The notes below the pieces were generated by a model. The model saw nothing but the letters and a program-made list of their open reading frames with translations, ran no database searches and had not been told where the DNA came from. This document shows, piece by piece, positions 1 through 52,492 of a DNA stretch of 52,492 nt. This DNA comes from a virus. Both the position numbers and the translations under genes were made by a program. The stretch lies in the IMG/VR virus record IMGVR_UViG_3300042922_000373, positions 1 through 52,492 of that record; one strand, written 5' to 3'. Position 1 is the stretch's first letter, and each line of letters starts with the position of its first letter.

Positions 1-55
1 CCTTCGCCAGCGCTCGTGCGTGGTTCTGGATGTTCTTGTCGCGGCGCTTAGCCAA
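1..55 (-). CDS. N-terminal fragment of an unidentified protein
   Basis: Only the first 18 codons lie in the window; the gene runs off the left edge. I chose a TTG start at 55 because AAAGGAACG sits about 6 nt upstream and the peptide ([18 protein letters not shown]) looks like a normal basic N-terminus. It overlaps the end of the preceding gene by 8 nt, which is common in this genome. No function can be assigned. Confidence 0.45.
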   Translation of the reverse strand, partial: MAKRRDKNIQNHARALAK

Positions 56-242
56 TGTACGTTCCTTTTCTGCCCTTGGGGAGCTTGAATGTTGCGTCGG
101 GGTGCTCGATCATGATGGCGATCAAGCGGTACTGCCACTCAGTGAGGGTGAGGCCGAGCTCTTCCTGTGCGAACACACAGATGGACTCAGCTTTCTCCTC
201 AGATTCTTTTGATACGTTAAGCGGTGGGAGACTGGATGCCAT
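48..242 (-). CDS. small protein of unknown function (64 aa)
   Basis: I do not recognise this protein. It starts at ATG 242, chosen because GAAGGGAAGAG lies just upstream; an in-frame ATG at 299 is less likely because it sits deep inside the preceding helicase gene. The start overlaps the 3' end of that gene by 26 nt, so the two are probably translated together. The C-terminal half is compact and hydrophobic ([17 protein letters not shown]) and ends in a basic stretch, with no membrane segment or cysteine motif. Confidence 0.6.
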
Positions 243-1647
243 CGCGCTCTTCCCTTCGTTGTTCGGCGGTCTTCTTCTGTTCTTCGGTGAACGGGCCACC
301 AGGGCAGAACCATGGCCCCATTCCGTCGTCCCACTCGTGCGGGTCGTGCTTATCCAGGTCGATACAGATCTCCTGGAAGAGGAGCTTGGTGTTGGTCACC
401 TTCTCCTTAGGAATCTCAAACCCCATCGCGAACTTGGACTTGCCTTCGTTAAACGTTCGCTTTTGAGCCAGAGATTTAGCGATTGCTTGGTCGATCGCAG
501 AGTCACTCCGTAGAAGGTAGTACCAGAGATCAGTGTACGGGGTGTCGAGGCGGTCAATACGCCCTTGCGCCTGCTCGAAGATCTTGAACGAATACGTCTG
601 CGAGTAGAAGAGCTCCGTATCAGTGGTAATACAGTTCCAGCCTTCGGCCCCAGCCGTATACTGCACCAGATATACCCACCGGTCACCCTGTGGTACTGCT
701 TCGTGCTTGTGTCCATTCCACTCCCTTACCTCGATGTCTAGCGTGGATGCGATCGTCCGCAACATGTCCAACTCGTAGTTGAAGTTGTAGAAGACGATCA
801 GCTTCGGGTGCTCCTCGAGGGTCTTGAGGACTTGGCCCAGACGGCTGGTATCGCTGTTGACGATCTTCCGCATTACTATGAAGAGCTCACCCACGTCTCG
901 AAGGGGACGGTCCTCGTACACGTGCCATCGCTTCTTAACCGCGAGATCAAAGAGCTCAGTGTCGTGCGCGACGATGACGTTCTTGAGGTGACGGGTGGTG
1001 TGTCGGTTGTACGGCATCTCGACAAGGACTTGATGTCGAAGCCGCTTGAGGTGGTGCTCCTCCATGTAGTGCGAGACCTTGGGGAACTTGGTGTAGTTGC
1101 TGTACGCCACATGACGCCGCTTGAACTCGGTGATGTTCTTATAGAAGCCGTGAGCGATGAATACGGGTGCGTAATCCAACCACACGTCCCCGGGTGTCGC
1201 GCTGAGCAAGATCCACTCGTTGTTCTCTGCGATCTTGTGGAAGGCCTTAACCCAAGCGCCTGAGCCCACAAGACGTTGCTCATCGAATATGAAGAAGGCA
1301 TTCTCAATGGCAGCATAGTTGCCAATATTGTTCCACGAATCGACTGTAACGCGAATTCCTCCTGCTGAGAGAGCCGGGTCCCCGAATAGGCCAAATGGTG
1401 CAGCCTCTCCAAGCCAATCGAGATCGTCACGTTTCTTTGCCGTTGTGATGACGTATAGATCTCTAGGGCTCTCGACAGGCCCCCAATCGCCTCGACCATT
1501 AATCGGAACTTTTGCTCCGCAGACTTCAAGGAAGAAGTAAGCGAGGGCAGCGCGAGTCTTACCCGATCCAACTCCGCCTCTGAGTACACAGCCATTATGC
1601 ATCTCTCCTAGTGCTTTAAGTTGATGCGGTCCTAGTTCAACTGCCAC
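217..1647 (-). CDS. superfamily 2 DNA/RNA helicase
   Basis: A 476-aa ATP-dependent helicase or translocase of superfamily 2. Visible motifs are the Walker A loop GGVGSGKT (residues 24-31), a Walker B-type FDEQR (121-125) in place of DEAH/DEAD, SATPGD (149-154, motif III-like) and QAQGRIDR (359-366, motif VI with the arginine finger). The region between holds the second RecA-like domain. The C-terminus is acidic and then charged. Start is GTG at 1647 with GGAGAATAGG upstream. Phage proteins of this kind usually act in replication, recombination or repair; the exact substrate cannot be read from the sequence. It is the last large gene on the left side, downstream of two HNH-type genes. Confidence 0.85.
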
Positions 1648-1757
1648 GTGATCCTATTCTCCAATGTGCTCTAGGCATAAGCTGGGGACAGCCGGTGCAG
1701 TAGAACAGAACCACTGACGACAGTACTTGCTTGACCTTCCATTTGTGCGTGTGGCCG

Positions 1758-2120
1758 CTAGCGGCGAATCGCTTTCTTGATCGTGAGATTGGCGACGGTG
1801 CAGTCGCTCTGGTCTCCGTTGAGGAAATCGACCCCAACCCCAGGCTTCCAATTGAGGAAGAAGACTGATGCGACGAGCAGGTGCACGAACACGTCATATC
1901 GCTTTCCTTTCCGATAGAGGTAGACACGGTGGAAACCATCGGAATCCACACGGACTCGGAGGTCTTTCCCGCTCTTGACGTTTACTACTCGGCCGTAATT
2001 GCTGACAGCGTAGGTCCCGAGACCGTCGATGCCTTGCCAGTACTCGTCCATCACCGGCGGCTCTTCCGGGGGATTGGACATGTTGAGGGTGATGAATGAG
2101 ATGTGGCTTGGTTTGGCCAA
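1758..2120 (-). CDS. NUMOD4-containing HNH-like endonuclease (120 aa)
   Basis: Contains the NUMOD4 signature (YAVSNYGRVVNVKSGKDL, about residues 37-54) followed by an HNH-like region ending in GDQSDCTVANL. The second histidine of the expected HNH core is not clear and FLNGDQ replaces the usual HxNGxx, so catalytic activity is uncertain. NUMOD4 proteins are DNA-binding nucleases, often free-standing homing endonucleases in phages. The TTG start at 2120 follows GAGGAGTAGTACT; the GAGGAG forms the end of the preceding gene, giving tight coupling. It is adjacent to a second, fuller NUMOD4 gene and may be a decayed relative of it. Confidence 0.75.
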   Translation of the reverse strand: MAKPSHISFITLNMSNPPEEPPVMDEYWQGIDGLGTYAVSNYGRVVNVKSGKDLRVRVDSDGFHRVYLYRKGKRYDVFVHLLVASVFFLNWKPGVGVDFLNGDQSDCTVANLTIKKAIRR

Positions 2121-2124
2121 AGTA

Positions 2125-2607
2125 CTACTCCTCTATGAACTCAAATGAATAGCCCATGTGGGATCTGCGTTCGCCACGCAGCACACGGTAGATACTGCTG
2201 TAATCCCCTCCGATATAGCGTGCCAAGTCCCTGACAGACTTGAACACTTGACCGGTCTGCTTGATGCGGACGGGCTTACCCCACGGTTCTTGCCGATCTC
2301 GGCGTATTGGTCGGTGGTCGTGAAGCCGTACCGACACATTAGTCACTCTGTTATCAGTTTGATCACCATTCACATTCTTAACAACAGCCCCATCTCGATA
2401 ATGGGGGTTGAAAGCTTGGGCTACAAGCCTGCGGATATAGAACTGTCGTACTCGGCCCCGGTGAGAAAGGGCGACTCGGAGATGTCCCTCGCTATTTGGA
2501 CTGGCTGCCAACTTCTTGCCGGTCTTGCGGTTAAGGACTTCCCCGTAATTACTCACAACGTAGTTCGGGTAGTCAGCAACTTCTACCCAGACTTCATCAA
2601 TGTCCAA
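2125..2607 (-). CDS. NUMOD4/HNH homing endonuclease-like protein
   Basis: A 160-aa protein with three recognisable parts: NUMOD4 near the N-terminus (YVVSNYGEVLNRKTGKKL), a central HNH-like fold (IRRLVAQAFNPHY... VNGDQTDNRVTNV) and a C-terminal NUMOD1-like helix-turn-helix (KSVRDLARYIGGDYSSIYRVL). This is the usual plan of phage-borne homing endonucleases that cut intronless alleles or neighbouring genes. The canonical first HNH histidine is not obvious, so activity is unproven. The TTG start at 2607 has GGAG 7 nt upstream. The downstream gene begins within 5 nt, and the two NUMOD4 genes are probably tandem relatives. Confidence 0.85.
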   Translation of the reverse strand: MDIDEVWVEVADYPNYVVSNYGEVLNRKTGKKLAASPNSEGHLRVALSHRGRVRQFYIRRLVAQAFNPHYRDGAVVKNVNGDQTDNRVTNVSVRLHDHRPIRRDRQEPWGKPVRIKQTGQVFKSVRDLARYIGGDYSSIYRVLRGERRSHMGYSFEFIEE

Positions 2608-2639
2608 CGATTTGCTCCAGGCGCTCTATTCAGTTGTGG

Positions 2640-3011
2640 TCAGTTGTACTTGATACCATCGGGCGACTCCGGAGGCCAATCGGGAATGAAGGGTTCGATG
2701 TAGAGAGTCTCTGGGATACTGTCGCCCCGCAACACGTGCTGCTCTCGATCTTCGAATGTCTTGATCTCGTCGCGCTCGAAGACATTGCGGACCTGCTTGA
2801 TCTCGAGATAGCCCTTGCGACTGTCGGCGATCACATCCCCTTGATCATCGTAACGAGGGCCGTCAGCATCGTAACAGTTCGCATGTTGGTACTGCGTGTC
2901 GCTGAGGAGCGGTTCGAAGCCGTCGCCTTCGCGGATGTCCCCCATGATGTAGTTCTTGACGACACGTTGCCCTTTCTTGACTTCGCGCCGGCAGTTGGTA
3001 CAAATGTCCAT
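2640..3011 (-). CDS. Cys-motif protein of unknown function (123 aa)
   Basis: The N-terminus carries CTNC (residues 4-7) and, further on, HANC (about 44-47), which together could form a zinc site. The rest is acidic and hydrophilic, with no membrane segment. I do not recognise the family. The ATG at 3011 is preceded by a purine-rich AAGAAAGAAG tract rather than a good AGGAGG. The upstream gene runs on through this start in another frame for 181 nt. Confidence 0.7.
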   Translation of the reverse strand: MDICTNCRREVKKGQRVVKNYIMGDIREGDGFEPLLSDTQYQHANCYDADGPRYDDQGDVIADSRKGYLEIKQVRNVFERDEIKTFEDREQHVLRGDSIPETLYIEPFIPDWPPESPDGIKYN

Positions 3012-3196
3012 TCTTCTTCTTTCTTGACGGGGATGTAGTTGAGGAGGTTGCGCAAATCCGATGTGCGCCCAGGCCCCAACTGAATAACAACAGCGCCATG
3101 TTGCATCTCTGCAGCACCGCCCTGCGGATCGATGACCATGCGCAGTCGCTCGCCATCGGTCTGGGCATAGAACCCATTGGAGGAGGTGAAGCTCAC
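2831..3196 (-). CDS. unknown protein with long out-of-frame overlap (121 aa)
   Basis: The first 62 residues look like a real protein (GERLRMVIDPQGG, VVIQLGPGRTSDLRNLL) and start at GTG 3196 behind GGAGGGATTAA. From about residue 63 the reading frame overlaps the next gene and becomes Ser/Thr/Arg-rich, as expected for an out-of-frame reading of real coding DNA. So the open frame may end in a meaningless tail, or the true product may be joined to the downstream gene by a -1 shift near the AAGAAAGAAGAAGAATGG tract. I do not recognise the family. Confidence 0.55.
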   Translation of the reverse strand: MSFTSSNGFYAQTDGERLRMVIDPQGGAAEMQHGAVVIQLGPGRTSDLRNLLNYIPVKKEEEWTFVPTAGAKSRKGNVSSRTTSWGTSAKATASNRSSATRSTNMRTVTMLTALVTMIKGM

Positions 3197-3423
3197 TTAA
3201 TCCCTCCGCTAACAGACACCACGATGATCATGAGCGCCATGTACCCCAGTGCCCACCATCCGGCCGCACTCATGTTGCCCGAGGCCCACGCAGTGAGAAC
3301 ACCGCCTACGATGCTCATGATGATGATCACCGACGCTGCCAGAAGCAGGAACTTCATCGGACTCATGACGAGGATGCTGTCCTCGAGCCGGTCATACCAC
3401 GTAGATATCTTCTTCAATACCAC
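3193..3423 (-). CDS. small two-helix membrane protein (76 aa)
   Basis: Two hydrophobic segments are visible (FLLLAASVIIIMSIVGGVL and ALGYMALMIIVVSVSG), separated by a short WASGN loop, so the product probably sits in the cytoplasmic membrane as a hairpin. I use the GTG at 3423, because GAAAGGAG is 5-6 nt upstream; the in-frame ATG at 3438 would lie inside that ribosome binding site. It is the first gene after the tRNA-like and structured RNA region. Function is unknown. Confidence 0.7.
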   Translation of the reverse strand: MVLKKISTWYDRLEDSILVMSPMKFLLLAASVIIIMSIVGGVLTAWASGNMSAAGWWALGYMALMIIVVSVSGGIK

Positions 3424-3516
3424 GGTTTCTCCTTTCAAGAGAGTGGAGGGGTCGCACCAACCCGGATGTCAAAGCGACTCGATTCATCCGTTTATGAGTA
3501 GTCAATACGACCCCAG

Positions 3517-3605
3517 TATCTCTAGTGGGATTTGAACCCACGACCTGCCCGCCTCGCTGCCCCAATGAGGACCATGGCTGCTCTGCCAAACTGAGCTATA
3601 GAGAT
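3517..3605 (-). tRNA. atypical tRNA or tRNA-like element, anticodon unresolved
   Basis: Reading the minus strand, there is a perfect 7-bp acceptor stem (ATCTCTA with TAGAGAT), T8-A9, a canonical D-arm (GCTC/GAGC with AG...GG...A), and a canonical T-arm (GTGGG-TTCAAAT-CCCAC). The discriminator is A and no CCA is encoded. The total of 89 nt would fit a class II tRNA. The 38 nt between the D and T arms do not form a clean 5-bp anticodon stem with a 7-nt loop. The best alternative places CAU in a loop closed by TGGTC/GGGCA with one mismatch, but at a non-standard distance from the D-arm. It may be a tRNA with an aberrant anticodon arm, a pseudo-tRNA or a tRNA-like domain. Confidence 0.6.
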
Positions 3606-4145
3606 GGCCAGCCAGGTAAGAGTCCCTCCCAATTACCTGACGAACGGGAGGACCGGAGTATAGTTGCCAGATCTGTTCACCCCCCGGCTACTAAGATAAG
3701 GCATATCACTCCGGCCGTCCCGGGTTTCCATATGGCGTCCTTACTACTACCCGGCTTAGTTGTCCGGGCCAATCGAGTTAGGTCGCCTAATTAGCGCTTA
3801 CATGATTCCTCCAAGTTCGCAGGCTAAATCTCTGACGTTTAAAAGAATGAGAATACGGGGTGAAGTCAAGTGTAAGACCTTAACTCCACCCCGCCGGATC
3901 TCTCGTTACCCCCGTCGGGATAAGCTGAATCCTACTAGCTCTTCCAACCAATAACCGGATCAGGGCCTAGTCGGAATCGTTGTCTTTGACACAGGGGCTT
4001 TGGATCTTGTCTATTTCAACAAGTGCATATGTCGCTAACATCACGTAATGGTGTTTACTGGTGTGTTGTCTTTAAACGGCTCACGATTTCCGTCCCATTA
4101 CCGCTCTGAGCTTAAGATGCTGTTTAGCCTCGCTCAGACGAGTTG
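3606..4145 (-). ncRNA. large structured non-coding region (candidate ornate RNA)
   Basis: About 540 nt with no credible ORF but many perfect or near-perfect helices. Paired arms include 3613-3619/3633-3639 (7 bp), 3653-3659/3708-3714 (7 bp), 3750-3754/3764-3768, 3778-3782/3786-3790 (5 bp, 3-nt loop), 3857-3870/3879-3892 (12 of 14 pairs), 4037-4043/4049-4055 (7 bp, 5-nt loop) and 4105-4111/4132-4138 (7 bp). Density of helices, absence of coding sense and position beside a tRNA-like gene resemble the phage-borne giant RNAs GOLLD and ROOL. I cannot confirm a family match by eye. The strand is inferred from the direction of all neighbouring genes. Confidence 0.5.
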
Positions 4146-4394
4146 TTACTTGGTCTTGAAGACGGCCTTGAAGCCTTCCTCGGACCAGGCCGTGACACCG
4201 GACGGCTCCACCACGACCCAGTCACCCTTGCGGAGACGAGTCGAGGAACTGTCAGTGCTCACGGAGACCCAGTTCCCACCGTTGCGAGCGTTCTCGCCGG
4301 CGTCCTTGACGAACTGGACTACGGCCGCTCCGTTGGATCCGTCGAACTGGATCGCGGTTGCGGCGACGGGCTTGCGAGTGACCTGGATCGTCAT
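4146..4394 (-). CDS. short related-family protein A (82 aa)
   Basis: Belongs to a group of four short proteins in this block that share a layout: a beginning like 'K.V.ATAIQFDGSN', a middle helix (AAVVQFVKDAG), and a 'GDWVV' turn before a final strand (VTAWSEEGFKAVF). Such proteins are frequent in phages of Gram-positive bacteria and have no known role. The start overlaps the stop of the preceding gene by 4 nt (ATGA), so translation is coupled. It is the last gene before the structured RNA region. Confidence 0.75.
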   Translation of the reverse strand: MTIQVTRKPVAATAIQFDGSNGAAVVQFVKDAGENARNGGNWVSVSTDSSSTRLRKGDWVVVEPSGVTAWSEEGFKAVFKTK

Positions 4395-4744
4395 GCTGCC
4401 ACGTACTCCGCTGCGAATGCCTCCGCCTTGACCCGGACGAACTCCGCGCCTGCCTTCTCGCGGTGATCTTCGCCGGCTGCGAAGTCGATCTTGAGGATGG
4501 TGTCGCCGACGGTGGCCACTCGCCAGTCGCGCTTGCCCCAGTTCTCGCCGTAGTTGCGCTGGAGCAGACGGACACGAGCCGGCCGAGTGCGCTCCTGGAA
4601 GATGCGGACCCCGTGACCGTTGGCCGCTCCGCCATGCCGGTTGATCCAGGCGACGATCTCTTCGACGTTGTCCTCGGTGACGGTGATCGCTCGGACGATC
4701 TTGTGGCTGCCCTTGTCGCGGACTGCCTTGGTACGAATTGCCAT
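4391..4744 (-). CDS. short related-family protein B (117 aa)
   Basis: Shares the plan of its neighbours: an opening strand (HKIVRAITVTEDN), a helix (VEEIVAWINRHGG) and a GD-turn (VGDTILKIDF), here with a longer C-terminal helix rich in Ala and Glu. Start ATG 4744 follows AAGGAGAAAGT. No catalytic motif, cysteine pair or membrane segment is visible. Function unknown; probably cytoplasmic. Confidence 0.75.
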   Translation of the reverse strand: MAIRTKAVRDKGSHKIVRAITVTEDNVEEIVAWINRHGGAANGHGVRIFQERTRPARVRLLQRNYGENWGKRDWRVATVGDTILKIDFAAGEDHREKAGAEFVRVKAEAFAAEYVAA

Positions 4745-4756
4745 ACTTTCTCCTTG

Positions 4757-5191
4757 TTAGATGGGTGCGACTTCTCGGAAGAGAATGCCGCCGTTGAGTA
4801 GCTCCGTGATTGCGTCGCTAACCTGGTCCGGAGCGAACCCCTGGGTAGCAAGAATGTCCCGAACTTTGTAGAGCGTGTTCTCCGTGTGGTACTCCGGAGT
4901 CGGCAGAACCTGGTACTTCTCGTTCCACTCCTCCACAGATATCACCATGACGCCGCCCTGACCCATGACGATCATCGGCGGAATGTCATCCGGAGAGACA
5001 GTGAACCGAGCGAGTCGAGTCGCTTGGTCCTCGGTTGCTCGGGTGAACGTGTACTCGGTGAACCCACGCATGTAGTTTGTCGTCTGGGTCACCTCAGTGG
5101 CACCCATCCACGCCGAGATACTGATCAGGTTGTTGGGATCGAAAACCCGTGCCTGGAAGGGATCCGGCTTGAGTATTGCGTTGAGCGTCAT
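4757..5191 (-). CDS. hypothetical phage protein (144 aa)
   Basis: I do not recognise this protein. It is soluble-looking, with a Thr/Tyr-rich central part (TQTTNYMRGFTEYTFTRATEDQ) and an amphipathic C-terminal helix. ATG 5191 is preceded by AAGGAGAAAGC, a strong ribosome binding site. It lies in a compact run of small genes that all read toward the structured RNA region. Confidence 0.75.
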   Translation of the reverse strand: MTLNAILKPDPFQARVFDPNNLISISAWMGATEVTQTTNYMRGFTEYTFTRATEDQATRLARFTVSPDDIPPMIVMGQGGVMVISVEEWNEKYQVLPTPEYHTENTLYKVRDILATQGFAPDQVSDAITELLNGGILFREVAPI

Positions 5192-5200
5192 GCTTTCTCC

Positions 5201-5821
5201 TTATCTGTCGTAGACGGGCTGGATCTCACTGGCCATGCGAGCACGCTGTTCGGCCTTGAGGGCGTCTCCGTTGGGACCGTGGACAGTCTGCTCGGAGCGC
5301 TTGGTCGTAACCTGCTCTCCTCGCTTGATGTCCTCGACGTTCCAGTACGTCACGCCGGCGTCAGTCGACATGAAGCGGCTGTCCCGACGGTTCTGCCAGA
5401 TGGAGTTCTTGCCGTCCCACAGTTCCGGGGCGTGTTTCTGCCACTCCGAGGGGTCGTCGGTGATCGGCGTGAGCGTCTGGTGCGAGAGAAGCTTGTTGAC
5501 GAGCTCTCTCGTATACAGTGCCGAGCTTCCCGAGTGACCCATGGAAGCGAAGATGGTGATGATCTCGAGGATCTTGTTGTTGAAATCCGGGTGGATCTCG
5601 TTGTTGTCGCCGCCCAGTCGGGCGAGCTCCGCTTTGGCATGACGGAACAGGTTGCTGTCCGGCTCCGGGGGCTCCAGGCCAGCAAGCGTAGCCTGCTCAT
5701 CGCGGATCTGCTTGTTGGTGAAGGCGCTGCATTCGCAGGTGCTCATAACACACTGGCCTGCACCGTCGTGGGCATGGTTCCGACTCATGTGACCGCAATC
5801 ACAATATGGGTTGTTAGCCAT
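5201..5821 (-). CDS. zinc-ribbon protein of unknown function (206 aa)
   Basis: The N-terminus has a metal-binding cluster (CDCGHMSRNH ... CVMSTCECS, residues 7-32), typical of a small zinc ribbon. The rest, from about residue 85, resembles proteins widespread in phages of Gram-positive hosts that contain 'GxSGSSA' and 'LTPITDDPSEW' blocks, followed by a Trp/Arg-rich 'WQNRRDSRFMSTDAG'. That family has no established role. Start ATG 5821 has GAGGAAG upstream and overlaps the end of the preceding gene by 8 nt. Confidence 0.75.
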   Translation of the reverse strand: MANNPYCDCGHMSRNHAHDGAGQCVMSTCECSAFTNKQIRDEQATLAGLEPPEPDSNLFRHAKAELARLGGDNNEIHPDFNNKILEIITIFASMGHSGSSALYTRELVNKLLSHQTLTPITDDPSEWQKHAPELWDGKNSIWQNRRDSRFMSTDAGVTYWNVEDIKRGEQVTTKRSEQTVHGPNGDALKAEQRARMASEIQPVYDR

Positions 5822-6038
5822 CTACTACTTCCTCGTATTTCTTGATGAACTTCTCGTTGCGCATGGGGTAGAACCGACCGCCGGCCTTGATGACCCACCA
5901 GTTGTATCCAGCGTTGATGAACCTGCTGTAGGTCCCCTCGAAGATGATGAGCATCTCGGAGTGGATGACTTTCGCGATGCCAGGCTGTCCCTCACACCAA
6001 GCAGCTACCTGCTCGAAGTTGGTTAGCTTGATCTGCAT
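5814..6038 (-). CDS. short related-family protein C (74 aa)
   Basis: Starts at ATG 6038 (MQIKLTNFEQVAAWC). The longer open frame up to 6203 is discarded because its N-terminal part is Ser/Thr/Pro-rich and overlaps the preceding gene out of frame. The layout matches the neighbouring short proteins: strand, helix (FEQVAAWCEG), GYNWWVIKAGG turn, then a Lys-rich end. The ribosome binding site is weak (GAGGCG directly before ATG), so the start is not certain. Function unknown. Confidence 0.65.
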   Translation of the reverse strand: MQIKLTNFEQVAAWCEGQPGIAKVIHSEMLIIFEGTYSRFINAGYNWWVIKAGGRFYPMRNEKFIKKYEEVVDG

Positions 6039-6051
6039 CGCCTCGATCGGG

Positions 6052-6390
6052 TCAGTCGCCCTCGGTCGGAACCGGGTCGGTCCACTCTGAGGCGTCTGCG
6101 ACTGTCTCGGGCTGGGGGATGAGGTCGGGGGCATAAAGGCTGTTGTACTCCATTTCGTGCATGAGGGCGATGACCCCGCCGTCCCAGACGAGGTAGTCAC
6201 CAACGATCAGTTCCGCGATGAGAGTCTCGTCGACCTCGAGCTTGACGACGTCACCGGTGGGGGCCATGAGCAAGACACCCGTGACCTGAGGGATGTACTG
6301 ACGCATCCAGACGACAACGGCCTTGGCACTCTCGACGTTGTTGGTGAACTGAATCGCCTGCGGGGGAAGGGACACTTCTTGTTCGGTCAT
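6052..6390 (-). CDS. short related-family protein D (112 aa)
   Basis: Contains the family opening (PPQAIQFTNN), a helix (SAKAVVVWMRQYI), a GD turn (VGDYLVWDGGVIAL) and a Pro-rich acidic tail. It is related by architecture to the three other short proteins between 4.1 and 6.1 kb, suggesting repeated local duplication. ATG 6390 follows TGGAGAAAA. Function unknown. Confidence 0.75.
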   Translation of the reverse strand: MTEQEVSLPPQAIQFTNNVESAKAVVVWMRQYIPQVTGVLLMAPTGDVVKLEVDETLIAELIVGDYLVWDGGVIALMHEMEYNSLYAPDLIPQPETVADASEWTDPVPTEGD

Positions 6391-6407
6391 TTTTCTCCAG
6401 AGGGAAG

Positions 6408-6438
6408 GGTGGGGGCAACCATGTCAGCTACCCCCACC
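6408..6438 (-). terminator. G/C-rich hairpin after the SSB-like gene
   Basis: An 8-bp perfect inverted repeat (GGTGGGGG at 6408-6415 with CCCCCACC at 6431-6438) lies 14 nt past the stop of the SSB-like gene. No long T-run follows, so it may be a partial terminator or an mRNA 3'-end stabiliser. Confidence 0.5.
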
Positions 6439-6451
6439 GGTGTTGTGATGA

Positions 6452-6985
6452 TCAGGCGATGCGCGTGGTCCCGGCGAGCGGGATGTGTGCGTAGTCCTGC
6501 TCCAGGTCGTCCTCCTGGATGGTGATGTACACCTTCTTGAGGTAGGCCGCGAAGCCCTGGTTCCCGCCGAAGTCGTAGTACGACGCGTTGATGATCAGGT
6601 CGATCTTGACGATGTCGGACTGGTCCACGATGAACGCGGTGTCCCGGCTGAGCAGCGTCCGGACCTCGCCCGTCACCAGCTGGATCTGGGGCGCCTTGGA
6701 CTCGTACTCGAAGTTGACCTTGACGTCGAGGAACGGACGGGGGACGAAGTTCTCGACCTCCTCGACCGACGCTTCACGCCACGGCTTGGTCTCCTTGACG
6801 TTCCAGCCGGCGTCGGCCATGTCACGAGCGACGTCCTCGGGAAGCATGAGTCGGAACCCACGGCTGCTCTCGCCTGCCGGCTTGAAGCGCGTCGCACGAC
6901 CCTCGAAGTTGATGTACTGGAGCTCGGCGTTGCGGACGGTGACGTCGGCGGGGGTGTCGGGCTGGTTGGGGTTACGGGGTGCCAT
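6452..6985 (-). CDS. probable single-stranded DNA-binding protein
   Basis: A 177-aa protein with the look of a phage family usually annotated as ssDNA-binding: an N-terminal MAPRNPNQPD tail, a strand-rich core (VTVRNAELQYINFEGR, FRLMLPEDVARDM), and a C-terminal KKVYITIQEDDLEQDYAHIP. Such proteins coat template DNA and help recombination. Start ATG 6985 was chosen over the frame's earlier ATG because CAAGGAGAAAACTG directly precedes it. Its place in the operon downstream of the polymerase gene supports a replication role. The family call is from recall, not from a search. Confidence 0.6.
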   Translation of the reverse strand: MAPRNPNQPDTPADVTVRNAELQYINFEGRATRFKPAGESSRGFRLMLPEDVARDMADAGWNVKETKPWREASVEEVENFVPRPFLDVKVNFEYESKAPQIQLVTGEVRTLLSRDTAFIVDQSDIVKIDLIINASYYDFGGNQGFAAYLKKVYITIQEDDLEQDYAHIPLAGTTRIA

Positions 6986-7358
6986 CAGTTTTCTCCTTGT
7001 TGTTGATGTAGTTCCGCATGTCTGCGGCGAATACCTTTGCGGCATCCAGGTTGGGATCGGGCGTCATTTGGAACCCGATCGAGTGGTCGTTGATGATGTG
7101 AAAGCCCATCGCTTCGAACACGTCGCGGTCGATCCTCATCGAGATCCCGCCCTTGTTGTCTATGATGGTGCTCTCACCGATCTGATGCCATTCACCGTCA
7201 CGCATCTGCATGAGCGGTACGACATCCCCGACATTGGTGATTTCCGCACCCTCGGGTATTACGGGGAGGCAGTTCCCTCTAAGGGAACCATCGGCCTGGA
7301 CTACTTCTCCGCAATCCAGGCCGCGGTCCTCTGCTGGTCCGTGATTATGAACCGTCAT
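6972..7358 (-). CDS. hypothetical protein in replication block (128 aa)
   Basis: I do not recognise this protein. The N-terminus has His and Cys residues (NHGPAEDRGLDCGEVV) but no clear paired motif. The middle is a mixed strand/helix region (ITNVGDVVPLMQMRDGEWHQIG), and the C-terminus is helical. Start ATG 7358 overlaps the preceding gene by 14 nt, and its own end overlaps the SSB-like gene by 14 nt, so the three are likely translated as a unit. Confidence 0.7.
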   Translation of the reverse strand: MTVHNHGPAEDRGLDCGEVVQADGSLRGNCLPVIPEGAEITNVGDVVPLMQMRDGEWHQIGESTIIDNKGGISMRIDRDVFEAMGFHIINDHSIGFQMTPDPNLDAAKVFAADMRNYINNKEKTDGTP

Positions 7359-7587
7359 TGCCTTCTTTCTCGAGATCCTCGGTAGAAGAGGCTGGGGCGG
7401 TGATGCCGATACCGGTCAGATCTGCGTGATGCAAGAACTTCCCGATGATGGCACCCTCGTCGGGTCCCAGAACGATCGTTGTCGGTTTGTGGCCCTCGTT
7501 GCTGACCACTCTGGCTTCGCCGACCCCGGGGCCCTCCTTGAGGTACACCGGCACGATCTTCACCGAAACCTGCTTCTTACCATGCAT
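7345..7587 (-). CDS. hypothetical protein (80 aa)
   Basis: A small basic-then-acidic protein starting at ATG 7587 with AAGGAGACAAG upstream. It contains a short beta-rich region (QVSVKIVPVYLKEG; ARVVSNEG) and an acidic C-terminal tail (STEDLEKEGND). No known motif. It sits between a coiled-coil protein and the genes leading to the SSB-like protein. Confidence 0.7.
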   Translation of the reverse strand: MHGKKQVSVKIVPVYLKEGPGVGEARVVSNEGHKPTTIVLGPDEGAIIGKFLHHADLTGIGITAPASSTEDLEKEGNDGS

Positions 7588-7602
7588 CTTGTCTCCTTTG
7601 TC

Positions 7603-8046
7603 TTAGGCTTTTGCCTCCTCCGTCTCCTTCGGAGCTTCGATCCGCTGCCGGGTTTCGGCGAAGGGGTCGGACGGGTCATTCTTGAAGTCCACCCAGAGCT
7701 CCGTGACCGGGGCCGAGGGGGTGTACTCGTTGATGAGGTCCTGGCCGAAACTCGGAAGCAGAACGCGCTCCAACACGCGATCCTTCTCCCGGAGCTTCTG
7801 TGCCCTCTTCGTGTAGCGGTGACCACGAGACCGCTCGCGCTGTGCTCTGCGCAAGTGTTCCGTCTCGTAACGGTTTGCGTTGAGTGCGACGCCGATCAGG
7901 TAGTCCTCCCCAGAGCTCTCTGCGATCCGATCCAGAAGGATCGTGCATTCCTCTCGGTAGTTCCGCCACTCGGCGAGGTACTCATCCGACTTCCTGTAGT
8001 GCTCCTCGGCACGAGCCTCGAGCGCGGGGATGTCCAGCTTGTTCAC
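7603..8046 (-). CDS. coiled-coil protein of unknown function (147 aa)
   Basis: Highly helical and charged (ALEARAEEHYRKSDEYLAEWRNYREE; RRAQRERSRGHRYTKRAQKLREKDRVLERV), consistent with a coiled coil across most of the first 100 residues, then a loop and an acidic end. GTG at 8046 is preceded by GAGGAACTATATAA. It follows the large polymerase fusion gene by 29 nt and may be an accessory replication factor, but there is no direct evidence. Confidence 0.7.
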   Translation of the reverse strand: MNKLDIPALEARAEEHYRKSDEYLAEWRNYREECTILLDRIAESSGEDYLIGVALNANRYETEHLRRAQRERSRGHRYTKRAQKLREKDRVLERVLLPSFGQDLINEYTPSAPVTELWVDFKNDPSDPFAETRQRIEAPKETEEAKA

Positions 8047-8075
8047 TTATATAGTTCCTCTTGTTCGGGGATGGA

Positions 8076-11000
8076 TTAACTGGCGAACGCCTCGAAATCA
8101 CCGTACTGGCTGATCTTATCGATGGCCTTATCGACGAGCTTCTGGTAGTAGCTCTTGTCGACGTCTTTCTCCTTGCCGAGCTCCTTGATGGACTCCGACT
8201 CCAACCAATGGTAACCGGTGGTGCCCGTCACAGCAGCGAACTTGCCCGGTCCTGACTCCCGCATGAGGAGTCCACCACCCTTTACCACGGGAGTGAACAG
8301 ACCGGTCTTGCCGACGAACACCTTGGTGTCGTCATTACCCAGTGCCATCGGCGTGTCCTCGACACCCTCGAAGTCGAGCCAGAGGGGTGTGCGAGCACTC
8401 TTTGCCTCACACATATCCTTGAACTGGATCGCCTCCTTTGTGAAGAGCGTCTTCTTGACGAACGGGTGAGCGAACTGTGCCCCCGTTGCCGACCACGTTC
8501 CGATGAGCTTCGGCTTCGTGGCGTGCCAGCCGTACTTCGCGATGTAGACCGCGTCGTTGACCAAACACATCTTCTCGTAGGTGGCCTCGTGCACGAACTT
8601 GTACCCGAATGCGGCACCATATTCCATGACGAACTGGATGATCTCCGGAGATGCGTCCGGGATCTTGATGGAGTCCGTCTTGACATGCACTACCGGGAAT
8701 CCACGCGCCTCAACCTCGTACATCAGGTCGAGCATGAACAGCGCACCGATCTTGGCGACGATGTTGTCGATGTTGCGCGGGTCACGGAAGACATTGTCGA
8801 AGGATGCTGCCGTCAGACCGTAGACGATGTTGATCACGATCTTCAGAGCGTAGGAAAGCGCCTCAGCGATCTCCTCATCCGTCAGGAACTCGGCCAGCTT
8901 GCCGCCAAACATCTTCCGAGCATCGTCGAACCGCTTCTCCTTGATAGCCACACGAGCGGCCTTGAGGGTAGAGAAGTTCTCTGTGTACTCGCCGAACATG
9001 TCCATGATCTCGATCGACGTGGGATGCATCGACTCGATATCCAGCAGGACCACGTTCTCCCACATGCCTGGCTTGGCACGCACGAGTCCGCCTTCACCGA
9101 TTTCCTCGCCGCGGTATCGAGACACCATGGCTTTCTTCTCGGGGTCGTAGGCGTAGGTGTAGCCCTCGAACCTCTCAGAGAGATCCGGGATGTTGAACTG
9201 CGACTGCGGAGCACGGTTCGATCCGAAGATGATCCGAGCCGCGTGCTGCTGGGTACTCGAGTTGACCGAGAGTCCAGACAGTTCCGCAATGATCTGCCGT
9301 GCGATGAAGTCTCCCTTGAGGTGCAGGAAGACCACGTCCGTGGCGTTGGTATCGTCGATGCAGTACTCGACGACCTTCGCCCAGAGCTCCTTCGGAACCG
9401 GCTGGTCCCAGGGAAGTCCCAGTTCGTTGTGCTTGATCTCGAGCTCGATCTCCCACTTCTTCAGCGTCTGCTTCTTAGACGCGAAGTCGAAGATATCCGT
9501 GTACGAGAGGTTGTAGGCCTCACGGAACTTGGCATTGGGCGAGTTGTTGATCAGGGCCTGGCTGAGCTTGTAGAGCTCCTCGATCGTCCATCCGAGAGCG
9601 GCGGCGTAGATGATGTGGTTGTCGTAGCCACGGTTGTTGAAGCCGATGAGCTTGAGCGACAGAAGTGCTTCCACCTCTTGCGCCGACGGGTTGACCATCG
9701 CCGTCACCTGCTCCGACCCACTGTACTTCCAGCAGATCACGAACAGGTTGGGGAAGACCTCCACATCGAAAATAACCGGCTTCTCCTCATCGGGGAGGTT
9801 CGGCCGACCTTCTTCGTCACGGTCTTCGCTCTTGAACTTCATCGTCTGCATCAAGATGAGACACGCGTCCTTCTGGTGCGTGCTCTTCAGTGCAAACTGC
9901 ATGACCTTACCGCGCATATCCGTTACGTCATACTCGACACCCGAGTTGTAGGCCTCGAGGAGAACGTGGTGGATGAAGTCCATGTTCGGCTTGGTTGCGT
10001 CGTGCACTTCCTTACGCAGTGCTTTGGCGATGGTCCGGCGAAGGCTCTGCTCCGTGACTACTATGTTTGGATCGATCACTGTCTTCTCTTTGAGCTTCAG
10101 GCCACTGCTGATTGTGGCGACGGGTGTGTTGTTACAGCGGGAAAGTCTCCTTCTAAGGCTAGTGTCACCGGTGTAGACTTTAACCTCGACTCCAACATCA
10201 TGGAGACGGCTAAGCTCTTCAACGGCTCCGTCATAATTGTAATGGAGATGCACCCCATTACCGCTTTTACTGTACTCCGCGTAGGTTGGGGGCCAGTTTG
10301 CCGCGGCCTGTAGGGAACGCTCCAGGGATTTGTTTCCATCGTCATCCGTAATGTCAAAGTCAATGACGATGTGATTCGCCGGGACCTTGACGTAGTGCTC
10401 CTTCGCAGTGTCCAAGTCGGACAACACGGTGCTGACGACTTGATCGGGGCGGGGAGTGAACTCCTTACCCGTCACACGGTCGGTTCTTGGCGCAGACGAC
10501 CAGTACTTATTGGGCTGGCTCTCACCCAGCTTGTTGATCCTGGAATACTGCGCCGGAGCGGATGCGAACAGCTTGTCGAAGAGCGATTCCGTTTCGGTGA
10601 GCTCGAGAGTGAATCCGCCGGCGTTGACCTGCGTCACATTCTCGGGCACTGGCTTCTTGTACTTCGTCGCGTTGAAACCCGAGTACCAGTTACGGACTCT
10701 GGCGTCATTGACGACTGCTCGCTCCTCCCAGTTATCGAAGTAGTTCTTCAGTTCTTCACGGAACTTGTGGTAGGGCATGTCCCACTTGGTGCGGGTGAAG
10801 TCCAGCCACTCCTTCCAAAGCTCCCAAGCCTGCTTCAGGGTTGCCCCGTCCTGCTGCTCGAAAATATCGAAGTGGTACTCCACGTAGTTGAAGAACACGT
10901 CGGTCTGCATCATCATGTCGATGGGGACGTAGCTGTTGTAGTAGTCCTTCCCCATCTCCTGGAAGACCTGCAGACAGTGATGTGCGAGAGCTCCCAACTC

Positions 11001-11942
11001 GAAGCGGACCTGCTTGACCAGCTTCTCGTACTTACGGGCGGTGTGGAGATTACCCGTGGGTCGCACATCGAGAATACGTCGAACCAGACCCGACTTGGCA
11101 TCGGTGATACGAACCGGCTTGTTCGTACCTACGAAGGTCATAGCCACGGGCCTGATCTCGTACTGGCTCTTATGCTTCTCGTTGATGATGATCTTGTCGT
11201 GGGAGATCAGCTTGTTCAGCTTGCTGTTGTCGACGACCTTGCTCAGGTCACCATCCTGATCGATGGCAACGAGGCTGTTGTCCTTGAACTTAGCCAACGC
11301 GAACTGGTTGTTAGCGCTGACGATGTCCGCCACCTCGAAGGTCGTTGTGTAACCCTCGAAGAGGTCCTCGATAATATCGAGAATCGTCGACTTTCCCTCA
11401 CCAGGCTTACCGAAGAACACTAGGCCCTTGTGGATATACCTGGACTCGCCGGAGATGATCGCGCCGATTGCCCATTCGAACTTCGCCCGCTCCTCCGGGG
11501 AATACAGCAGGTCCACGAGTTCTTCGTAGGCGCTGATGTCCCCCGGAGCGAGAGAATATGGAAGCCGGTGAGTGGCCCGGTCCTCCTTCTTGACTTCCGT
11601 GTTGGCGAACACAACCTTTTGATCGAGATCCTCGGGTGTGTCAGGAAGTGTGGTGCAGAAGAGACGGAACTGCTGCCAGGTATTGCTACCGAAGCTACGC
11701 AGATACCGCCGGTTTACTTCTACGGCGAGGGTTTGCAACTGGTAGTCACGAATATCCTTGTCGATCAGTCGAGCTACGTCGAGCTCATTCGTCGACCACA
11801 GACCCTTCGCTTCGTCCCAAACTGCGTAGAACTTCCCTCCTCGGATCATCAGATCCTTTGATGTGTCGACCTGGTAGTCGGGGAATACGTCTAGTACGCC
11901 CTTCCTATGGCCTTCCTTCTCGCGAATCTGATAGAAATCCAC
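8076..11942 (-). CDS. fused SF3 helicase - AEP primase - family B DNA polymerase
   Basis: A 1288-aa protein that appears to join three replication enzymes. Residues about 150-310 form a D5/SF3-type helicase: Walker A GKPGEGKS (178-185), a Walker B-like VAIDQDGD (225-232) and sensor region FVGTNKP (270-276). Residues about 500-640 look like an archaeo-eukaryotic primase, with DFD (528-530) and the SGNGVHLHY block (560-568). Residues about 720-1200 are a family B polymerase. Exonuclease motifs are FDVEVFP (725-731), FNNRGYD (768-774) and YCIDDTNATD (860-869). Polymerase motifs are A, DIESMHPTSI (968-977); B, KIVINIVYG (1034-1042); and C, KTDS (1088-1091). The GTG start at 11942 follows GGAGGGAGG. 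Helicase before primase reverses the usual order. Confidence 0.88.
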   Translation of the reverse strand: MDFYQIREKEGHRKGVLDVFPDYQVDTSKDLMIRGGKFYAVWDEAKGLWSTNELDVARLIDKDIRDYQLQTLAVEVNRRYLRSFGSNTWQQFRLFCTTLPDTPEDLDQKVVFANTEVKKEDRATHRLPYSLAPGDISAYEELVDLLYSPEERAKFEWAIGAIISGESRYIHKGLVFFGKPGEGKSTILDIIEDLFEGYTTTFEVADIVSANNQFALAKFKDNSLVAIDQDGDLSKVVDNSKLNKLISHDKIIINEKHKSQYEIRPVAMTFVGTNKPVRITDAKSGLVRRILDVRPTGNLHTARKYEKLVKQVRFELGALAHHCLQVFQEMGKDYYNSYVPIDMMMQTDVFFNYVEYHFDIFEQQDGATLKQAWELWKEWLDFTRTKWDMPYHKFREELKNYFDNWEERAVVNDARVRNWYSGFNATKYKKPVPENVTQVNAGGFTLELTETESLFDKLFASAPAQYSRINKLGESQPNKYWSSAPRTDRVTGKEFTPRPDQVVSTVLSDLDTAKEHYVKVPANHIVIDFDITDDDGNKSLERSLQAAANWPPTYAEYSKSGNGVHLHYNYDGAVEELSRLHDVGVEVKVYTGDTSLRRRLSRCNNTPVATISSGLKLKEKTVIDPNIVVTEQSLRRTIAKALRKEVHDATKPNMDFIHHVLLEAYNSGVEYDVTDMRGKVMQFALKSTHQKDACLILMQTMKFKSEDRDEEGRPNLPDEEKPVIFDVEVFPNLFVICWKYSGSEQVTAMVNPSAQEVEALLSLKLIGFNNRGYDNHIIYAAALGWTIEELYKLSQALINNSPNAKFREAYNLSYTDIFDFASKKQTLKKWEIELEIKHNELGLPWDQPVPKELWAKVVEYCIDDTNATDVVFLHLKGDFIARQIIAELSGLSVNSSTQQHAARIIFGSNRAPQSQFNIPDLSERFEGYTYAYDPEKKAMVSRYRGEEIGEGGLVRAKPGMWENVVLLDIESMHPTSIEIMDMFGEYTENFSTLKAARVAIKEKRFDDARKMFGGKLAEFLTDEEIAEALSYALKIVINIVYGLTAASFDNVFRDPRNIDNIVAKIGALFMLDLMYEVEARGFPVVHVKTDSIKIPDASPEIIQFVMEYGAAFGYKFVHEATYEKMCLVNDAVYIAKYGWHATKPKLIGTWSATGAQFAHPFVKKTLFTKEAIQFKDMCEAKSARTPLWLDFEGVEDTPMALGNDDTKVFVGKTGLFTPVVKGGGLLMRESGPGKFAAVTGTTGYHWLESESIKELGKEKDVDKSYYQKLVDKAIDKISQYGDFEAFAS

Positions 11943-11963
11943 TTAACCTCCCTCCTCGGGGTG

Positions 11964-12521
11964 TTACACTCTTGGGCCATTGTTGACACGCAGTCCCTCG
12001 AGCAAATATGCCTCTTTCTGATACCAAATCTCAACACGACGCTGGTCACGATCTGCATCCCGCAAGGGGAACAGACCACCAACACCGTCTGGACCGTACG
12101 CCCGATCAAGGACCCGTTCAATTACATCGTCGATATCGTCCGCGATTGTGGCGTTGTACACGTTGTCTGAGTAACGCTGTAGCTCCAGATTCTCCATGAG
12201 TTTCCAGAACCAGTCACCCGTCTCACCGTATGACTCGAACGCTAGGTGCGCTGACAGCGCGATAAGCATCTCGAGGAGGGAGCAATCCAGATCCATCCAC
12301 CCGGGATCGATTCCTTCATGCCCCCACCTCTCGACGAACTCATCGCGCAGGCAGATCCCGTCTTCGGCTCGGTTGACGTCACGACGGACGACCACCCGGA
12401 ACCTCTTGACGTACAACTGCCTTGCTAGCGACCAATAGTTACGACGGCGGTTCTTCTGATTGACCGAACCTATGAGGCTGTACAACCACTCGAAGTACCG
12501 GTCGTCAGCCGTACCGTCCAT
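11964..12521 (-). CDS. hypothetical protein upstream of the polymerase (185 aa)
   Basis: A soluble protein rich in Trp, Arg and Asp (DWFWKLMENLELQRYSDNV). Proteins with a similar central helix occur in many actinobacterial phages, without known function. Start ATG 12521 has AAGGAGGGTTA upstream and touches the stop of the preceding gene. The gene ends 21 nt before the polymerase fusion start, so the two are probably cotranscribed. Confidence 0.75.
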   Translation of the reverse strand: MDGTADDRYFEWLYSLIGSVNQKNRRRNYWSLARQLYVKRFRVVVRRDVNRAEDGICLRDEFVERWGHEGIDPGWMDLDCSLLEMLIALSAHLAFESYGETGDWFWKLMENLELQRYSDNVYNATIADDIDDVIERVLDRAYGPDGVGGLFPLRDADRDQRRVEIWYQKEAYLLEGLRVNNGPRV

Positions 12522-13387
12522 TAACCCTCCTTGTTTGCCTTACGCTTGACGCGCCGCTGGCGCTCGAATCCATCATCTTCGTCGGGGTCCAGGTTCAGAC
12601 CACGGGATGCTGCGTACCCCTCCTCGATCCGAATGACCTCGAAGGCGAGTCCCAGCTTCTCGTTGCGGATGTAGACGATGTCCTCATCCTCGGACAGGTG
12701 CCCGAATCGCAGGTTCTCGAGCGTTCCGATGAGCTCCTCCGGGTGGAGAACGATCTCTTCCTTGCTGTTGAGAAGCGTGTTGTCACCGACGAACCACTTG
12801 ATTGTCGGCTGGTCGTACGCGTCGTACGGCTCATCCGGCGCAGCCCACTCGTGGATCGAGACGATGTACGGGCGCTTGGGATCCCGTGGCTCACCGTCCG
12901 GACCTTCCGGGATTGCCTGGTCAAAGAGCGAGTGCTCCTTTACCCGGGACTTCTTGCTGGTCTTCGCCTCGACGTGGATATCCACCGCGGTCTCGAGATC
13001 GACACCCTCATCCTCGGCGACACCGATGATGTGCTGTGCTCCCTCGTATCCCTGGTCGGCGATCCGCTTGGCGAGCTTACGGAGCTCCGCCTGACGTTCC
13101 TGCTCGGGCTTGTTGAACTCCGGGTTGAACTCGTCGAAGTCCTCACCCTCGTAGTCGTTGTTCGCCTGCAGATCGGTTTCGTCGATGTTGACCAGGTTCT
13201 CGGGGTCGGCGAGTTCGCCTTCCTTACGGACGATGCGGTAGTGCTCCTTGACGGAAGCCACCTGTTCGTCCGCGATTGCCTGCCAGTTCTTGCTCACCAC
13301 ACTCCGCGTGATGAAGAAGGTGACGACACTACCCACTAGTGCGCCACCCCCGAATGCTGCAAGCAGCTTCGGATCGATAAGGTTCAT
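12521..13387 (-). CDS. membrane-anchored acidic protein (288 aa)
   Basis: One N-terminal membrane segment (LLAAFGGGALVGSVVTFFITRSVV, residues 8-31) is followed by a long hydrophilic region very rich in Asp/Glu and then a folded domain (PYIVSIHEWAAPDEPYDAYDQPTIKWFVGDN ... EVIRIEEGY) and a basic tail. The order suggests a membrane tether with the bulk in the cytoplasm. ATG 13387 has AAGGAGAAACAG upstream. I do not recognise a catalytic motif. Similar tethered proteins are common in actinophage early regions. Confidence 0.75.
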   Translation of the reverse strand: MNLIDPKLLAAFGGGALVGSVVTFFITRSVVSKNWQAIADEQVASVKEHYRIVRKEGELADPENLVNIDETDLQANNDYEGEDFDEFNPEFNKPEQERQAELRKLAKRIADQGYEGAQHIIGVAEDEGVDLETAVDIHVEAKTSKKSRVKEHSLFDQAIPEGPDGEPRDPKRPYIVSIHEWAAPDEPYDAYDQPTIKWFVGDNTLLNSKEEIVLHPEELIGTLENLRFGHLSEDEDIVYIRNEKLGLAFEVIRIEEGYAASRGLNLDPDEDDGFERQRRVKRKANKEG

Positions 13388-13400
13388 CTGTTTCTCCTTT

Positions 13401-13655
13401 TTAGGACCGCGCCATTTCCTTGGGCGCGAACATGTTGTGCCATTTGAGTAGTTCGTTGTTCGGCCGAATCGAAGGCCATACCTCTGAGAATGCCCGAGCG
13501 TTGGCTTGCGCGTCCGGACGATTCAAGAGATATTCTCGTACCCGCTCCCGGGGGGTGCCCAGATCATCCGCTATGAACGATGTGGTCACCCCCTCAGAGA
13601 CAAGGAATTCGATGCGATCGATCTGTTCCTCAGTGAACTTGTGCGGCCTTCTCAC
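13401..13655 (-). CDS. helix-turn-helix DNA-binding protein (84 aa)
   Basis: The N-terminal half reads as a simple helix-turn-helix (FTEEQIDRIEFLVSEGVTTSFIADDLGTPRERVREYLL), like the DNA-binding heads of resolvases and small phage regulators. The C-terminal half (SIRPNNELLKWHNMFAP) is helical. Start GTG 13655 overlaps the stop of the preceding gene. It could regulate phage promoters, but no target is evident. Confidence 0.7.
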   Translation of the reverse strand: MRRPHKFTEEQIDRIEFLVSEGVTTSFIADDLGTPRERVREYLLNRPDAQANARAFSEVWPSIRPNNELLKWHNMFAPKEMARS

Positions 13656-13900
13656 GACCGCTGAGCACGCCGGTTCGTGCGCTTCGGGTTGGGCGACACG
13701 CGACCCTTGGGGCCCTCCGAGAGCGTCTCCCGAAGAGCCTTCAGGCCCTCGTTGTCCTTGAGTGGACGATCCGTCAGGTGCTCCGGACGCTTGCCGTAGA
13801 CCATCTTCTTCGAAGAGGAGACGGGTACGTCAGTCGTGATCGGAGCCGGCGTCAGTCGCTTGACGCTTGCTGCTACCTGGCTGGGGGATGGAGCGTTCAC
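13652..13900 (-). CDS. basic protein of unknown function (82 aa)
   Basis: Pro/Ser/Lys-rich and probably disordered, with a highly basic C-terminus (KGRVSPNPKRTNRRAQRS). Start GTG 13900 has only a weak purine-rich site (GACAGAAA). It overlaps the putative 46-aa gene upstream by 71 nt, so one of the two starts may be wrong. Function unknown; the basic tail could bind nucleic acid. Confidence 0.6.
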   Translation of the reverse strand: MNAPSPSQVAASVKRLTPAPITTDVPVSSSKKMVYGKRPEHLTDRPLKDNEGLKALRETLSEGPKGRVSPNPKRTNRRAQRS

Positions 13901-13970
13901 TTTCTGTCTGCTTTCTCTTGGTGTTCTTGATCTTGTGGACGATCTTGCGCTGGCGGCTCTTAGCTGTCAC
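13830..13970 (-). CDS. very small basic protein (46 aa), uncertain
   Basis: From GTG 13970 (MTAKSRQRKIVHKIKNTKRK) this frame covers the otherwise empty gap between the membrane protein and the next gene, then overlaps the latter by 71 nt. The first 26 residues are strongly basic and look like a nucleic-acid-binding peptide. The rest may be a chance open frame. The ribosome binding site is modest. Confidence 0.4.
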   Translation of the reverse strand: MTAKSRQRKIVHKIKNTKRKQTESERSIPQPGSSKRQATDAGSDHD

Positions 13971-14910
13971 CCTTGGTGATCCCCTCGAAGGAGGTCTGTC
14001 GCTGGCCGATACCGATGAAGTCCTGGATGAACCCATCGATGTTGAAGTCGAGGATGACGTGCGGCTCGTAGCCGTTGACGAAATCCCGTGCCGCGGGGCT
14101 CTCCAGGTCGAAGATGCCGAAGTCGACGTAGTCGTCTCCACCCGCACCGAGAACCCAGCCGGTCACAGCGCCATCCGGCGTCTCCGGGAGTCCCAGAGCG
14201 TCATAGACGTCGTTCAGTACGAGCCACCCCTTCGAGTGGAGGCGCTCCGTGGCGAACTTCTGCTGACCGAGCAGGAACGTCAGGTTGCCCTCACGCCAGT
14301 GCTTGTTGAAGTTCACGTTGCTCTCGTCGAAGATCTTCGCGTACTTCGAGTAGCGGTTCGGGTCGGACTTCTTGATGACCCGCTCCTCCCCCGTCTCGAA
14401 GTCGATGACCGTCTCCTCACGCAGACCGAGACGGTAGTCCCGATCCTTGTCAGCACCCTGGTCGTCGATGACGTTCTGGCGGTAGTTGTCGTACTGCGAC
14501 TTGATGACGTTGTACGCCGCGACAGCAGCCACGTTCCGCTTCTTGAGCGTCCAGGACGCACCCACGAGGCAGGCCAGCGAAGTGCCGAGCACCAGTCCAC
14601 CGGGGACGTAGAGCTTGAACACATCGACAGCGCGCTTGGTGTAGATGCGCGTCAGGTCGATCTTGTACTGCTCCTCGCTGTACTCCCCGAGCTTCTTGAG
14701 CTCCTTGGCGGCGTCGATCTCCTCCTCGTGCTTGTCGAGAACGGGCTCGAGCTTGAGCGTTGCACGGGCGATCATCACCGCAGCCGTGATCACGCCGGCG
14801 ACACCCACGACCGTGAGCACCTCCGGACTGTACTTCTTGCCCAGGAGGAGTGCCCTCCCGAACTTCTGACCTGCCACGAGCTTCGCGGCGTCCAGGTTGA
14901 ACAGAGTCAT
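13960..14910 (-). CDS. two-segment membrane protein, DUF6353-like (316 aa)
   Basis: Two membrane segments are visible (VLTVVGVAGVITAAVMIARATL, about 31-52; LYVPGGLVLGTSLACLVGASW, about 99-120), separated by a charged helical stretch. They are followed by a long soluble domain ending in strand-rich sequence (DYVDFGIFDLESPAARDFVNGYEPHVILDFNIDGFIQDF). It shares layout with the protein at 19321-20118, so the phage carries two paralogues. From recall the family resembles DUF6353, which is phage-specific and of unknown role. Start ATG 14910 has CAAGGAGAACTAAG upstream. Confidence 0.8.
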   Translation of the reverse strand: MTLFNLDAAKLVAGQKFGRALLLGKKYSPEVLTVVGVAGVITAAVMIARATLKLEPVLDKHEEEIDAAKELKKLGEYSEEQYKIDLTRIYTKRAVDVFKLYVPGGLVLGTSLACLVGASWTLKKRNVAAVAAYNVIKSQYDNYRQNVIDDQGADKDRDYRLGLREETVIDFETGEERVIKKSDPNRYSKYAKIFDESNVNFNKHWREGNLTFLLGQQKFATERLHSKGWLVLNDVYDALGLPETPDGAVTGWVLGAGGDDYVDFGIFDLESPAARDFVNGYEPHVILDFNIDGFIQDFIGIGQRQTSFEGITKGDS

Positions 14911-14913
14911 TTC

Positions 14914-15117
14914 TTAGTTCTCCTTGTTGATGCGATACACACAACGCATGGGGAATCCGTGGAACGGACCCTTGATCGTCTCTACTACTGTGTGGGTATC
15001 AGGGTTGATGTCTTTATGACAGCCTGCGCATTGTTGCATCGGCTTGGTGTTCTTCTCGAGGATCTTGTCGACCCGTTCGCGCCTTTGTTCTTGGGTCTCA
15101 CCCTCGATCCAGGCCAC
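14914..15117 (-). CDS. small CxxC/H protein (67 aa)
   Basis: Contains CAGCHKD (residues 30-36) and a later single Cys (MRCVYRI), so it could bind zinc with the help of nearby histidines. The N-terminal third is a charged helix. GTG 15117 follows AAGGAGCGCTA and overlaps the stop of the preceding gene. It is one of several tiny Cys-rich proteins encoded in this half of the window. Function unknown. Confidence 0.7.
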   Translation of the reverse strand: MAWIEGETQEQRRERVDKILEKNTKPMQQCAGCHKDINPDTHTVVETIKGPFHGFPMRCVYRINKEN

Positions 15118-15386
15118 TAGCGCTCCTTGATTCCTCGTTTGATGTCACGCGGAAATATCTCGAGGTGGTAACCCGCGAGATCCACAGCGACAGGAGGCAA
15201 GCCCTCGATCGCGATGGTGACCGTACGAGACTTGGCGACGTAACGGTACGACACCAGCTTTCCGACATACTTGAGAAGCGTGTCGGTCTTGATCGTGCCG
15301 TCACCCTTCTTCTCGAAGATCTGAACGGTCAGCACCTCGCCGATGTTATCCGGCTTGAGCATCAGTTGTGCGTTGTCGTCGGTCAT
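15117..15386 (-). CDS. hypothetical protein (89 aa)
   Basis: Short strand-rich protein (VLTVQIFEKKGDGTIKTD; VSYRYVAKSRTVTIAIEGLPPVAVDL) suggestive of a small beta-barrel or SH3-like fold, ending in a basic tail. ATG 15386 is preceded by GGAAGCTGGAAGG and overlaps the preceding gene by 4 nt. No homologue recognised. Confidence 0.7.
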   Translation of the reverse strand: MTDDNAQLMLKPDNIGEVLTVQIFEKKGDGTIKTDTLLKYVGKLVSYRYVAKSRTVTIAIEGLPPVAVDLAGYHLEIFPRDIKRGIKER

Positions 15387-15610
15387 CCTTCCAGCTTCCT
15401 CCAGACGAAATAAGTGGACTTGCGGCGGTCGTCGTGCTTGATCTCGAACACACGGTCCGGATTCTCGCTGATGACCTTGTTGAGGATCGTCTGCAGTTCC
15501 GTGAATCCGTCGCTCGACATTGCATCGATATCGGAGTCTTTCAACTCCCGTGAACCACTGGGGTTGTCCCGAAGCTCCTGAGACAACCCCGCGTACAGCT
15601 TCTTCCCCAT
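15383..15610 (-). CDS. hypothetical protein (75 aa)
   Basis: A small soluble protein with a central helix (SSDGFTELQTILNKVISENPD) and a C-terminal strand (RVFEIKHDDRRKSTYFVWRKL). ATG 15610 has AGGAGAAATC upstream. Position in an unbroken run of overlapping genes implies a shared transcript. Function unknown. Confidence 0.7.
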   Translation of the reverse strand: MGKKLYAGLSQELRDNPSGSRELKDSDIDAMSSDGFTELQTILNKVISENPDRVFEIKHDDRRKSTYFVWRKLEG

Positions 15611-15618
15611 GATTTCTC

Positions 15619-16314
15619 CTAGTCGAGTCGAATGGTGGGCGGAAGATCCAGCAGGTACTGGTCGGAACGAAGGCGCTTCACCTCAGCGTCGCGCAGATCG
15701 TTCCAGCCCCAGCTACGACCCACGTAGTCACGGCCGTCGACGTCCGCTCCTACCATGTCGTACAGATCGGCAACGGTCACGTCACCGTACTCAGCGATGT
15801 GCTCCCGCAGAGCGTCGAGAGCTTCCTCGGCATCGCCACGGGTCTCGAGGATGACGTCCTCATACCCACGACTGCTCCGAGCCCGATCGCGAACCGTTCG
15901 ACGGTCATCACGGTCGTCATCGAAGTTCCGCCCTGAGTAGCGGTTCCTGTAGTTCGTCCGGTTGTTGACTCCGGAGAACGAGGACCCACCACTGTTGCGT
16001 CGCGCACCCTTCGACGGACCACTGCTGGTGCCGAAGATCGCGCGCTCGATGATCTCCTTGCCGGCGTCGACGATGAGGTCCTTGACTGTCGGCAGAATCA
16101 CGTCGAACAGGACGTACTCGCCCACCGTCTGTGCATCGTCGCCCTTGAAGGACTGCGCGATACGACGACCGAGAGGCACCCGTGTGGACACCTCACCCTT
16201 GATCACCTTCTTGGCTCGAGGCCGCTCGGGTTCCGCAGGCTGTCGACGAGCCGCGTCCTTCTGAGCGTGGCTGTTGCTGGGGTACCGCTTCTCGACTGGG
16301 TTTTCTTCGGGCAT
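15619..16314 (-). CDS. basic, partly disordered protein (231 aa)
   Basis: The first 40 residues and the middle (about 95-145: GGSSFSGVNNRTNYRNRYSGRN) are low-complexity and rich in Arg, Asn, Ser and Asp. Between them is a short hydrophobic/helical segment (VGEYVLFDVILPTVKDLIVDAGKEIIERAIFG). The C-terminal 90 residues look folded (DAEEALDALREHIAEYGDVTVADLYDMVGADV). A similar plan is found in other actinophages without assigned function. ATG 16314 overlaps the stop of the upstream small gene. Confidence 0.7.
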   Translation of the reverse strand: MPEENPVEKRYPSNSHAQKDAARRQPAEPERPRAKKVIKGEVSTRVPLGRRIAQSFKGDDAQTVGEYVLFDVILPTVKDLIVDAGKEIIERAIFGTSSGPSKGARRNSGGSSFSGVNNRTNYRNRYSGRNFDDDRDDRRTVRDRARSSRGYEDVILETRGDAEEALDALREHIAEYGDVTVADLYDMVGADVDGRDYVGRSWGWNDLRDAEVKRLRSDQYLLDLPPTIRLD

Positions 16315-16451
16315 TACTCCTCTACTCCGAGCTTCTTGAGCTCTGCTGTGTGGTGTGCGACATCATCCCAGAAGCCCAACTGCTTGGCCATGGCCTTCAG
16401 CTGCTTCAGACGGATGATCTCGAAGGTGTTGTCGGTTGCGGTGTCAGCCAT
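16314..16451 (-). CDS. 45-aa helical protein
   Basis: This short frame starts at ATG 16451 (MADTATDNTFEIIRLKQLK) and ends exactly at the start of the next gene (TAATG). It overlaps the upstream gene by 8 nt. The middle is an amphipathic helix with GFWDDVAHHTAELKKLG. Perfect placement between two genes, with no leftover gap, supports it being real despite its size. Function unknown. Confidence 0.7.
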   Translation of the reverse strand: MADTATDNTFEIIRLKQLKAMAKQLGFWDDVAHHTAELKKLGVEE

Positions 16452-16773
16452 TGGACTCCGCGGGCTCCTCGGTGGGCTCCTTCTCAGGCGTGCCCTTGTC
16501 CTCGGCCTCTGCTTCGGCCTCGATGCGCTCGATCTCTTCCTTCAGCTGCTTGCTGCTCGTGAAGATCTCATCGATGGCCTTCTCCGAGTAGTCCGAGGTG
16601 AACTGCCCGACGGCCCCCGAAAGGAAAACACCCGCGGTGCGGATGAAGACCCTCTGGATGAGCTTGGTGTTGTAGGGAGTGGTCGCGACGACGATGTTCC
16701 CCACGATCATGCCAGCACCGATGCCCGAAACGAATCCGGCGACGGCCTTGGTGATCTCGATCTTCTTACCCAT
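16444..16773 (-). CDS. small membrane protein with acidic tail (109 aa)
   Basis: A Gly-rich hydrophobic segment (AVAGFVSGIGAGMIVGNIVVAT, about 10-31) and a second weaker one (VFIRTAGVFLSGAVGQF) are followed by a long acidic tail (EEIERIEAEAEAEDKGTPEKEPTEEPAES). ATG 16773 has GAAAGGAGAATGCA upstream. A conserved phage promoter at 16821-16847 lies just upstream, so this gene starts a new transcription unit. Function unknown. Confidence 0.75.
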   Translation of the reverse strand: MGKKIEITKAVAGFVSGIGAGMIVGNIVVATTPYNTKLIQRVFIRTAGVFLSGAVGQFTSDYSEKAIDEIFTSSKQLKEEIERIEAEAEAEDKGTPEKEPTEEPAESNG

Positions 16774-16820
16774 TGCATTCTCCTTTCAAGAGAAATATGA
16801 AAGCCTCGGTGAGGCCTTCT

Positions 16821-16847
16821 GTTATACCACGTGTGTTTACTGCGAGA
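16821..16847 (-). promoter_or_regulatory. conserved phage promoter, copy 1
   Basis: On the minus strand the site reads TCTCGCA, a spacer with ACACA, then TATAAC as the -10 box. It matches the repeated promoter found ahead of the small genes, though it is one of the weaker matches. It sits 48 nt upstream of the gene starting at 16773, with a small hairpin (AGGCCTCACCGAGGCTT) in the leader. Confidence 0.6.
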
Positions 16848-16885
16848 CCGGGCCGGTAATGCATCCCCATCCACTACCGACCCGG
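16848..16885 (-). terminator. hairpin terminator after the 254-aa gene
   Basis: Inverted repeat CCGGGCCGGTA (16848-16858) with TACCGACCCGG (16875-16885): 10 of 11 bases pair. It lies 8 nt past the stop of the upstream gene and directly abuts the next promoter, so it separates two transcription units. There is no clear T-run. Confidence 0.55.
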
Positions 16886-16892
16886 CCGTCTG

Positions 16893-17657
16893 TCATCCCT
16901 GGCGAAGGTCGCGTCGGGACTCGAACGCCGGCGAAGCGATGGTCGCCTCGTCGTCACGCTCGATGATCTGAGGAGCGGTCTCCTCGTTGATGGTGACCTG
17001 GGGCTGAGCCTCGGTCGCCTGCTGGCTCGCCTTGAACGCCTGGAACGCTGCCCAATCGGGGTCGTCCTGGATCATGGGGGCGAGCGGATCTGCGGCTCCT
17101 ACCACAGCGATCACCTGTCCCTTCTCGACCTCGGTGCCGGCGGGGAGTGTGACGTCAGCGTGCAGAGGCTGGGGAACCTCCTGCTTGGCAGCTGCCGCGA
17201 TCTCACGAGCCGACTTCTGGTAGTCCTGGGGCTGACGCACGTTCGACGGTGCTTCTGCCGGCAGGTTGTCGGTCGTCTCCTTGAGCTTGTCCACCTTGAA
17301 GTCGATGACCTTGTTGATGAAGTCCGCGACACCCTGCTCGCCCTCACCGAGAAGCTCGAGGAAGAGCTCGGAGTAGGCGTCCGACGCGAGGAAGTCCGTG
17401 GTCTCCTCCGGCTCCTTCGTGAACTTGCCCGAGGGGAGACGCACACCGTACGCGTAGTGGATGATGCGCTTGAAGACGGGGATGATCGCCCGCGGGTTGG
17501 TCGACTCAGCGAGGCGCTCGAGGTCCTCCATGAGGTTGATCTCCAGCGCTTCCGCCTGGTTGAGGTTGAAGTAGAAGTCCTCGGTGCGGGTGACGGTGGT
17601 TGCGTCGCCGTTGCCGTCGAAGACGACCTTCTTGAACGTGATGGTCTTCTTGATCAT
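16893..17657 (-). CDS. conserved phage protein of unknown function (254 aa)
   Basis: The N-terminal 120 residues are folded and strand/helix-rich (KKTITFKKVVFDGNGDATTVTRTEDFYF ... DFLASDAYSELFLELLGEGEQGVADFINKVID). This part reminds me of tail-assembly-chaperone-like proteins of Gram-positive phages, but the gene lies far from the tail module, so I do not assign that function. The C-terminal half is Ala/Gln/Pro-rich and probably flexible. ATG 17657 follows AAGGAACACACAACACA. Confidence 0.7.
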   Translation of the reverse strand: MIKKTITFKKVVFDGNGDATTVTRTEDFYFNLNQAEALEINLMEDLERLAESTNPRAIIPVFKRIIHYAYGVRLPSGKFTKEPEETTDFLASDAYSELFLELLGEGEQGVADFINKVIDFKVDKLKETTDNLPAEAPSNVRQPQDYQKSAREIAAAAKQEVPQPLHADVTLPAGTEVEKGQVIAVVGAADPLAPMIQDDPDWAAFQAFKASQQATEAQPQVTINEETAPQIIERDDEATIASPAFESRRDLRQG

Positions 17658-17672
17658 TGTGTTGTGTGTTCC

Positions 17673-17990
17673 TTACTCGGATGCGAGGTGATGGGCGGTC
17701 GTGAATTCGCTGTTGAACAGCAGGTGGTTGGCGTTCTTCTGGTAAATATCGACATAGGTCTCTGCGCGGTCACCGTTGTAGGTCACCTCGAAGTAGAAAC
17801 CAGACACTACGTCAGTGCTGACCAGCGCCTTCCAGTTCTGAAGGGTCTTGCAGAACCAGACGACGTAGAAGTCCTCAGCCGACACGGTTCCCTCGAAACC
17901 GAACGGCGGGTCTACTTCAATCGTGGAGAGCTCTCGGTTGGCGACCATAGCCGCTGCCTCAAGAGCCTTCTTCTGGAAGTTTTCGGGCAT
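17673..17990 (-). CDS. DUF6275-like protein (105 aa)
   Basis: The pattern 'DFYVVWFCKTLQNWKALVSTDVVSGFYFEVTYNGDRAETYVDIYQK' fits a small family common in phages of Gram-positive bacteria that I recall as DUF6275; its role is not known. No membrane segment. ATG 17990 has TAAGGAGAAAAG upstream, within the T-rich end of the preceding terminator hairpin, so some read-through or another start site is needed to express it. Confidence 0.75.
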   Translation of the reverse strand: MPENFQKKALEAAAMVANRELSTIEVDPPFGFEGTVSAEDFYVVWFCKTLQNWKALVSTDVVSGFYFEVTYNGDRAETYVDIYQKNANHLLFNSEFTTAHHLASE

Positions 17991-18002
17991 CTTTTCTCCT
18001 TA

Positions 18003-18044
18003 GAAAAAAGCAGAAGCCAATGTGGTTAGCATTGACTTCGCTTC
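18003..18044 (-). terminator. strong intrinsic terminator
   Basis: On the minus strand, GAAGTCAATG (18030-18039) pairs with CATTGGCTTC (18013-18022) around the loop CTAACCA, followed by TGC and a run of T (18004-18009). It lies 14 nt past the stop of the gene ending at 18058. The same loop sequence occurs in the terminator near 51.9 kb. Confidence 0.8.
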
Positions 18045-18057
18045 ACTGCGACTTGGG

Positions 18058-18306
18058 TCAGTCGGTGACTGCGGGGGTCTCGTCGAGGGTGGCGTCCGGG
18101 AGCTCCGTGAGCACGTAGATCTCGCGGTCCTCGTCGTCGTTCTGGCGTGCGGCTGCGGCGATGGCAACGACGGTGATGATACCGAGCGCTGCTCCGCCCC
18201 AGACGAGCACCTTCTTGGCGACGGGGCCGAGCGAGAACTTCTTCGTGCTCTTGGGGGTCTCCTCGGTCGTGGTGGTGTCCTCGACGGGGGTGTCCTGAGC
18301 GGTCAT
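18058..18306 (-). CDS. single-span membrane protein (82 aa)
   Basis: An acidic/Thr-rich N-terminus (TPVEDTTTTEETPKS) leads to one membrane segment (KVLVWGGAALGIITVVAIAAAA, about 33-54), then an acidic C-terminus. I start at ATG 18306 because TTGAAAGGAACTATC precedes it; the earlier in-frame ATG overlaps the promoter region. A conserved promoter (18336-18363) and the strong terminator at 18003-18044 make this a single-gene transcription unit. Function unknown. Confidence 0.8.
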   Translation of the reverse strand: MTAQDTPVEDTTTTEETPKSTKKFSLGPVAKKVLVWGGAALGIITVVAIAAAARQNDDEDREIYVLTELPDATLDETPAVTD

Positions 18307-18335
18307 GATAGTTCCTTTCAAGTGGTGACAGTGGG

Positions 18336-18363
18336 TCATTATAGGCCCTGTATTTCTCGCGAG
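18336..18363 (-). promoter_or_regulatory. conserved phage promoter, copy 2
   Basis: Minus strand: CTCGCGAG, then ATACA, then TATAATGA. A near-consensus copy lying inside the last codons of the upstream gene (which ends at 18339) and driving the 82-aa membrane protein gene 30 nt downstream. Confidence 0.75.
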
Positions 18364-18680
18364 TCCTCGATGGCCGCGATTTGCTGGTTGTGCCGTGCGA
18401 TCTCCTCGGGACTACGATTTGCAAGCATGCGGTCGTATTCCTCGAGTTCTTCCGGGGTCTTGAGGCGGACCCTGGACATGTGATGGGCGGAATATGAGTT
18501 GGTCGCCTCGTCGAATTGGTGAATCACGTCACCCTTTTCGTACACGGCGAAACGAAGCCAATCCGCAAGGGATAGCCCCGTCTTTTCCCACTCTTCTCGA
18601 AGGAATGCCTCTTCCTTATTCACCAACTCTTGCTGGAACTCTCGCTGCTCTCTGAGAAGCTGCTCGACGTCGTAGGCCAA
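18339..18680 (-). CDS. helical hypothetical protein (113 aa)
   Basis: Almost entirely helical and charged (MAYDVEQLLREQREFQQELVN...; TPEELEEYDRMLANRSPEEIARHNQQIAAIE), so a coiled coil or helical bundle is likely. TTG 18680 was accepted as start because AAGGAGACTGAGA precedes it. It overlaps the gene upstream by 65 nt in another frame. Function unknown. Confidence 0.7.
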   Translation of the reverse strand: MAYDVEQLLREQREFQQELVNKEEAFLREEWEKTGLSLADWLRFAVYEKGDVIHQFDEATNSYSAHHMSRVRLKTPEELEEYDRMLANRSPEEIARHNQQIAAIEDSREIQGL

Positions 18681-18906
18681 TCTCAGTCTCCTTATACAGC
18701 ATGAACATGGACGTGACGAACTCGGATGAGTTGCCTTTGGCTTGGGTGAGGGCTCCCAGAGTCGCAGTGACGAAGACCGTCAGCTGTTCGTCCGAGAGCC
18801 CCTCGACCTCAATGCCGTGCTTCTTGAGTACCCGAGTCAGATCCCCCTCGAAAGTGGAATCATCGCCCTCCCAGGTATCGAATAACGCATCAGCCACCTG
18901 GTGCAC
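18616..18906 (-). CDS. hypothetical protein (96 aa)
   Basis: Residues 1-78 look like a folded acidic protein (DDSTFEGDLTRVLKKHGIEVEGLSDEQLTVFVTATLGALTQAKG). The final 18 residues, where the frame overlaps the next gene, are Arg/Ala-rich and may be non-conserved. The GTG start at 18906 overlaps the end of the 46-aa Cys protein by 17 nt. Function unknown. Confidence 0.65.
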   Translation of the reverse strand: MHQVADALFDTWEGDDSTFEGDLTRVLKKHGIEVEGLSDEQLTVFVTATLGALTQAKGNSSEFVTSMFMLYKETEIGLRRRAASQRAARVPARVGE

Positions 18907-19030
18907 ATTCAGCGTGGTAGACGTTCCCGGCGTGTAGCGCGACGTTATTGCCTCGGATTTCTCTCTGGCAGGTCTTGTCGTCGCACTCCATGTACTTCTC
19001 GCCGGAATCGCGGTCGTAGGTGACGCCCAT
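18890..19030 (-). CDS. 46-aa Cys-rich protein
   Basis: ATG 19030 overlaps the stop of the upstream gene (ATGA). The peptide contains ECDDKTCQRE and, at the end, HAGNVYHAEC, giving three Cys and two His that could bind one zinc ion. It fills the space between neighbours exactly. Tiny zinc-finger-like proteins of this kind are common in phage early regions; the role is unknown. Confidence 0.7.
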   Translation of the reverse strand: MGVTYDRDSGEKYMECDDKTCQREIRGNNVALHAGNVYHAECAPGG

Positions 19031-19167
19031 CAGCGCTTTCCACCGCGCTTGGCCTTGCGCCGCTTAGCCACGGCCTTCTTGTGTCGAACCTCCTGTCGGG
19101 CCGCGAGATCCTTCTCACGACGCTCTCGTACTGCACGGAGGTATGACCACCCCGGAACTGGGATCAT
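19030..19167 (-). CDS. 45-aa very basic protein
   Basis: From ATG 19167 (MIPVPGWSYLRAVRERREK) the peptide becomes strongly basic (HKKAVAKRRKAKRGGKR), suggesting binding to nucleic acid or anionic partners. Its stop overlaps the next start (ATGA), and its own start overlaps the preceding gene by 4 nt. Coupling on both sides supports it being real. Function unknown. Confidence 0.65.
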   Translation of the reverse strand: MIPVPGWSYLRAVRERREKDLAARQEVRHKKAVAKRRKAKRGGKR

Positions 19168-19388
19168 GTGTTCTTGTCCTTCTCGAATGGATAGCACGCA
19201 TAAGGATATCCGTGGTACACGAACACGGCGTCCTTATAGCGTTTGGGGATGAGTTGCTCGTAAGGTTCGATCTCCAACCCACATGCCGAGCAATATATGG
19301 GTATCAGCGCGATCGGGTAATCAGCGAAAGGAGTAGTAATCCTGTTTCGGAGGCTTCTGAAACGTAACCCCCATGACAGGACTCGCAT
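19164..19388 (-). CDS. small CxxC protein, start unresolved
   Basis: The last 49 residues, from about IPIYCSACGLEIEPYEQLIPKRY, look like a genuine small zinc-binding protein (CSAC plus a later Cys and His). The formal ATG at 19388 would overlap the upstream gene by 68 nt and add a poor-looking N-terminus. The only codons close to the gene boundary are CTG or ATA. The end is firm; the start is not. Confidence 0.55.
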   Translation of the reverse strand: MRVLSWGLRFRSLRNRITTPFADYPIALIPIYCSACGLEIEPYEQLIPKRYKDAVFVYHGYPYACYPFEKDKNT

Positions 19389-20118
19389 CCCTCGCTGACG
19401 TGTAGAAGTAGGACACGTCGAGCTTGTGGTCGAGGTTCCAACCGAAGTCGTCACCCATCGGCACGTTCCCCAGCCCGATCATGTCGTAGAACATGTTCAG
19501 GGAGGCGTAGTTGTTGTTGTTGATCTCGGCGTTGATCGCGTTGACGGCGGCGTCGACGATGTTCTGGTTGCCCCAGAAATATCGGTCTGTCCAGACATCG
19601 AGGCACTCGACCATCTTCTCGTCGAGACGCCGGGAGTCCGAGAGGAGATTGCGGTCATCCATCGGGTCGCGGTTTGCAACACGATCGCGGATGATCTCCT
19701 CTTCGATCTTGGCGTACTTCGAGTCACCCTGAAGCTCCCGAGTCTTGTCCCGCCACTCCGTCAAAGCCCTGTCGGAGAGGGTGTAAAGGCTCAGTAGAGC
19801 CGCCTTCTGCTTTGTGTTGATCGATTGTGCAGAGATGACACAGCCGATAGTGACCAAGCCGGCAGACAGGGGTGGTACGAAATGCAGCCAAGTCAGCTGG
19901 ACCTTCTCTTTGGCGGTGAGCGGAGTGCCCGGGTCGTTCGGATCGTTGACGTACCGCCGCTCCTCCTCGGCAAGGATGTCGTCATGGGCTCGGATTGCTG
20001 CCCTGGCCGACAGGATCCCGGTGAAGACCACCCCAGCCACCCCAGCGGCCGTGAGGATAGCCGACGAATTCTGAACGATCTTCTGGCTCAGAGTGGACGT
20101 GATGCTAGCGAATGTCAT
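19321..20118 (-). CDS. two-segment membrane protein, DUF6353-like (265 aa)
   Basis: Two membrane segments (AILTAAGVAGVVFTGILSARAAI, about 20-42; LTWLHFVPPLSAGLVTIGCVIS, about 75-96), then a long soluble region (KYAKIEEEIIRDRVANRDPMDDRN ... NIVDAAVNAINAEINNNNYASLNMFYDMIG). The plan and many short blocks match the protein at 13960-14910, so the two genes are paralogues about 5 kb apart. The C-terminus bears YFYTSARDAS. ATG 20118 overlaps the small membrane gene upstream by 14 nt. Function unknown. Confidence 0.8.
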   Translation of the reverse strand: MTFASITSTLSQKIVQNSSAILTAAGVAGVVFTGILSARAAIRAHDDILAEEERRYVNDPNDPGTPLTAKEKVQLTWLHFVPPLSAGLVTIGCVISAQSINTKQKAALLSLYTLSDRALTEWRDKTRELQGDSKYAKIEEEIIRDRVANRDPMDDRNLLSDSRRLDEKMVECLDVWTDRYFWGNQNIVDAAVNAINAEINNNNYASLNMFYDMIGLGNVPMGDDFGWNLDHKLDVSYFYTSARDASPVMGVTFQKPPKQDYYSFR

Positions 20119-20305
20119 CTTCTTCTTCCTTGTACTTGCGGAGGTATGCGTTGGTCAGGAGGATCAGGAAGAGGATAACGAACATCGCCCCCACAATAAT
20201 CCACCCGAAGGTATTGACGTTGACGTTGGCCTCAAGCCATCCGGCACCGAAAATAAGAACCCCGAGGACCACGAAGGTTCCGAGCCACCAGACGAGTGTC
20301 TTCAC
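20105..20305 (-). CDS. two-span small membrane protein (66 aa)
   Basis: Two hydrophobic helices (LVWWLGTFVVLGVLIFGAGW; GWIIVGAMFVILFLILLTNAY) joined by a short polar loop (ANVNVNTF), ending in a charged tail (RKYKEEEDDIR). The GTG start at 20305 has GAAGGAGAGGCTGTC upstream. Probably a cytoplasmic membrane hairpin protein. It could act as a holin-like or superinfection protein, but nothing proves it. Confidence 0.75.
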   Translation of the reverse strand: MKTLVWWLGTFVVLGVLIFGAGWLEANVNVNTFGWIIVGAMFVILFLILLTNAYLRKYKEEEDDIR

Positions 20306-20577
20306 GACAGCCTCTCCTTCAAGATGTTGTTCGTGTCGACAAACGTCGAGCCGGATACGTTGAGGGACTTGAGGGTGATCTCTTTCCCCGTGTCTTTCTG
20401 CACCAGCTTATGGTAGAAGAGCACATAACCCTCGTTCTCGACCAAGTGGCGAACCGCCGCCTTCTTGGTGACGAGTTCCGGACCGGAGAGATCCGTGAAG
20501 TCAAGGACGACGTGATCATCGTTGTCCTTGACCAGCGTGCGGAGCTCTTCGATGGCGACCTCGAACTTCGTAGCCAT
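20302..20577 (-). CDS. hypothetical protein (91 aa)
   Basis: Starts at ATG 20577 (MATKFEVAIEELRTLVKDN), coupled to the upstream stop (ATGA). The longer open frame to 20805 overlaps the 43-aa gene out of frame and is rejected. The body is mixed helix/strand (HVVLDFTDLSGPELVTKKAAVRHLVENEGYVLFYHKLVQKD). Function unknown. Confidence 0.7.
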   Translation of the reverse strand: MATKFEVAIEELRTLVKDNDDHVVLDFTDLSGPELVTKKAAVRHLVENEGYVLFYHKLVQKDTGKEITLKSLNVSGSTFVDTNNILKERLS

Positions 20578-20708
20578 CAGTACGCCCACGCCATCGTCAT
20601 CTGGTAGCGATAGTTCCGGCGCTCCGAGAAAAGCGGGGAACCCTGCTTGGGCGGGAATCCGAAGTAGTAGGCAGCCTTCTTTGCTGCTCGGATCATCTTG
20701 TTCTTCAT
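20577..20708 (-). CDS. 43-aa basic protein
   Basis: ATG 20708 follows GAAAGGAGAACATC, a strong site. The peptide (MKNKMIRAAKKAAYYFGF...) is basic and aromatic-rich (RRNYRYQMTMAWAY) and its stop overlaps the next start. A conserved promoter lies 117 nt upstream. Function unknown; the aromatic and basic content could suit membrane-surface or nucleic-acid binding. Confidence 0.7.
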   Translation of the reverse strand: MKNKMIRAAKKAAYYFGFPPKQGSPLFSERRNYRYQMTMAWAY

Positions 20709-20824
20709 GATGTTCTCCTTTCAAGAAAACAAAATTAGAAGGGCAAGTAGCGGTGCTACGTTGCGTCCAGTGGGGCTGCCACTCCGCGAGATGCGGGATG
20801 GACATCTATCTCTAGATCTCTTCT

Positions 20825-20850
20825 AATATAGGGTATGTAAAACTCGCGAG
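20825..20850 (-). promoter_or_regulatory. conserved phage promoter, copy 3
   Basis: Minus strand: CTCGCGAG, TTTTACA, then TATATT. It sits right after the end of the gene at 20852. The leader to the next start is about 115 nt and contains small hairpins such as GTAGC-GGT-GCTAC (20746-20758). Confidence 0.65.
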
Positions 20851-20851
20851 G

Positions 20852-21169
20852 TCAGCTTCCGTACCGCTCAAGGCTGTATACCTGGACCGCCGCGACAAGA
20901 GCCTTGGCCATGGGATCACCGTCAGCTGCTTGGTTGACGATGTTGGTCCAGCGAATGCTTACGTGTCGGCGATCTGCCGCGAGACTCTCGATCCGGTCCT
21001 CGAGTGTGAAGGCCTCGACGTCGCGGTCGCTGGCCTGCACCCCACGAATATAGGCCGAACGAATGCCTTGCTCGATCATCGTGTCGACCGTACTGTCGTT
21101 CTTCGGGTAGTCACTGTAGGCCTTACGAACGACCTTGACCAGGTTCTCGACTATCTTCTTGTTGAGCAT
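20852..21169 (-). CDS. hypothetical protein (105 aa)
   Basis: Mainly helical (KKIVENLVKVVRKAYSDYPKNDSTVDTMIEQGIRSAYIRGVQASDRDVEAF). There is no membrane segment or cysteine. ATG 21169 overlaps the stop of the HTH gene upstream (ATGA) and has AAAGGAGAACTG before it. Function unknown. Confidence 0.7.
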   Translation of the reverse strand: MLNKKIVENLVKVVRKAYSDYPKNDSTVDTMIEQGIRSAYIRGVQASDRDVEAFTLEDRIESLAADRRHVSIRWTNIVNQAADGDPMAKALVAAVQVYSLERYGS

Positions 21170-21342
21170 CAGTTCTCCTTTATTCGGTCTCGCCAGTAGC
21201 GAATTGCGGTGTATACCTTCGAGGGGCTGTAGCCTGTCTTGATGGCTATCTGTCCACCAGTCAAGCCTCGCCTCTTAAGCTCGAAGATATTGAGTACATA
21301 GGCTGGAGGTGTCTCCAATGGGCCTGTTTGCTTATTGGGCAC
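21169..21342 (-). CDS. small helix-turn-helix protein (57 aa)
   Basis: From GTG 21342 the peptide reads MPNKQTGPLETPPAYVLN followed by a clear helix-turn-helix (ELKRRGLTGGQIAIKTGYSPSKVYTAIRYW). This resembles the recognition domains of homeodomain-like phage regulators and resolvase tails. Its stop overlaps the next ATG (ATGA). The ribosome binding site (GAAGGAC, about 12 nt away) is not ideal. It may regulate the surrounding promoter-rich small genes. Confidence 0.65.
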   Translation of the reverse strand: MPNKQTGPLETPPAYVLNIFELKRRGLTGGQIAIKTGYSPSKVYTAIRYWRDRIKEN

Positions 21343-21523
21343 TTGCGTTGGCGGTCCTTCTCGAGTCGTGTCCTTGCGGGAACGGGATGTTGCGGCGCCA
21401 GATAGCGGCTTCGTCGTAGAAGCCAGACACGGGTCGACCGATCACTGCGATGTCCCGGGGCTTGCGTCCACGACGACACGGCTGGTCGCCAACAGCACCA
21501 CAGGTGGGGCATGGCACTTTCAT
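21332..21523 (-). CDS. zinc-finger-like protein (63 aa)
   Basis: Opens with CPTCGAVGDQPCRRGRKPRD (residues 5-24), the pattern of a small zinc finger seen in many actinophages (CPxCG ... PCR). The remainder is polar (VSGFYDEAAIWRRNIPFPQGHD). ATG 21523 has GAAAGGAGACTC upstream. It overlaps the start of the HTH gene by 11 nt. Likely a DNA- or protein-binding accessory factor; exact role unknown. Confidence 0.75.
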   Translation of the reverse strand: MKVPCPTCGAVGDQPCRRGRKPRDIAVIGRPVSGFYDEAAIWRRNIPFPQGHDSRRTANASAQ

Positions 21524-21533
21524 GAGTCTCCTT

Positions 21534-21567
21534 TCAAAAATGGAAACCCGTGTTAGGGGTTCCCACT
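21534..21567 (-). terminator. hairpin terminator with conserved loop
   Basis: Minus strand: GGAACCCC, loop TAACAC, then GGGTTTCC and a short ATTTTT run. It lies 11 nt past the end of the 37-aa membrane gene. Closely similar hairpins follow two neighbouring genes. Confidence 0.7.
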
Positions 21568-21577
21568 TGACTAGTTG

Positions 21578-21691
21578 TTACTTGCGTCGCATTTCGCGTA
21601 CGAAGATTCCGATGAGCCAGAGTCCACTGGTGAGTGCCGTGAGAAGACAGTCTCCAATGAAACTCCAGAATCCATACTTTCCTCCGAACAT
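21578..21691 (-). CDS. 37-aa single-span membrane peptide
   Basis: ATG 21691 has CGAAAGGAACATTC upstream. The peptide (MFGGKYGFWSFIGDCLL...) contains one membrane span and ends in a basic tail (FVREMRRK). It has its own promoter (21718-21744) and terminator. Such mini-proteins are typical of phage accessory regions and often target host membrane functions; here function is unknown. Confidence 0.7.
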   Translation of the reverse strand: MFGGKYGFWSFIGDCLLTALTSGLWLIGIFVREMRRK

Positions 21692-21717
21692 GAATGTTCC
21701 TTTCGTAAGTGGGGTGG

Positions 21718-21744
21718 TCATTATACCCCCTGTGAAAGTCGCGA
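21718..21744 (-). promoter_or_regulatory. conserved phage promoter, copy 4
   Basis: Minus strand: TCGCGAC, TTTCACA, then GGGGG and TATAATGA. A close match to the shared promoter, 27 nt upstream of the 37-aa membrane peptide gene. Confidence 0.8.
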
Positions 21745-21746
21745 CA

Positions 21747-21777
21747 AAATAAGAACCCGTGTTAGGGGTTCCTATTT
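21747..21777 (-). terminator. hairpin terminator with conserved loop
   Basis: Minus strand: GGAACCCC, loop TAACAC, GGGTTCTT and then ATTTT. Nearly the same as the hairpin near 22.1 kb. It follows the gene ending at 21785 and abuts the next promoter. Confidence 0.7.
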
Positions 21778-21784
21778 GAGTTGG

Positions 21785-22012
21785 TCACTCGTTGGGGTTG
21801 ATGAGCTTGTCAGCAGCGACTTCTCCAGCCACATTGGCGACGACGGCGAACACGATGACGGTGGGGATCGCGATGGCCAGCGTGATGAAGGTGGTCCGAA
21901 TCATTTCGGATACACGATCGAGCACGGGCTTCGCGGCCTCCTCCAAATCGGGGAGTTCGACGTTGACGTTGACGGTGTGGTTGAGGTCGATCGGCTTCTT
22001 GAACAGAGGCAT
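21785..22012 (-). CDS. single-span membrane protein (75 aa)
   Basis: ATG 22012 follows AAGGAGAAATC; the earlier in-frame ATG lies ahead of that site and is rejected. The N-terminus is basic/polar (MPLFKKPIDLNHTVNVNVELP), then a helix and one membrane span (FITLAIAIPTVIVFAVVANVAG, about 41-62). It has its own promoter and terminator. It resembles the neighbouring 87-aa protein in size and order of parts. Function unknown. Confidence 0.75.
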   Translation of the reverse strand: MPLFKKPIDLNHTVNVNVELPDLEEAAKPVLDRVSEMIRTTFITLAIAIPTVIVFAVVANVAGEVAADKLINPNE

Positions 22013-22040
22013 GATTTCTCCTTTAGTAGGGTGGTTGATC

Positions 22041-22067
22041 TCATTAAAGCCCATGTAAACTGCGCGA
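22041..22067 (-). promoter_or_regulatory. conserved phage promoter, copy 5
   Basis: Minus strand: GTCGCGCA, TTTACA, then TTTAATGA as the -10 region. A variant copy, 29 nt upstream of the gene at 22012. Confidence 0.7.
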
Positions 22068-22090
22068 CACCAAAACGATAGCCCATGCGA

Positions 22091-22123
22091 AAATAAGAAC
22101 CCGTGTTAGGGGTTCCTATTTTT
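22091..22123 (-). terminator. hairpin terminator with conserved loop
   Basis: Minus strand: AGGAACCCC, loop TAACAC, GGGTTCTT and ATTTT. It follows the gene ending at 22128 and nearly duplicates the hairpin at 21747-21777. Confidence 0.7.
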
Positions 22124-22127
22124 GATG

Positions 22128-22391
22128 TCACTCGGTGGGGGTGGTTTCCTTGATGACGATCGTGTTGGCTTCCTTGGCTGCCTTGCGGTTCGCGCGGTGG
22201 GTCTTCACCTTGTCGGTGACTGCGCCCGCAACGACGATCAGGCCCATCGTTCCGAGTCCCACTGCGAGTGGGGCCAGGGTGGCGATGACGGCACTGACGA
22301 TCTGCTGCGGGACAGTCGCGGGTTCGGTGTAGTAGACGGTGATGTTCGCGTCGCACTCGGCGGCTTCGTTGCTGTCCATGAGTTCGTTCAT
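22128..22391 (-). CDS. single-span membrane protein (87 aa)
   Basis: An N-terminal soluble part (MNELMDSNEAAECDANITVYY), one long membrane span (IVSAVIATLAPLAVGLGTMGLIVVAGAV, about 31-58) and a basic tail (KVKTHRANRKAAKEAN). ATG 22391 follows AAGGAGAACACTAAA. Own promoter and terminator. Function unknown. Confidence 0.75.
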   Translation of the reverse strand: MNELMDSNEAAECDANITVYYTEPATVPQQIVSAVIATLAPLAVGLGTMGLIVVAGAVTDKVKTHRANRKAAKEANTIVIKETTPTE

Positions 22392-22418
22392 TTTAGTGTT
22401 CTCCTTAATAGAGGGTGG

Positions 22419-22445
22419 TCATTATACCCCCTGTAAAACTCGCGA
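22419..22445 (-). promoter_or_regulatory. conserved phage promoter, copy 6
   Basis: Minus strand: TCGCGAG, TTTTACA, GGGGG, TATAATGA. One of the best copies; it drives the 87-aa membrane protein gene 28 nt downstream. Confidence 0.8.
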
Positions 22446-22455
22446 ATACATGGCC

Positions 22456-22480
22456 AAAAGATAAGCCTCCGTAGAGGCTC
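22456..22480 (-). terminator. hairpin terminator
   Basis: Perfect 6-bp stem (AGCCTC with GAGGCT, loop TACG on the minus strand) followed by TTATCTTTT. It ends the 50-aa gene (stop at 22487). Confidence 0.75.
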
Positions 22481-22486
22481 ACCTTG

Positions 22487-22639
22487 TTACTCCTGGGGAG
22501 CCTTGTCGTTCAGTTCTGCCTTGAGCGCCTCCCGCTCGGTCTTGATGGCGTCGCGCTTGGCTGCAACGTGGTTGCGGAGCTTCTGCGCGCCGTCCTTCAG
22601 GGACTTGCGGGCGACGAGGTCGAGGGCGAAAACAGACAT
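22487..22639 (-). CDS. 50-aa charged helical protein
   Basis: ATG 22639 has CGAAAGGAAAAACC upstream. After a short hydrophobic start (MSVFALDLVA) the peptide is a long charged helix (KSLKDGAQKLRNHVAAKRD). It is flanked by its own promoter and terminator. Possibly a membrane-surface amphipathic peptide or coiled coil. Function unknown. Confidence 0.7.
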   Translation of the reverse strand: MSVFALDLVARKSLKDGAQKLRNHVAAKRDAIKTEREALKAELNDKAPQE

Positions 22640-22660
22640 GGTTTTTCCTTTCGTAGGTGG

Positions 22661-22687
22661 TCATTATACCCCCTGTAAATCCTGCGA
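22661..22687 (-). promoter_or_regulatory. conserved phage promoter, copy 7
   Basis: Minus strand: TTCGCAG, ATTTACA, GGGGG, TATAATGA. It drives the 50-aa gene 22 nt downstream. Confidence 0.8.
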
Positions 22688-22689
22688 AA

Positions 22690-22710
22690 ACGAAAGGCTC
22701 CGTAGAGCCG
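22690..22710 (-). terminator. hairpin terminator
   Basis: Perfect 5-bp stem (GGCTC with GAGCC, loop TACG on the minus strand) followed by TTTCGTTTT. It ends the 33-aa membrane peptide gene. It shares the loop and design of the hairpin at 22456-22480. Confidence 0.7.
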
Positions 22711-22721
22711 ATCGCTTGCCT

Positions 22722-22823
22722 TTACTTCACGATGGCAGAGATGATGGTGTAAGCGTTCCAGATCCAGAGCGATGCTGCGAGTGCAGTACCGGTCCAGAAG
22801 ATGTAACGTTCGGTGATGTTCAT
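22722..22823 (-). CDS. 33-aa single-span membrane peptide
   Basis: ATG 22823 follows AAAGGAGAACGAA. The peptide (MNITERYIFWTGTALAAS...) is essentially one membrane helix with Trp residues near both ends, plus a terminal Lys. It has its own promoter (22847-22873) and terminator. Function unknown. Confidence 0.65.
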   Translation of the reverse strand: MNITERYIFWTGTALAASLWIWNAYTIISAIVK

Positions 22824-22846
22824 TTCGTTCTCCTTTAGTAGGGTGG

Positions 22847-22873
22847 TCATTATACCCCGTGTGATTTCTGCGA
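22847..22873 (-). promoter_or_regulatory. conserved phage promoter, copy 8
   Basis: Minus strand: TTCGCAG, ATCACA, CGGGG, TATAATGA. It drives the 33-aa peptide gene 24 nt downstream and follows directly on the T-run of the upstream short transcript. Confidence 0.8.
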
Positions 22874-22959
22874 AAAAAATAGGGGTTGTGAAACCAGCTT
22901 GATGGATGGTCCATCATGCCGATACCATTCCTGCTTGCGCGGTTCTGGTACCGGTTTCT
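22873..22959 (-). ncRNA. candidate small RNA (about 85 nt)
   Basis: A conserved promoter (22966-22992) points into this segment. No ORF with a ribosome binding site follows. The segment ends in a 4-bp hairpin (GGTT-TCAC-AACC) followed by CCTA and a run of seven T (22873-22879), a plausible intrinsic terminator. Inside is GATGG-ACCAT-CCATC. The only longer ORF has its ATG inside the -10 box, so it cannot be translated from this promoter. The terminator stem is short, so the end point is tentative. Confidence 0.4.
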
Positions 22960-22965
22960 TCGGTT

Positions 22966-22992
22966 TCATTATAGGGCCCGTAGAATCTGCGA
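22966..22992 (-). promoter_or_regulatory. conserved phage promoter, copy 9
   Basis: Minus strand: ATCGCAG, TTCTACG, GGCCC, TATAATGA. It is not followed by a normal gene start but by the candidate short RNA. Confidence 0.75.
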
Positions 22993-23000
22993 TTGGTTTT

Positions 23001-23030
23001 TGGAGAAATACCCCCCGGGCAATTTTTGGA
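23001..23030. promoter_or_regulatory. C/G-tract motif, copy 1
   Basis: Plus strand: TGGAGAAATA, CCCCCCGG, GC, AATTTTTGGA. A very similar block occurs at 47690-47721 upstream of the endolysin gene. Both are intergenic. The core (AAATAY, six C, GG, AATTTTT) could be a binding site or a promoter of a different class. Role unknown. Confidence 0.45.
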
Positions 23031-23047
23031 AAAACAAAACACAAGCA

Positions 23048-23089
23048 CGAACCGCGTGTAAGAGTTGGTGTTCTCCTACACGCGGTTCG
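23048..23089 (-). terminator. 13-bp perfect hairpin
   Basis: CGAACCGCGTGTA (23048-23060) pairs perfectly with TACACGCGGTTCG (23077-23089) around a 16-nt loop. It lies 25 nt past the stop of the gene at 23114 and is followed on the minus strand by TGCTTGTGTTTTG, so it probably terminates that transcript. Confidence 0.7.
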
Positions 23090-23113
23090 CGTTGAGTTGT
23101 CGTGAGTGGTTGG

Positions 23114-23413
23114 TTACTTCAGCAGTTTCCCGCCGAACAACGTCACAGCTTTCGACGTGAAGATCGCAGGGCCTTTGATCTCCAGGATGCCCATGGTCAG
23201 GATGCCGGCTACGTTTCCGATCGCGGGGATCCAGGCTTTGATGCCGGTGCGTTCCTTAGCATTGATTGCTTCGATTTCGCACAGCTTCTTGTACTGGTCC
23301 AGGCGAGCGTCGTATTCGGCGTCACTGGGGTCGAGGGCATGGAGAACTTCCAGCAGGTCGTTCTTCACATCTTGGTGTGTCGTGTGCTCGGTGGGCTTAA
23401 CAAGCTTCAGCAT
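23114..23413 (-). CDS. hypothetical protein with C-terminal hydrophobic segment (99 aa)
   Basis: ATG 23413 follows AAGGAGAACGT; the ATG at 23428 lies ahead of that site. The N-terminal 50 residues are helical and charged (HQDVKNDLLEVLHALDPSDAEYDARLDQYKKLCEIEAINAKER). A moderately hydrophobic stretch follows (IKAWIPAIGNVAGILTMGILEI). The order resembles small membrane-associated phage proteins. A conserved promoter precedes it. Function unknown. Confidence 0.7.
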   Translation of the reverse strand: MLKLVKPTEHTTHQDVKNDLLEVLHALDPSDAEYDARLDQYKKLCEIEAINAKERTGIKAWIPAIGNVAGILTMGILEIKGPAIFTSKAVTLFGGKLLK

Positions 23414-23436
23414 ACGTTCTCCTTTCAAGAGTTATC

Positions 23437-23463
23437 TCATTATACCGTATGTGAAACCCGCGA
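23437..23463 (-). promoter_or_regulatory. conserved phage promoter, copy 10
   Basis: Minus strand: TTCGCGG, TTTCACA, TACGG, TATAATGA. It lies just past the holin gene stop (23466) and drives the 99-aa gene. Confidence 0.8.
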
Positions 23464-23465
23464 AG

Positions 23466-23912
23466 TTAGATCCCGGACAGACCGATGTTCTTCACTCGCA
23501 GTAGGACCTCGCTCTGGTTAGCGATCTCGCTGAGCTCCTTGTCGAGCGCCACGGTGAGAAGCCCGTCCTGCTCGTCGCCGGTACCCAGGATGAGATTGCC
23601 AGCATAGCGATCAGCATCCGCCTCAGCCTTCTCGATGGCATCCAGTTGCGCGACCACCGTCTGAACATTCGTCGCCCGCTTCTTGTTGACCTTGATGACG
23701 GTACCGAAGAGGATACCGATGATGCCGAGCGTCCCCACGATCTGCTCGCTGAAGGGCCAGCCCCACAGGATCGCGAGTCCCGCGTATGCCACGCCGATCG
23801 CCGGGAGGACGATCTCGACGTTGTTACGAAGGAACTCGTAGGTGGAATCGCTGATGAACGGCGTCTTGACCTCCGCGAGGTCCTTGCGCAGCAGTTCTTT
23901 GCTTTCAGTCAT
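23466..23912 (-). CDS. holin (148 aa)
   Basis: Two membrane helices (VEIVLPAIGVAYAGLAILWGW, about 32-52, and IVGTLGIIGILFGTVIKVN, about 58-76) separated by a short PFSEQ turn. They follow a 'TYEFLRN' helix and are followed by a charged tail. The 'WGWPFSEQIVGT' block matches a holin family common in phages of Gram-positive bacteria. Holins form lesions that release endolysin at the end of infection. ATG 23912 has AGGAGTAAACTGTT upstream. It sits at the end of the tail module, more than 20 kb from the endolysin gene, which is unusual. Confidence 0.75.
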   Translation of the reverse strand: MTESKELLRKDLAEVKTPFISDSTYEFLRNNVEIVLPAIGVAYAGLAILWGWPFSEQIVGTLGIIGILFGTVIKVNKKRATNVQTVVAQLDAIEKAEADADRYAGNLILGTGDEQDGLLTVALDKELSEIANQSEVLLRVKNIGLSGI

Positions 23913-23937
23913 AACAGTTTACTCCTATTTTGAAGGT

Positions 23938-24690
23938 TTAGTTGGCCGGCTTCCAAACGCCGCCACTGAACACGTACGGACGTCCCATCCTCCACGCACC
24001 AGCGTTGAAGACATAGGGAACAGCGGTCTTCCAAGCACCGCCAGTGAAAACCCTGGCTCCAGCCAGAGTACGGACCGAGATAGCCGACGCTGCGCCCCAG
24101 CCATTGGCGTTGTGGGACTGGATGTAGACGTGGTACTCGGTGTAGGGCTTGAGAACGGGGCCGGCGATACCATCCTGAGGATCGGTGTAACCAGCAGGGC
24201 CATTATCAGTCCAGATGATGGGGTTTGAGCCGCTCGGGGTGATCTCATACCAAGTGGCACGGTCCTGATCGATGCTCGCACCGCCGTTACTTCCTCGGTT
24301 GTAGGAGATGCCTAGGCGGGTGGCAGTAGCCAGCGTGAGGGACAGGTTAGTCGGGGCAGAGGGCACCGTAGAGCGGTTGATGCGCTGCCAGAACTCGGTC
24401 GGCCCACCGAAACCCTCGGTACCGGTGTAGTCGATCTTAAACGCGATGTCCTGCGTGGTACCAATGTTGTACGAGGCTACGTGTCGCCACTCTCGGTTGG
24501 AGTAGTTGGCGACTCTACCGGCCCAGTTAGTACCGCCAACCCACGCGCCGATATACCGATCCCACCGAAAGCCCGGCGACCCAACGAAGGTTGCCGAGAG
24601 GCCTGCCTGGATGTGAAACTCCACACTAAGGCCCTGGTCTCGGATGAGCATGATACCGCCGTTACCGGTACCCTTTGTGTAGTCAGTCAT
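23938..24690 (-). CDS. minor tail protein with fibronectin-like domain
   Basis: A 250-aa structural protein. The N-terminal half is strand-rich and Trp-rich (VEFHIQAGLSATFVGSPGF). The middle is a fibronectin type III-like domain (VPSAPTNLSLTLATATRLGISY ... YTEYHVYIQSHNANGWG). The C-terminus carries three short repeats of the form 'VFxGGAWK' (RVFTGGAWKTAVP, YVFNAGAWRMGRP, YVFSGGVWKPAN), a pattern typical of fibre or baseplate attachment tips. Likely part of the host-recognition apparatus at the tail end. Confidence 0.75.
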   Translation of the reverse strand: MTDYTKGTGNGGIMLIRDQGLSVEFHIQAGLSATFVGSPGFRWDRYIGAWVGGTNWAGRVANYSNREWRHVASYNIGTTQDIAFKIDYTGTEGFGGPTEFWQRINRSTVPSAPTNLSLTLATATRLGISYNRGSNGGASIDQDRATWYEITPSGSNPIIWTDNGPAGYTDPQDGIAGPVLKPYTEYHVYIQSHNANGWGAASAISVRTLAGARVFTGGAWKTAVPYVFNAGAWRMGRPYVFSGGVWKPAN

Positions 24691-24699
24691 TCACACCCC

Positions 24700-24903
24700 C
24701 TAGATCTTGAAGAAGATCTCACCGTTGGTTCGTCCCGAAGTGCCCGGCACGGTCGTACCGTACTGAGAACGCTTCGCGATGAGATCTCGAGTGACGTTGA
24801 TCTCGTCACCACCGTACTTGACCTTGTGCTGCGTCGGGTCGATCACTGGCATGCCCGCAGCAGCGGCAGCAACACCAGCATTGCTGTAATCAGGTTCAGC
24901 CAT
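24700..24903 (-). CDS. small structural-type protein (67 aa)
   Basis: Ala/Gly-rich N-terminus (DYSNAGVAAAAAGMPVIDP), then a short polar domain with KVKYGGDEINVTRDLIAKRSQYG. ATG 24903 has AAAGGAGACAGTC upstream. Its position between the gp37-like protein and the receptor-binding-like protein suggests a minor baseplate part. Not recognised. Confidence 0.65.
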   Translation of the reverse strand: MAEPDYSNAGVAAAAAGMPVIDPTQHKVKYGGDEINVTRDLIAKRSQYGTTVPGTSGRTNGEIFFKI

Positions 24904-24937
24904 GACTGTCTCCTTTCAAAGAATGTGGACTCAGCCA

Positions 24938-24965
24938 GGGGACCCCCGTATCTTGGAGGCCCCCC
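24938..24965 (-). terminator. hairpin after the gp37-like tail gene
   Basis: On the minus strand GGGG..CCTCC pairs with GGGGG..CCCC around AAGATAC (plus 24938-24965). It lies 9 nt past the stop of the gene at 24974 and may end or attenuate the main late transcript. No T-run follows. Confidence 0.5.
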
Positions 24966-24973
24966 AGCGAGTA

Positions 24974-27121
24974 TTAGAGAAGTGTCGTCCGGAAGATGGT
25001 CCAAACGGTAGCTTCGCCGTCGAGAACATAACCAGAGTAGTAACAATCCAGCTGGTTTGCAGCCCCAGGGACAATCGTCGCACGAGCAAGAGCCGTGTGC
25101 GCGTATCCACCAGAAGTGCCAACACGAGGAATCGCTACCGTAGTACCTCTCGTGAATTCGAGGCCGTCGTCAGACGACATCATATACAGATCACCCTGTG
25201 AACCAGCGACGTCAACCACCGTGTCGTTGAGAATACCGACGTACTTAGCGCCGATCTTACGCACCTGGATACGCCACGCATCGCGGCCAACCGGGAGCTC
25301 AAGTGGAATCTCAACGGGAGTAGCCCACGTCAATGGTGTGGGGATAGGCCCACCGCTACGGGTGCGCATGATCTTATTCGGCGAACCGGCAGTGTCGACC
25401 GCGTACATCGTCCAGGCGCCGTCTTCGTAGATGAAGGACGGTGAGGCGAACCGCTTCGATCCGTCGGTCTGCCAGATGATCTGCTTGGCACTCCACGTGA
25501 CGCCGTCCGAAGACGTCGACATGTAGATAACCTCAGGCTGAACGTCGGCCACAGTGTAGCGACGCCAGAACAGATACATCGTGCTTCCCGCGTACACCAT
25601 ATCCACGCCCGAGTTGTACGACGTAACACCGGGGGCGTCGTCGATCGGGTTCGTAAGGCCAACCGGGACCTCCCAGAGGAAGCCGTCATGGCTGGCAACG
25701 ATGTTCGGATCCGAGTGCGTGTCGGAGGCGTTCGGATAGGGCGTGTGCGCCATCCAATAGCGGTAACCGTTCCAATCGTTGCCGGCACCGAAGTCGATGA
25801 GCGACGGATGGGCGGTTTCGCCGCCTTCTCCAGCTTCGGACAGGTGCGTCGGGACGGTGATCTTGACCCCTACAGCTGCTGTGTACAGCGCGGGATCCTT
25901 GTCGGTAGGCGGTTCCTCCGTCTCATCTGGCGGTCCCTCGACGACGGCAGTACCGTTCGGCGGAAGGTTGTACCAGGTGATATCGGGATCGACGTCGTAC
26001 CAATCGTCGTTCGGCGGGTATGCGTACCAAGAATATGGCGCAATGTACGACTCAAGAGCGAGTGTCGGGTAGGACTTCTCACCCTCGGCGTCGTCACTGA
26101 AGATCTGCTCGATGACACGCATGTTGTTACTAGAACCACGTCTGCGCATCTCGACGATGTCGCCGAGCCAGTAGTCGACCTGGTAGATATAGCCCGTTTC
26201 CGGGATCGATCCGTCCAGAGCCATCATCCGGCGATGCTTAGCAAGCTCCTCATTTCCGATCTTGGTCATGAGTTGCTCTTTGTTCTCGTCGTCCTCCTTG
26301 ATATTGGCTTTGACGAGGAGCACCCGGCGTTCGAATCCAGCAGCCTCGTGGGCCGTCGTGTCGCCGTAGACGGTAACCATGCCGAAATCGGAAGTGACCA
26401 CCGCCACGTTCTTGAAGTTCGCAGACGAGGTGAATTCGGACACATTGGACAGGTTCTCGAGCTCCGGGCTGAACACCACGGGAGTCCGATCGACCTGAGC
26501 AGCAGTACGGTTACTGCCACTGAAGATGTTGAAGTGGAGATTATGAGTCTCCGGGTTCAGAAGGAACGCAAACCCAAGACCATACTGCGCACAGAACTTC
26601 GTGAGGAACTCGTAGACCGACTGAATATCCTCCTCGATCGTGATGTTCGTGGCGGGTTCAGCGTTGGTCTGAGTCGGCAGCAGCGACATCGAGGTGCTGA
26701 TATCGGGGATTTTGTCCCCCGCGTCAAGCTTTCCGTCGATGCAGATGGTCTTGAATACGAGCCTGGCAATCGCTGCCGGGAGGCCTGTGAGTTCCCAACG
26801 GTCGTTTCCATTGAGATGCACAGGCCCCGCCGACATCACGCGATCTTCGAGGACAGCCTCCAAGGACCGGCCCGACACCTTAAGCATCTGCCGGCCCTCA
26901 GAGTCTTCCGAATCCTCTAGGGTCTCCACCACCATCACTCGTAGAGAGCCATTCTGGATGACCCATTTGCCCTCTACAAATATGGACCGGTTGAGGTCCG
27001 TGGGCTGGATAACCACTTCGAACTCACCCATCTCGGTGAGGCGCTCGTTCCAAACGAACGACTCGAACCGGTCAACGATGTGCTCGCGACGACGGAGATC
27101 GTCAAGAACGTAAATATCCAT
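24974..27121 (-). CDS. ReqiPepy6 gp37-like tail protein with beta-propeller
   Basis: A 715-aa protein. Residues 1-400 match the gp37-like tail/baseplate family first named in Rhodococcus phage ReqiPepy6 (MDIYVLDDLRRREHIVDRF; WNERLTEMGEFEVVI; GRSLEAVLEDRV). A Pro/Glu linker follows (NGTAVVEGPPDETEEPPTD). The C-terminal 280 residues are a five-bladed propeller-like carbohydrate-associated domain (SSDGVTWSAKQIIWQTDG, RFASPSFIYEDGAWTMYAVD). Likely a baseplate protein that contacts or hydrolyses surface glycans. ATG 27121 has GGAGGGATCTG upstream. Catalytic residues cannot be named with certainty. Confidence 0.85.
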   Translation of the reverse strand: MDIYVLDDLRRREHIVDRFESFVWNERLTEMGEFEVVIQPTDLNRSIFVEGKWVIQNGSLRVMVVETLEDSEDSEGRQMLKVSGRSLEAVLEDRVMSAGPVHLNGNDRWELTGLPAAIARLVFKTICIDGKLDAGDKIPDISTSMSLLPTQTNAEPATNITIEEDIQSVYEFLTKFCAQYGLGFAFLLNPETHNLHFNIFSGSNRTAAQVDRTPVVFSPELENLSNVSEFTSSANFKNVAVVTSDFGMVTVYGDTTAHEAAGFERRVLLVKANIKEDDENKEQLMTKIGNEELAKHRRMMALDGSIPETGYIYQVDYWLGDIVEMRRRGSSNNMRVIEQIFSDDAEGEKSYPTLALESYIAPYSWYAYPPNDDWYDVDPDITWYNLPPNGTAVVEGPPDETEEPPTDKDPALYTAAVGVKITVPTHLSEAGEGGETAHPSLIDFGAGNDWNGYRYWMAHTPYPNASDTHSDPNIVASHDGFLWEVPVGLTNPIDDAPGVTSYNSGVDMVYAGSTMYLFWRRYTVADVQPEVIYMSTSSDGVTWSAKQIIWQTDGSKRFASPSFIYEDGAWTMYAVDTAGSPNKIMRTRSGGPIPTPLTWATPVEIPLELPVGRDAWRIQVRKIGAKYVGILNDTVVDVAGSQGDLYMMSSDDGLEFTRGTTVAIPRVGTSGGYAHTALARATIVPGAANQLDCYYSGYVLDGEATVWTIFRTTLL

Positions 27122-27954
27122 CAGATCCCTCCGTACTTAGATGCGTACTCGATGATGTACGACTGCGCGCTCCCCGCCGCGACAACTCGAATGCGATTTA
27201 GGCCCGGGAGGAGGACGGGATAGTAAGCATACGGTGAGATGCCGTACAGAACCGAGAAACGACTCGATCCTCGATTGACCCATGCGCCCTTTGCCCCCGA
27301 GATCGTGCTGATCTCAAGAACGTCTCCGTTGAGGAGAGGCGCGTCAAAGTCCATCGTCTGTACTATCCCATCGTTACCCCGAACTCGAAGCTGAAGACCA
27401 CTGTTGTGATCCCGAGTCAGCGACATGAGGAACTTGAACCCCGTGTCCACCGTGCCTGAGTACAGCGGCTCGATGAAGTTCGTAGTTGTCGTGTCCACCG
27501 TGGTAGTGCCGATGAGGTATTGCGATTCGATGTACCGGAAGTCCGGGTCGAAGCAGTAGATGCCGATTGTGGCTTCAGGTTCTTGAACATCGCGGGGGGA
27601 ATCGAACGTCTCGACCTCCCCATCGACATTCACCACGAGACCGTTACGCATGTAGAAGCGAACCTCCACCTGCATCCCGGTCATAAAGAACCCATACAGC
27701 TGATTGCGGAGCGAGTCCACTGTTCGGCTGCTGTAGTTAGGTGCGAAGCCCAGCTTGATTCCAAGGTCCCTCGACTCCCGCCGACTGGACTGACGTTTTG
27801 TGCCAGCCAGCCGGGGGAACGAGGTTGTGACGATGTTCGACTTTGTTGGGTCGAGACCCGTCACCTTCTTGATGAGGAGACCATTGGTAGGCTGGTACAT
27901 CGTGAGGGTCAGCTTCGTTCCGTAGACCGTACGGATCTCAATCTTTTCGATCAT
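27121..27954 (-). CDS. distal tail protein (Dit-like)
   Basis: A 277-aa protein directly after the tape measure gene, as for Dit in siphoviruses. Features: an N-terminal beta-rich region (MIEKIEIRTVYGTKLTLTMY), a belt-like region with 'RRESRDLGIKLGFAPN', and a C-terminal galectin-like fold (GLNRIRVVAAGSAQSYIIEYASKYGG). Dit forms a hexameric ring joining tube to baseplate. ATG 27954 overlaps the tape measure stop (ATGA). Confidence 0.8.
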   Translation of the reverse strand: MIEKIEIRTVYGTKLTLTMYQPTNGLLIKKVTGLDPTKSNIVTTSFPRLAGTKRQSSRRESRDLGIKLGFAPNYSSRTVDSLRNQLYGFFMTGMQVEVRFYMRNGLVVNVDGEVETFDSPRDVQEPEATIGIYCFDPDFRYIESQYLIGTTTVDTTTTNFIEPLYSGTVDTGFKFLMSLTRDHNSGLQLRVRGNDGIVQTMDFDAPLLNGDVLEISTISGAKGAWVNRGSSRFSVLYGISPYAYYPVLLPGLNRIRVVAAGSAQSYIIEYASKYGGI

Positions 27955-30900
27955 GGTTTCTTAGCCAACTCCTCCTTAGCACGGGCGATCTGGTTGCGAG
28001 TCGAGCGGTTGAGCTCGGACGCCGAGAGCGCCTTGGGGGACGTGTTGTTCTGGATGAATGTCACCTGAGTGACGCGCTCCTGGAGATCCATCGGCTCATC
28101 ATCGTCATCATCGTCGGGTTCGATTGTTGCCTGCGCGGACTGCGCGAGCGCGAAGTTGTTGTCCAGGCGCAGCTTGGGCGCACCGAACATCGAGCCGAGA
28201 GTGCTAGCTCCCTGCTTGACTCCCGAGAGGTCGAGCACCGGACGGATAGTCGGTGCAACCTCCATGTCTCCCGTAATCGCATTCGCGACATTCGAGAGGG
28301 ACTTCTTCATCTGTTTGATGGAAGCCTCGGCGACGTACTTCGACGCGTTGGTAACTGTCTTCACGTTCCTGATCTGACCGTCAGCCAGACCCTGGTCCAT
28401 GAAGTCACCCACCTTGAAGTATTCACGTGAGGGAGAATGCACGCCAAGCGCAGCCTTAGAAGACGCGAGCGCCTGCAGAGCTACGGAGCGAGCAGCGGCC
28501 GAAACCAGATAACTCCCATTTTGAATACCATTGCGCATTCCTTGCGTAACAGCTGTACCGATCTGATAGCCAGCGTTGCCCGCCGGACCGACCTGATTCT
28601 GAACCTCGCGCACCAAGTTCTGACCAGCAGCACGCCCCATCGCAGTGGACGAAGCGGCCATGATCGGGACATAGGACGAGAAACCGACTACCATCTGGGC
28701 CGTACTCTGAAGAACCGTGGTAGACATCGTCTTGAATGACGTCGACACGAGTGTTGTAGACATCACAACCGGCGGCACCATAGCCGTGACAGCCGTCGAG
28801 AGGGTCTTCACCCCCGTGGCAGCAGTCGTAGCGGTGGTGTTCAGAGAGGTGAACGAGGAGGACGTAGCGTTGAGCCCGGAGGCCGCGGCAGATCCACTCG
28901 TTCCGACCTTTTGGATGTTGGTCCCCAGCTTACCCATGGTGGTGCCGAGCTCTTGCGTCTCTCCGGCCTTTGCGTTAGCCTTATCGATGGCCTTCATGAT
29001 CATGGCGAACGCCACAGTCACGAGACCGCCGAGCGGAACGAGCATCATGAGGGCGAGCCCCGTAAGGAGCGCACCAGCACCGAGCACGGCCAGACCCGCA
29101 CCCAGCACCAGCACCGCAGCGCCTAGAGCCAGGAAGGTCGGGGTGAGCATCAGCATCGCAGGGATGTGCTCCGTCAGTTTGGACATAGACTTGATCACTG
29201 CAGCCAGAGCTACAGCACCGATGAGTCCAACCGCGCCAACAAGAGCCAAACCAGCGCCCAGAGCAATGAGTCCGATGCCAAGAACCAGAATTCCCGCACC
29301 AGCAACCAGCGCACCAGCACCGAAGGCGATCAAGCCAACACCGAGAGCCAGCATCGCCGGAACTGCAGCAACCACCTTCGTAGCCGTATCCGCGAAGACC
29401 AGCAGTCCACCCGATACCGACATGAGAGCCGGGCCAAGCATCATGATAGCCAACGAGAATATGAGCACCGCACCAGACATCAGCACGAGTCCCACACCCA
29501 CCAGAGCAATTGCGGCAGCAAGCATCAGCATCTGCGGCATCACAGGCGTCAGCAGGAGTGCTGCCAAACCAATGATCGCAAACGCAGCGGCCATACCAAC
29601 CAGACCCTGGATAAGGTTGCCCAGAGGCATCGAACCCAGAATCAGAATTGCGCCGGACAGAATAAGCAGAGCACCGGCCACAACGATCATGGCACCGGCA
29701 CCGGTGATGGCCCCAGTCATCGCATTTGCAGCAACGACCAGGATTGCGAGAACCGCCGCCACGGCAATAAGCCCTTGGATGAGCGTAGCCATGTCTAGCG
29801 AGCCCAGAGCAGTGATCGGGATGACCAGCTGACCCACAGCCGCAGCCATAGCCATCAGGCCGACTGCCGCGATAGCCATCTTGGGGCCCAGCGCGGACAG
29901 GGCCTGTGCAGCAATCACGAGGATCGCCAGCACAATACCAATAGCCGCAATTCCCTGGATGAGGAACGGCATCGGGAGCAGACCCAGAGCGGTGAGTGGG
30001 AGCACGAGCATGTTGAGCGCCGCAGCCATGGCCATCAGGCCGACTGCCGACATCACCATCTGTGAGGCGAACTTGCTGATCAACACAGCTGCCCCGACTA
30101 GCGCGGCGAGCGTGATTGCTACAGCGATTCCACCCTGGATCAGGACATCGATCGGCATGTTACCGAATATGGCTACTGCGCCAGCCAGAGCCGTGATCGC
30201 GCCGGCCATTACGACCATTGCAAACGCCGACTTGAGGATAGCGCCCTCAAACTTCTCCATGATCTTTGCCGCGCCGACCAGAAGACCCATCGCCACTGTA
30301 ATGCCGATAAGCCCCTTGATGATGGTCTCGGGTGCCATCGAGCCGATCATACCCATAGCCACAGCCATGAGGATGATTGCGCCAGCCATGATGCCCAATG
30401 CGATAGCTGCCTTGATGAGCGCAGATGCGTTGAGGTTGTTCTTGATGGAGTCGCCGATGCTGGTGAAGCTGCCCTTAAGCGTGTCCGACCAGCTGCTCAT
30501 CTCGTTGCTCTTCGACATGATGCGCTCGACCACCACGAGGATGCCGAGGATCGCACCAGCGATGATTCCGAGAGTGATTGCTGCCTGCTGCATCTGACCG
30601 GGGTCGATCATCGACAGAACAAGAAGGCTCAGAGCGAGAATGCCGATGGCACCCGCGATCTTAAGAAGCGCTTCTGCCTTCAGGTCCATCGCCATGCCCT
30701 TGAGCACGCCAGTGAGACCCTCAAGCGCACCGGAGATACCATCCCCAATACTTCCTGCTGCGTCGAAGATGCTCGTGATGGACTTGAATGCGTTGCGCAC
30801 AGCCAAGACCACACCCACAAGCAGACCCGTGTTAAGAGCCGCGAGAACCGTGTCGAAGTCCGCGCCCTCGAAGAGCTCTGCGAAACCACCACCGAGCTCC

Positions 30901-32750
30901 GAGAACAGCTGACCGATAACCTGACCGACCTTCTTGAAGAAGCCCATCACTGCCTGAACGACCGCCAGAACACCACTCCAGTTCTTGGCGATACGATCGC
31001 CTACCGGACTGAACCTGGTCTCGAGGAAGTCGATGACGTTGGCGTACTTCTCCTTCAGATCTTCGCCGAGTTTCACCAGCGGCTTCATCGCGTTGGACCA
31101 CATGTCGCTGAACTTTGACGGATCGCCGTTCAGAAGCTCGTTGAGAGCCGTGCCCGCGAGCGAAAGTGCCTCGAGGACAGGTCCGACGATCTCCTTACGC
31201 ATAGCGATGAAACCGTCCACCATACCCGAGATGCTCAGGTCTACGCCTTTAACGCCGCCCATGAGGTTGGCAAGAAAGGTGATGAACGGAGTGGCGAGAC
31301 CGACGATCCCCTGAATGAACTGGAAACCAACCTTGATGTTGTCGAAGAATATCCGCAGTGCCCCGCCGGCAAGATCCGTGAAGAACTTGAGTCCGGTGAA
31401 GAGGAACTTGAAGGTGTTGTAGAGGTTCTTTGACCCCTGTTCTCCGATCTTCAGTCCAGCGGTGAAGTCCCGCAGGGCGAACGAGATCTTGGCCAGCGTG
31501 GTACCCCACGAAGGCGGGAAGACGTCCCGGAATGCTTGTCCGATCGGTGTGACGATCTGCATAACAGCGTCAAACGCGTTTCGAATGGCATCGATCATCG
31601 CCGTACGACCGCCGAGATCCTTCCAGATCTGCAGCTGGGCGTTACGCGCGTCGGTGGACGCCGAGATGATGGCGCCTACACGATCGCTGACCTCAGTGAA
31701 GAGAACCTTGGCCTCTTCGAAGTCACCCAGAATGATCTGCCAAGACTGTGCCCACCCAGAACTGACCGACTCCTTGAGAGAGCCCATAAGCTGGGAGAAC
31801 GTCTTGATCTTCGTGGCAGCATCGCTGGCATTGGTACCCAGCTTGATGATCTCGTCGGCCTGCTGCTCGGTATAGCCCATGCTGATGATCTGTTCTTTGG
31901 TGAGGTCACCAGTGAACTTGGCCAGGGTGTCGGTAAGCACCGCGGAGGTGATCCATCCGTCCTGGAGTGAGTCACGGAACGAGCCGTTCTTCGCGATGAT
32001 GTCATCAACGGCGATACCGTGGTTGCGAGCGGTCTCCTTGAGGGCGTCCTGGAAGACCTGACCACCCATGCCGGCGTTGACCACTGAGTTCCAGTCCATC
32101 AGGGAGACCTTTCCAGCGGAAAGTGCCTGTGAAAGCTGGTACATCGCGGTCGAAGCCTGCTGCGAGTTGGAACCCGACATGGCTGCGAGGTTTGCGATAC
32201 CCTTGATGGCTGCGGTCGACGTATCGAGGTCGACACCGGCTGCCGTGAAGGTACCGATGTTCTTCGCCATCTCGGAGAAGTTGTAGATCGTGTCGTCAGC
32301 GTACTTGTTGAGCGTCAGAAGCGCAGCGTTGACCTGGTCGATCGTCGTGCCCTTAGAGGCCGTGTTCGACAGAATGGTCTGGACTGCGTTGATCTGGGTC
32401 TCGTACTCGCCGAAGCCTTCCTTGGCGCTGGCGATGAGGTTTGTACCCAGGCTCTTCGCCGCGTTGATGGCGAAGTTGGTTACTGCCCCACCGAGGCTGA
32501 GAAGGATACCGGTGACAACAACACTCATACCCGAGAACCGGGACTGAATGGTGTCAGCGGCGAGTGCCAGACGCTCGAGTGAGATCTTGCTGGCCGCATC
32601 GGCGATGCTCTGCAGACCCCGTGTGGCGCCGTCGAGCTTAAGACCTTTTTCGAGGTCACCAAGCTGCTTGATGGTGTCCGATGAGGCCTTGGAGAACTGC
32701 GCGTTATCGAACTTCATAGAGACGACGCGCTCGTCAATGCTTGTGCTCAT
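27951..32750 (-). CDS. tape measure protein (1599 aa)
   Basis: By far the longest gene in the tail module. It has an N-terminal helical region (IKQLGDLEKGLKLDGATRGL) and a conserved 'tape measure' domain (about 80-330: NAVQTILSNTASKGTTIDQVNAALLTL). Then comes a long central region of repeated Gly/Ala-rich membrane-like segments with alternating 'LMAMAAALNMLVLPLTALG' repeats, and a C-terminal tail. It sets tail length and may form a channel for DNA entry. ATG 32750 is chosen because it overlaps the upstream stop (ATGA). Confidence 0.92.
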   Translation of the reverse strand: MSTSIDERVVSMKFDNAQFSKASSDTIKQLGDLEKGLKLDGATRGLQSIADAASKISLERLALAADTIQSRFSGMSVVVTGILLSLGGAVTNFAINAAKSLGTNLIASAKEGFGEYETQINAVQTILSNTASKGTTIDQVNAALLTLNKYADDTIYNFSEMAKNIGTFTAAGVDLDTSTAAIKGIANLAAMSGSNSQQASTAMYQLSQALSAGKVSLMDWNSVVNAGMGGQVFQDALKETARNHGIAVDDIIAKNGSFRDSLQDGWITSAVLTDTLAKFTGDLTKEQIISMGYTEQQADEIIKLGTNASDAATKIKTFSQLMGSLKESVSSGWAQSWQIILGDFEEAKVLFTEVSDRVGAIISASTDARNAQLQIWKDLGGRTAMIDAIRNAFDAVMQIVTPIGQAFRDVFPPSWGTTLAKISFALRDFTAGLKIGEQGSKNLYNTFKFLFTGLKFFTDLAGGALRIFFDNIKVGFQFIQGIVGLATPFITFLANLMGGVKGVDLSISGMVDGFIAMRKEIVGPVLEALSLAGTALNELLNGDPSKFSDMWSNAMKPLVKLGEDLKEKYANVIDFLETRFSPVGDRIAKNWSGVLAVVQAVMGFFKKVGQVIGQLFSELGGGFAELFEGADFDTVLAALNTGLLVGVVLAVRNAFKSITSIFDAAGSIGDGISGALEGLTGVLKGMAMDLKAEALLKIAGAIGILALSLLVLSMIDPGQMQQAAITLGIIAGAILGILVVVERIMSKSNEMSSWSDTLKGSFTSIGDSIKNNLNASALIKAAIALGIMAGAIILMAVAMGMIGSMAPETIIKGLIGITVAMGLLVGAAKIMEKFEGAILKSAFAMVVMAGAITALAGAVAIFGNMPIDVLIQGGIAVAITLAALVGAAVLISKFASQMVMSAVGLMAMAAALNMLVLPLTALGLLPMPFLIQGIAAIGIVLAILVIAAQALSALGPKMAIAAVGLMAMAAAVGQLVIPITALGSLDMATLIQGLIAVAAVLAILVVAANAMTGAITGAGAMIVVAGALLILSGAILILGSMPLGNLIQGLVGMAAAFAIIGLAALLLTPVMPQMLMLAAAIALVGVGLVLMSGAVLIFSLAIMMLGPALMSVSGGLLVFADTATKVVAAVPAMLALGVGLIAFGAGALVAGAGILVLGIGLIALGAGLALVGAVGLIGAVALAAVIKSMSKLTEHIPAMLMLTPTFLALGAAVLVLGAGLAVLGAGALLTGLALMMLVPLGGLVTVAFAMIMKAIDKANAKAGETQELGTTMGKLGTNIQKVGTSGSAAASGLNATSSSFTSLNTTATTAATGVKTLSTAVTAMVPPVVMSTTLVSTSFKTMSTTVLQSTAQMVVGFSSYVPIMAASSTAMGRAAGQNLVREVQNQVGPAGNAGYQIGTAVTQGMRNGIQNGSYLVSAAARSVALQALASSKAALGVHSPSREYFKVGDFMDQGLADGQIRNVKTVTNASKYVAEASIKQMKKSLSNVANAITGDMEVAPTIRPVLDLSGVKQGASTLGSMFGAPKLRLDNNFALAQSAQATIEPDDDDDDEPMDLQERVTQVTFIQNNTSPKALSASELNRSTRNQIARAKEELAKKP

Positions 32751-33127
32751 GCAGATTTCACCGCCTTCCATACGTCGTCTGCGATACGATCGAATACCGG
32801 CTGAATGGCCGGGTTAATAAAGTCTCTACCACTGACCCAACCGCCGGTGCCTGTGCCGTGGCCATACTGAAGGCCGATCACGACAAGGAATCCATTCTCG
32901 ACGTCATTGTTGGTCCAGTGAATTGACCACGACGTCTTGGAGCGTTGAACTTCATAGCCCCAAGACGCCGCAGCCAATCCGGAGTCGGACGGTGTCGCGC
33001 TCGCTAGCGCAGTAACTCCCTGCTTTCCATACTTGTCAAGTGCTCGGAAGATTTCCCCTGAGGACATCTTCATGAGTGACTTTTTGGTTCTGCGGAAGTC
33101 GCCGCTGCTGCTGAACGTGATACGCAT
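32747..33127 (-). CDS. HK97 gp10-like tail-completion family protein
   Basis: A 126-aa protein with 'LASATPSDSGLAAASWGYEVQ', 'LQYGHGTGTGGWVSGRDFINPAI' and a helical C-terminus, the recognised pattern of the HK97 gp10 family. Such proteins act in neck or tail completion and are usually encoded next to the head-tail joining genes; here the gene directly precedes the tape measure. ATG 33127 has AGGAGTCAGCT upstream. Confidence 0.75.
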   Translation of the reverse strand: MRITFSSSGDFRRTKKSLMKMSSGEIFRALDKYGKQGVTALASATPSDSGLAAASWGYEVQRSKTSWSIHWTNNDVENGFLVVIGLQYGHGTGTGGWVSGRDFINPAIQPVFDRIADDVWKAVKSA

Positions 33128-33146
33128 AGCTGACTCCTATTTTGAA

Positions 33147-33389
33147 CTAGATGGCGTCGAGATCTCCTCGAGGCCACAGCTGTCCTTCAGTTGGTGGGTG
33201 ATAGCTGGCGTCGATTGTGCCGACTGGCGCGAATGAAGTGATGGTTCCGAGATACGGCGCATCCGACGCCTGCGGGACAGACGTAAAGTCGCCATACGCA
33301 ACCATCAAAGTTACGGGGGCATAGTCCGTAACCTCTTCCAGCGTTGGAGGCGACTCTTCTACTGAAGTCAGATCTCCGTAATCAGCCAT
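33147..33389 (-). CDS. small structural protein (80 aa)
   Basis: Acidic/Thr-rich with two internal repeats of 'DYGDLTSVEE.PPTLEEVTDYAPV' and 'AYGDFTSVPQASDAPYLGTITSFAPV'. That suggests a duplicated short beta unit. Position between two structural genes implies a minor virion or assembly role. It is not recognised. Confidence 0.65.
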   Translation of the reverse strand: MADYGDLTSVEESPPTLEEVTDYAPVTLMVAYGDFTSVPQASDAPYLGTITSFAPVGTIDASYHPPTEGQLWPRGDLDAI

Positions 33390-33391
33390 AC

Positions 33392-34342
33392 TTACACGTT
33401 TTCCATCATGATCGACCAGCCACTGGCGGCCTGCATCATGGTGCAGGTGACGCCGTCGACTTTAGCTGTGTCACCCCGAATGATACCAGTGGTAGGCGCG
33501 AGCCACACACCGATCAGATCGCCATAAGCAGCGCCCATAGCATTCGGATCCTGGGGTCGAATACGCAAACGGGCAGCCTTGTACCCACCAGGACCGACCG
33601 TAGAGCCCGAGGGGAAATTCGGCCAGCCAGCGGCTATCGGTAGGGCTCTTGACTGCGCATGCAGTTTGGCCGTGTTGTTGAGACCGGCATCGTAGTAGGG
33701 AGGGCAACGGGTCAGTCCGAAGGCCTGTGATCCGTAGTACGCTGTGCCATCCTGGTTAGCGGCGACCCCGCCGTTGAACGTCCCCGCCAGAAGTGGATAG
33801 AGCTTAGCTCCAGCCATTACTGCGTACTCCGGAGTCGGCGTATACAGACCTGCGTAGTACACATCCGTCACGTTGATCGTCGTGCAGAATGCCACTCGTG
33901 ACGGCGTGATGGACGCCCAGTAGCCAAAGGCCGCTGTGGTAAGAGCGAGCCCGAGGCCGTAGGCAATTCGCGGTGCCCAGTTCGTCTCGAGCGCGTGGTT
34001 GGCTGCACCAAACCGAGTGTGGTACACGCTTTCGGTCAGGGGGGCGGAACCAGGCGACGAGAACGGTCCTCGAATGCCCGTGTGAGCCGCTACTGAATAG
34101 TCTTCGAATGCCGAGATGGCGAAGTTGGCAGGGCCGCCTGTGGTCTGATACCCGATGTCGCAGTACCATTTGTACCCCAGAGGGTTACCGGCAGCCAACA
34201 TCTCGTAGACCTTGTGAGTGTTTGCTCCAATGATAACTGTGTCGACGAGTGTGAAACCGACCTCGAGCATCTTGGTGTGGAGAGCAGCGGCAAGAACCGC
34301 GCCCGGATTCAGGTCATTGACTGACCCAGAGATAAAAGCCAT
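33392..34342 (-). CDS. probable minor structural protein (316 aa)
   Basis: Aromatic- and Gly-rich (ALETNWAPRIAYGLGLALTTAAFGYW; YTPTPEYAVMAGAKLYPLLAGTFNG), with a strand-rich C-terminus (YKAARLRIRPQDPNAMGAAYGDLIGVWLAP). No membrane segment. ATG 34342 has AAGGAGAAGCT upstream. It lies between the tail tube paralogue and the tape measure and is likely a virion protein. Function unknown. Confidence 0.7.
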   Translation of the reverse strand: MAFISGSVNDLNPGAVLAAALHTKMLEVGFTLVDTVIIGANTHKVYEMLAAGNPLGYKWYCDIGYQTTGGPANFAISAFEDYSVAAHTGIRGPFSSPGSAPLTESVYHTRFGAANHALETNWAPRIAYGLGLALTTAAFGYWASITPSRVAFCTTINVTDVYYAGLYTPTPEYAVMAGAKLYPLLAGTFNGGVAANQDGTAYYGSQAFGLTRCPPYYDAGLNNTAKLHAQSRALPIAAGWPNFPSGSTVGPGGYKAARLRIRPQDPNAMGAAYGDLIGVWLAPTTGIIRGDTAKVDGVTCTMMQAASGWSIMMENV

Positions 34343-34351
34343 AGCTTCTCC

Positions 34352-34810
34352 TTAGTCCAGTTGTCGTGAGACAATTGTGGCTGTGATGATCGCCGGTACG
34401 GTATCCACATTGTCTAGTGCGTAGTAGATGTGATCTTCGCCCGGGAGCGTAGCTCCGATTACCTGCGGTGAAAGTGGGAACAAGGCCGAATCGGTCGACA
34501 CAATGTCTAGAATCAACCCATGCGCCCCTTGAGGGTCGGTACCGGGAGTACGCATGAGGTCGGCGGCTCGTTTGTCTCCACTTACGTAAAGTCGTAGCCG
34601 CGCCTTGGCATGGGACATTGTCACCGAAATGAGTTGAAACTCCGAACCGATGATCATTGTTCCAAGATGGCGTGTTCCAGCCGAGATGGCCGAGGATGCC
34701 ATCACGACAGTCGTTGTTCGCTGAACTCGAAGCTCTTCTCGAAGTCTAGCGAGCACTGGGCCGGGCAAGTTGAATCCCTCATCAACGGCTACGGCTCTGT
34801 TAAATGGCAT
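34352..34810 (-). CDS. probable minor structural protein (152 aa)
   Basis: A beta-rich protein (VVMASSAISAGTRHLGTMIIGSEFQLISVTMSHAKARLRLYVSGD) with a Pro/Gly-rich C-terminus. ATG 34810 has GGAGGATGCTTA upstream and overlaps the stop of the tube paralogue. Its place in the tail module suggests a role in the virion. Not recognised. Confidence 0.7.
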   Translation of the reverse strand: MPFNRAVAVDEGFNLPGPVLARLREELRVQRTTTVVMASSAISAGTRHLGTMIIGSEFQLISVTMSHAKARLRLYVSGDKRAADLMRTPGTDPQGAHGLILDIVSTDSALFPLSPQVIGATLPGEDHIYYALDNVDTVPAIITATIVSRQLD

Positions 34811-35619
34811 TAAGCATCCTCCTCCAAGGTATAAAGACCAGCTGACTCTTCGCTGAGACGCGAATCGGCTGGAATATCGAACACGCCAGGTGTAACCGTC
34901 GGCGATAGGTCTGAAATCAACGAAAGATGCATCGGCCAGAGACCAGTAGTATCCGCCACCTCAAGCTCTAGGGCATTAGCATCCATGAAGTCTAGCCAAT
35001 CGGCGGGCAGGAATATCATGGGCTCACGCCCCTCGATGCCGTAGAGATAGTCTTCCACGATTCGTAGGGTGTCTGAATTCACTTTACGGGAATCCATAAC
35101 GAGATGGGCTGTTGGACGGTAACCGTCAAGCGGTGGCGGTGTCGTCGTGATGTCCCACGAAAAAGGCGCCAACTCGACGTTCGCATTCACTGTCTTGAAC
35201 GTTTTCGCTGACGGGGTGGCCAGACAGTTGAACAACATGTGGATCTTGTAGGCAAAATCGGTACCATGTGTGTCATTCCCGATCAGCGTGCGGTAAGTGA
35301 GATGGAATACCTCACGTTGCTGCTGACCGAGGAACAACCCGGAGGCGTGGTGCTCGTAATAGCCGTCGTACCGAGAGAACTCGTCGGGGTACATGAAGGC
35401 TTCGATCTTACCGGCGAACTCCTCAGGCATCATGTAGTCCAAATACTTCTGGCCGTCGTAGTAGTGCGGTGTGGGTTTCTGACCTGAACTGGTCTGGTCG
35501 ACGCTGGTCAAGCCATTCCAAGGGACCCCGGGAACACCGGAGGCCGGGTAAAGAACCCCACGATCGAGGCCGACCTCGAAGATCCGCTCGCCTGGGGCAT
35601 TCCATGTGACTCGGGTCAT
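34810..35619 (-). CDS. second major-tail-protein-like paralogue (269 aa)
   Basis: Clearly related to the tail tube protein at 36206-37084. Shared blocks include 'MTR..W...GE..FEVG.D.G.LY', 'PWNGL.S.....SG', 'FAGKIEAFMYPDEF' and 'YRTLIGNDTHGTDFAYKIH'. It lacks the extra C-terminal domain of its partner and ends in a shorter acidic tail. It may form a second tube component, a terminal ring, or a decoy from duplication. ATG 35619 follows ATAGGAGGGGCT. Confidence 0.8.
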   Translation of the reverse strand: MTRVTWNAPGERIFEVGLDRGVLYPASGVPGVPWNGLTSVDQTSSGQKPTPHYYDGQKYLDYMMPEEFAGKIEAFMYPDEFSRYDGYYEHHASGLFLGQQQREVFHLTYRTLIGNDTHGTDFAYKIHMLFNCLATPSAKTFKTVNANVELAPFSWDITTTPPPLDGYRPTAHLVMDSRKVNSDTLRIVEDYLYGIEGREPMIFLPADWLDFMDANALELEVADTTGLWPMHLSLISDLSPTVTPGVFDIPADSRLSEESAGLYTLEEDA

Positions 35620-35627
35620 AGCCCCTC

Positions 35628-36179
35628 CTATCCGGAACTGTTCATTTGGGCTCGACGCTGAGCGTTAAGAGCACGCTGCTGAGCCATGGCGTCCTGACGA
35701 CCGACCTTCTTCTTCGGCGCGTTCTTCTGACTGATGACTTTCAGCTGGGTGAATAGACGGTTCAGATGCCAGTGTTGAAACTCCATCGGAACATTCATCT
35801 GGATCATCCAGTTAAAGAGAACTTCGGCGGTGACTATCTCACGACTGTTGCGCTGCGTCTGTCCTGGGATTTCTCGGAACCAGGTGGCAGTCTGCTTGGA
35901 GTCGATGTAGTCGTTAATCACCTTGAAAAGCTCTGTGTCGATACGCTCGAAGACATCCCGAGGGACGTTTGGTGTCAGACACATTGCTTGGAAGTAACCG
36001 ATGACTTCATCGGTGGACTTCTGGTCTTTCACGAGGAAGGGTTTCCCGAAGGATGCCTCCCATTTTGAAAGGGAGGACAGGGAATGCTCCAACTCGAGCT
36101 CGACAGCAGGCAGATCCGTAAAGGTACTGGTAGCTGGATCGAACGCGTCGACAGCCGGAACTGTGATTGTGATGGGCAT
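35628..36179 (-). CDS. tail assembly chaperone-like protein (183 aa)
   Basis: Contains the block 'PAVELELEHSLSSLSKWEASFGKPFLV' and a helical C-terminal half with 'EVLFNWMIQMNVPMEFQHWHLNRLFTQL', matching a tail-assembly-chaperone-type family. It lies between the two tube proteins, upstream of the tape measure, as expected. ATG 36179 follows AAAGGAGGACAGGGA; the earlier ATG overlaps the tube gene. I did not find a convincing frameshift extension such as many phages use here. Confidence 0.75.
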   Translation of the reverse strand: MPITITVPAVDAFDPATSTFTDLPAVELELEHSLSSLSKWEASFGKPFLVKDQKSTDEVIGYFQAMCLTPNVPRDVFERIDTELFKVINDYIDSKQTATWFREIPGQTQRNSREIVTAEVLFNWMIQMNVPMEFQHWHLNRLFTQLKVISQKNAPKKKVGRQDAMAQQRALNAQRRAQMNSSG

Positions 36180-36205
36180 TCCCTGTCCTCCTTTCAGTGT
36201 GAGAC

Positions 36206-37084
36206 TTACGCCTCGTTGGGGTCGAACACCCACTCGTCGACGACGGGCTGGGCGAACTGGTAGCCGTTGGCCGGACGAGCCCGGACCATGACAGCCTCGG
36301 TGATCGGAGCCGACGGACCAGCGACGACGTCCTCGCCATCGATGGAGTAGACCACACCGACGGTGCCGGGGATCGTGATCACATCGGTGGCGGTGCTGAA
36401 CGTCGGGACACCGGGGGTGACCTCGCTGGACGTGCCGGCGAAGATCGAGTACACCTCGGCGGGGAGCGGGAGGCGCGGGTCCTCCGACTCGGTGCCGTAG
36501 AGGATGTTCTCCAGTTCGGCCAGCTTGGCGCTGTCGACCTTGGTCGAGTCGAACGTCAGCGTCGCGGTCGGCTTCAGACCGGGAACCTCGACCGGGACGG
36601 TCGTGAGCTCCCAGGACATCGTGCCGGCCTCGGGCGAGTCGTTGATCGTCTCGAAGGTCTTCTCCGACGGAGCCGCGTCGGCGCCGTACACGAGGTGGAT
36701 CTTGTAGCCGAAGTCGGTGCCCAGCGTGTCGTTGCCCTTGAGGGTGCGGTACGACAGGCCGAAGGAACGACGCGACTGCTGTCCGACGGTCACACCGGGG
36801 AAGATCTCCTTCTCACCGTTGCACTCTGCGAACGAGTCCGGGTACATGAAGGCTTCGATGGTTCCACCGAACTCCTCCGCCGACTTGATGTTCGCGTAGA
36901 CCGTGTTGTCCGCGTACTGCTTGTTCGCCTCGGCGCCCGAAGGCGTCTCGTTGATGGAGACGAGACCGTTCCACGGCTCGCCCTGGTCGTACTGGCCCTG
37001 GAGGTTCGGGAGGTAGAGCATGCCGTGGTCGACACCAACCTCGAACTCCTTCTCACCTACCTGGTCCCACTTTGCTCGAGTCAT
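36206..37084 (-). CDS. major tail protein (tube) with C-terminal extra domain
   Basis: A 292-aa tube subunit. Residues 1-220 are the tube core (EEFGGTIEAFMYPDSFAE; LSYRTLKGNDTLGTDFGYKIHLVYG). After 'VTPGVPTF' comes an added domain of about 65 residues (STATDVITIPGTVGVVYSID ... VRARPANGYQFAQPVVDEWVF). The same type of domain ends the capsid protein. Tube proteins stack into the tail channel; the extra domain would project from the outside. ATG 37084 has AGGAGGAGTATACA upstream. Confidence 0.88.
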   Translation of the reverse strand: MTRAKWDQVGEKEFEVGVDHGMLYLPNLQGQYDQGEPWNGLVSINETPSGAEANKQYADNTVYANIKSAEEFGGTIEAFMYPDSFAECNGEKEIFPGVTVGQQSRRSFGLSYRTLKGNDTLGTDFGYKIHLVYGADAAPSEKTFETINDSPEAGTMSWELTTVPVEVPGLKPTATLTFDSTKVDSAKLAELENILYGTESEDPRLPLPAEVYSIFAGTSSEVTPGVPTFSTATDVITIPGTVGVVYSIDGEDVVAGPSAPITEAVMVRARPANGYQFAQPVVDEWVFDPNEA

Positions 37085-37096
37085 TGTATACTCCTC

Positions 37097-37402
37097 CTAG
37101 AAGTAAATTTCGAAGACTTGATGATTGAGTTGGTCGCCCCCGAAAGCACGATCGAATCTGCATTTCGGAAGCGAGTCGACAGCCTTAAAGATGGGGCTGT
37201 CGGGATCCTCATCCATGACCGTCAACAGATACCCGCTCTCCATGAGATACGGATTGTTGTTGGCATGGCGTTTGAACGTATCGCTCTTCTCGTATACGAT
37301 GCAAGGATACTCCATGATCTCCGTCCCCGGAGCCTGAAAGTAAACCTTCTTAACTCCCGGAATCGCCTTGAGGAGCGCTTGGAGTTGGAGCCTTGTTCCC
37401 AT
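37097..37402 (-). CDS. tail terminator-type protein (101 aa)
   Basis: Starts at ATG 37402 (MGTRLQLQALLKAIPGVKKV) behind GGGAGGTGTATACA; an earlier ATG at 37441 overlaps the stopper gene. The C-terminal block 'DRAFGGDQLNHQVFEIYF' and overall size fit tail-terminator proteins that cap the tail tube at the neck. Its place directly before the tube gene agrees. Assignment is by position and general pattern. Confidence 0.65.
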   Translation of the reverse strand: MGTRLQLQALLKAIPGVKKVYFQAPGTEIMEYPCIVYEKSDTFKRHANNNPYLMESGYLLTVMDEDPDSPIFKAVDSLPKCRFDRAFGGDQLNHQVFEIYF

Positions 37403-37730
37403 TGTATACACCTCCCAAACGCAAGAGGAGACGGGGTGCATCCGGAACTTCCTCGACAGAGTCGACAGTCCAGTACACCCCGTTCCACTTTACGTACAGA
37501 ATGGCGAAGAAGTTTTCGCTCAAATAGGGATCCGCGATGATGCTGATCGCCCTACTTACCGATAGATCGGGATTGACCTTGGATCCATCGTCCAAGCGGA
37601 GTGTGGAGCGCTGTACATCACCGAAATATTGCTTCTCAGTGATGACTTTCTTCCACACTCCGCTATCGGCAGGCGTCTCTACATCGTGGCCGTATCCGAC
37701 CGGTCCGTAGAACTTCTTGTTACCTGCCAT
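37350..37730 (-). CDS. head-tail stopper (head closure) protein (126 aa)
   Basis: Strand-rich protein with 'MAGNKKFYGPVGYGHDVETPADSGVWKKVITEKQYFGDV' and 'NFFAILYVKWNGVYWTVDSVEEVPDAPRLLLRLGGVYNG', the plan of the SPP1 gp16 / head-closure family. Such proteins plug the portal until the tail joins. It overlaps the terminator-type gene by 53 nt. Its ribosome binding site is weak, so the gene may rely on coupling to the capsid gene upstream. Confidence 0.75.
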   Translation of the reverse strand: MAGNKKFYGPVGYGHDVETPADSGVWKKVITEKQYFGDVQRSTLRLDDGSKVNPDLSVSRAISIIADPYLSENFFAILYVKWNGVYWTVDSVEEVPDAPRLLLRLGGVYNGNKAPTPSAPQGDSGS

Positions 37731-37744
37731 GAAGACGAATCAGG

Positions 37745-39895
37745 TCAGACCGTGAAGACCCACGCGGTCGTGGTGTTCGACGCGAGGTAGTAGCCGGGCT
37801 CTGCGTGAGCCGTGACCTCGGTCGGGCCATCGATGACGACGTCACCGGTCGCCTCGACACCGTCGACACGGTACTCCACGCCGGTCGAAACCGGGATGGT
37901 GATCGTGTCAGTCGCGCCGTCGAAGGACGGAGCCTGCGCCGTGGCCAGGGTACCCTGGTTGCGGGTGAGCACGAGCGCCGACTTCGGACGCGTGAGCGCA
38001 CCGGAGAGGCGGGTCTCCAGGAGGTACTTGTTCTGGTTGAAGTCCAGATCGAAGTCCTCGAAGAAGTTGAGCTCGCCGCCCTTGTTCGTGCCGAGCGAGT
38101 AGTCGATCAGGTTGACGACGATGCCCAGGACGGTCGGAGCCGCCTCGAGGACCTCGACAGCCACGATCTCCTTGACGCGGAGCTTGTCAGCCAGCTGACG
38201 CTCGGTGTCGTAGAGGAAGCGGCCCATCTTGTCCTTGAGCAGGAGCACGTCGGAGATGATCGCGTCGGTCGTGTACAGGGTCGGGGAGCCCGAGCCACGG
38301 TACTGCGAACGGAGACGGATCCACTCCTCCACGATGGTGTCCGGAGCGACGTTGGCGGGGAGCTCCTTCTTGACCACGTACAGGGCGTGGTCGTTGAGGA
38401 TGGAGCGGATGCCGATGCCGTCGATCTGACCCGCAGGGTCCTTGATCTTGTCGGTGTCACCCGTGGCCGGACGGCCGTCGCCGATGAGGATCGCGCGAGC
38501 GAGTTCCTCGTTGAGCATGAAGCGGATCTCCCACTTGATCCACGCGATGACGTCGAAGTCCGTGATGTCGATGATGTCATCGCGGTCGAGACGCTGCTTC
38601 TTGTAGATCGTGGTGGGGGACGTGGTGCGCTGCAGCAGCTGCAGGACCTCGTCCTTCTTCTCGTTGCCCTTGATGTAACCCTTGGCACGAGCCTCGTCGG
38701 CGGTGAGGTCGGCGACGATCGACTTGACCTTGGCCCACGGCTGACGCTTGACGGCGTCGAGGACCTTGGGGACCCACTCCGCCTGGCGAGCCAGCAGCTG
38801 GGGGCTGGAGTCGAGGTTCCGAGCTTCGGGGAAGAGGAGCTCGATGTTGTCGATGCCGTACGTGCCGGCGTGCTTGAGGATGGCGCCCTCGAGATCCTTC
38901 ATCTCGAATGCGTCTTCCATGATCTTCCGCATCCCGTCGTGCGAGATGAACGGCTTGGTTGCGACGGCGGTGCCGCCCTTGTTGGCTGCGTCTTCGAACG
39001 CGTTGTGATCGGTCACGTTGGAACCTCCAATGTTGTCGTGTGCGATGGATTCGTCGGTGCTGGTCGAGTCCGCATCGGCGGAATCGTCAGTGGTGTCACC
39101 GTCGGAGTTGGTGTCTTCGGCGTCGACAGTGGCGTCGGCGTCGGTGTCGGTCTCGTCGGCGTCCGCATCAGCGGAGTCCGCGTTGGTGTCGTCGGAGTCA
39201 GCGTCGGCATCGGCATCGGTGATGGACGAGTGCTCAACCGAGTCCTCGTCGTCCGTAGCAGCCTTACCCGCTTCCTTGCCCGCGATGAACGACTCGTTCA
39301 CCATGTGGGCGATGATGGCCTGATCCTTCGGGTCCAGACGATTGAAGCGGTCTTCGACCGTCTCGTCGCTGTCCGAATCGGCATCGGCATCCTCGTCCGC
39401 ATCGGTGCCGTCGTGAACGATGAACTCACCCGGGAACCGGATGAAGGCCTCGTCCATTTCGGTGACCGAATCGTCACTGTGACGGATGTAAACCTGCTCG
39501 ATCTCAGCGCCGTTGTTGGCACCACCGATCACGAGGCTGACTTCCTTCATGTCACCGTGGAAGATCTGGTTGCTGGTCCCCCGCTTGTCGAGCTCGTTTG
39601 CCCAGACAGACAGCATGCTGATGTCGCCGTTCTCCAGCTGCATCTTGGCTGCCTTGGCCTTGGTCGTCTGGTTGAAGAAACCATGGACGTAAGGCCCCTG
39701 AGCTCGGTGCTCGATGATGACGTGCCCAAGGACCTGTTCGGCGTCCTTGTGGTTGTGCATCCACACCAGGGGGATCTTCTTCTTGTCCTGATGTTCGAAT
39801 GCGCCGTGCTGGATGGTGTTACCGTCCAGACACACTACGCCATACTTGCTGGCCCAGCCGCTGAAATCAGGAGTTCGCGAATTGTCGTCTCCCAT
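37745..39895 (-). CDS. fused prohead protease and HK97-type major capsid protein
   Basis: A 716-aa polyprotein. Residues about 1-165 are an HK97-type maturation protease (YGVVCLDGNTIQHGAFEHQ; VWMHNHKDAEQVLGHV with the catalytic His; GDISMLSVWAN with the likely Ser). Residues about 170-310 are extremely Asp-rich and could act as scaffold (delta-domain) material. Residues about 315-650 are the capsid fold (RNLDSSPQLLARQAEWV; DITDFDVIAWIKWEIRFMLNEELARAILIGDG). The last about 65 residues are an Ig-like domain also found on the tube protein. ATG 39895 follows AAGGAGAGCTTCAAA. Fusion of protease, scaffold and capsid in one gene is uncommon. Confidence 0.88.
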   Translation of the reverse strand: MGDDNSRTPDFSGWASKYGVVCLDGNTIQHGAFEHQDKKKIPLVWMHNHKDAEQVLGHVIIEHRAQGPYVHGFFNQTTKAKAAKMQLENGDISMLSVWANELDKRGTSNQIFHGDMKEVSLVIGGANNGAEIEQVYIRHSDDSVTEMDEAFIRFPGEFIVHDGTDADEDADADSDSDETVEDRFNRLDPKDQAIIAHMVNESFIAGKEAGKAATDDEDSVEHSSITDADADADSDDTNADSADADADETDTDADATVDAEDTNSDGDTTDDSADADSTSTDESIAHDNIGGSNVTDHNAFEDAANKGGTAVATKPFISHDGMRKIMEDAFEMKDLEGAILKHAGTYGIDNIELLFPEARNLDSSPQLLARQAEWVPKVLDAVKRQPWAKVKSIVADLTADEARAKGYIKGNEKKDEVLQLLQRTTSPTTIYKKQRLDRDDIIDITDFDVIAWIKWEIRFMLNEELARAILIGDGRPATGDTDKIKDPAGQIDGIGIRSILNDHALYVVKKELPANVAPDTIVEEWIRLRSQYRGSGSPTLYTTDAIISDVLLLKDKMGRFLYDTERQLADKLRVKEIVAVEVLEAAPTVLGIVVNLIDYSLGTNKGGELNFFEDFDLDFNQNKYLLETRLSGALTRPKSALVLTRNQGTLATAQAPSFDGATDTITIPVSTGVEYRVDGVEATGDVVIDGPTEVTAHAEPGYYLASNTTTAWVFTV

Positions 39896-39912
39896 TTTGA
39901 AGCTCTCCTTCC

Positions 39913-40485
39913 TCATTTAACTTGGGAGCGAATCTTTTCATACTCGCTCTGGCTTTCGGTCTCGAACTTCTCGTCGATCTTCTGTCGAGTCTCAACGGAT
40001 TTGGTTCGAGTGTTCTTCAGGTCGCCACGTAGTTCCTCGGCAACCTTCCGCATCGCCGTTCTCACGGTATCGATAGCGAAGGCTACTTGCTTACGGCGCT
40101 GTGCTTCGAGAAGTGCGCGTCGACGAGGTGTGGCATTGGGCGGAATAGGAATTGCTTCCTGGAGTTCCGCTAGTCGGTTCCGGAGTTTCTCCTCGAGCTT
40201 GGCTTGAGCTTCTGCCGCTTTCGCACGGAGGTTCTCCAGAGTCTTGTCCGTGGTGGACTTCTCAGACTCCAGTTCCTTCTTGCGGGCTTCGCTCATGTTG
40301 CCCCGAGTGACCTGCCAGACCTCCTTCTGCTCGTCAGACATGTCCGACGTCGGTTGCTTCCCCTTGAGCTCACGTGTCCGGAGATAGTACTGGCGACGCT
40401 TTTCAGGGTCGTAGTACTGGGATGCGTAGTGCGCTAGGAATTCACCGAAGTGTTCCAGAAGGTCTTCGTCATTCGGCTGGGGCAT
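39913..40485 (-). CDS. coiled-coil head-module protein with FLAHY motif (190 aa)
   Basis: Starts at ATG 40485 (MPQPNDEDLLEHFGEFLAHY). The N-terminal 'EFLAHYASQYYDPEKR' resembles a motif in the proteins at 43796-44440 and 48065-50890. The rest is a long charged coiled coil (SEARKKELESEKSTTDKTLENLRAKAAEAQAKLEEKLRNRLAELQEA). It lies between portal and capsid, where scaffolds or small head-morphogenesis proteins often lie. It may be a scaffold partner or minor head protein. Confidence 0.7.
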   Translation of the reverse strand: MPQPNDEDLLEHFGEFLAHYASQYYDPEKRRQYYLRTRELKGKQPTSDMSDEQKEVWQVTRGNMSEARKKELESEKSTTDKTLENLRAKAAEAQAKLEEKLRNRLAELQEAIPIPPNATPRRRALLEAQRRKQVAFAIDTVRTAMRKVAEELRGDLKNTRTKSVETRQKIDEKFETESQSEYEKIRSQVK

Positions 40486-41827
40486 CGCTCTCACCCGTCC
40501 CAACTTCGGCCAGGATCTTGTCGAAGCTGGACTCCATGTTGGTGAGGAATTCGTCTACGACACCTTCTGCGGCACTCGCGTCAACGGGCGCAGCAGGAGC
40601 CGACGGATCAGCACCAGGTACCGGAGCAGGAATGTTCGAGTTGAGCAGCTTGTCGGCCTTCGGATCGCTCGACGGAGCCCAGCCAATGATGGCACGCATC
40701 TCATTGCGAGTTGCGATCTCATTGCGCGTGAGCTTGTCTGCGAGTTCAGGGAACGAACTGAGCGGCACGTACTTGAACGGGTCCCGGAAGAACTTGATCG
40801 ACTGTCCCTGAGAACGAGCCGTCTTTGTGAGGAACGACCGAATCATGGCTTCGACGACGGCAACCAGGATAGGCGCGATGGTGCGGTTGTGGTAGTTGAG
40901 CATCTGCTGCTCGTCTGCCGTACCATCGAAGACCGCCTGCGTGAGACCCAGCTGCGCGAAGAGCATGTTGGTCAGATACTCGATCTGCGCCATCATGTTG
41001 TTCTCTGCGGGCCGGTTCAGCTGTGTGATCTTCTCCTCGATACCGATGTAGCCGATACCGTACTTGGAGTCCTTCATCTGATTCTCGAGAGTCCGACGGC
41101 GGTCCTCGGCGTAGTCCTTACGCGTTTGTGACTTGACCGTATACGGCATCTGGATGATCAGATCGAGTTTGCCCGAACTAGACTGCTCGTCGATCGCGTC
41201 GAGAATGTTCAGCTTGTGAACGAGTCTCTGAAGCGTGGAGTTGCGACTGTTCATGATCGGATAGAGTGGGTTCTCCACAATACCGACAGCCTTCTTGTCG
41301 AACCAGAGTTCGTCGCGAAGTTGCTTTTCATGGTTCCAGACATTGACCTTCACGTGTTCCGACTTCCACTCCACGATTCGTCCAACACGCATGGTGCGGA
41401 CATCGAAGCCGGAGAATTCGGGATCGGTGGTTGTGTCAATCGGGCAGATCGCAATCACGCCTTCATCACACAGGGTCAGAGCGATGTCCTGACGGAACTG
41501 AGTCGCAGCTTGGTCGATGTTCGCTTCTACGGTCAGGCAGTCGTTGAGCAGACTCTTCCTCGTCGAGAGGAAATTGTCATTGCCGTCCACCATCACGTGT
41601 CGGATGGGCGTTGCTGCCACATCGATCGCGATTCGGGTGTAGATCGACGCAATCATCGACTTATCGGTTCCGTAGCTCAGCCGAGTTCGGTCGGGACGGG
41701 CACTGCCACTACCAGCACTGATCGACGGACCAGTGGGCTGATAGCTATCTCGTGTCGTCTCGTCCTTGGCGCGGAAAGCGTTCCACGCATGTGCTATTGA
41801 TTCACCTGCGCGGTCCAAAAAACCCAT
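40469..41827 (-). CDS. portal protein (452 aa)
   Basis: Order, length and motifs fit HK97-family portals: 'DKSMIASIYTRIAIDVAATPIRHVMVDG' near the N-terminus, a wing with 'KLDLIIQMPYTVKSQTRKDYAEDR' and a clip/crown region with 'NMLFAQLGLTQAVFDGTADEQQMLNYHNRTIAPILVAVVEAMIRSFL'. The C-terminus is Ala/Pro-rich. Portals form a 12-subunit ring at one capsid vertex through which DNA is pumped. ATG 41827 has AAGGAGGTGACAT upstream. Confidence 0.9.
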   Translation of the reverse strand: MGFLDRAGESIAHAWNAFRAKDETTRDSYQPTGPSISAGSGSARPDRTRLSYGTDKSMIASIYTRIAIDVAATPIRHVMVDGNDNFLSTRKSLLNDCLTVEANIDQAATQFRQDIALTLCDEGVIAICPIDTTTDPEFSGFDVRTMRVGRIVEWKSEHVKVNVWNHEKQLRDELWFDKKAVGIVENPLYPIMNSRNSTLQRLVHKLNILDAIDEQSSSGKLDLIIQMPYTVKSQTRKDYAEDRRRTLENQMKDSKYGIGYIGIEEKITQLNRPAENNMMAQIEYLTNMLFAQLGLTQAVFDGTADEQQMLNYHNRTIAPILVAVVEAMIRSFLTKTARSQGQSIKFFRDPFKYVPLSSFPELADKLTRNEIATRNEMRAIIGWAPSSDPKADKLLNSNIPAPVPGADPSAPAAPVDASAAEGVVDEFLTNMESSFDKILAEVGTGESDAPAE

Positions 41828-41854
41828 ATGTCACCTCCTTCCTAGTCATGACGC

Positions 41855-43591
41855 CTACTCAAAGGAGTCCTTGTGGGCTTTCCACGCGACATATGCGTCA
41901 AGCATAGCCGCGACATTGTCGATTTTGTCTTCTCGACGCTTCTTGTCGAGTTTGCGGTTACCGTTGTTGTCCTCGAGGATGATACAGTTACCCATCGCGA
42001 ACTGCATGAGCTTCTGATTGAATATGAGCATGCGCTCTTCGCTCAGTTTCTTTAGCTCACCCAGCGGAACGGACTCGGTGCGAGCGCCCTGAGGGACCTT
42101 CTCGACACCCCACTCACCATTCTCCTTCTCCCACCGCTCAACGAACTCTTTAGCACCCCAAGGGTCGTAGCCAAAGGCTTCAACCTCGAACTGCTTCTCG
42201 TCGATATAGTCGGAGATGTCTTCATAGACCTGCATCATGTCTAGGACGGTTCCGCCCATGACTTGCAGTGTGCCTTCGTCGATGAATTCCTGGTACTTCG
42301 CTCGCGGAGCTCCCTTGAGCTTGTGCAACGTCAATTCCGTGATGTAACTCCGAGTCACGACCGCAAAGCCGCCTCGAGGTGTCGGGAATATGAACGTGAA
42401 CGCACAGAAGTCGTCACCTTGCGAGAGGTCGGCACCCATAGCACACCGGGACTGCCAGACGCGAGGCATGTTCTTGTGCGGGATCGTTTCCTCGTAGGTG
42501 AAGAAGAATGTGTATCCTTCAACGGGAAGACCGAAACGCTTTGCCTTGATATCGTTCGCAGTGGCCGGGTTGGCCAACATTCGCTCGACATCTCGGTGAT
42601 ACGTGTCCCAAGGAACCGTCAATCCGAGGTTAGGCTGAGCTTTCGGCCACATCTCGGGTTCGTCGATCTCTTTAGCGTCGTCAAGCTTGTAGTGCCAGAT
42701 CGAAACGTGGGGCGCGTACTGTTCTCCGCGAAGAATTTGCGAGAGCTCCATCTTGATGGTGTCGCCGGCGCCATTTCGCACGGTTCCCTCGGAGCTAATC
42801 GCGACGATCAGGTATTCCTTACCGTCCTTATCGGCTCCCTGCTCGAGCGCACCAACCACATCCTCGCGGATATCACCTGACAACCATTCGTCGACAGTAG
42901 CGACCTTCGGACGAGATCCCTGAATCTTGTCGATTGACATGGGGCGGATTTCGAGCAGGGAGCCCGTCAAGAAGTTCTGAACGCCCTTCTTGGTACTCGC
43001 CAAGTTGGTCCGCTGCGCACGATTAGACGTAGCACGGATGGACCCCTCGGTGAGAAACTCGAACACCGGACCGCGATGTCGGTTGATCGCCGTCTGAATC
43101 GGCAGCATCACTTCTTCGGCCTGCTTCATGGTAGGCGCGGTGGTGATCTGCTGCGTCGTGTCGGTGTTGATGACCAGGAAGAAGGCCTGGATGAATGATG
43201 CGTACATCGACTTGGCCGCACCACGAGCAACAATCAGATATTGCTTAAGCGTGAGTCGACGGCGGACCTTCTTCTGAACCATACGACCGAGCTTCGGATC
43301 GAACTCCGGACGAACGTCGAAGTACCACCACCCGAAGATCTGCTCGGCCCACAGTTTGAATGTCGGCAGCAACTCAACGTCGCCACCATCCGTGAGGGTG
43401 AGCTCTGCCTCGCAGAACGCAATGAAGCCCTCGACGGCTTTGTTGTCGTAGAAGTAGTAAGGGTCGGCGATGAGACCATCAATACGGTTCATCTCCATCT
43501 CAATTTCCCGACTGATCGGAATGCGGCCGTCCCAGACATCTTTCCGGAACTGCTCGTAGTAAATCGGCGTAGCCGTATTGGAGAGTGCCAT
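41855..43591 (-). CDS. terminase large subunit (578 aa)
   Basis: The packaging motor. The ATPase half has an atypical Walker A (ARGAAKS, residues 122-128), an adenine-binding tract (FKLWAEQIFGWWYFDV) and a Walker B (VATVDEW, 230-236). The nuclease half has a metal site beginning 'MGADLSQGDDFCAF' and ends in a basic region. ATG 43591 was chosen because GATGAAAGGGTCGGCG precedes it. The motor binds the portal, cuts concatemers and translocates DNA. Confidence 0.92.
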   Translation of the reverse strand: MALSNTATPIYYEQFRKDVWDGRIPISREIEMEMNRIDGLIADPYYFYDNKAVEGFIAFCEAELTLTDGGDVELLPTFKLWAEQIFGWWYFDVRPEFDPKLGRMVQKKVRRRLTLKQYLIVARGAAKSMYASFIQAFFLVINTDTTQQITTAPTMKQAEEVMLPIQTAINRHRGPVFEFLTEGSIRATSNRAQRTNLASTKKGVQNFLTGSLLEIRPMSIDKIQGSRPKVATVDEWLSGDIREDVVGALEQGADKDGKEYLIVAISSEGTVRNGAGDTIKMELSQILRGEQYAPHVSIWHYKLDDAKEIDEPEMWPKAQPNLGLTVPWDTYHRDVERMLANPATANDIKAKRFGLPVEGYTFFFTYEETIPHKNMPRVWQSRCAMGADLSQGDDFCAFTFIFPTPRGGFAVVTRSYITELTLHKLKGAPRAKYQEFIDEGTLQVMGGTVLDMMQVYEDISDYIDEKQFEVEAFGYDPWGAKEFVERWEKENGEWGVEKVPQGARTESVPLGELKKLSEERMLIFNQKLMQFAMGNCIILEDNNGNRKLDKKRREDKIDNVAAMLDAYVAWKAHKDSFE

Positions 43592-43610
43592 CGCCGACCC
43601 TTTCATCTAC

Positions 43611-43721
43611 TCAGTTGTAGCCCAGCATTGCCGCAAGGCTATCGTCAACTACCTCAGCGGGCGGTGGTCCCGCCGTAACGCAGTTGGCGCATGGCCGTAC
43701 CGTACAGCTGCACGAACGCAT
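43611..43721 (-). CDS. 36-aa Cys-rich mini-protein
   Basis: ATG 43721 is preceded by AAAAAGGGGGAAGC, a strong site. The peptide (MRSCSCTVRPCANCVTAGPP...) has four Cys within 11 residues (positions 4-14), enough to bind one metal ion. It lies between the 214-aa head-module gene and the terminase large subunit. Function unknown; position hints at packaging. Confidence 0.65.
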   Translation of the reverse strand: MRSCSCTVRPCANCVTAGPPPAEVVDDSLAAMLGYN

Positions 43722-43795
43722 GCTTCCCCCTTTTTGGTTTTCCCCACTGATGAGCCGCAGTGGTTGGACGGCAGATTAGGTCACCAACTTTCAGG

Positions 43796-44440
43796 TTAGG
43801 ACTTCTTCTCCTCAGACTTCTCAGCTGTCGCCTTCTTGGCATTGGCAGCGATGTCTTTGGCATTCGGAACGCCGGCCTTCTGCAGAACTGCTCCGATCGC
43901 GACACCAGTGTACTCGGTGACGTAGGCCTGAGCATTCTTCTTGAGGGCTTCGACGAGAATCTTCTTGGTCTCCGACTTGAACGTGGGCGTCTTCGGGGAA
44001 ACCAAGTTGGTGTACCTCTGCTCGAGCTCGAGACGCTTGATCACCGCGTTGAGTTCGTCGTTGGTCATCTCCTTGGCCGATGGCGGCTTCGGTTTGACGG
44101 GCTTCGGCTCCCGAGCGGGCTTGGGTCCTGCCCCACCCTTCGGTGCCGCGTCACCATCGGACTGACCGGGGTGATTCCCGGCGGTCTTGGCCTTGTCGAC
44201 GGAGACGGAGCCATCGCTGTTGCGGCGACGACCCCATTTCATCCCCATCACACCGTAGTGCGCGAGGAATTTGTCGGCGTCCTCGTAGAACTGGTCGCTC
44301 GGCTCGTCCGGAACGTTGAGTCCCATGTGGGCCAGGAACTCCTCGGCCGTCATGCTGTGCACGATGGTTTCCTGGATGTCCTGGATCGGGCGATCGACAA
44401 CGCCGAACTGGGCGAGGTCTGCGAAACTGATTGCGGTCAT
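43796..44440 (-). CDS. head-module protein with two FLAH motifs (214 aa)
   Basis: Contains two related motifs, 'AEEFLAHMGLN' (about 31-41) and 'ADKFLAHYGVMGMKWGRR' (about 54-71). The second has the 'HYG..GMKWG' core seen in many capsid-associated proteins of Gram-positive phages. A Pro/Lys/Gly-rich linker and a basic helical C-terminus follow (KSETKKILVEALKKNAQAYVTEY ... NAKKATAEKSEEKKS). ATG 44440 has GGGAGGAGGTAGT upstream. Likely a small head-morphogenesis or internal protein. Confidence 0.7.
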   Translation of the reverse strand: MTAISFADLAQFGVVDRPIQDIQETIVHSMTAEEFLAHMGLNVPDEPSDQFYEDADKFLAHYGVMGMKWGRRRNSDGSVSVDKAKTAGNHPGQSDGDAAPKGGAGPKPAREPKPVKPKPPSAKEMTNDELNAVIKRLELEQRYTNLVSPKTPTFKSETKKILVEALKKNAQAYVTEYTGVAIGAVLQKAGVPNAKDIAANAKKATAEKSEEKKS

Positions 44441-44510
44441 ACTACCTCCTCCCATTATGAGATTGGTGTTACTTACTGAGTCTGTAGTGGCTAAAGTGGC
44501 AGAAGTGACT

Positions 44511-44891
44511 TTAACCAAGAGTGGGCGTAGAAGCTGCGGGCTGCCTGCTGTGGTCGCTAGCTTCCATCAGTCGCCAGGCGTCTTCCTTCAGCTTCTCTTG
44601 AGCAGCTGTGAGCCCGAACGAGTTGGAAGGAGGATCAAACTCCAGCTTCACGTAGCGTGCCACGTATGACTTAACGAGAAGAATGTTCTCGATCGAGCCG
44701 ATGAAGTCTGACCACTTCGGCTCTTTGTCTTCGATGCTGAACGCTGGCGTCGGCCCTACACCATACTGATGCAGCGTAGAGAAAGCCGAGTTGATCGCCA
44801 TGACGATGTCCTCATCAAAGGACGGGTCTTCCGGTCCGATACCACGGACTTTCTTGATCGAGTCAAGAATGCTCGCGTCGTTTACTGGCAT
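44511..44891 (-). CDS. head-tail adaptor / connector-like protein (126 aa)
   Basis: Opens with 'ILDSIKKVRGIGPEDPSFDEDIVMAINSAFSTLHQYGVGP', a pattern of DNA-packaging and connector adaptors (gp6-like). The C-terminus is helical and then Pro/Ser-rich. ATG 44891 has AAGGAGGATCAA upstream. Adaptors usually form the ring below the portal. Its place upstream of the terminase rather than after the capsid is slightly unusual. The family call is tentative. Confidence 0.65.
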   Translation of the reverse strand: MPVNDASILDSIKKVRGIGPEDPSFDEDIVMAINSAFSTLHQYGVGPTPAFSIEDKEPKWSDFIGSIENILLVKSYVARYVKLEFDPPSNSFGLTAAQEKLKEDAWRLMEASDHSRQPAASTPTLG

Positions 44892-44909
44892 TTGATCCTC
44901 CTTCCTGTG

Positions 44910-45317
44910 TTACCACGGTCGTGTGTCGCCGGGCCTGCGTTCCACGAGACTCGGGAGACGGAGACGCGACTTGTCGCCATAGTGAATGGCATTGTGGGTT
45001 TCATGACTGACACTGATCAGCAGATCAGGATCGAGAATCTCGGGGTTGTGGTTCTCGACGTCCTCCATCGTGATCGGATTCATGTGATGAACCGAGATCT
45101 GATCGAAGATGTCGTAGCCTTCCACTCCAAGATCCAAACCACCATCGCGATCGATGACGTCACGTCGAACGTTACGCCACTCTCGGGATGCGTAGAACTG
45201 CTGATTGAGAAAGCGCTCTGACCCAAAGGTGTACCGTCCAACGACACTCTTGAGTGACAAGTACTCGAAGCGTTCGAGGAAGGAATCGAGTCTGCGAAGT
45301 TCAGTATACGTCTTCAT
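44910..45317 (-). CDS. HNH endonuclease (135 aa)
   Basis: Contains the HNH core: 'REWRNVRRDVIDRDGGLDLGVEGYDIFDQISVHHMNPI' with the metal-binding His pair, a central 'NPEILDPDLLISVSHETHNAIHYG' with the Asn and final His. Phage HNH nucleases encoded beside terminase genes can be needed for DNA packaging, as in HK97-like phages. ATG 45317 follows GGAAGATGAGG and overlaps the small terminase-like gene by 17 nt. Confidence 0.85.
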   Translation of the reverse strand: MKTYTELRRLDSFLERFEYLSLKSVVGRYTFGSERFLNQQFYASREWRNVRRDVIDRDGGLDLGVEGYDIFDQISVHHMNPITMEDVENHNPEILDPDLLISVSHETHNAIHYGDKSRLRLPSLVERRPGDTRPW

Positions 45318-45624
45318 CATCCTCATCTTCCACCTCTTGTCCGCTATAACGGCGGAACGCACGTAGCACCGTATCAAGCTTTTCGTTAGATTGGGATGCG
45401 GCCTCCAATTGGGCGATCTTTGCGTCCTTTTCTCGCACTTCGGCACGCAAGCGATCACGCTCAAGTCTTGCTCGGCTCAGACCTTCCTTGGCATACAGCG
45501 TAACGATAGGTGCCGGAGCGGAACCTTCTCGTAGCTGACGCTCGGCGTAGTCCATAGCCAAGGCGATCATCTCTTCCTCCCGAGCTTCGGCAGTTCGGGC
45601 TGACGACTTGCGGGGTCTGCCCAA
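45301..45624 (-). CDS. probable terminase small subunit (107 aa)
   Basis: A small helical protein: basic 'MGRPRKSSARTAEAREEEMIALAMDYAERQLREG', then 'PIVTLYAKEGLSRARLERDRLRAEVREKDAKIAQLEA' (coiled coil) and an acidic end. Similar proteins lie at the start of packaging modules in phages of Gram-positive bacteria and may be small terminase or a regulator. The TTG start at 45624 is supported by AAGGAGGTGATC. Evidence is mainly position and general pattern. Confidence 0.6.
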   Translation of the reverse strand: MGRPRKSSARTAEAREEEMIALAMDYAERQLREGSAPAPIVTLYAKEGLSRARLERDRLRAEVREKDAKIAQLEAASQSNEKLDTVLRAFRRYSGQEVEDEDDEDVY

Positions 45625-45645
45625 AGATGATCACCTCCTTACGGA

Positions 45646-45981
45646 TCATTCTACTGTTTGCGGGACTGGGTTACCTGGAACACGATCGGGGATCTTCTCG
45701 AGCCGAGGCCGGTCGGGGATGACGCCCTTGAGACCGTTCTCGATCAGCAGAAGGCGGAGCTCGCTAACGTATTCGTCCAGTCGACGACGGTTGCGGCTCT
45801 CGGCCTCGGCTCGAGTAAATTCGTAATCTCTCTCACTGACAAGATCACGCTTACGCACTGATTCCTTAGCGGATACACCAGAGCGGAGTTTCAGTATGCC
45901 CGACACTATTTCTCGAATAAACCCACCGAGTCCTGCCGACCCCAAAATAGCGATGGCGAGGGCTGCGGGGTTGTCGAGCAT
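45646..45981 (-). CDS. membrane-anchored protein (111 aa)
   Basis: One N-terminal hydrophobic segment (AALAIAILGSAGLGGFIREIVSGIL, about 6-30) followed by a charged coiled coil (ESVRKRDLVSERDYEFTRAEAESRNRRRLDEYVSELRLLLIENGL). ATG 45981 has TAGGGGGTGATTAC upstream. Because it follows the endolysin gene and another membrane protein, a lysis role (holin-like or spanin-like helper) is possible. Confidence 0.65.
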   Translation of the reverse strand: MLDNPAALAIAILGSAGLGGFIREIVSGILKLRSGVSAKESVRKRDLVSERDYEFTRAEAESRNRRRLDEYVSELRLLLIENGLKGVIPDRPRLEKIPDRVPGNPVPQTVE

Positions 45982-45985
45982 GTAA

Positions 45986-46471
45986 TCACCCCCTAGGTGG
46001 CACGTTTGGAATGCGTCGCTGGAAAGCGTCCTCGATGCGGGATCTCCAGTCACGGCGCGTCGGATCGGATCCGAATAGCTGCAACTCGAGATAGCGTCGA
46101 GCAACCCCCAAACCAGCAACAAACACGAGACATGTCGCGACTGCTGCTGTAATTGACGAAAATGCGGTTACTCCGATGATGACGAAGTACATGATGATGC
46201 CGATGAATGCTGCTACATCGGCGGCGGGTTCGATGATCCAGATGGTGGTGATGCGACCGATAAGCCCCATCAGTCCCCCAACCAAGAGGAACGTAGCCCA
46301 CCAACCTATCATCCACTCGAATCCATTGAGCTCTTTCGTCACCGTGTCGGGCGTGAAGAACAGGGCAAAGATTCCGCCGACAAACACTACCAGATAGCAG
46401 ATGATGTCGATGAGGCGGATCAGGATTTCGATTACTCGGCGCTTGCGGTCTCCTACAGGATGTCTGTCCAT
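45986..46471 (-). CDS. multi-span membrane protein near lysis genes (161 aa)
   Basis: Four membrane segments (IDIICYLVVFVGGIFALFF; MIGWWATFLLVGGLMGLIG; FIGIIMYFVIIGVTAFSSI; AVATCLVFVAGLGVARR), with a basic N-terminus and an Arg-rich C-terminal tail. It lies 168 nt downstream of the endolysin gene, separated by an inverted-repeat element. It could be a second holin or a regulator of lysis. Start ATG 46471 has GGGAGATAAACTA upstream. Confidence 0.65.
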   Translation of the reverse strand: MDRHPVGDRKRRVIEILIRLIDIICYLVVFVGGIFALFFTPDTVTKELNGFEWMIGWWATFLLVGGLMGLIGRITTIWIIEPAADVAAFIGIIMYFVIIGVTAFSSITAAVATCLVFVAGLGVARRYLELQLFGSDPTRRDWRSRIEDAFQRRIPNVPPRG

Positions 46472-46490
46472 TAGTTTATCTCCCGTTGAC

Positions 46491-46621
46491 CCACGGGGTT
46501 CCCAGCGGGGCCCTCAGTTCTCTTCGCTCGACTCGCTGGGGACGAGGAGCTATCTTGAAAGGAGCAGGGGCGATGAATCCCTGAATTATGAGAACTGAGG
46601 ACCCGGCAGGGAACCCCGTGG
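46491..46621. repeat. 131-bp element with 32-bp inverted ends
   Basis: Left arm 46491-46522 and right arm 46590-46621 are inverted copies matching at 29 of 32 positions (CCACGGGGTTCCC / GGGAACCCCGTGG outer part; CCTCAGTTCTC / GAGAACTGAGG inner part). The 67-nt core holds a plus-strand AAAGGAG and a start-stop ATGAATCCCTGA, probably by chance. The element lies between the endolysin gene and the membrane protein gene. As RNA it would form a very long hairpin, able to end transcription or protect mRNA; as DNA it resembles a small non-autonomous mobile repeat. Confidence 0.75.
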
Positions 46622-46640
46622 ATCGTCGTGGAACTCTGGG

Positions 46641-47630
46641 TTAGAGTGCCTTGTAGTTGGCAGCTTCGGCGCGAGCGGCTGCGGCCTTCATGTTGGGGCC
46701 CCAGTTGTCGTCGTTGTCGGCGTAGCCCCACTTGGAACGAAGCCAGGCAGCGAGCGACCCGCCGTAGTTCTGGTTGAGGAAGGCCTGAAGACCCGCCGCA
46801 GAACCGGCACCCCACCGGTTGTCCATCCAGGTCGACTGCGACATGCCACGACCGTAGCCGTAGAGGTGCGCGACCTTCTGGAGACCGTTGACGTACTGGA
46901 GATCGGCGAGGTCGTTGACCGTGGCCTTGTGGTAGGACGGGTTCGGCTTCGGCGTGGTCTGTGCGACCCACTCGTTGTAGCGGTTCGTGTGACCAGCCTG
47001 CGTGCCGGCACCCCAGTCGCCATCGATGAGTCCGCTGTACCACCCGCGACCCTGAAGGTACGTCTGGTAGCGCTTGATGGCGGCGATCGTTGCCGGGCCG
47101 AGGAGTCCATCGACGATGAGCTTCTCACCCTGAGCGGCGTTGAGGAAGTTCTGCTCGTTCGCGACGTTCTGGTCGAAGACGAAGTTGTCGTTGTCGTCCC
47201 CGATGTACGCCTCGTGGTTCAGCGTGTTGTGCGTACCGAACGTGTGAGCGTGAGTCGGGAACAGCGTCTGGTGCACGTGAGCACCGACACCCCATTCCTT
47301 GCCCCAGGCAGACGCACCGGTGTATGCGACGAGGTCGCCACGCTTGACCTTCTGGCCAGAGTTGACCAGGATCTTGGAGAGGTGGATCGACGAGGCCATC
47401 TGACCGTCGTTGAGCGCGATCGAGAGTCGGCGACCCTCTGCTCCGGCGGTCGTGTGGTCGACGAGCGTGACCGTACCGTCCTCGACGGCGTAGAGCGAGG
47501 TGCCGTAGGCGACCCCGTAGTCCACAGCCGGCTCAGTCGACGGCGGGTTGCGTCGCTTGTGATCTTCGAAGGAAGAACTGATGAAGCTTGACTTGGTTGG
47601 GCGAAGGTATCCGCCCTTTACGTCTGCCAT
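46641..47630 (-). CDS. endolysin, M23-type peptidase with binding repeats (329 aa)
   Basis: N-terminal M23 (LytM-like) zinc peptidase, residues about 15-125. Metal ligands are probably H24/D37 (AVDYG), H83 (SIHLS) and the HxH pair H118/H120 (AHVHQ). After a linker come two peptidoglycan-binding-type regions: about 165-200 (LIVDGLLGPATIAAIKRYQTYL) and 230-320 (WGAGSAAGLQAFLNQNYGGS). The enzyme cuts peptide cross-links in the host wall at lysis. ATG 47630 has GAAAGGAACCAA upstream. Confidence 0.85.
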   Translation of the reverse strand: MADVKGGYLRPTKSSFISSSFEDHKRRNPPSTEPAVDYGVAYGTSLYAVEDGTVTLVDHTTAGAEGRRLSIALNDGQMASSIHLSKILVNSGQKVKRGDLVAYTGASAWGKEWGVGAHVHQTLFPTHAHTFGTHNTLNHEAYIGDDNDNFVFDQNVANEQNFLNAAQGEKLIVDGLLGPATIAAIKRYQTYLQGRGWYSGLIDGDWGAGTQAGHTNRYNEWVAQTTPKPNPSYHKATVNDLADLQYVNGLQKVAHLYGYGRGMSQSTWMDNRWGAGSAAGLQAFLNQNYGGSLAAWLRSKWGYADNDDNWGPNMKAAAARAEAANYKAL

Positions 47631-47689
47631 TTGGTTCCTTTCATAGGAGTTCAGAAGACTTTTGCCGAGGGGAAAACCGACTTGCTCTG

Positions 47690-47721
47690 TGGAAAATATC
47701 CCCCCGGAGAATTTTTTAGGA
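47690..47721. promoter_or_regulatory. C/G-tract motif, copy 2
   Basis: Plus strand: TGGAAAATAT, CCCCCCGG, AG, AATTTTTTAGGA. It resembles the block at 23001-23030 and lies 60 nt upstream of the endolysin gene start, in a position suited to a promoter or operator for lysis and late genes. Confidence 0.45.
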
Positions 47722-47733
47722 GGGCGGCGATAC

Positions 47734-47773
47734 GGGGTGGGGGCCTATATTTCGAGACCCCCTCCCCACCCCC
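47734..47773 (-). terminator. G/C-rich hairpin after the 87-aa gene
   Basis: GGGGTGGGG (from 47734) pairs with CCCCACCCC (47764-47772), directly at the end of the gene stopping at 47774. On the minus strand it contains several G runs and could also form a G-quadruplex. No T-run follows. Confidence 0.55.
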
Positions 47774-48037
47774 TTATGCAGACCCCAAGAGGCCTTGCAC
47801 AGTGGTTTCGTCGACCTTCAAGTAGATGCCGGCTTCATCGAATTCCAGAATTTCATCAATTCCTTGTTCGATCGCTTGCATCTGATCAGCTTCAGACAAT
47901 TCATCAGAAGACTTGACCACTCGTGCCAGGTAGGCAGTGGTGTGGTAGCCCTTGCTCTCGTCGTACTGAAACCATTCATCGAACCTTGTGAAAGGATCGT
48001 AAGGATTGTCCGCTGTGGTGAGCATGTGCCCTGCCAT
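47774..48037 (-). CDS. conserved phage protein of unknown function (87 aa)
   Basis: Contains 'TADNPYDPFTRFDEWFQYDESKGYHTTAYLARVVKSSDELSEADQ', a pattern recurring in phages of many Gram-positive bacteria, often near terminase or late regulatory genes. No role is established. Start ATG 48037 is used; an in-frame ATG four codons later is possible. It sits between the RNA-polymerase-like gene and the endolysin. Confidence 0.75.
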   Translation of the reverse strand: MAGHMLTTADNPYDPFTRFDEWFQYDESKGYHTTAYLARVVKSSDELSEADQMQAIEQGIDEILEFDEAGIYLKVDETTVQGLLGSA

Positions 48038-48064
48038 GGTAGCTGTACCCCGTGTCCTTTCTAC

Positions 48065-50890
48065 TTAGCCGTTGACATAGTCGTGGAGGGTACTGGTAGG
48101 TACGCCCAGCATGGCTGCCACATCAGCGTAGTCATAGCCCCTAGCTAGGAGGGACTTGGCTCGCGTTACCTTGGCGGGGGCGATGGCCTTGACCTCGCGT
48201 GGTGTGGCCAGCTGCTTGACCTGATCCAGGTCGGCGTTGTCCAAGATGCTCTTCAGCATGTTGTTAGTAACAGCGCCTGCCTGTACAGCACTCCATTCCT
48301 TATCAGTGATCTGAATGGCCGGCTTCTTGGCTCCCATGCGGGCACGGGCTTCATTCAGGGCGGCGGACTTAATCTTCTTGATGCCGTCCTTATCCAGATC
48401 CGGGTTTGCTTCGATCCTGGCCTTAACCAGGGTACCTGCTAGAATCTGGGCCTGCCGTTCACGAGGGGCGTTTCTCTGCGCGAGATCCAGCTTCTCAGCG
48501 AGACTCTTAACTTCAGGCGCATAGGCCTTGGCTGCAGAGGGGTTCCTCTTGATGGAGGGGGTCTCAATTGTCGACTTGCGAGCAGAGTCCCCTAGTGCCT
48601 TGAGCTTGTTGGCGTGATCTGCATAGACGTGCTCCATGAGAGTACCGCCATCACGAGACAGCAGTTCACGGGCGTCATTGGCTTCGAACATCTTGGTGGA
48701 CTTACCCTGTGACCAAGGCTTGTCTACAACTTCGCCATTCTTCTTGGTGATCTGCTCACCAGTGTACTCCCAGACGCGCTTCCCTGTAGCAGGGTCAATA
48801 CGCATCTTGCGGTCTGCAGGACGGGCCTCAGACTTAGCACGAGAAATGAGAGTTGCGGCACCACGAGTAGCGCCACCCTGATAGGTCTTCTTGAGCTCCG
48901 CAATACCGTTCTGTTTCGCAGACGTACGGAAATCAAGCGAATGCTTTTCAGCATCGATGACAACCATGGAATGACGCACTGCACGAGCGAGCTCCGAATT
49001 CGGCGCACCCTGAATGGTCATGTCTGTGATCAGATTGGAGATGTCACCCATCTTCAGCTGCTTAGCCTGCTTGTTAGGCGACTTGGGCTTGCCGGTTTTG
49101 GGGTCGATCGGGAAAACGGGCTTTCCGAGTTTGGCGTCCCACGTTCCACCGTCGATGGTCTTCATTCCGTCAAAAGGCGGATGTGCCCTCTGAGGATCGA
49201 ATCCCTTGAGCCCTTGCAGAGGAGGTGCAGACTTCACACGACCCTTGCCAGATTCAGGATTCGGAATGACCAGAACCGTGTCACCATCGAAGTCGGCACC
49301 TGAAAGGCGACCGGCAACATTGGCGTTGATTCCAACAGCGTCCTTTGCCTGTTTGATGAGGCGGTTCGCTTCACGGTTACGGTTGTTCACAACGAGTTCG
49401 GGAATCTCGAACGTACCACCATGCGGATGACGAATCAGAACGACTCGCTCACCGTTGTTGTAGTTCGGGGCGTAGATCTCGTTGTCCTTCAGACTGTTAA
49501 TCGGAAGGATGACATGGTTTGCAGTTCTCGGCAGACCAGCGGCCTTCAAGTGGTTTGCAGCGGAATCGATGCCATCAGCGTACGACTCCAGGAGCTTCTT
49601 CTTGATAACCGGGTTTGTCAGGGAGTTGATCTCGTCGAGTTCGGCCTTTTTGCGATCGTACGCAAGCGACAGCTGCTCGCGGGCCAGATCGGGCGACTGC
49701 TTTGACAGGAACTGAGACGAAAGCGACTTGGACCACTTGGACCAGCCACCTTCTTCACCAGAATAGGAGATGTCGTTTCCGTCATCATCCTTCTTCACAG
49801 ATCCGACGATGTTAAGCGGCGACTGATGCTGCTTTCCGTCTTTTCCGGGATAGTTGATCTGGCGAACGATCGATCCGAACGGAAGCTCGGTGTCTTCACC
49901 GGTATTCGCGTCCTTCTTGATCGGCTTCATAGCCTTGAGCTTGTCGCCCGTGTTCGTCTTGTTCGTGTTGAAGATCATGTCATAGCCGTCCGGCACATCG
50001 TCCGAATACATGGCCATGCCCTTGAGGTAGTGATCGTTTCCGACCTTGATACGCACCTGGGCGTACCGTGAGCTACCGAGGGACAGATCGTCGACTCCAC
50101 GACGAAGCTCGATGACACCGTCCTTCTGATCTCCGCCATCTTCCGCATAACGGACAGCCACTCGAGAGGGCTTTACCGCAACGGGAGGCTTGACGTCGAG
50201 ATAGGTACGGCCACCGTCTTCGCTGTAGGTCGCGATCGACTTGATCTTCTCAGGGTGGTTGATGACATCGGGGAACCGCGTTCCAGGAGGGGCGAGCACC
50301 TTGGTGGTGGTGTTCTTTCCCGTTCCCAGCTGGTTGACAGGCACATAGAAGACTTCGTAGCCCTCGTCCTTGAGCATGGCAACCGACACAGCGAGCTTTT
50401 CAGGGCTCACACCGAGGTGGTTACCCGTTCCCTTACCGATGTCGAGGAATCCGCCGGACTTCTCCATGTTGTCCTTCAGAGTTCCCGCGGTTGCCAACAG
50501 AATGGCTTCCTTGGTGTCCTCGGAGGGCTTCAGGAGTGCACGGATGGACGACTCGTTGCGACCCATGATCTCACCGATGGCGACGTTCGAGTTTCCGGCG
50601 TCCTTGAGTCGGACAGCGCGGGCTCGGTCTTCAGCATCGATGCGGGCCTTGGCGATCGTCTTTGCATTGCGGAGATCCGTAGTCGTGAACTTGACCTCGT
50701 CGGTCGAGAAAGCGCGTGCGATCTCAACAGGCGAGAAGCCCTTGTCTTCGAGGTCCTTGATGTGGGCGAGCATGTCCTTACCGCGCTGGTAGGGAGTCTC
50801 ACCCGAACCCCAAGGATAGCGTCCCGACTTGCGGAGGACGCCATAGTGAGCGAGAAACTCATCGTGGTCCACATCACTGTCGAAAATCAC
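48065..50890 (-). CDS. YonO/crAss-gp66-type RNA polymerase, tagged N-terminus (941 aa)
   Basis: The key motif is GRLSGADFDGDTVLVIP, with DFDGD at 533-537, the metal-binding loop of two-barrel RNA polymerases. A partner strand block lies at about 481-498 (ERVVLIRHPHGGTFEIPE). Residues 9-40 carry a tag (HDEFLAHYGVLRKSGRYPWG). Helix-turn-helix units lie at about 51-77 and 93-120 (VRLKDAGNSNVAIGEIMGRNE) and at the C-terminus (LLARGYDYADVAAMLGVPTSTLHDYV). GTG 50890 follows GGAGGATGCCCT and overlaps the upstream stop. Such enzymes copy DNA into RNA without host subunits. Its targets are not known. Confidence 0.75.
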   Translation of the reverse strand: MIFDSDVDHDEFLAHYGVLRKSGRYPWGSGETPYQRGKDMLAHIKDLEDKGFSPVEIARAFSTDEVKFTTTDLRNAKTIAKARIDAEDRARAVRLKDAGNSNVAIGEIMGRNESSIRALLKPSEDTKEAILLATAGTLKDNMEKSGGFLDIGKGTGNHLGVSPEKLAVSVAMLKDEGYEVFYVPVNQLGTGKNTTTKVLAPPGTRFPDVINHPEKIKSIATYSEDGGRTYLDVKPPVAVKPSRVAVRYAEDGGDQKDGVIELRRGVDDLSLGSSRYAQVRIKVGNDHYLKGMAMYSDDVPDGYDMIFNTNKTNTGDKLKAMKPIKKDANTGEDTELPFGSIVRQINYPGKDGKQHQSPLNIVGSVKKDDDGNDISYSGEEGGWSKWSKSLSSQFLSKQSPDLAREQLSLAYDRKKAELDEINSLTNPVIKKKLLESYADGIDSAANHLKAAGLPRTANHVILPINSLKDNEIYAPNYNNGERVVLIRHPHGGTFEIPELVVNNRNREANRLIKQAKDAVGINANVAGRLSGADFDGDTVLVIPNPESGKGRVKSAPPLQGLKGFDPQRAHPPFDGMKTIDGGTWDAKLGKPVFPIDPKTGKPKSPNKQAKQLKMGDISNLITDMTIQGAPNSELARAVRHSMVVIDAEKHSLDFRTSAKQNGIAELKKTYQGGATRGAATLISRAKSEARPADRKMRIDPATGKRVWEYTGEQITKKNGEVVDKPWSQGKSTKMFEANDARELLSRDGGTLMEHVYADHANKLKALGDSARKSTIETPSIKRNPSAAKAYAPEVKSLAEKLDLAQRNAPRERQAQILAGTLVKARIEANPDLDKDGIKKIKSAALNEARARMGAKKPAIQITDKEWSAVQAGAVTNNMLKSILDNADLDQVKQLATPREVKAIAPAKVTRAKSLLARGYDYADVAAMLGVPTSTLHDYVNG

Positions 50891-51480
50891 AGGGCATCCT
50901 CCAATCGGACCTGGTCGTAGATGGCGTCGGCGTTGATGGTCTTTTCCATGATCTCTTCGATCCGCCGGGGGTCAGGAATGAATTCCTTGTACGGTTCGTC
51001 GTTCTGGTAGATGCGCAGAACGATCAACATGTCGTACGGACTCTTCTTGTACTCGAGGCAGAAGTACGCAGCGTAAACTTCAAGCTGCGTGAATGCCGTA
51101 CGAGTGGTCCCGGTCTTCAAGTCGTGAATGCGAAGCACCCACAGCTTTTCACCGGTCTCCTGGATGACCTCTTCACGGTAACCGATGCAATCGGCCGTTC
51201 CAAAGGCATTGTAGGTGACGAAGAGGACGACTTCGGGACTCATGCGGAATCCAATGCCGTCGTTGACGTAACAGTTGAAGGACGAACGGTTCTTCGGTCG
51301 CTTCATACCCAGGACGATGTCCCGAGCAGCGAGGTCGTGCAGGTCAGTCCCACGCTGAGCCTGGAGGTTGTTGCGCATGGAAAGACGGAGCTTGTTGTTG
51401 TCATAGCCCAGCCAGTGGTGCTTCGACGCACTAAGCGGCGCGTGCCTTCCTTGCACTTCTGAATGTCTGTTGAATTGCAT
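50887..51480 (-). CDS. RecB-like PD-(D/E)XK nuclease (197 aa)
   Basis: Shows the ordered motifs of the RecB/Cas4-like family: GTDLH (45-49, His 48), D97 in 'GTADCIG', DLK (120-122) and 'QLEVYAAY' (132-139, Q132 and Y136). Likely a DNA exonuclease or end-processing nuclease in recombination or host DNA breakdown. ATG 51480 lies inside the end of the VRR-NUC gene, giving a 50-nt overlap. The stop overlaps the RNA polymerase start (GTGA). Confidence 0.8.
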   Translation of the reverse strand: MQFNRHSEVQGRHAPLSASKHHWLGYDNNKLRLSMRNNLQAQRGTDLHDLAARDIVLGMKRPKNRSSFNCYVNDGIGFRMSPEVVLFVTYNAFGTADCIGYREEVIQETGEKLWVLRIHDLKTGTTRTAFTQLEVYAAYFCLEYKKSPYDMLIVLRIYQNDEPYKEFIPDPRRIEEIMEKTINADAIYDQVRLEDAL

Positions 51481-51769
51481 CTAGAATCGCTTCCTTGTTC
51501 TCGGGGTAAATGAAAGCGCCAAACGACATGTCATCACACTTGTCGATGTAGTAGTCCTGGTTCGGTTGGTGGTCCGAGTTCCAGGCTGCTTTGACTTCCA
51601 GCATTACCCATTTGTTCTTGTACAACACGATGAGATCTGGGATCCCCGTCCGAAGCTGCGCATCGTTCTTCAAAATGATGCACTCTGGATAGAGGGCCTC
51701 AAGTTCCTTGATGAGCTCAGCTTGGAATGCGGATTCCAGCTTTTGCTCACGTTTGGTAACATTGGGCAT
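51431..51769 (-). CDS. VRR-NUC domain nuclease (112 aa)
   Basis: The small PD-(D/E)XK variant: 'GIPDLIVLYKNKWVMLEVK' (D45, E58, K60) followed by 'QPNQDYYID' (Gln 68/71). Stand-alone VRR-NUC proteins act as structure-specific nucleases, for example on junctions, and may resolve replication intermediates. ATG 51769 is used because AGGAGTCTTGATCTG precedes it; the longer frame to 51931 reads through the promoter and is rejected. Confidence 0.8.
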   Translation of the reverse strand: MPNVTKREQKLESAFQAELIKELEALYPECIILKNDAQLRTGIPDLIVLYKNKWVMLEVKAAWNSDHQPNQDYYIDKCDDMSFGAFIYPENKEAILDAIQQTFRSARKARAA

Positions 51770-51773
51770 CAGA

Positions 51774-51815
51774 TCAAGACTCCTGTAACAAAAACATAAC
51801 CGAGGTGGTAGGCAT
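51774..51815 (-). CDS. 13-aa leader peptide, possible
   Basis: Between the promoter and the nuclease gene, AAAGGAGTAGGAT precedes an ATG at 51815. The peptide MPTTSVMFLLQES ends 4 nt before the nuclease start. Its last codons overlap the nuclease gene's own ribosome binding site, so its translation could control the downstream gene. It may also be chance. Confidence 0.4.
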   Translation of the reverse strand: MPTTSVMFLLQES

Positions 51816-51827
51816 ATCCTACTCCTT

Positions 51828-51855
51828 TCATTATAACCCATGTATCGAATGCGTG
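51828..51855 (-). promoter_or_regulatory. conserved phage promoter, copy 11
   Basis: Minus strand: CACGCATTCG, ATACA, TGGG, TTATAATGA. It drives the leader peptide and nuclease genes, and perhaps the RNA polymerase gene beyond. A copy of the promoter ahead of this operon links it to the small-gene region at 16.8-23.5 kb. Confidence 0.7.
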
Positions 51856-51892
51856 GGCAAATGAAAAAACGGTGTTTTGGGCCTCGGTCAGA

Positions 51893-51932
51893 CAAAAAGT
51901 GAAAGCCCGTGTGGTTAGCACGAGCACTCACT
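51893..51932 (-). terminator. hairpin terminator with conserved loop
   Basis: Minus strand: GCTCGTG, loop CTAACCA, CACGGGC, then TTTCACTTTTT. It follows the 51-aa gene (stop at 51939). Its loop is the same as in the terminator near 18.0 kb. Confidence 0.8.
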
Positions 51933-51938
51933 TATCAG

Positions 51939-52094
51939 CTACAGCTGGCGGTGTACTGTGGGCCAGTAGTGCGGGATCGAGTTGATGAGGATCTGACGGA
52001 CGTGCTCCTCGGCACTCTCCGGGGTGTGGAAAGCTCCGGGAACGGCGTCCAGGTCAACCTCAACAACGAGAGTCACGCGCTGTCCATTAGGCAT
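51939..52094 (-). CDS. 51-aa hypothetical protein
   Basis: ATG 52094 follows CGAAAGGAAGTACC. The peptide (MPNGQRVTLVVEVDLDAVPG...) has a strand then an amphipathic helix (ESAEEHVRQILINSI) and ends HYWPTVHRQL. It is a single-gene unit with its own promoter and terminator. Function unknown. Confidence 0.7.
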   Translation of the reverse strand: MPNGQRVTLVVEVDLDAVPGAFHTPESAEEHVRQILINSIPHYWPTVHRQL

Positions 52095-52115
52095 GGTACT
52101 TCCTTTCGTAGGTGG

Positions 52116-52142
52116 TCATTATAGGCCTTGTAGACCCCGCGA
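52116..52142 (-). promoter_or_regulatory. conserved phage promoter, copy 12
   Basis: Minus strand: TTCGCGG, GTCTACA, GGCC, TATAATGA. It is the rightmost copy and drives the 51-aa gene 22 nt downstream. Confidence 0.8.
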
Positions 52143-52492
52143 ACGGCTCGTGGCCAAATGTGGCGGTTTTTGGACAAGTAGTTTGTTTTGTAGAGAGATT
52201 AGTTTAGCTCTTAAATTTACCTACAAACTTGGCCACTTGGCCACGGGGGATCCTCAACTTCGGCAAATGTCCACACATACCCCCGTTTTGGGGCGTTTTG
52301 AGCCTACTTTAGTCACATTAGTCACACTTTTAACAGTTTTCACACACGCTCCCGTGGCCAAGTACGTACCCAAAGGTGGCCATTTGCCCACTTATTTGGG
52401 TTTTTTGTGGGCGTTACTGTCATAAAAGTGCAGTTTTTATGGCAGAAAGTGCCCACAATTTTTCGGACAACTTGGCCACTTGGCCACATGTG
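52143..52492. repeat. non-coding iteron-like region with TGGCCA repeats
   Basis: No credible ORF in 350 bp. The palindrome TGGCCA occurs seven times (from 52151, 52230, 52238, 52355, 52377, 52473 and 52481). An exact 18-bp direct repeat (ACTTGGCCACTTGGCCAC) lies at 52227-52244 and 52470-52487. The area is AT-richer than the genes, with several T-runs and GTGCCCAC/TGGGCG blocks. It may be an origin, partition site or regulator-binding array. It continues past the window edge. Confidence 0.6.

What the first reader, a model, noticed from the sequence alone, without database searches (positions are those of the whole stretch)
8076..11942. Helicase, primase and DNA polymerase fused in one 1288-aa protein
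A single frame shows ordered motifs of an SF3 helicase (Walker A 178-185, TNKP sensor), an AEP-type primase (DFD 528-530, SGNGVHLHY) and a family B polymerase with its exonuclease (exo I-III; motifs A, B, C). Helicase-primase and primase-polymerase fusions are known, but all three together, with the helicase in front of the primase, would be rare. It would make most of a replisome in one chain.
Basis: partly seen in the sequence, partly recalled or inferred. Interest (0 to 1): 0.9.

Follow-up and report, generated by a model that had tools for sequence, protein, structure and literature searches.

The report
Phage helicase-primase-polymerase fusion (HelPrimPolB)
This phage gene encodes one protein that can probably unwind DNA, make primers and copy DNA by itself, but the same kind of protein is common in phages and a relative was already purified and tested in 2025, so it is a new member of a known family.

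Summary
A single uninterrupted 1288-aa frame (8076-11942, minus strand, GTG start behind a strong ribosome-binding site) carries an SF3/D5-type helicase (about 1-430), an archaeo-eukaryotic primase core (about 445-620), a four-helix domain (631-699) and a family B polymerase with proofreading exonuclease (about 720-1288). All catalytic motifs are intact and conserved in about 170 homologues. The novelty claim fails. The protein matches PHROG 4210 end to end, 252 sequenced phage records hold at least 80% of it in one place, and IMG/VR holds over 500 relatives. The architecture was named HelPrimPolB in 2020. GP55 of lactococcal phage 1706, 37% identical over the whole length, was purified in 2025 and shown to have helicase (UTP/dTTP-driven), RNA primase, polymerase and 3'-5' exonuclease activities. 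The seven GP55 residues from the mutational work that I traced (K189, D509, Y655, F667, D712, E714, D949) are identical here. It is therefore a new, actinophage-branch member of a known kind. Small leads remain: an invariant His at the expected polymerase sugar-gate position, a Lys for the first motif C Asp, and an unknown 185-aa gene directly upstream in 154 of 160 loci with enough flank.

The parts
8076..11942 (-). HelPrimPolB replicase, 1288 aa
   Evidence: single ORF, PHROG 4210 full length, 37% identical to GP55 of phage 1706 over the whole length
10653..11942 (-). residues 1-430: SF3 (D5-type AAA+) helicase module; Walker A K184, Walker B D230/D232, sensor-1 N274, arginines R288/R289
   Evidence: Pfam DUF5906 E 2.5e-15; predicted structure matches SaPI5 primase-helicase Z 22.2 and poxvirus D5/E5 Z about 19 over model residues 7-428; motifs 96-100% conserved
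10083..10610 (-). residues 445-620: AEP (PriS-like) primase core; DFD 528-530, SGNGVHLHY 560-568, E586-K588
   Evidence: PHROG primase families E 6e-6 to 7e-5, Pfam Prim-Pol sub-threshold, D530 aligns with GP55 D509, high-confidence model
9846..10052 (-). residues 631-699: four-helix domain equivalent to GP55 aHD; Y671 and F683
   Evidence: Helices 631-642, 650-667, 674-685, 691-699 in the model; Y671/F683 align with GP55 Y655/F667, whose mutation abolishes priming
8079..9785 (-). residues 720-1288: family B DNA polymerase with 3'-5' exonuclease; D726, E728, D774, D864 (exo); D968, K1034, Y1041, D1090 (pol)
   Evidence: Structure match to KOD, Pol alpha and Pol II polymerases, Z 14-16; profile match to E. 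coli Pol II E 4e-7; residues conserved
11964..12521 (-). 185-aa gene of unknown function (PHROG 4678) directly upstream
   Evidence: A homologue lies upstream on the same strand in 154 of 160 loci with at least 620 bases of upstream sequence
6452..7045 (-). phage ssDNA-binding protein, probable SSB partner
   Evidence: Pfam Phage_ssDNA_bind E 6e-40; PHROG 4787

Best explanation
It is the replicative enzyme of a tailed phage related to actinobacteriophages and a homologue, by full-length collinearity an orthologue, of GP55 of lactococcal phage 1706 (HelPrimPolB group). Most likely mechanism, inferred from GP55: the N-terminal SF3 module dimerises the protein and unwinds duplex DNA, probably using UTP/dTTP. 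The AEP core together with the four-helix domain lays short RNA primers. The C-terminal PolB domain extends them with proofreading and with strand displacement driven by the helicase. The phage also encodes an ssDNA-binding protein, and I found no separate phage primase or DNA polymerase gene among the larger ORFs scanned. Shown here: intact frame, domain order, folds of the helicase and polymerase, conserved catalytic residues. Inferred: all enzymatic activities, nucleotide preference and dimer.
For: Full-length PHROG 4210 match, 1853 bits. 252 phage records with at least 80% coverage in one place, and phage 1706 at 36.6% identity over 100%. All seven GP55 residues traced from the mutational work are identical in the window protein: K184, D530, Y671, F683, D726, E728, D968. 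Confident models, mean pLDDT 90 and 91, matching D5-type primase-helicases (Z 22) and family B polymerases (Z 16). Primase families match the middle segment. Published activities of GP55. SSB-like gene in the window.
Against: No activity was tested for this protein or, as far as I found, for any actinophage member. The AEP fold was not matched on its own to a solved structure, because the polymerase and helicase filled the structure lists, and the AEP profile found no primase in the PDB; Pfam Prim-Pol stays below its cut-off. Motif C lacks its first Asp (KTDS), although active GP55 shares this.
Confidence: 0.95

Rival explanations
1. The primase domain is a degenerate remnant, and priming is done by the host DnaG or a phage RNA polymerase; the protein is only a helicase-polymerase.
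For: Weak similarity to curated primase models (Pfam Prim-Pol 15 bits, below cut-off); the phage encodes its own large RNA polymerase-like protein (48065-50890).
Against: AEP residues D528, D530, H565, E586, K588 are invariant in 171 proteins, and Y671/F683 of the accessory domain are kept; GP55 with the same residues makes RNA primers, and D509A kills priming.
Confidence: 0.04
2. The single frame is an assembly or frameshift artefact that joins separate replication genes.
For: None found beyond the unusual length.
Against: Hundreds of independent phage genomes and metagenome contigs hold the same fusion as one ORF, mostly at 45-58% identity.
Confidence: 0.005
3. It is a novel three-in-one fusion that arose independently of GP55.
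For: Only 37% identity to GP55, and a different branch of the tree.
Against: Collinear alignment over all four domains with shared catalytic and accessory residues points to one common ancestor that already had the fusion.
Confidence: 0.005

Closest known systems
GP55 of Lactococcus phage 1706 (four-in-one replicase; PMC12205980)
   Same: Same domain order, same length class (1317 aa), 37% identity over the full length, the seven traced mutated residues identical
   Different: Different host group and branch; the GP55 locus lacks a recognisable 185-aa upstream gene; NTP preference and priming site of this member unknown
HelPrimPolB group of family B polymerases (PMC7544198)
   Same: SF3 helicase and PrimPol domains N-terminal to a divergent PolB with unusual motif C and KxY regions
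   Different: No architectural difference found
Actinobacteriophage 'DNA primase/polymerase' (PHROG 4210), e.g. Microbacterium phage DizzyRudy gp53
   Same: 57% identity over the full length; nearest phage relative in the tree
   Different: Sequence divergence only
AEP-SF3 primase-helicases (SaPI5 primase-helicase, poxvirus D5, NrS-1 PrimPol)
   Same: Helicase fold (Z 17-22) and AEP motifs; one PHROG family (1829) matches both segments
   Different: There the AEP precedes the helicase and no PolB is attached; here the helicase precedes the AEP and a PolB follows

Membership tests
HelPrimPolB / GP55-type replicase | SF3 helicase domain at the N terminus with Walker A/B, sensor 1 and arginine residues | tested here: met
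   DUF5906 E 2.5e-15, structure Z 22, conserved residues
HelPrimPolB / GP55-type replicase | AEP (PriS-like) domain after the helicase with motifs A, B and C | tested here: met
   D528/D530, H565, E586/K588 invariant; PHROG primase matches; confident model
HelPrimPolB / GP55-type replicase | AEP fold confirmed by match of this domain alone to a solved primase structure | tested here: inconclusive
   Structure lists were filled by helicase and polymerase chains; sequence profile of the segment found no primase in the PDB
HelPrimPolB / GP55-type replicase | Accessory four-helix aHD domain with essential Tyr and Phe | tested here: met
   Four helices 631-699; Y671, F683 align with GP55 Y655, F667
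HelPrimPolB / GP55-type replicase | C-terminal family B polymerase with exo I-III and divergent motif C | tested here: met
   Z 14-16 to PolB structures; exo and pol residues conserved, KTDS motif C
HelPrimPolB / GP55-type replicase | UTP/dTTP-dependent helicase, RNA primase, polymerase and exonuclease activities; dimer | not testable with these tools
   Shown for GP55 only
AEP-SF3 primase-helicase (D5/NrS-1 type) | AEP domain N-terminal to the SF3 helicase, no PolB | tested here: not met
   Order is helicase, AEP, PolB

The most novel reading that the evidence does not exclude
The 185-aa upstream protein and the next gene upstream (288 aa, usually with a hydrophobic N-terminal stretch) form a conserved cassette with the replicase and could be dedicated, possibly membrane-attached, replisome partners; and the invariant His at the PolB sugar-gate position could relax ribose discrimination so that the polymerase tolerates ribonucleotides.
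Probability: 0.12. Interest if true: 0.45.

Novelty: new member of a known kind. Interest (0 to 1): 0.2.

Why it matters
A one-protein replisome core is a striking design and useful for DNA amplification tools, but that was established with GP55. This member adds an actinophage-type homologue with the studied residues conserved, and points to a conserved neighbouring gene and two unusual polymerase active-site positions, of which the His is not discussed in the text of the two papers consulted.

Tried and rejected
Frameshift or assembly artefact: rejected. Split gene in Streptomyces phage Scarif: not split, the upstream 147-aa ORF is a partial helicase paralogue. Plasmid-borne relatives: none found. 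A profile of the primase segment against PDB sequences gave only lactococcin immunity proteins at E 0.1-0.4, taken as chance. The 2016 survey by Kazlauskas et al., which I take to be the source that PMC7544198 credits for the domain fusion, was not held. A paper search for a histidine sugar gate in family B polymerases gave nothing on the point.

Full report
What is there. The ORF at 8076-11942 on the minus strand is one open frame of 1288 aa with a GTG start, preceded by AGGAGGGAGG a few bases upstream. The window is an IMG/VR virus record of 52,492 bases with terminase, portal, protease and tape-measure genes, so this is a tailed phage genome. PHROG 4210, annotated DNA polymerase, covers residues 1-1287 at 1853 bits; separate PHROG polymerase, primase and helicase families match the expected thirds.

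How common it is. tblastn found 395 phage records, 252 with at least 80% of the query in one place: mainly Arthrobacter, Gordonia and Streptomyces phages, with Microbacterium, Curtobacterium and Rhodococcus phages, where it is usually annotated DNA primase/polymerase, and also Lactococcus phages 1706 and P162. No plasmid record matched. In a FastTree tree of 177 proteins the window groups with Microbacterium phage DizzyRudy (support 0.945), far from GP55.

What is known. The 2020 survey of family B polymerases named the group HelPrimPolB for its domain order (PMC7544198). Zhang et al. 2025 (PMC12205980) purified GP55 of phage 1706 and showed UTP/dTTP-dependent unwinding, RNA priming (strong site 5'-CCAAC-3', GTP start), DNA synthesis and 3'-5' exonuclease, with an essential new helical domain (aHD) after the primase core, and found mainly a dimer. 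They report over 1000 homologues. The window protein aligns with GP55 end to end at 37% identity. GP55 residues K189, D509, Y655, F667, D712, E714 and D949, whose mutation is described there, correspond to identical residues K184, D530, Y671, F683, D726, E728 and D968 here.

Conservation and structure. In 171 aligned proteins the key helicase, primase, exonuclease and polymerase residues are kept at about 96-100%; the main variation is Y671 of the helical domain (Tyr in 160, Phe in 11). AlphaFold models built from alignments of IMG/VR relatives have mean pLDDT 90.2 (residues 1-712) and 91.4 (residues 440-1288). The first matches SaPI5 primase-helicase (Z 22.2, 369 residues, rmsd 4.4), poxvirus D5/E5 (Z about 19) and NrS-1 (Z 18) over residues 7-428. 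The second matches archaeal, Pol alpha and Pol II family B polymerases (Z 14-16), and a sequence profile agrees (E. coli Pol II, E 4e-7). The four helices at 631-699 fit the described aHD. The AEP core is confidently modelled and matched by several PHROG primase families (E 6e-6, 7e-5), but was not matched on its own to a solved primase; its assignment rests on motifs, those profiles and homology to GP55.

Most likely function. By homology, unwinding, RNA priming and proofreading DNA synthesis in one chain, working with the phage ssDNA-binding protein encoded at 6452-7045. The activities are inferred, not shown, for this member. I scanned the larger ORFs of the window, not all of them, so a small extra replication gene could have been missed.

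Leads. First, the position expected to be the family B sugar gate (Tyr in SLYP; general knowledge of the polymerase family) is His in all 171 proteins (H973), while three stand-alone phage relatives have Tyr; the first Asp of motif C is Lys here and Asn in those relatives. The GP55 paper's text does not discuss this, and the 2020 paper's text notes that motif C and KxY diverge in this group. Second, homologues of the 185-aa gene (11964-12521) lie upstream on the same strand in 154 of 160 loci with enough flank, but none was detected near GP55 itself; the loci were chosen as best matches to the family, which favours this branch.

Verdict. Observation confirmed; the unusual-fusion reading is right in anatomy but not new. 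New member of a known, biochemically characterised kind.

Noticed in passing
11964-12521 (-): 185-aa gene of unknown function (PHROG 4678) upstream of the replicase in 154 of 160 related loci with enough flank, across phages and gut-bacterial contigs.
   Followed up: partly
12521-13387 (-): 288-aa gene with a hydrophobic N-terminus (PHROG 4695) next upstream; relatives in 141 loci, 74 of 95 complete ones with a hydrophobic stretch near the N-terminus.
   Followed up: partly
48065-50890 (-): 941-aa protein matching PHROG 4291 'RNA-dependent RNA polymerase' over its full length (1206 bits) with an HTH near the N-terminus; possibly a YonO-like single-chain phage RNA polymerase, not tested further.
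   Followed up: no
8076-11942 (-), residues 973 and 1088: Invariant His at the expected sugar-gate position of PolB motif A and invariant Lys in place of the first motif C Asp in all 171 family members; three stand-alone phage PolB relatives have Tyr and Asn.
   Followed up: partly
L002:2983-3426: Streptomyces phage Scarif carries a separate 147-aa partial SF3 helicase paralogue upstream of its intact replicase, annotated 'DNA polymerase'.
   Followed up: partly
13960-14910 and 19321-20118 (-): Two paralogous proteins of PHROG 2152 in the same genome, the first also matching Pfam DUF6353, function unknown.
   Followed up: no
39076-39169 (+): tRNA-Thr predicted inside and opposite to the head maturation protease gene, probably spurious.
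   Followed up: no
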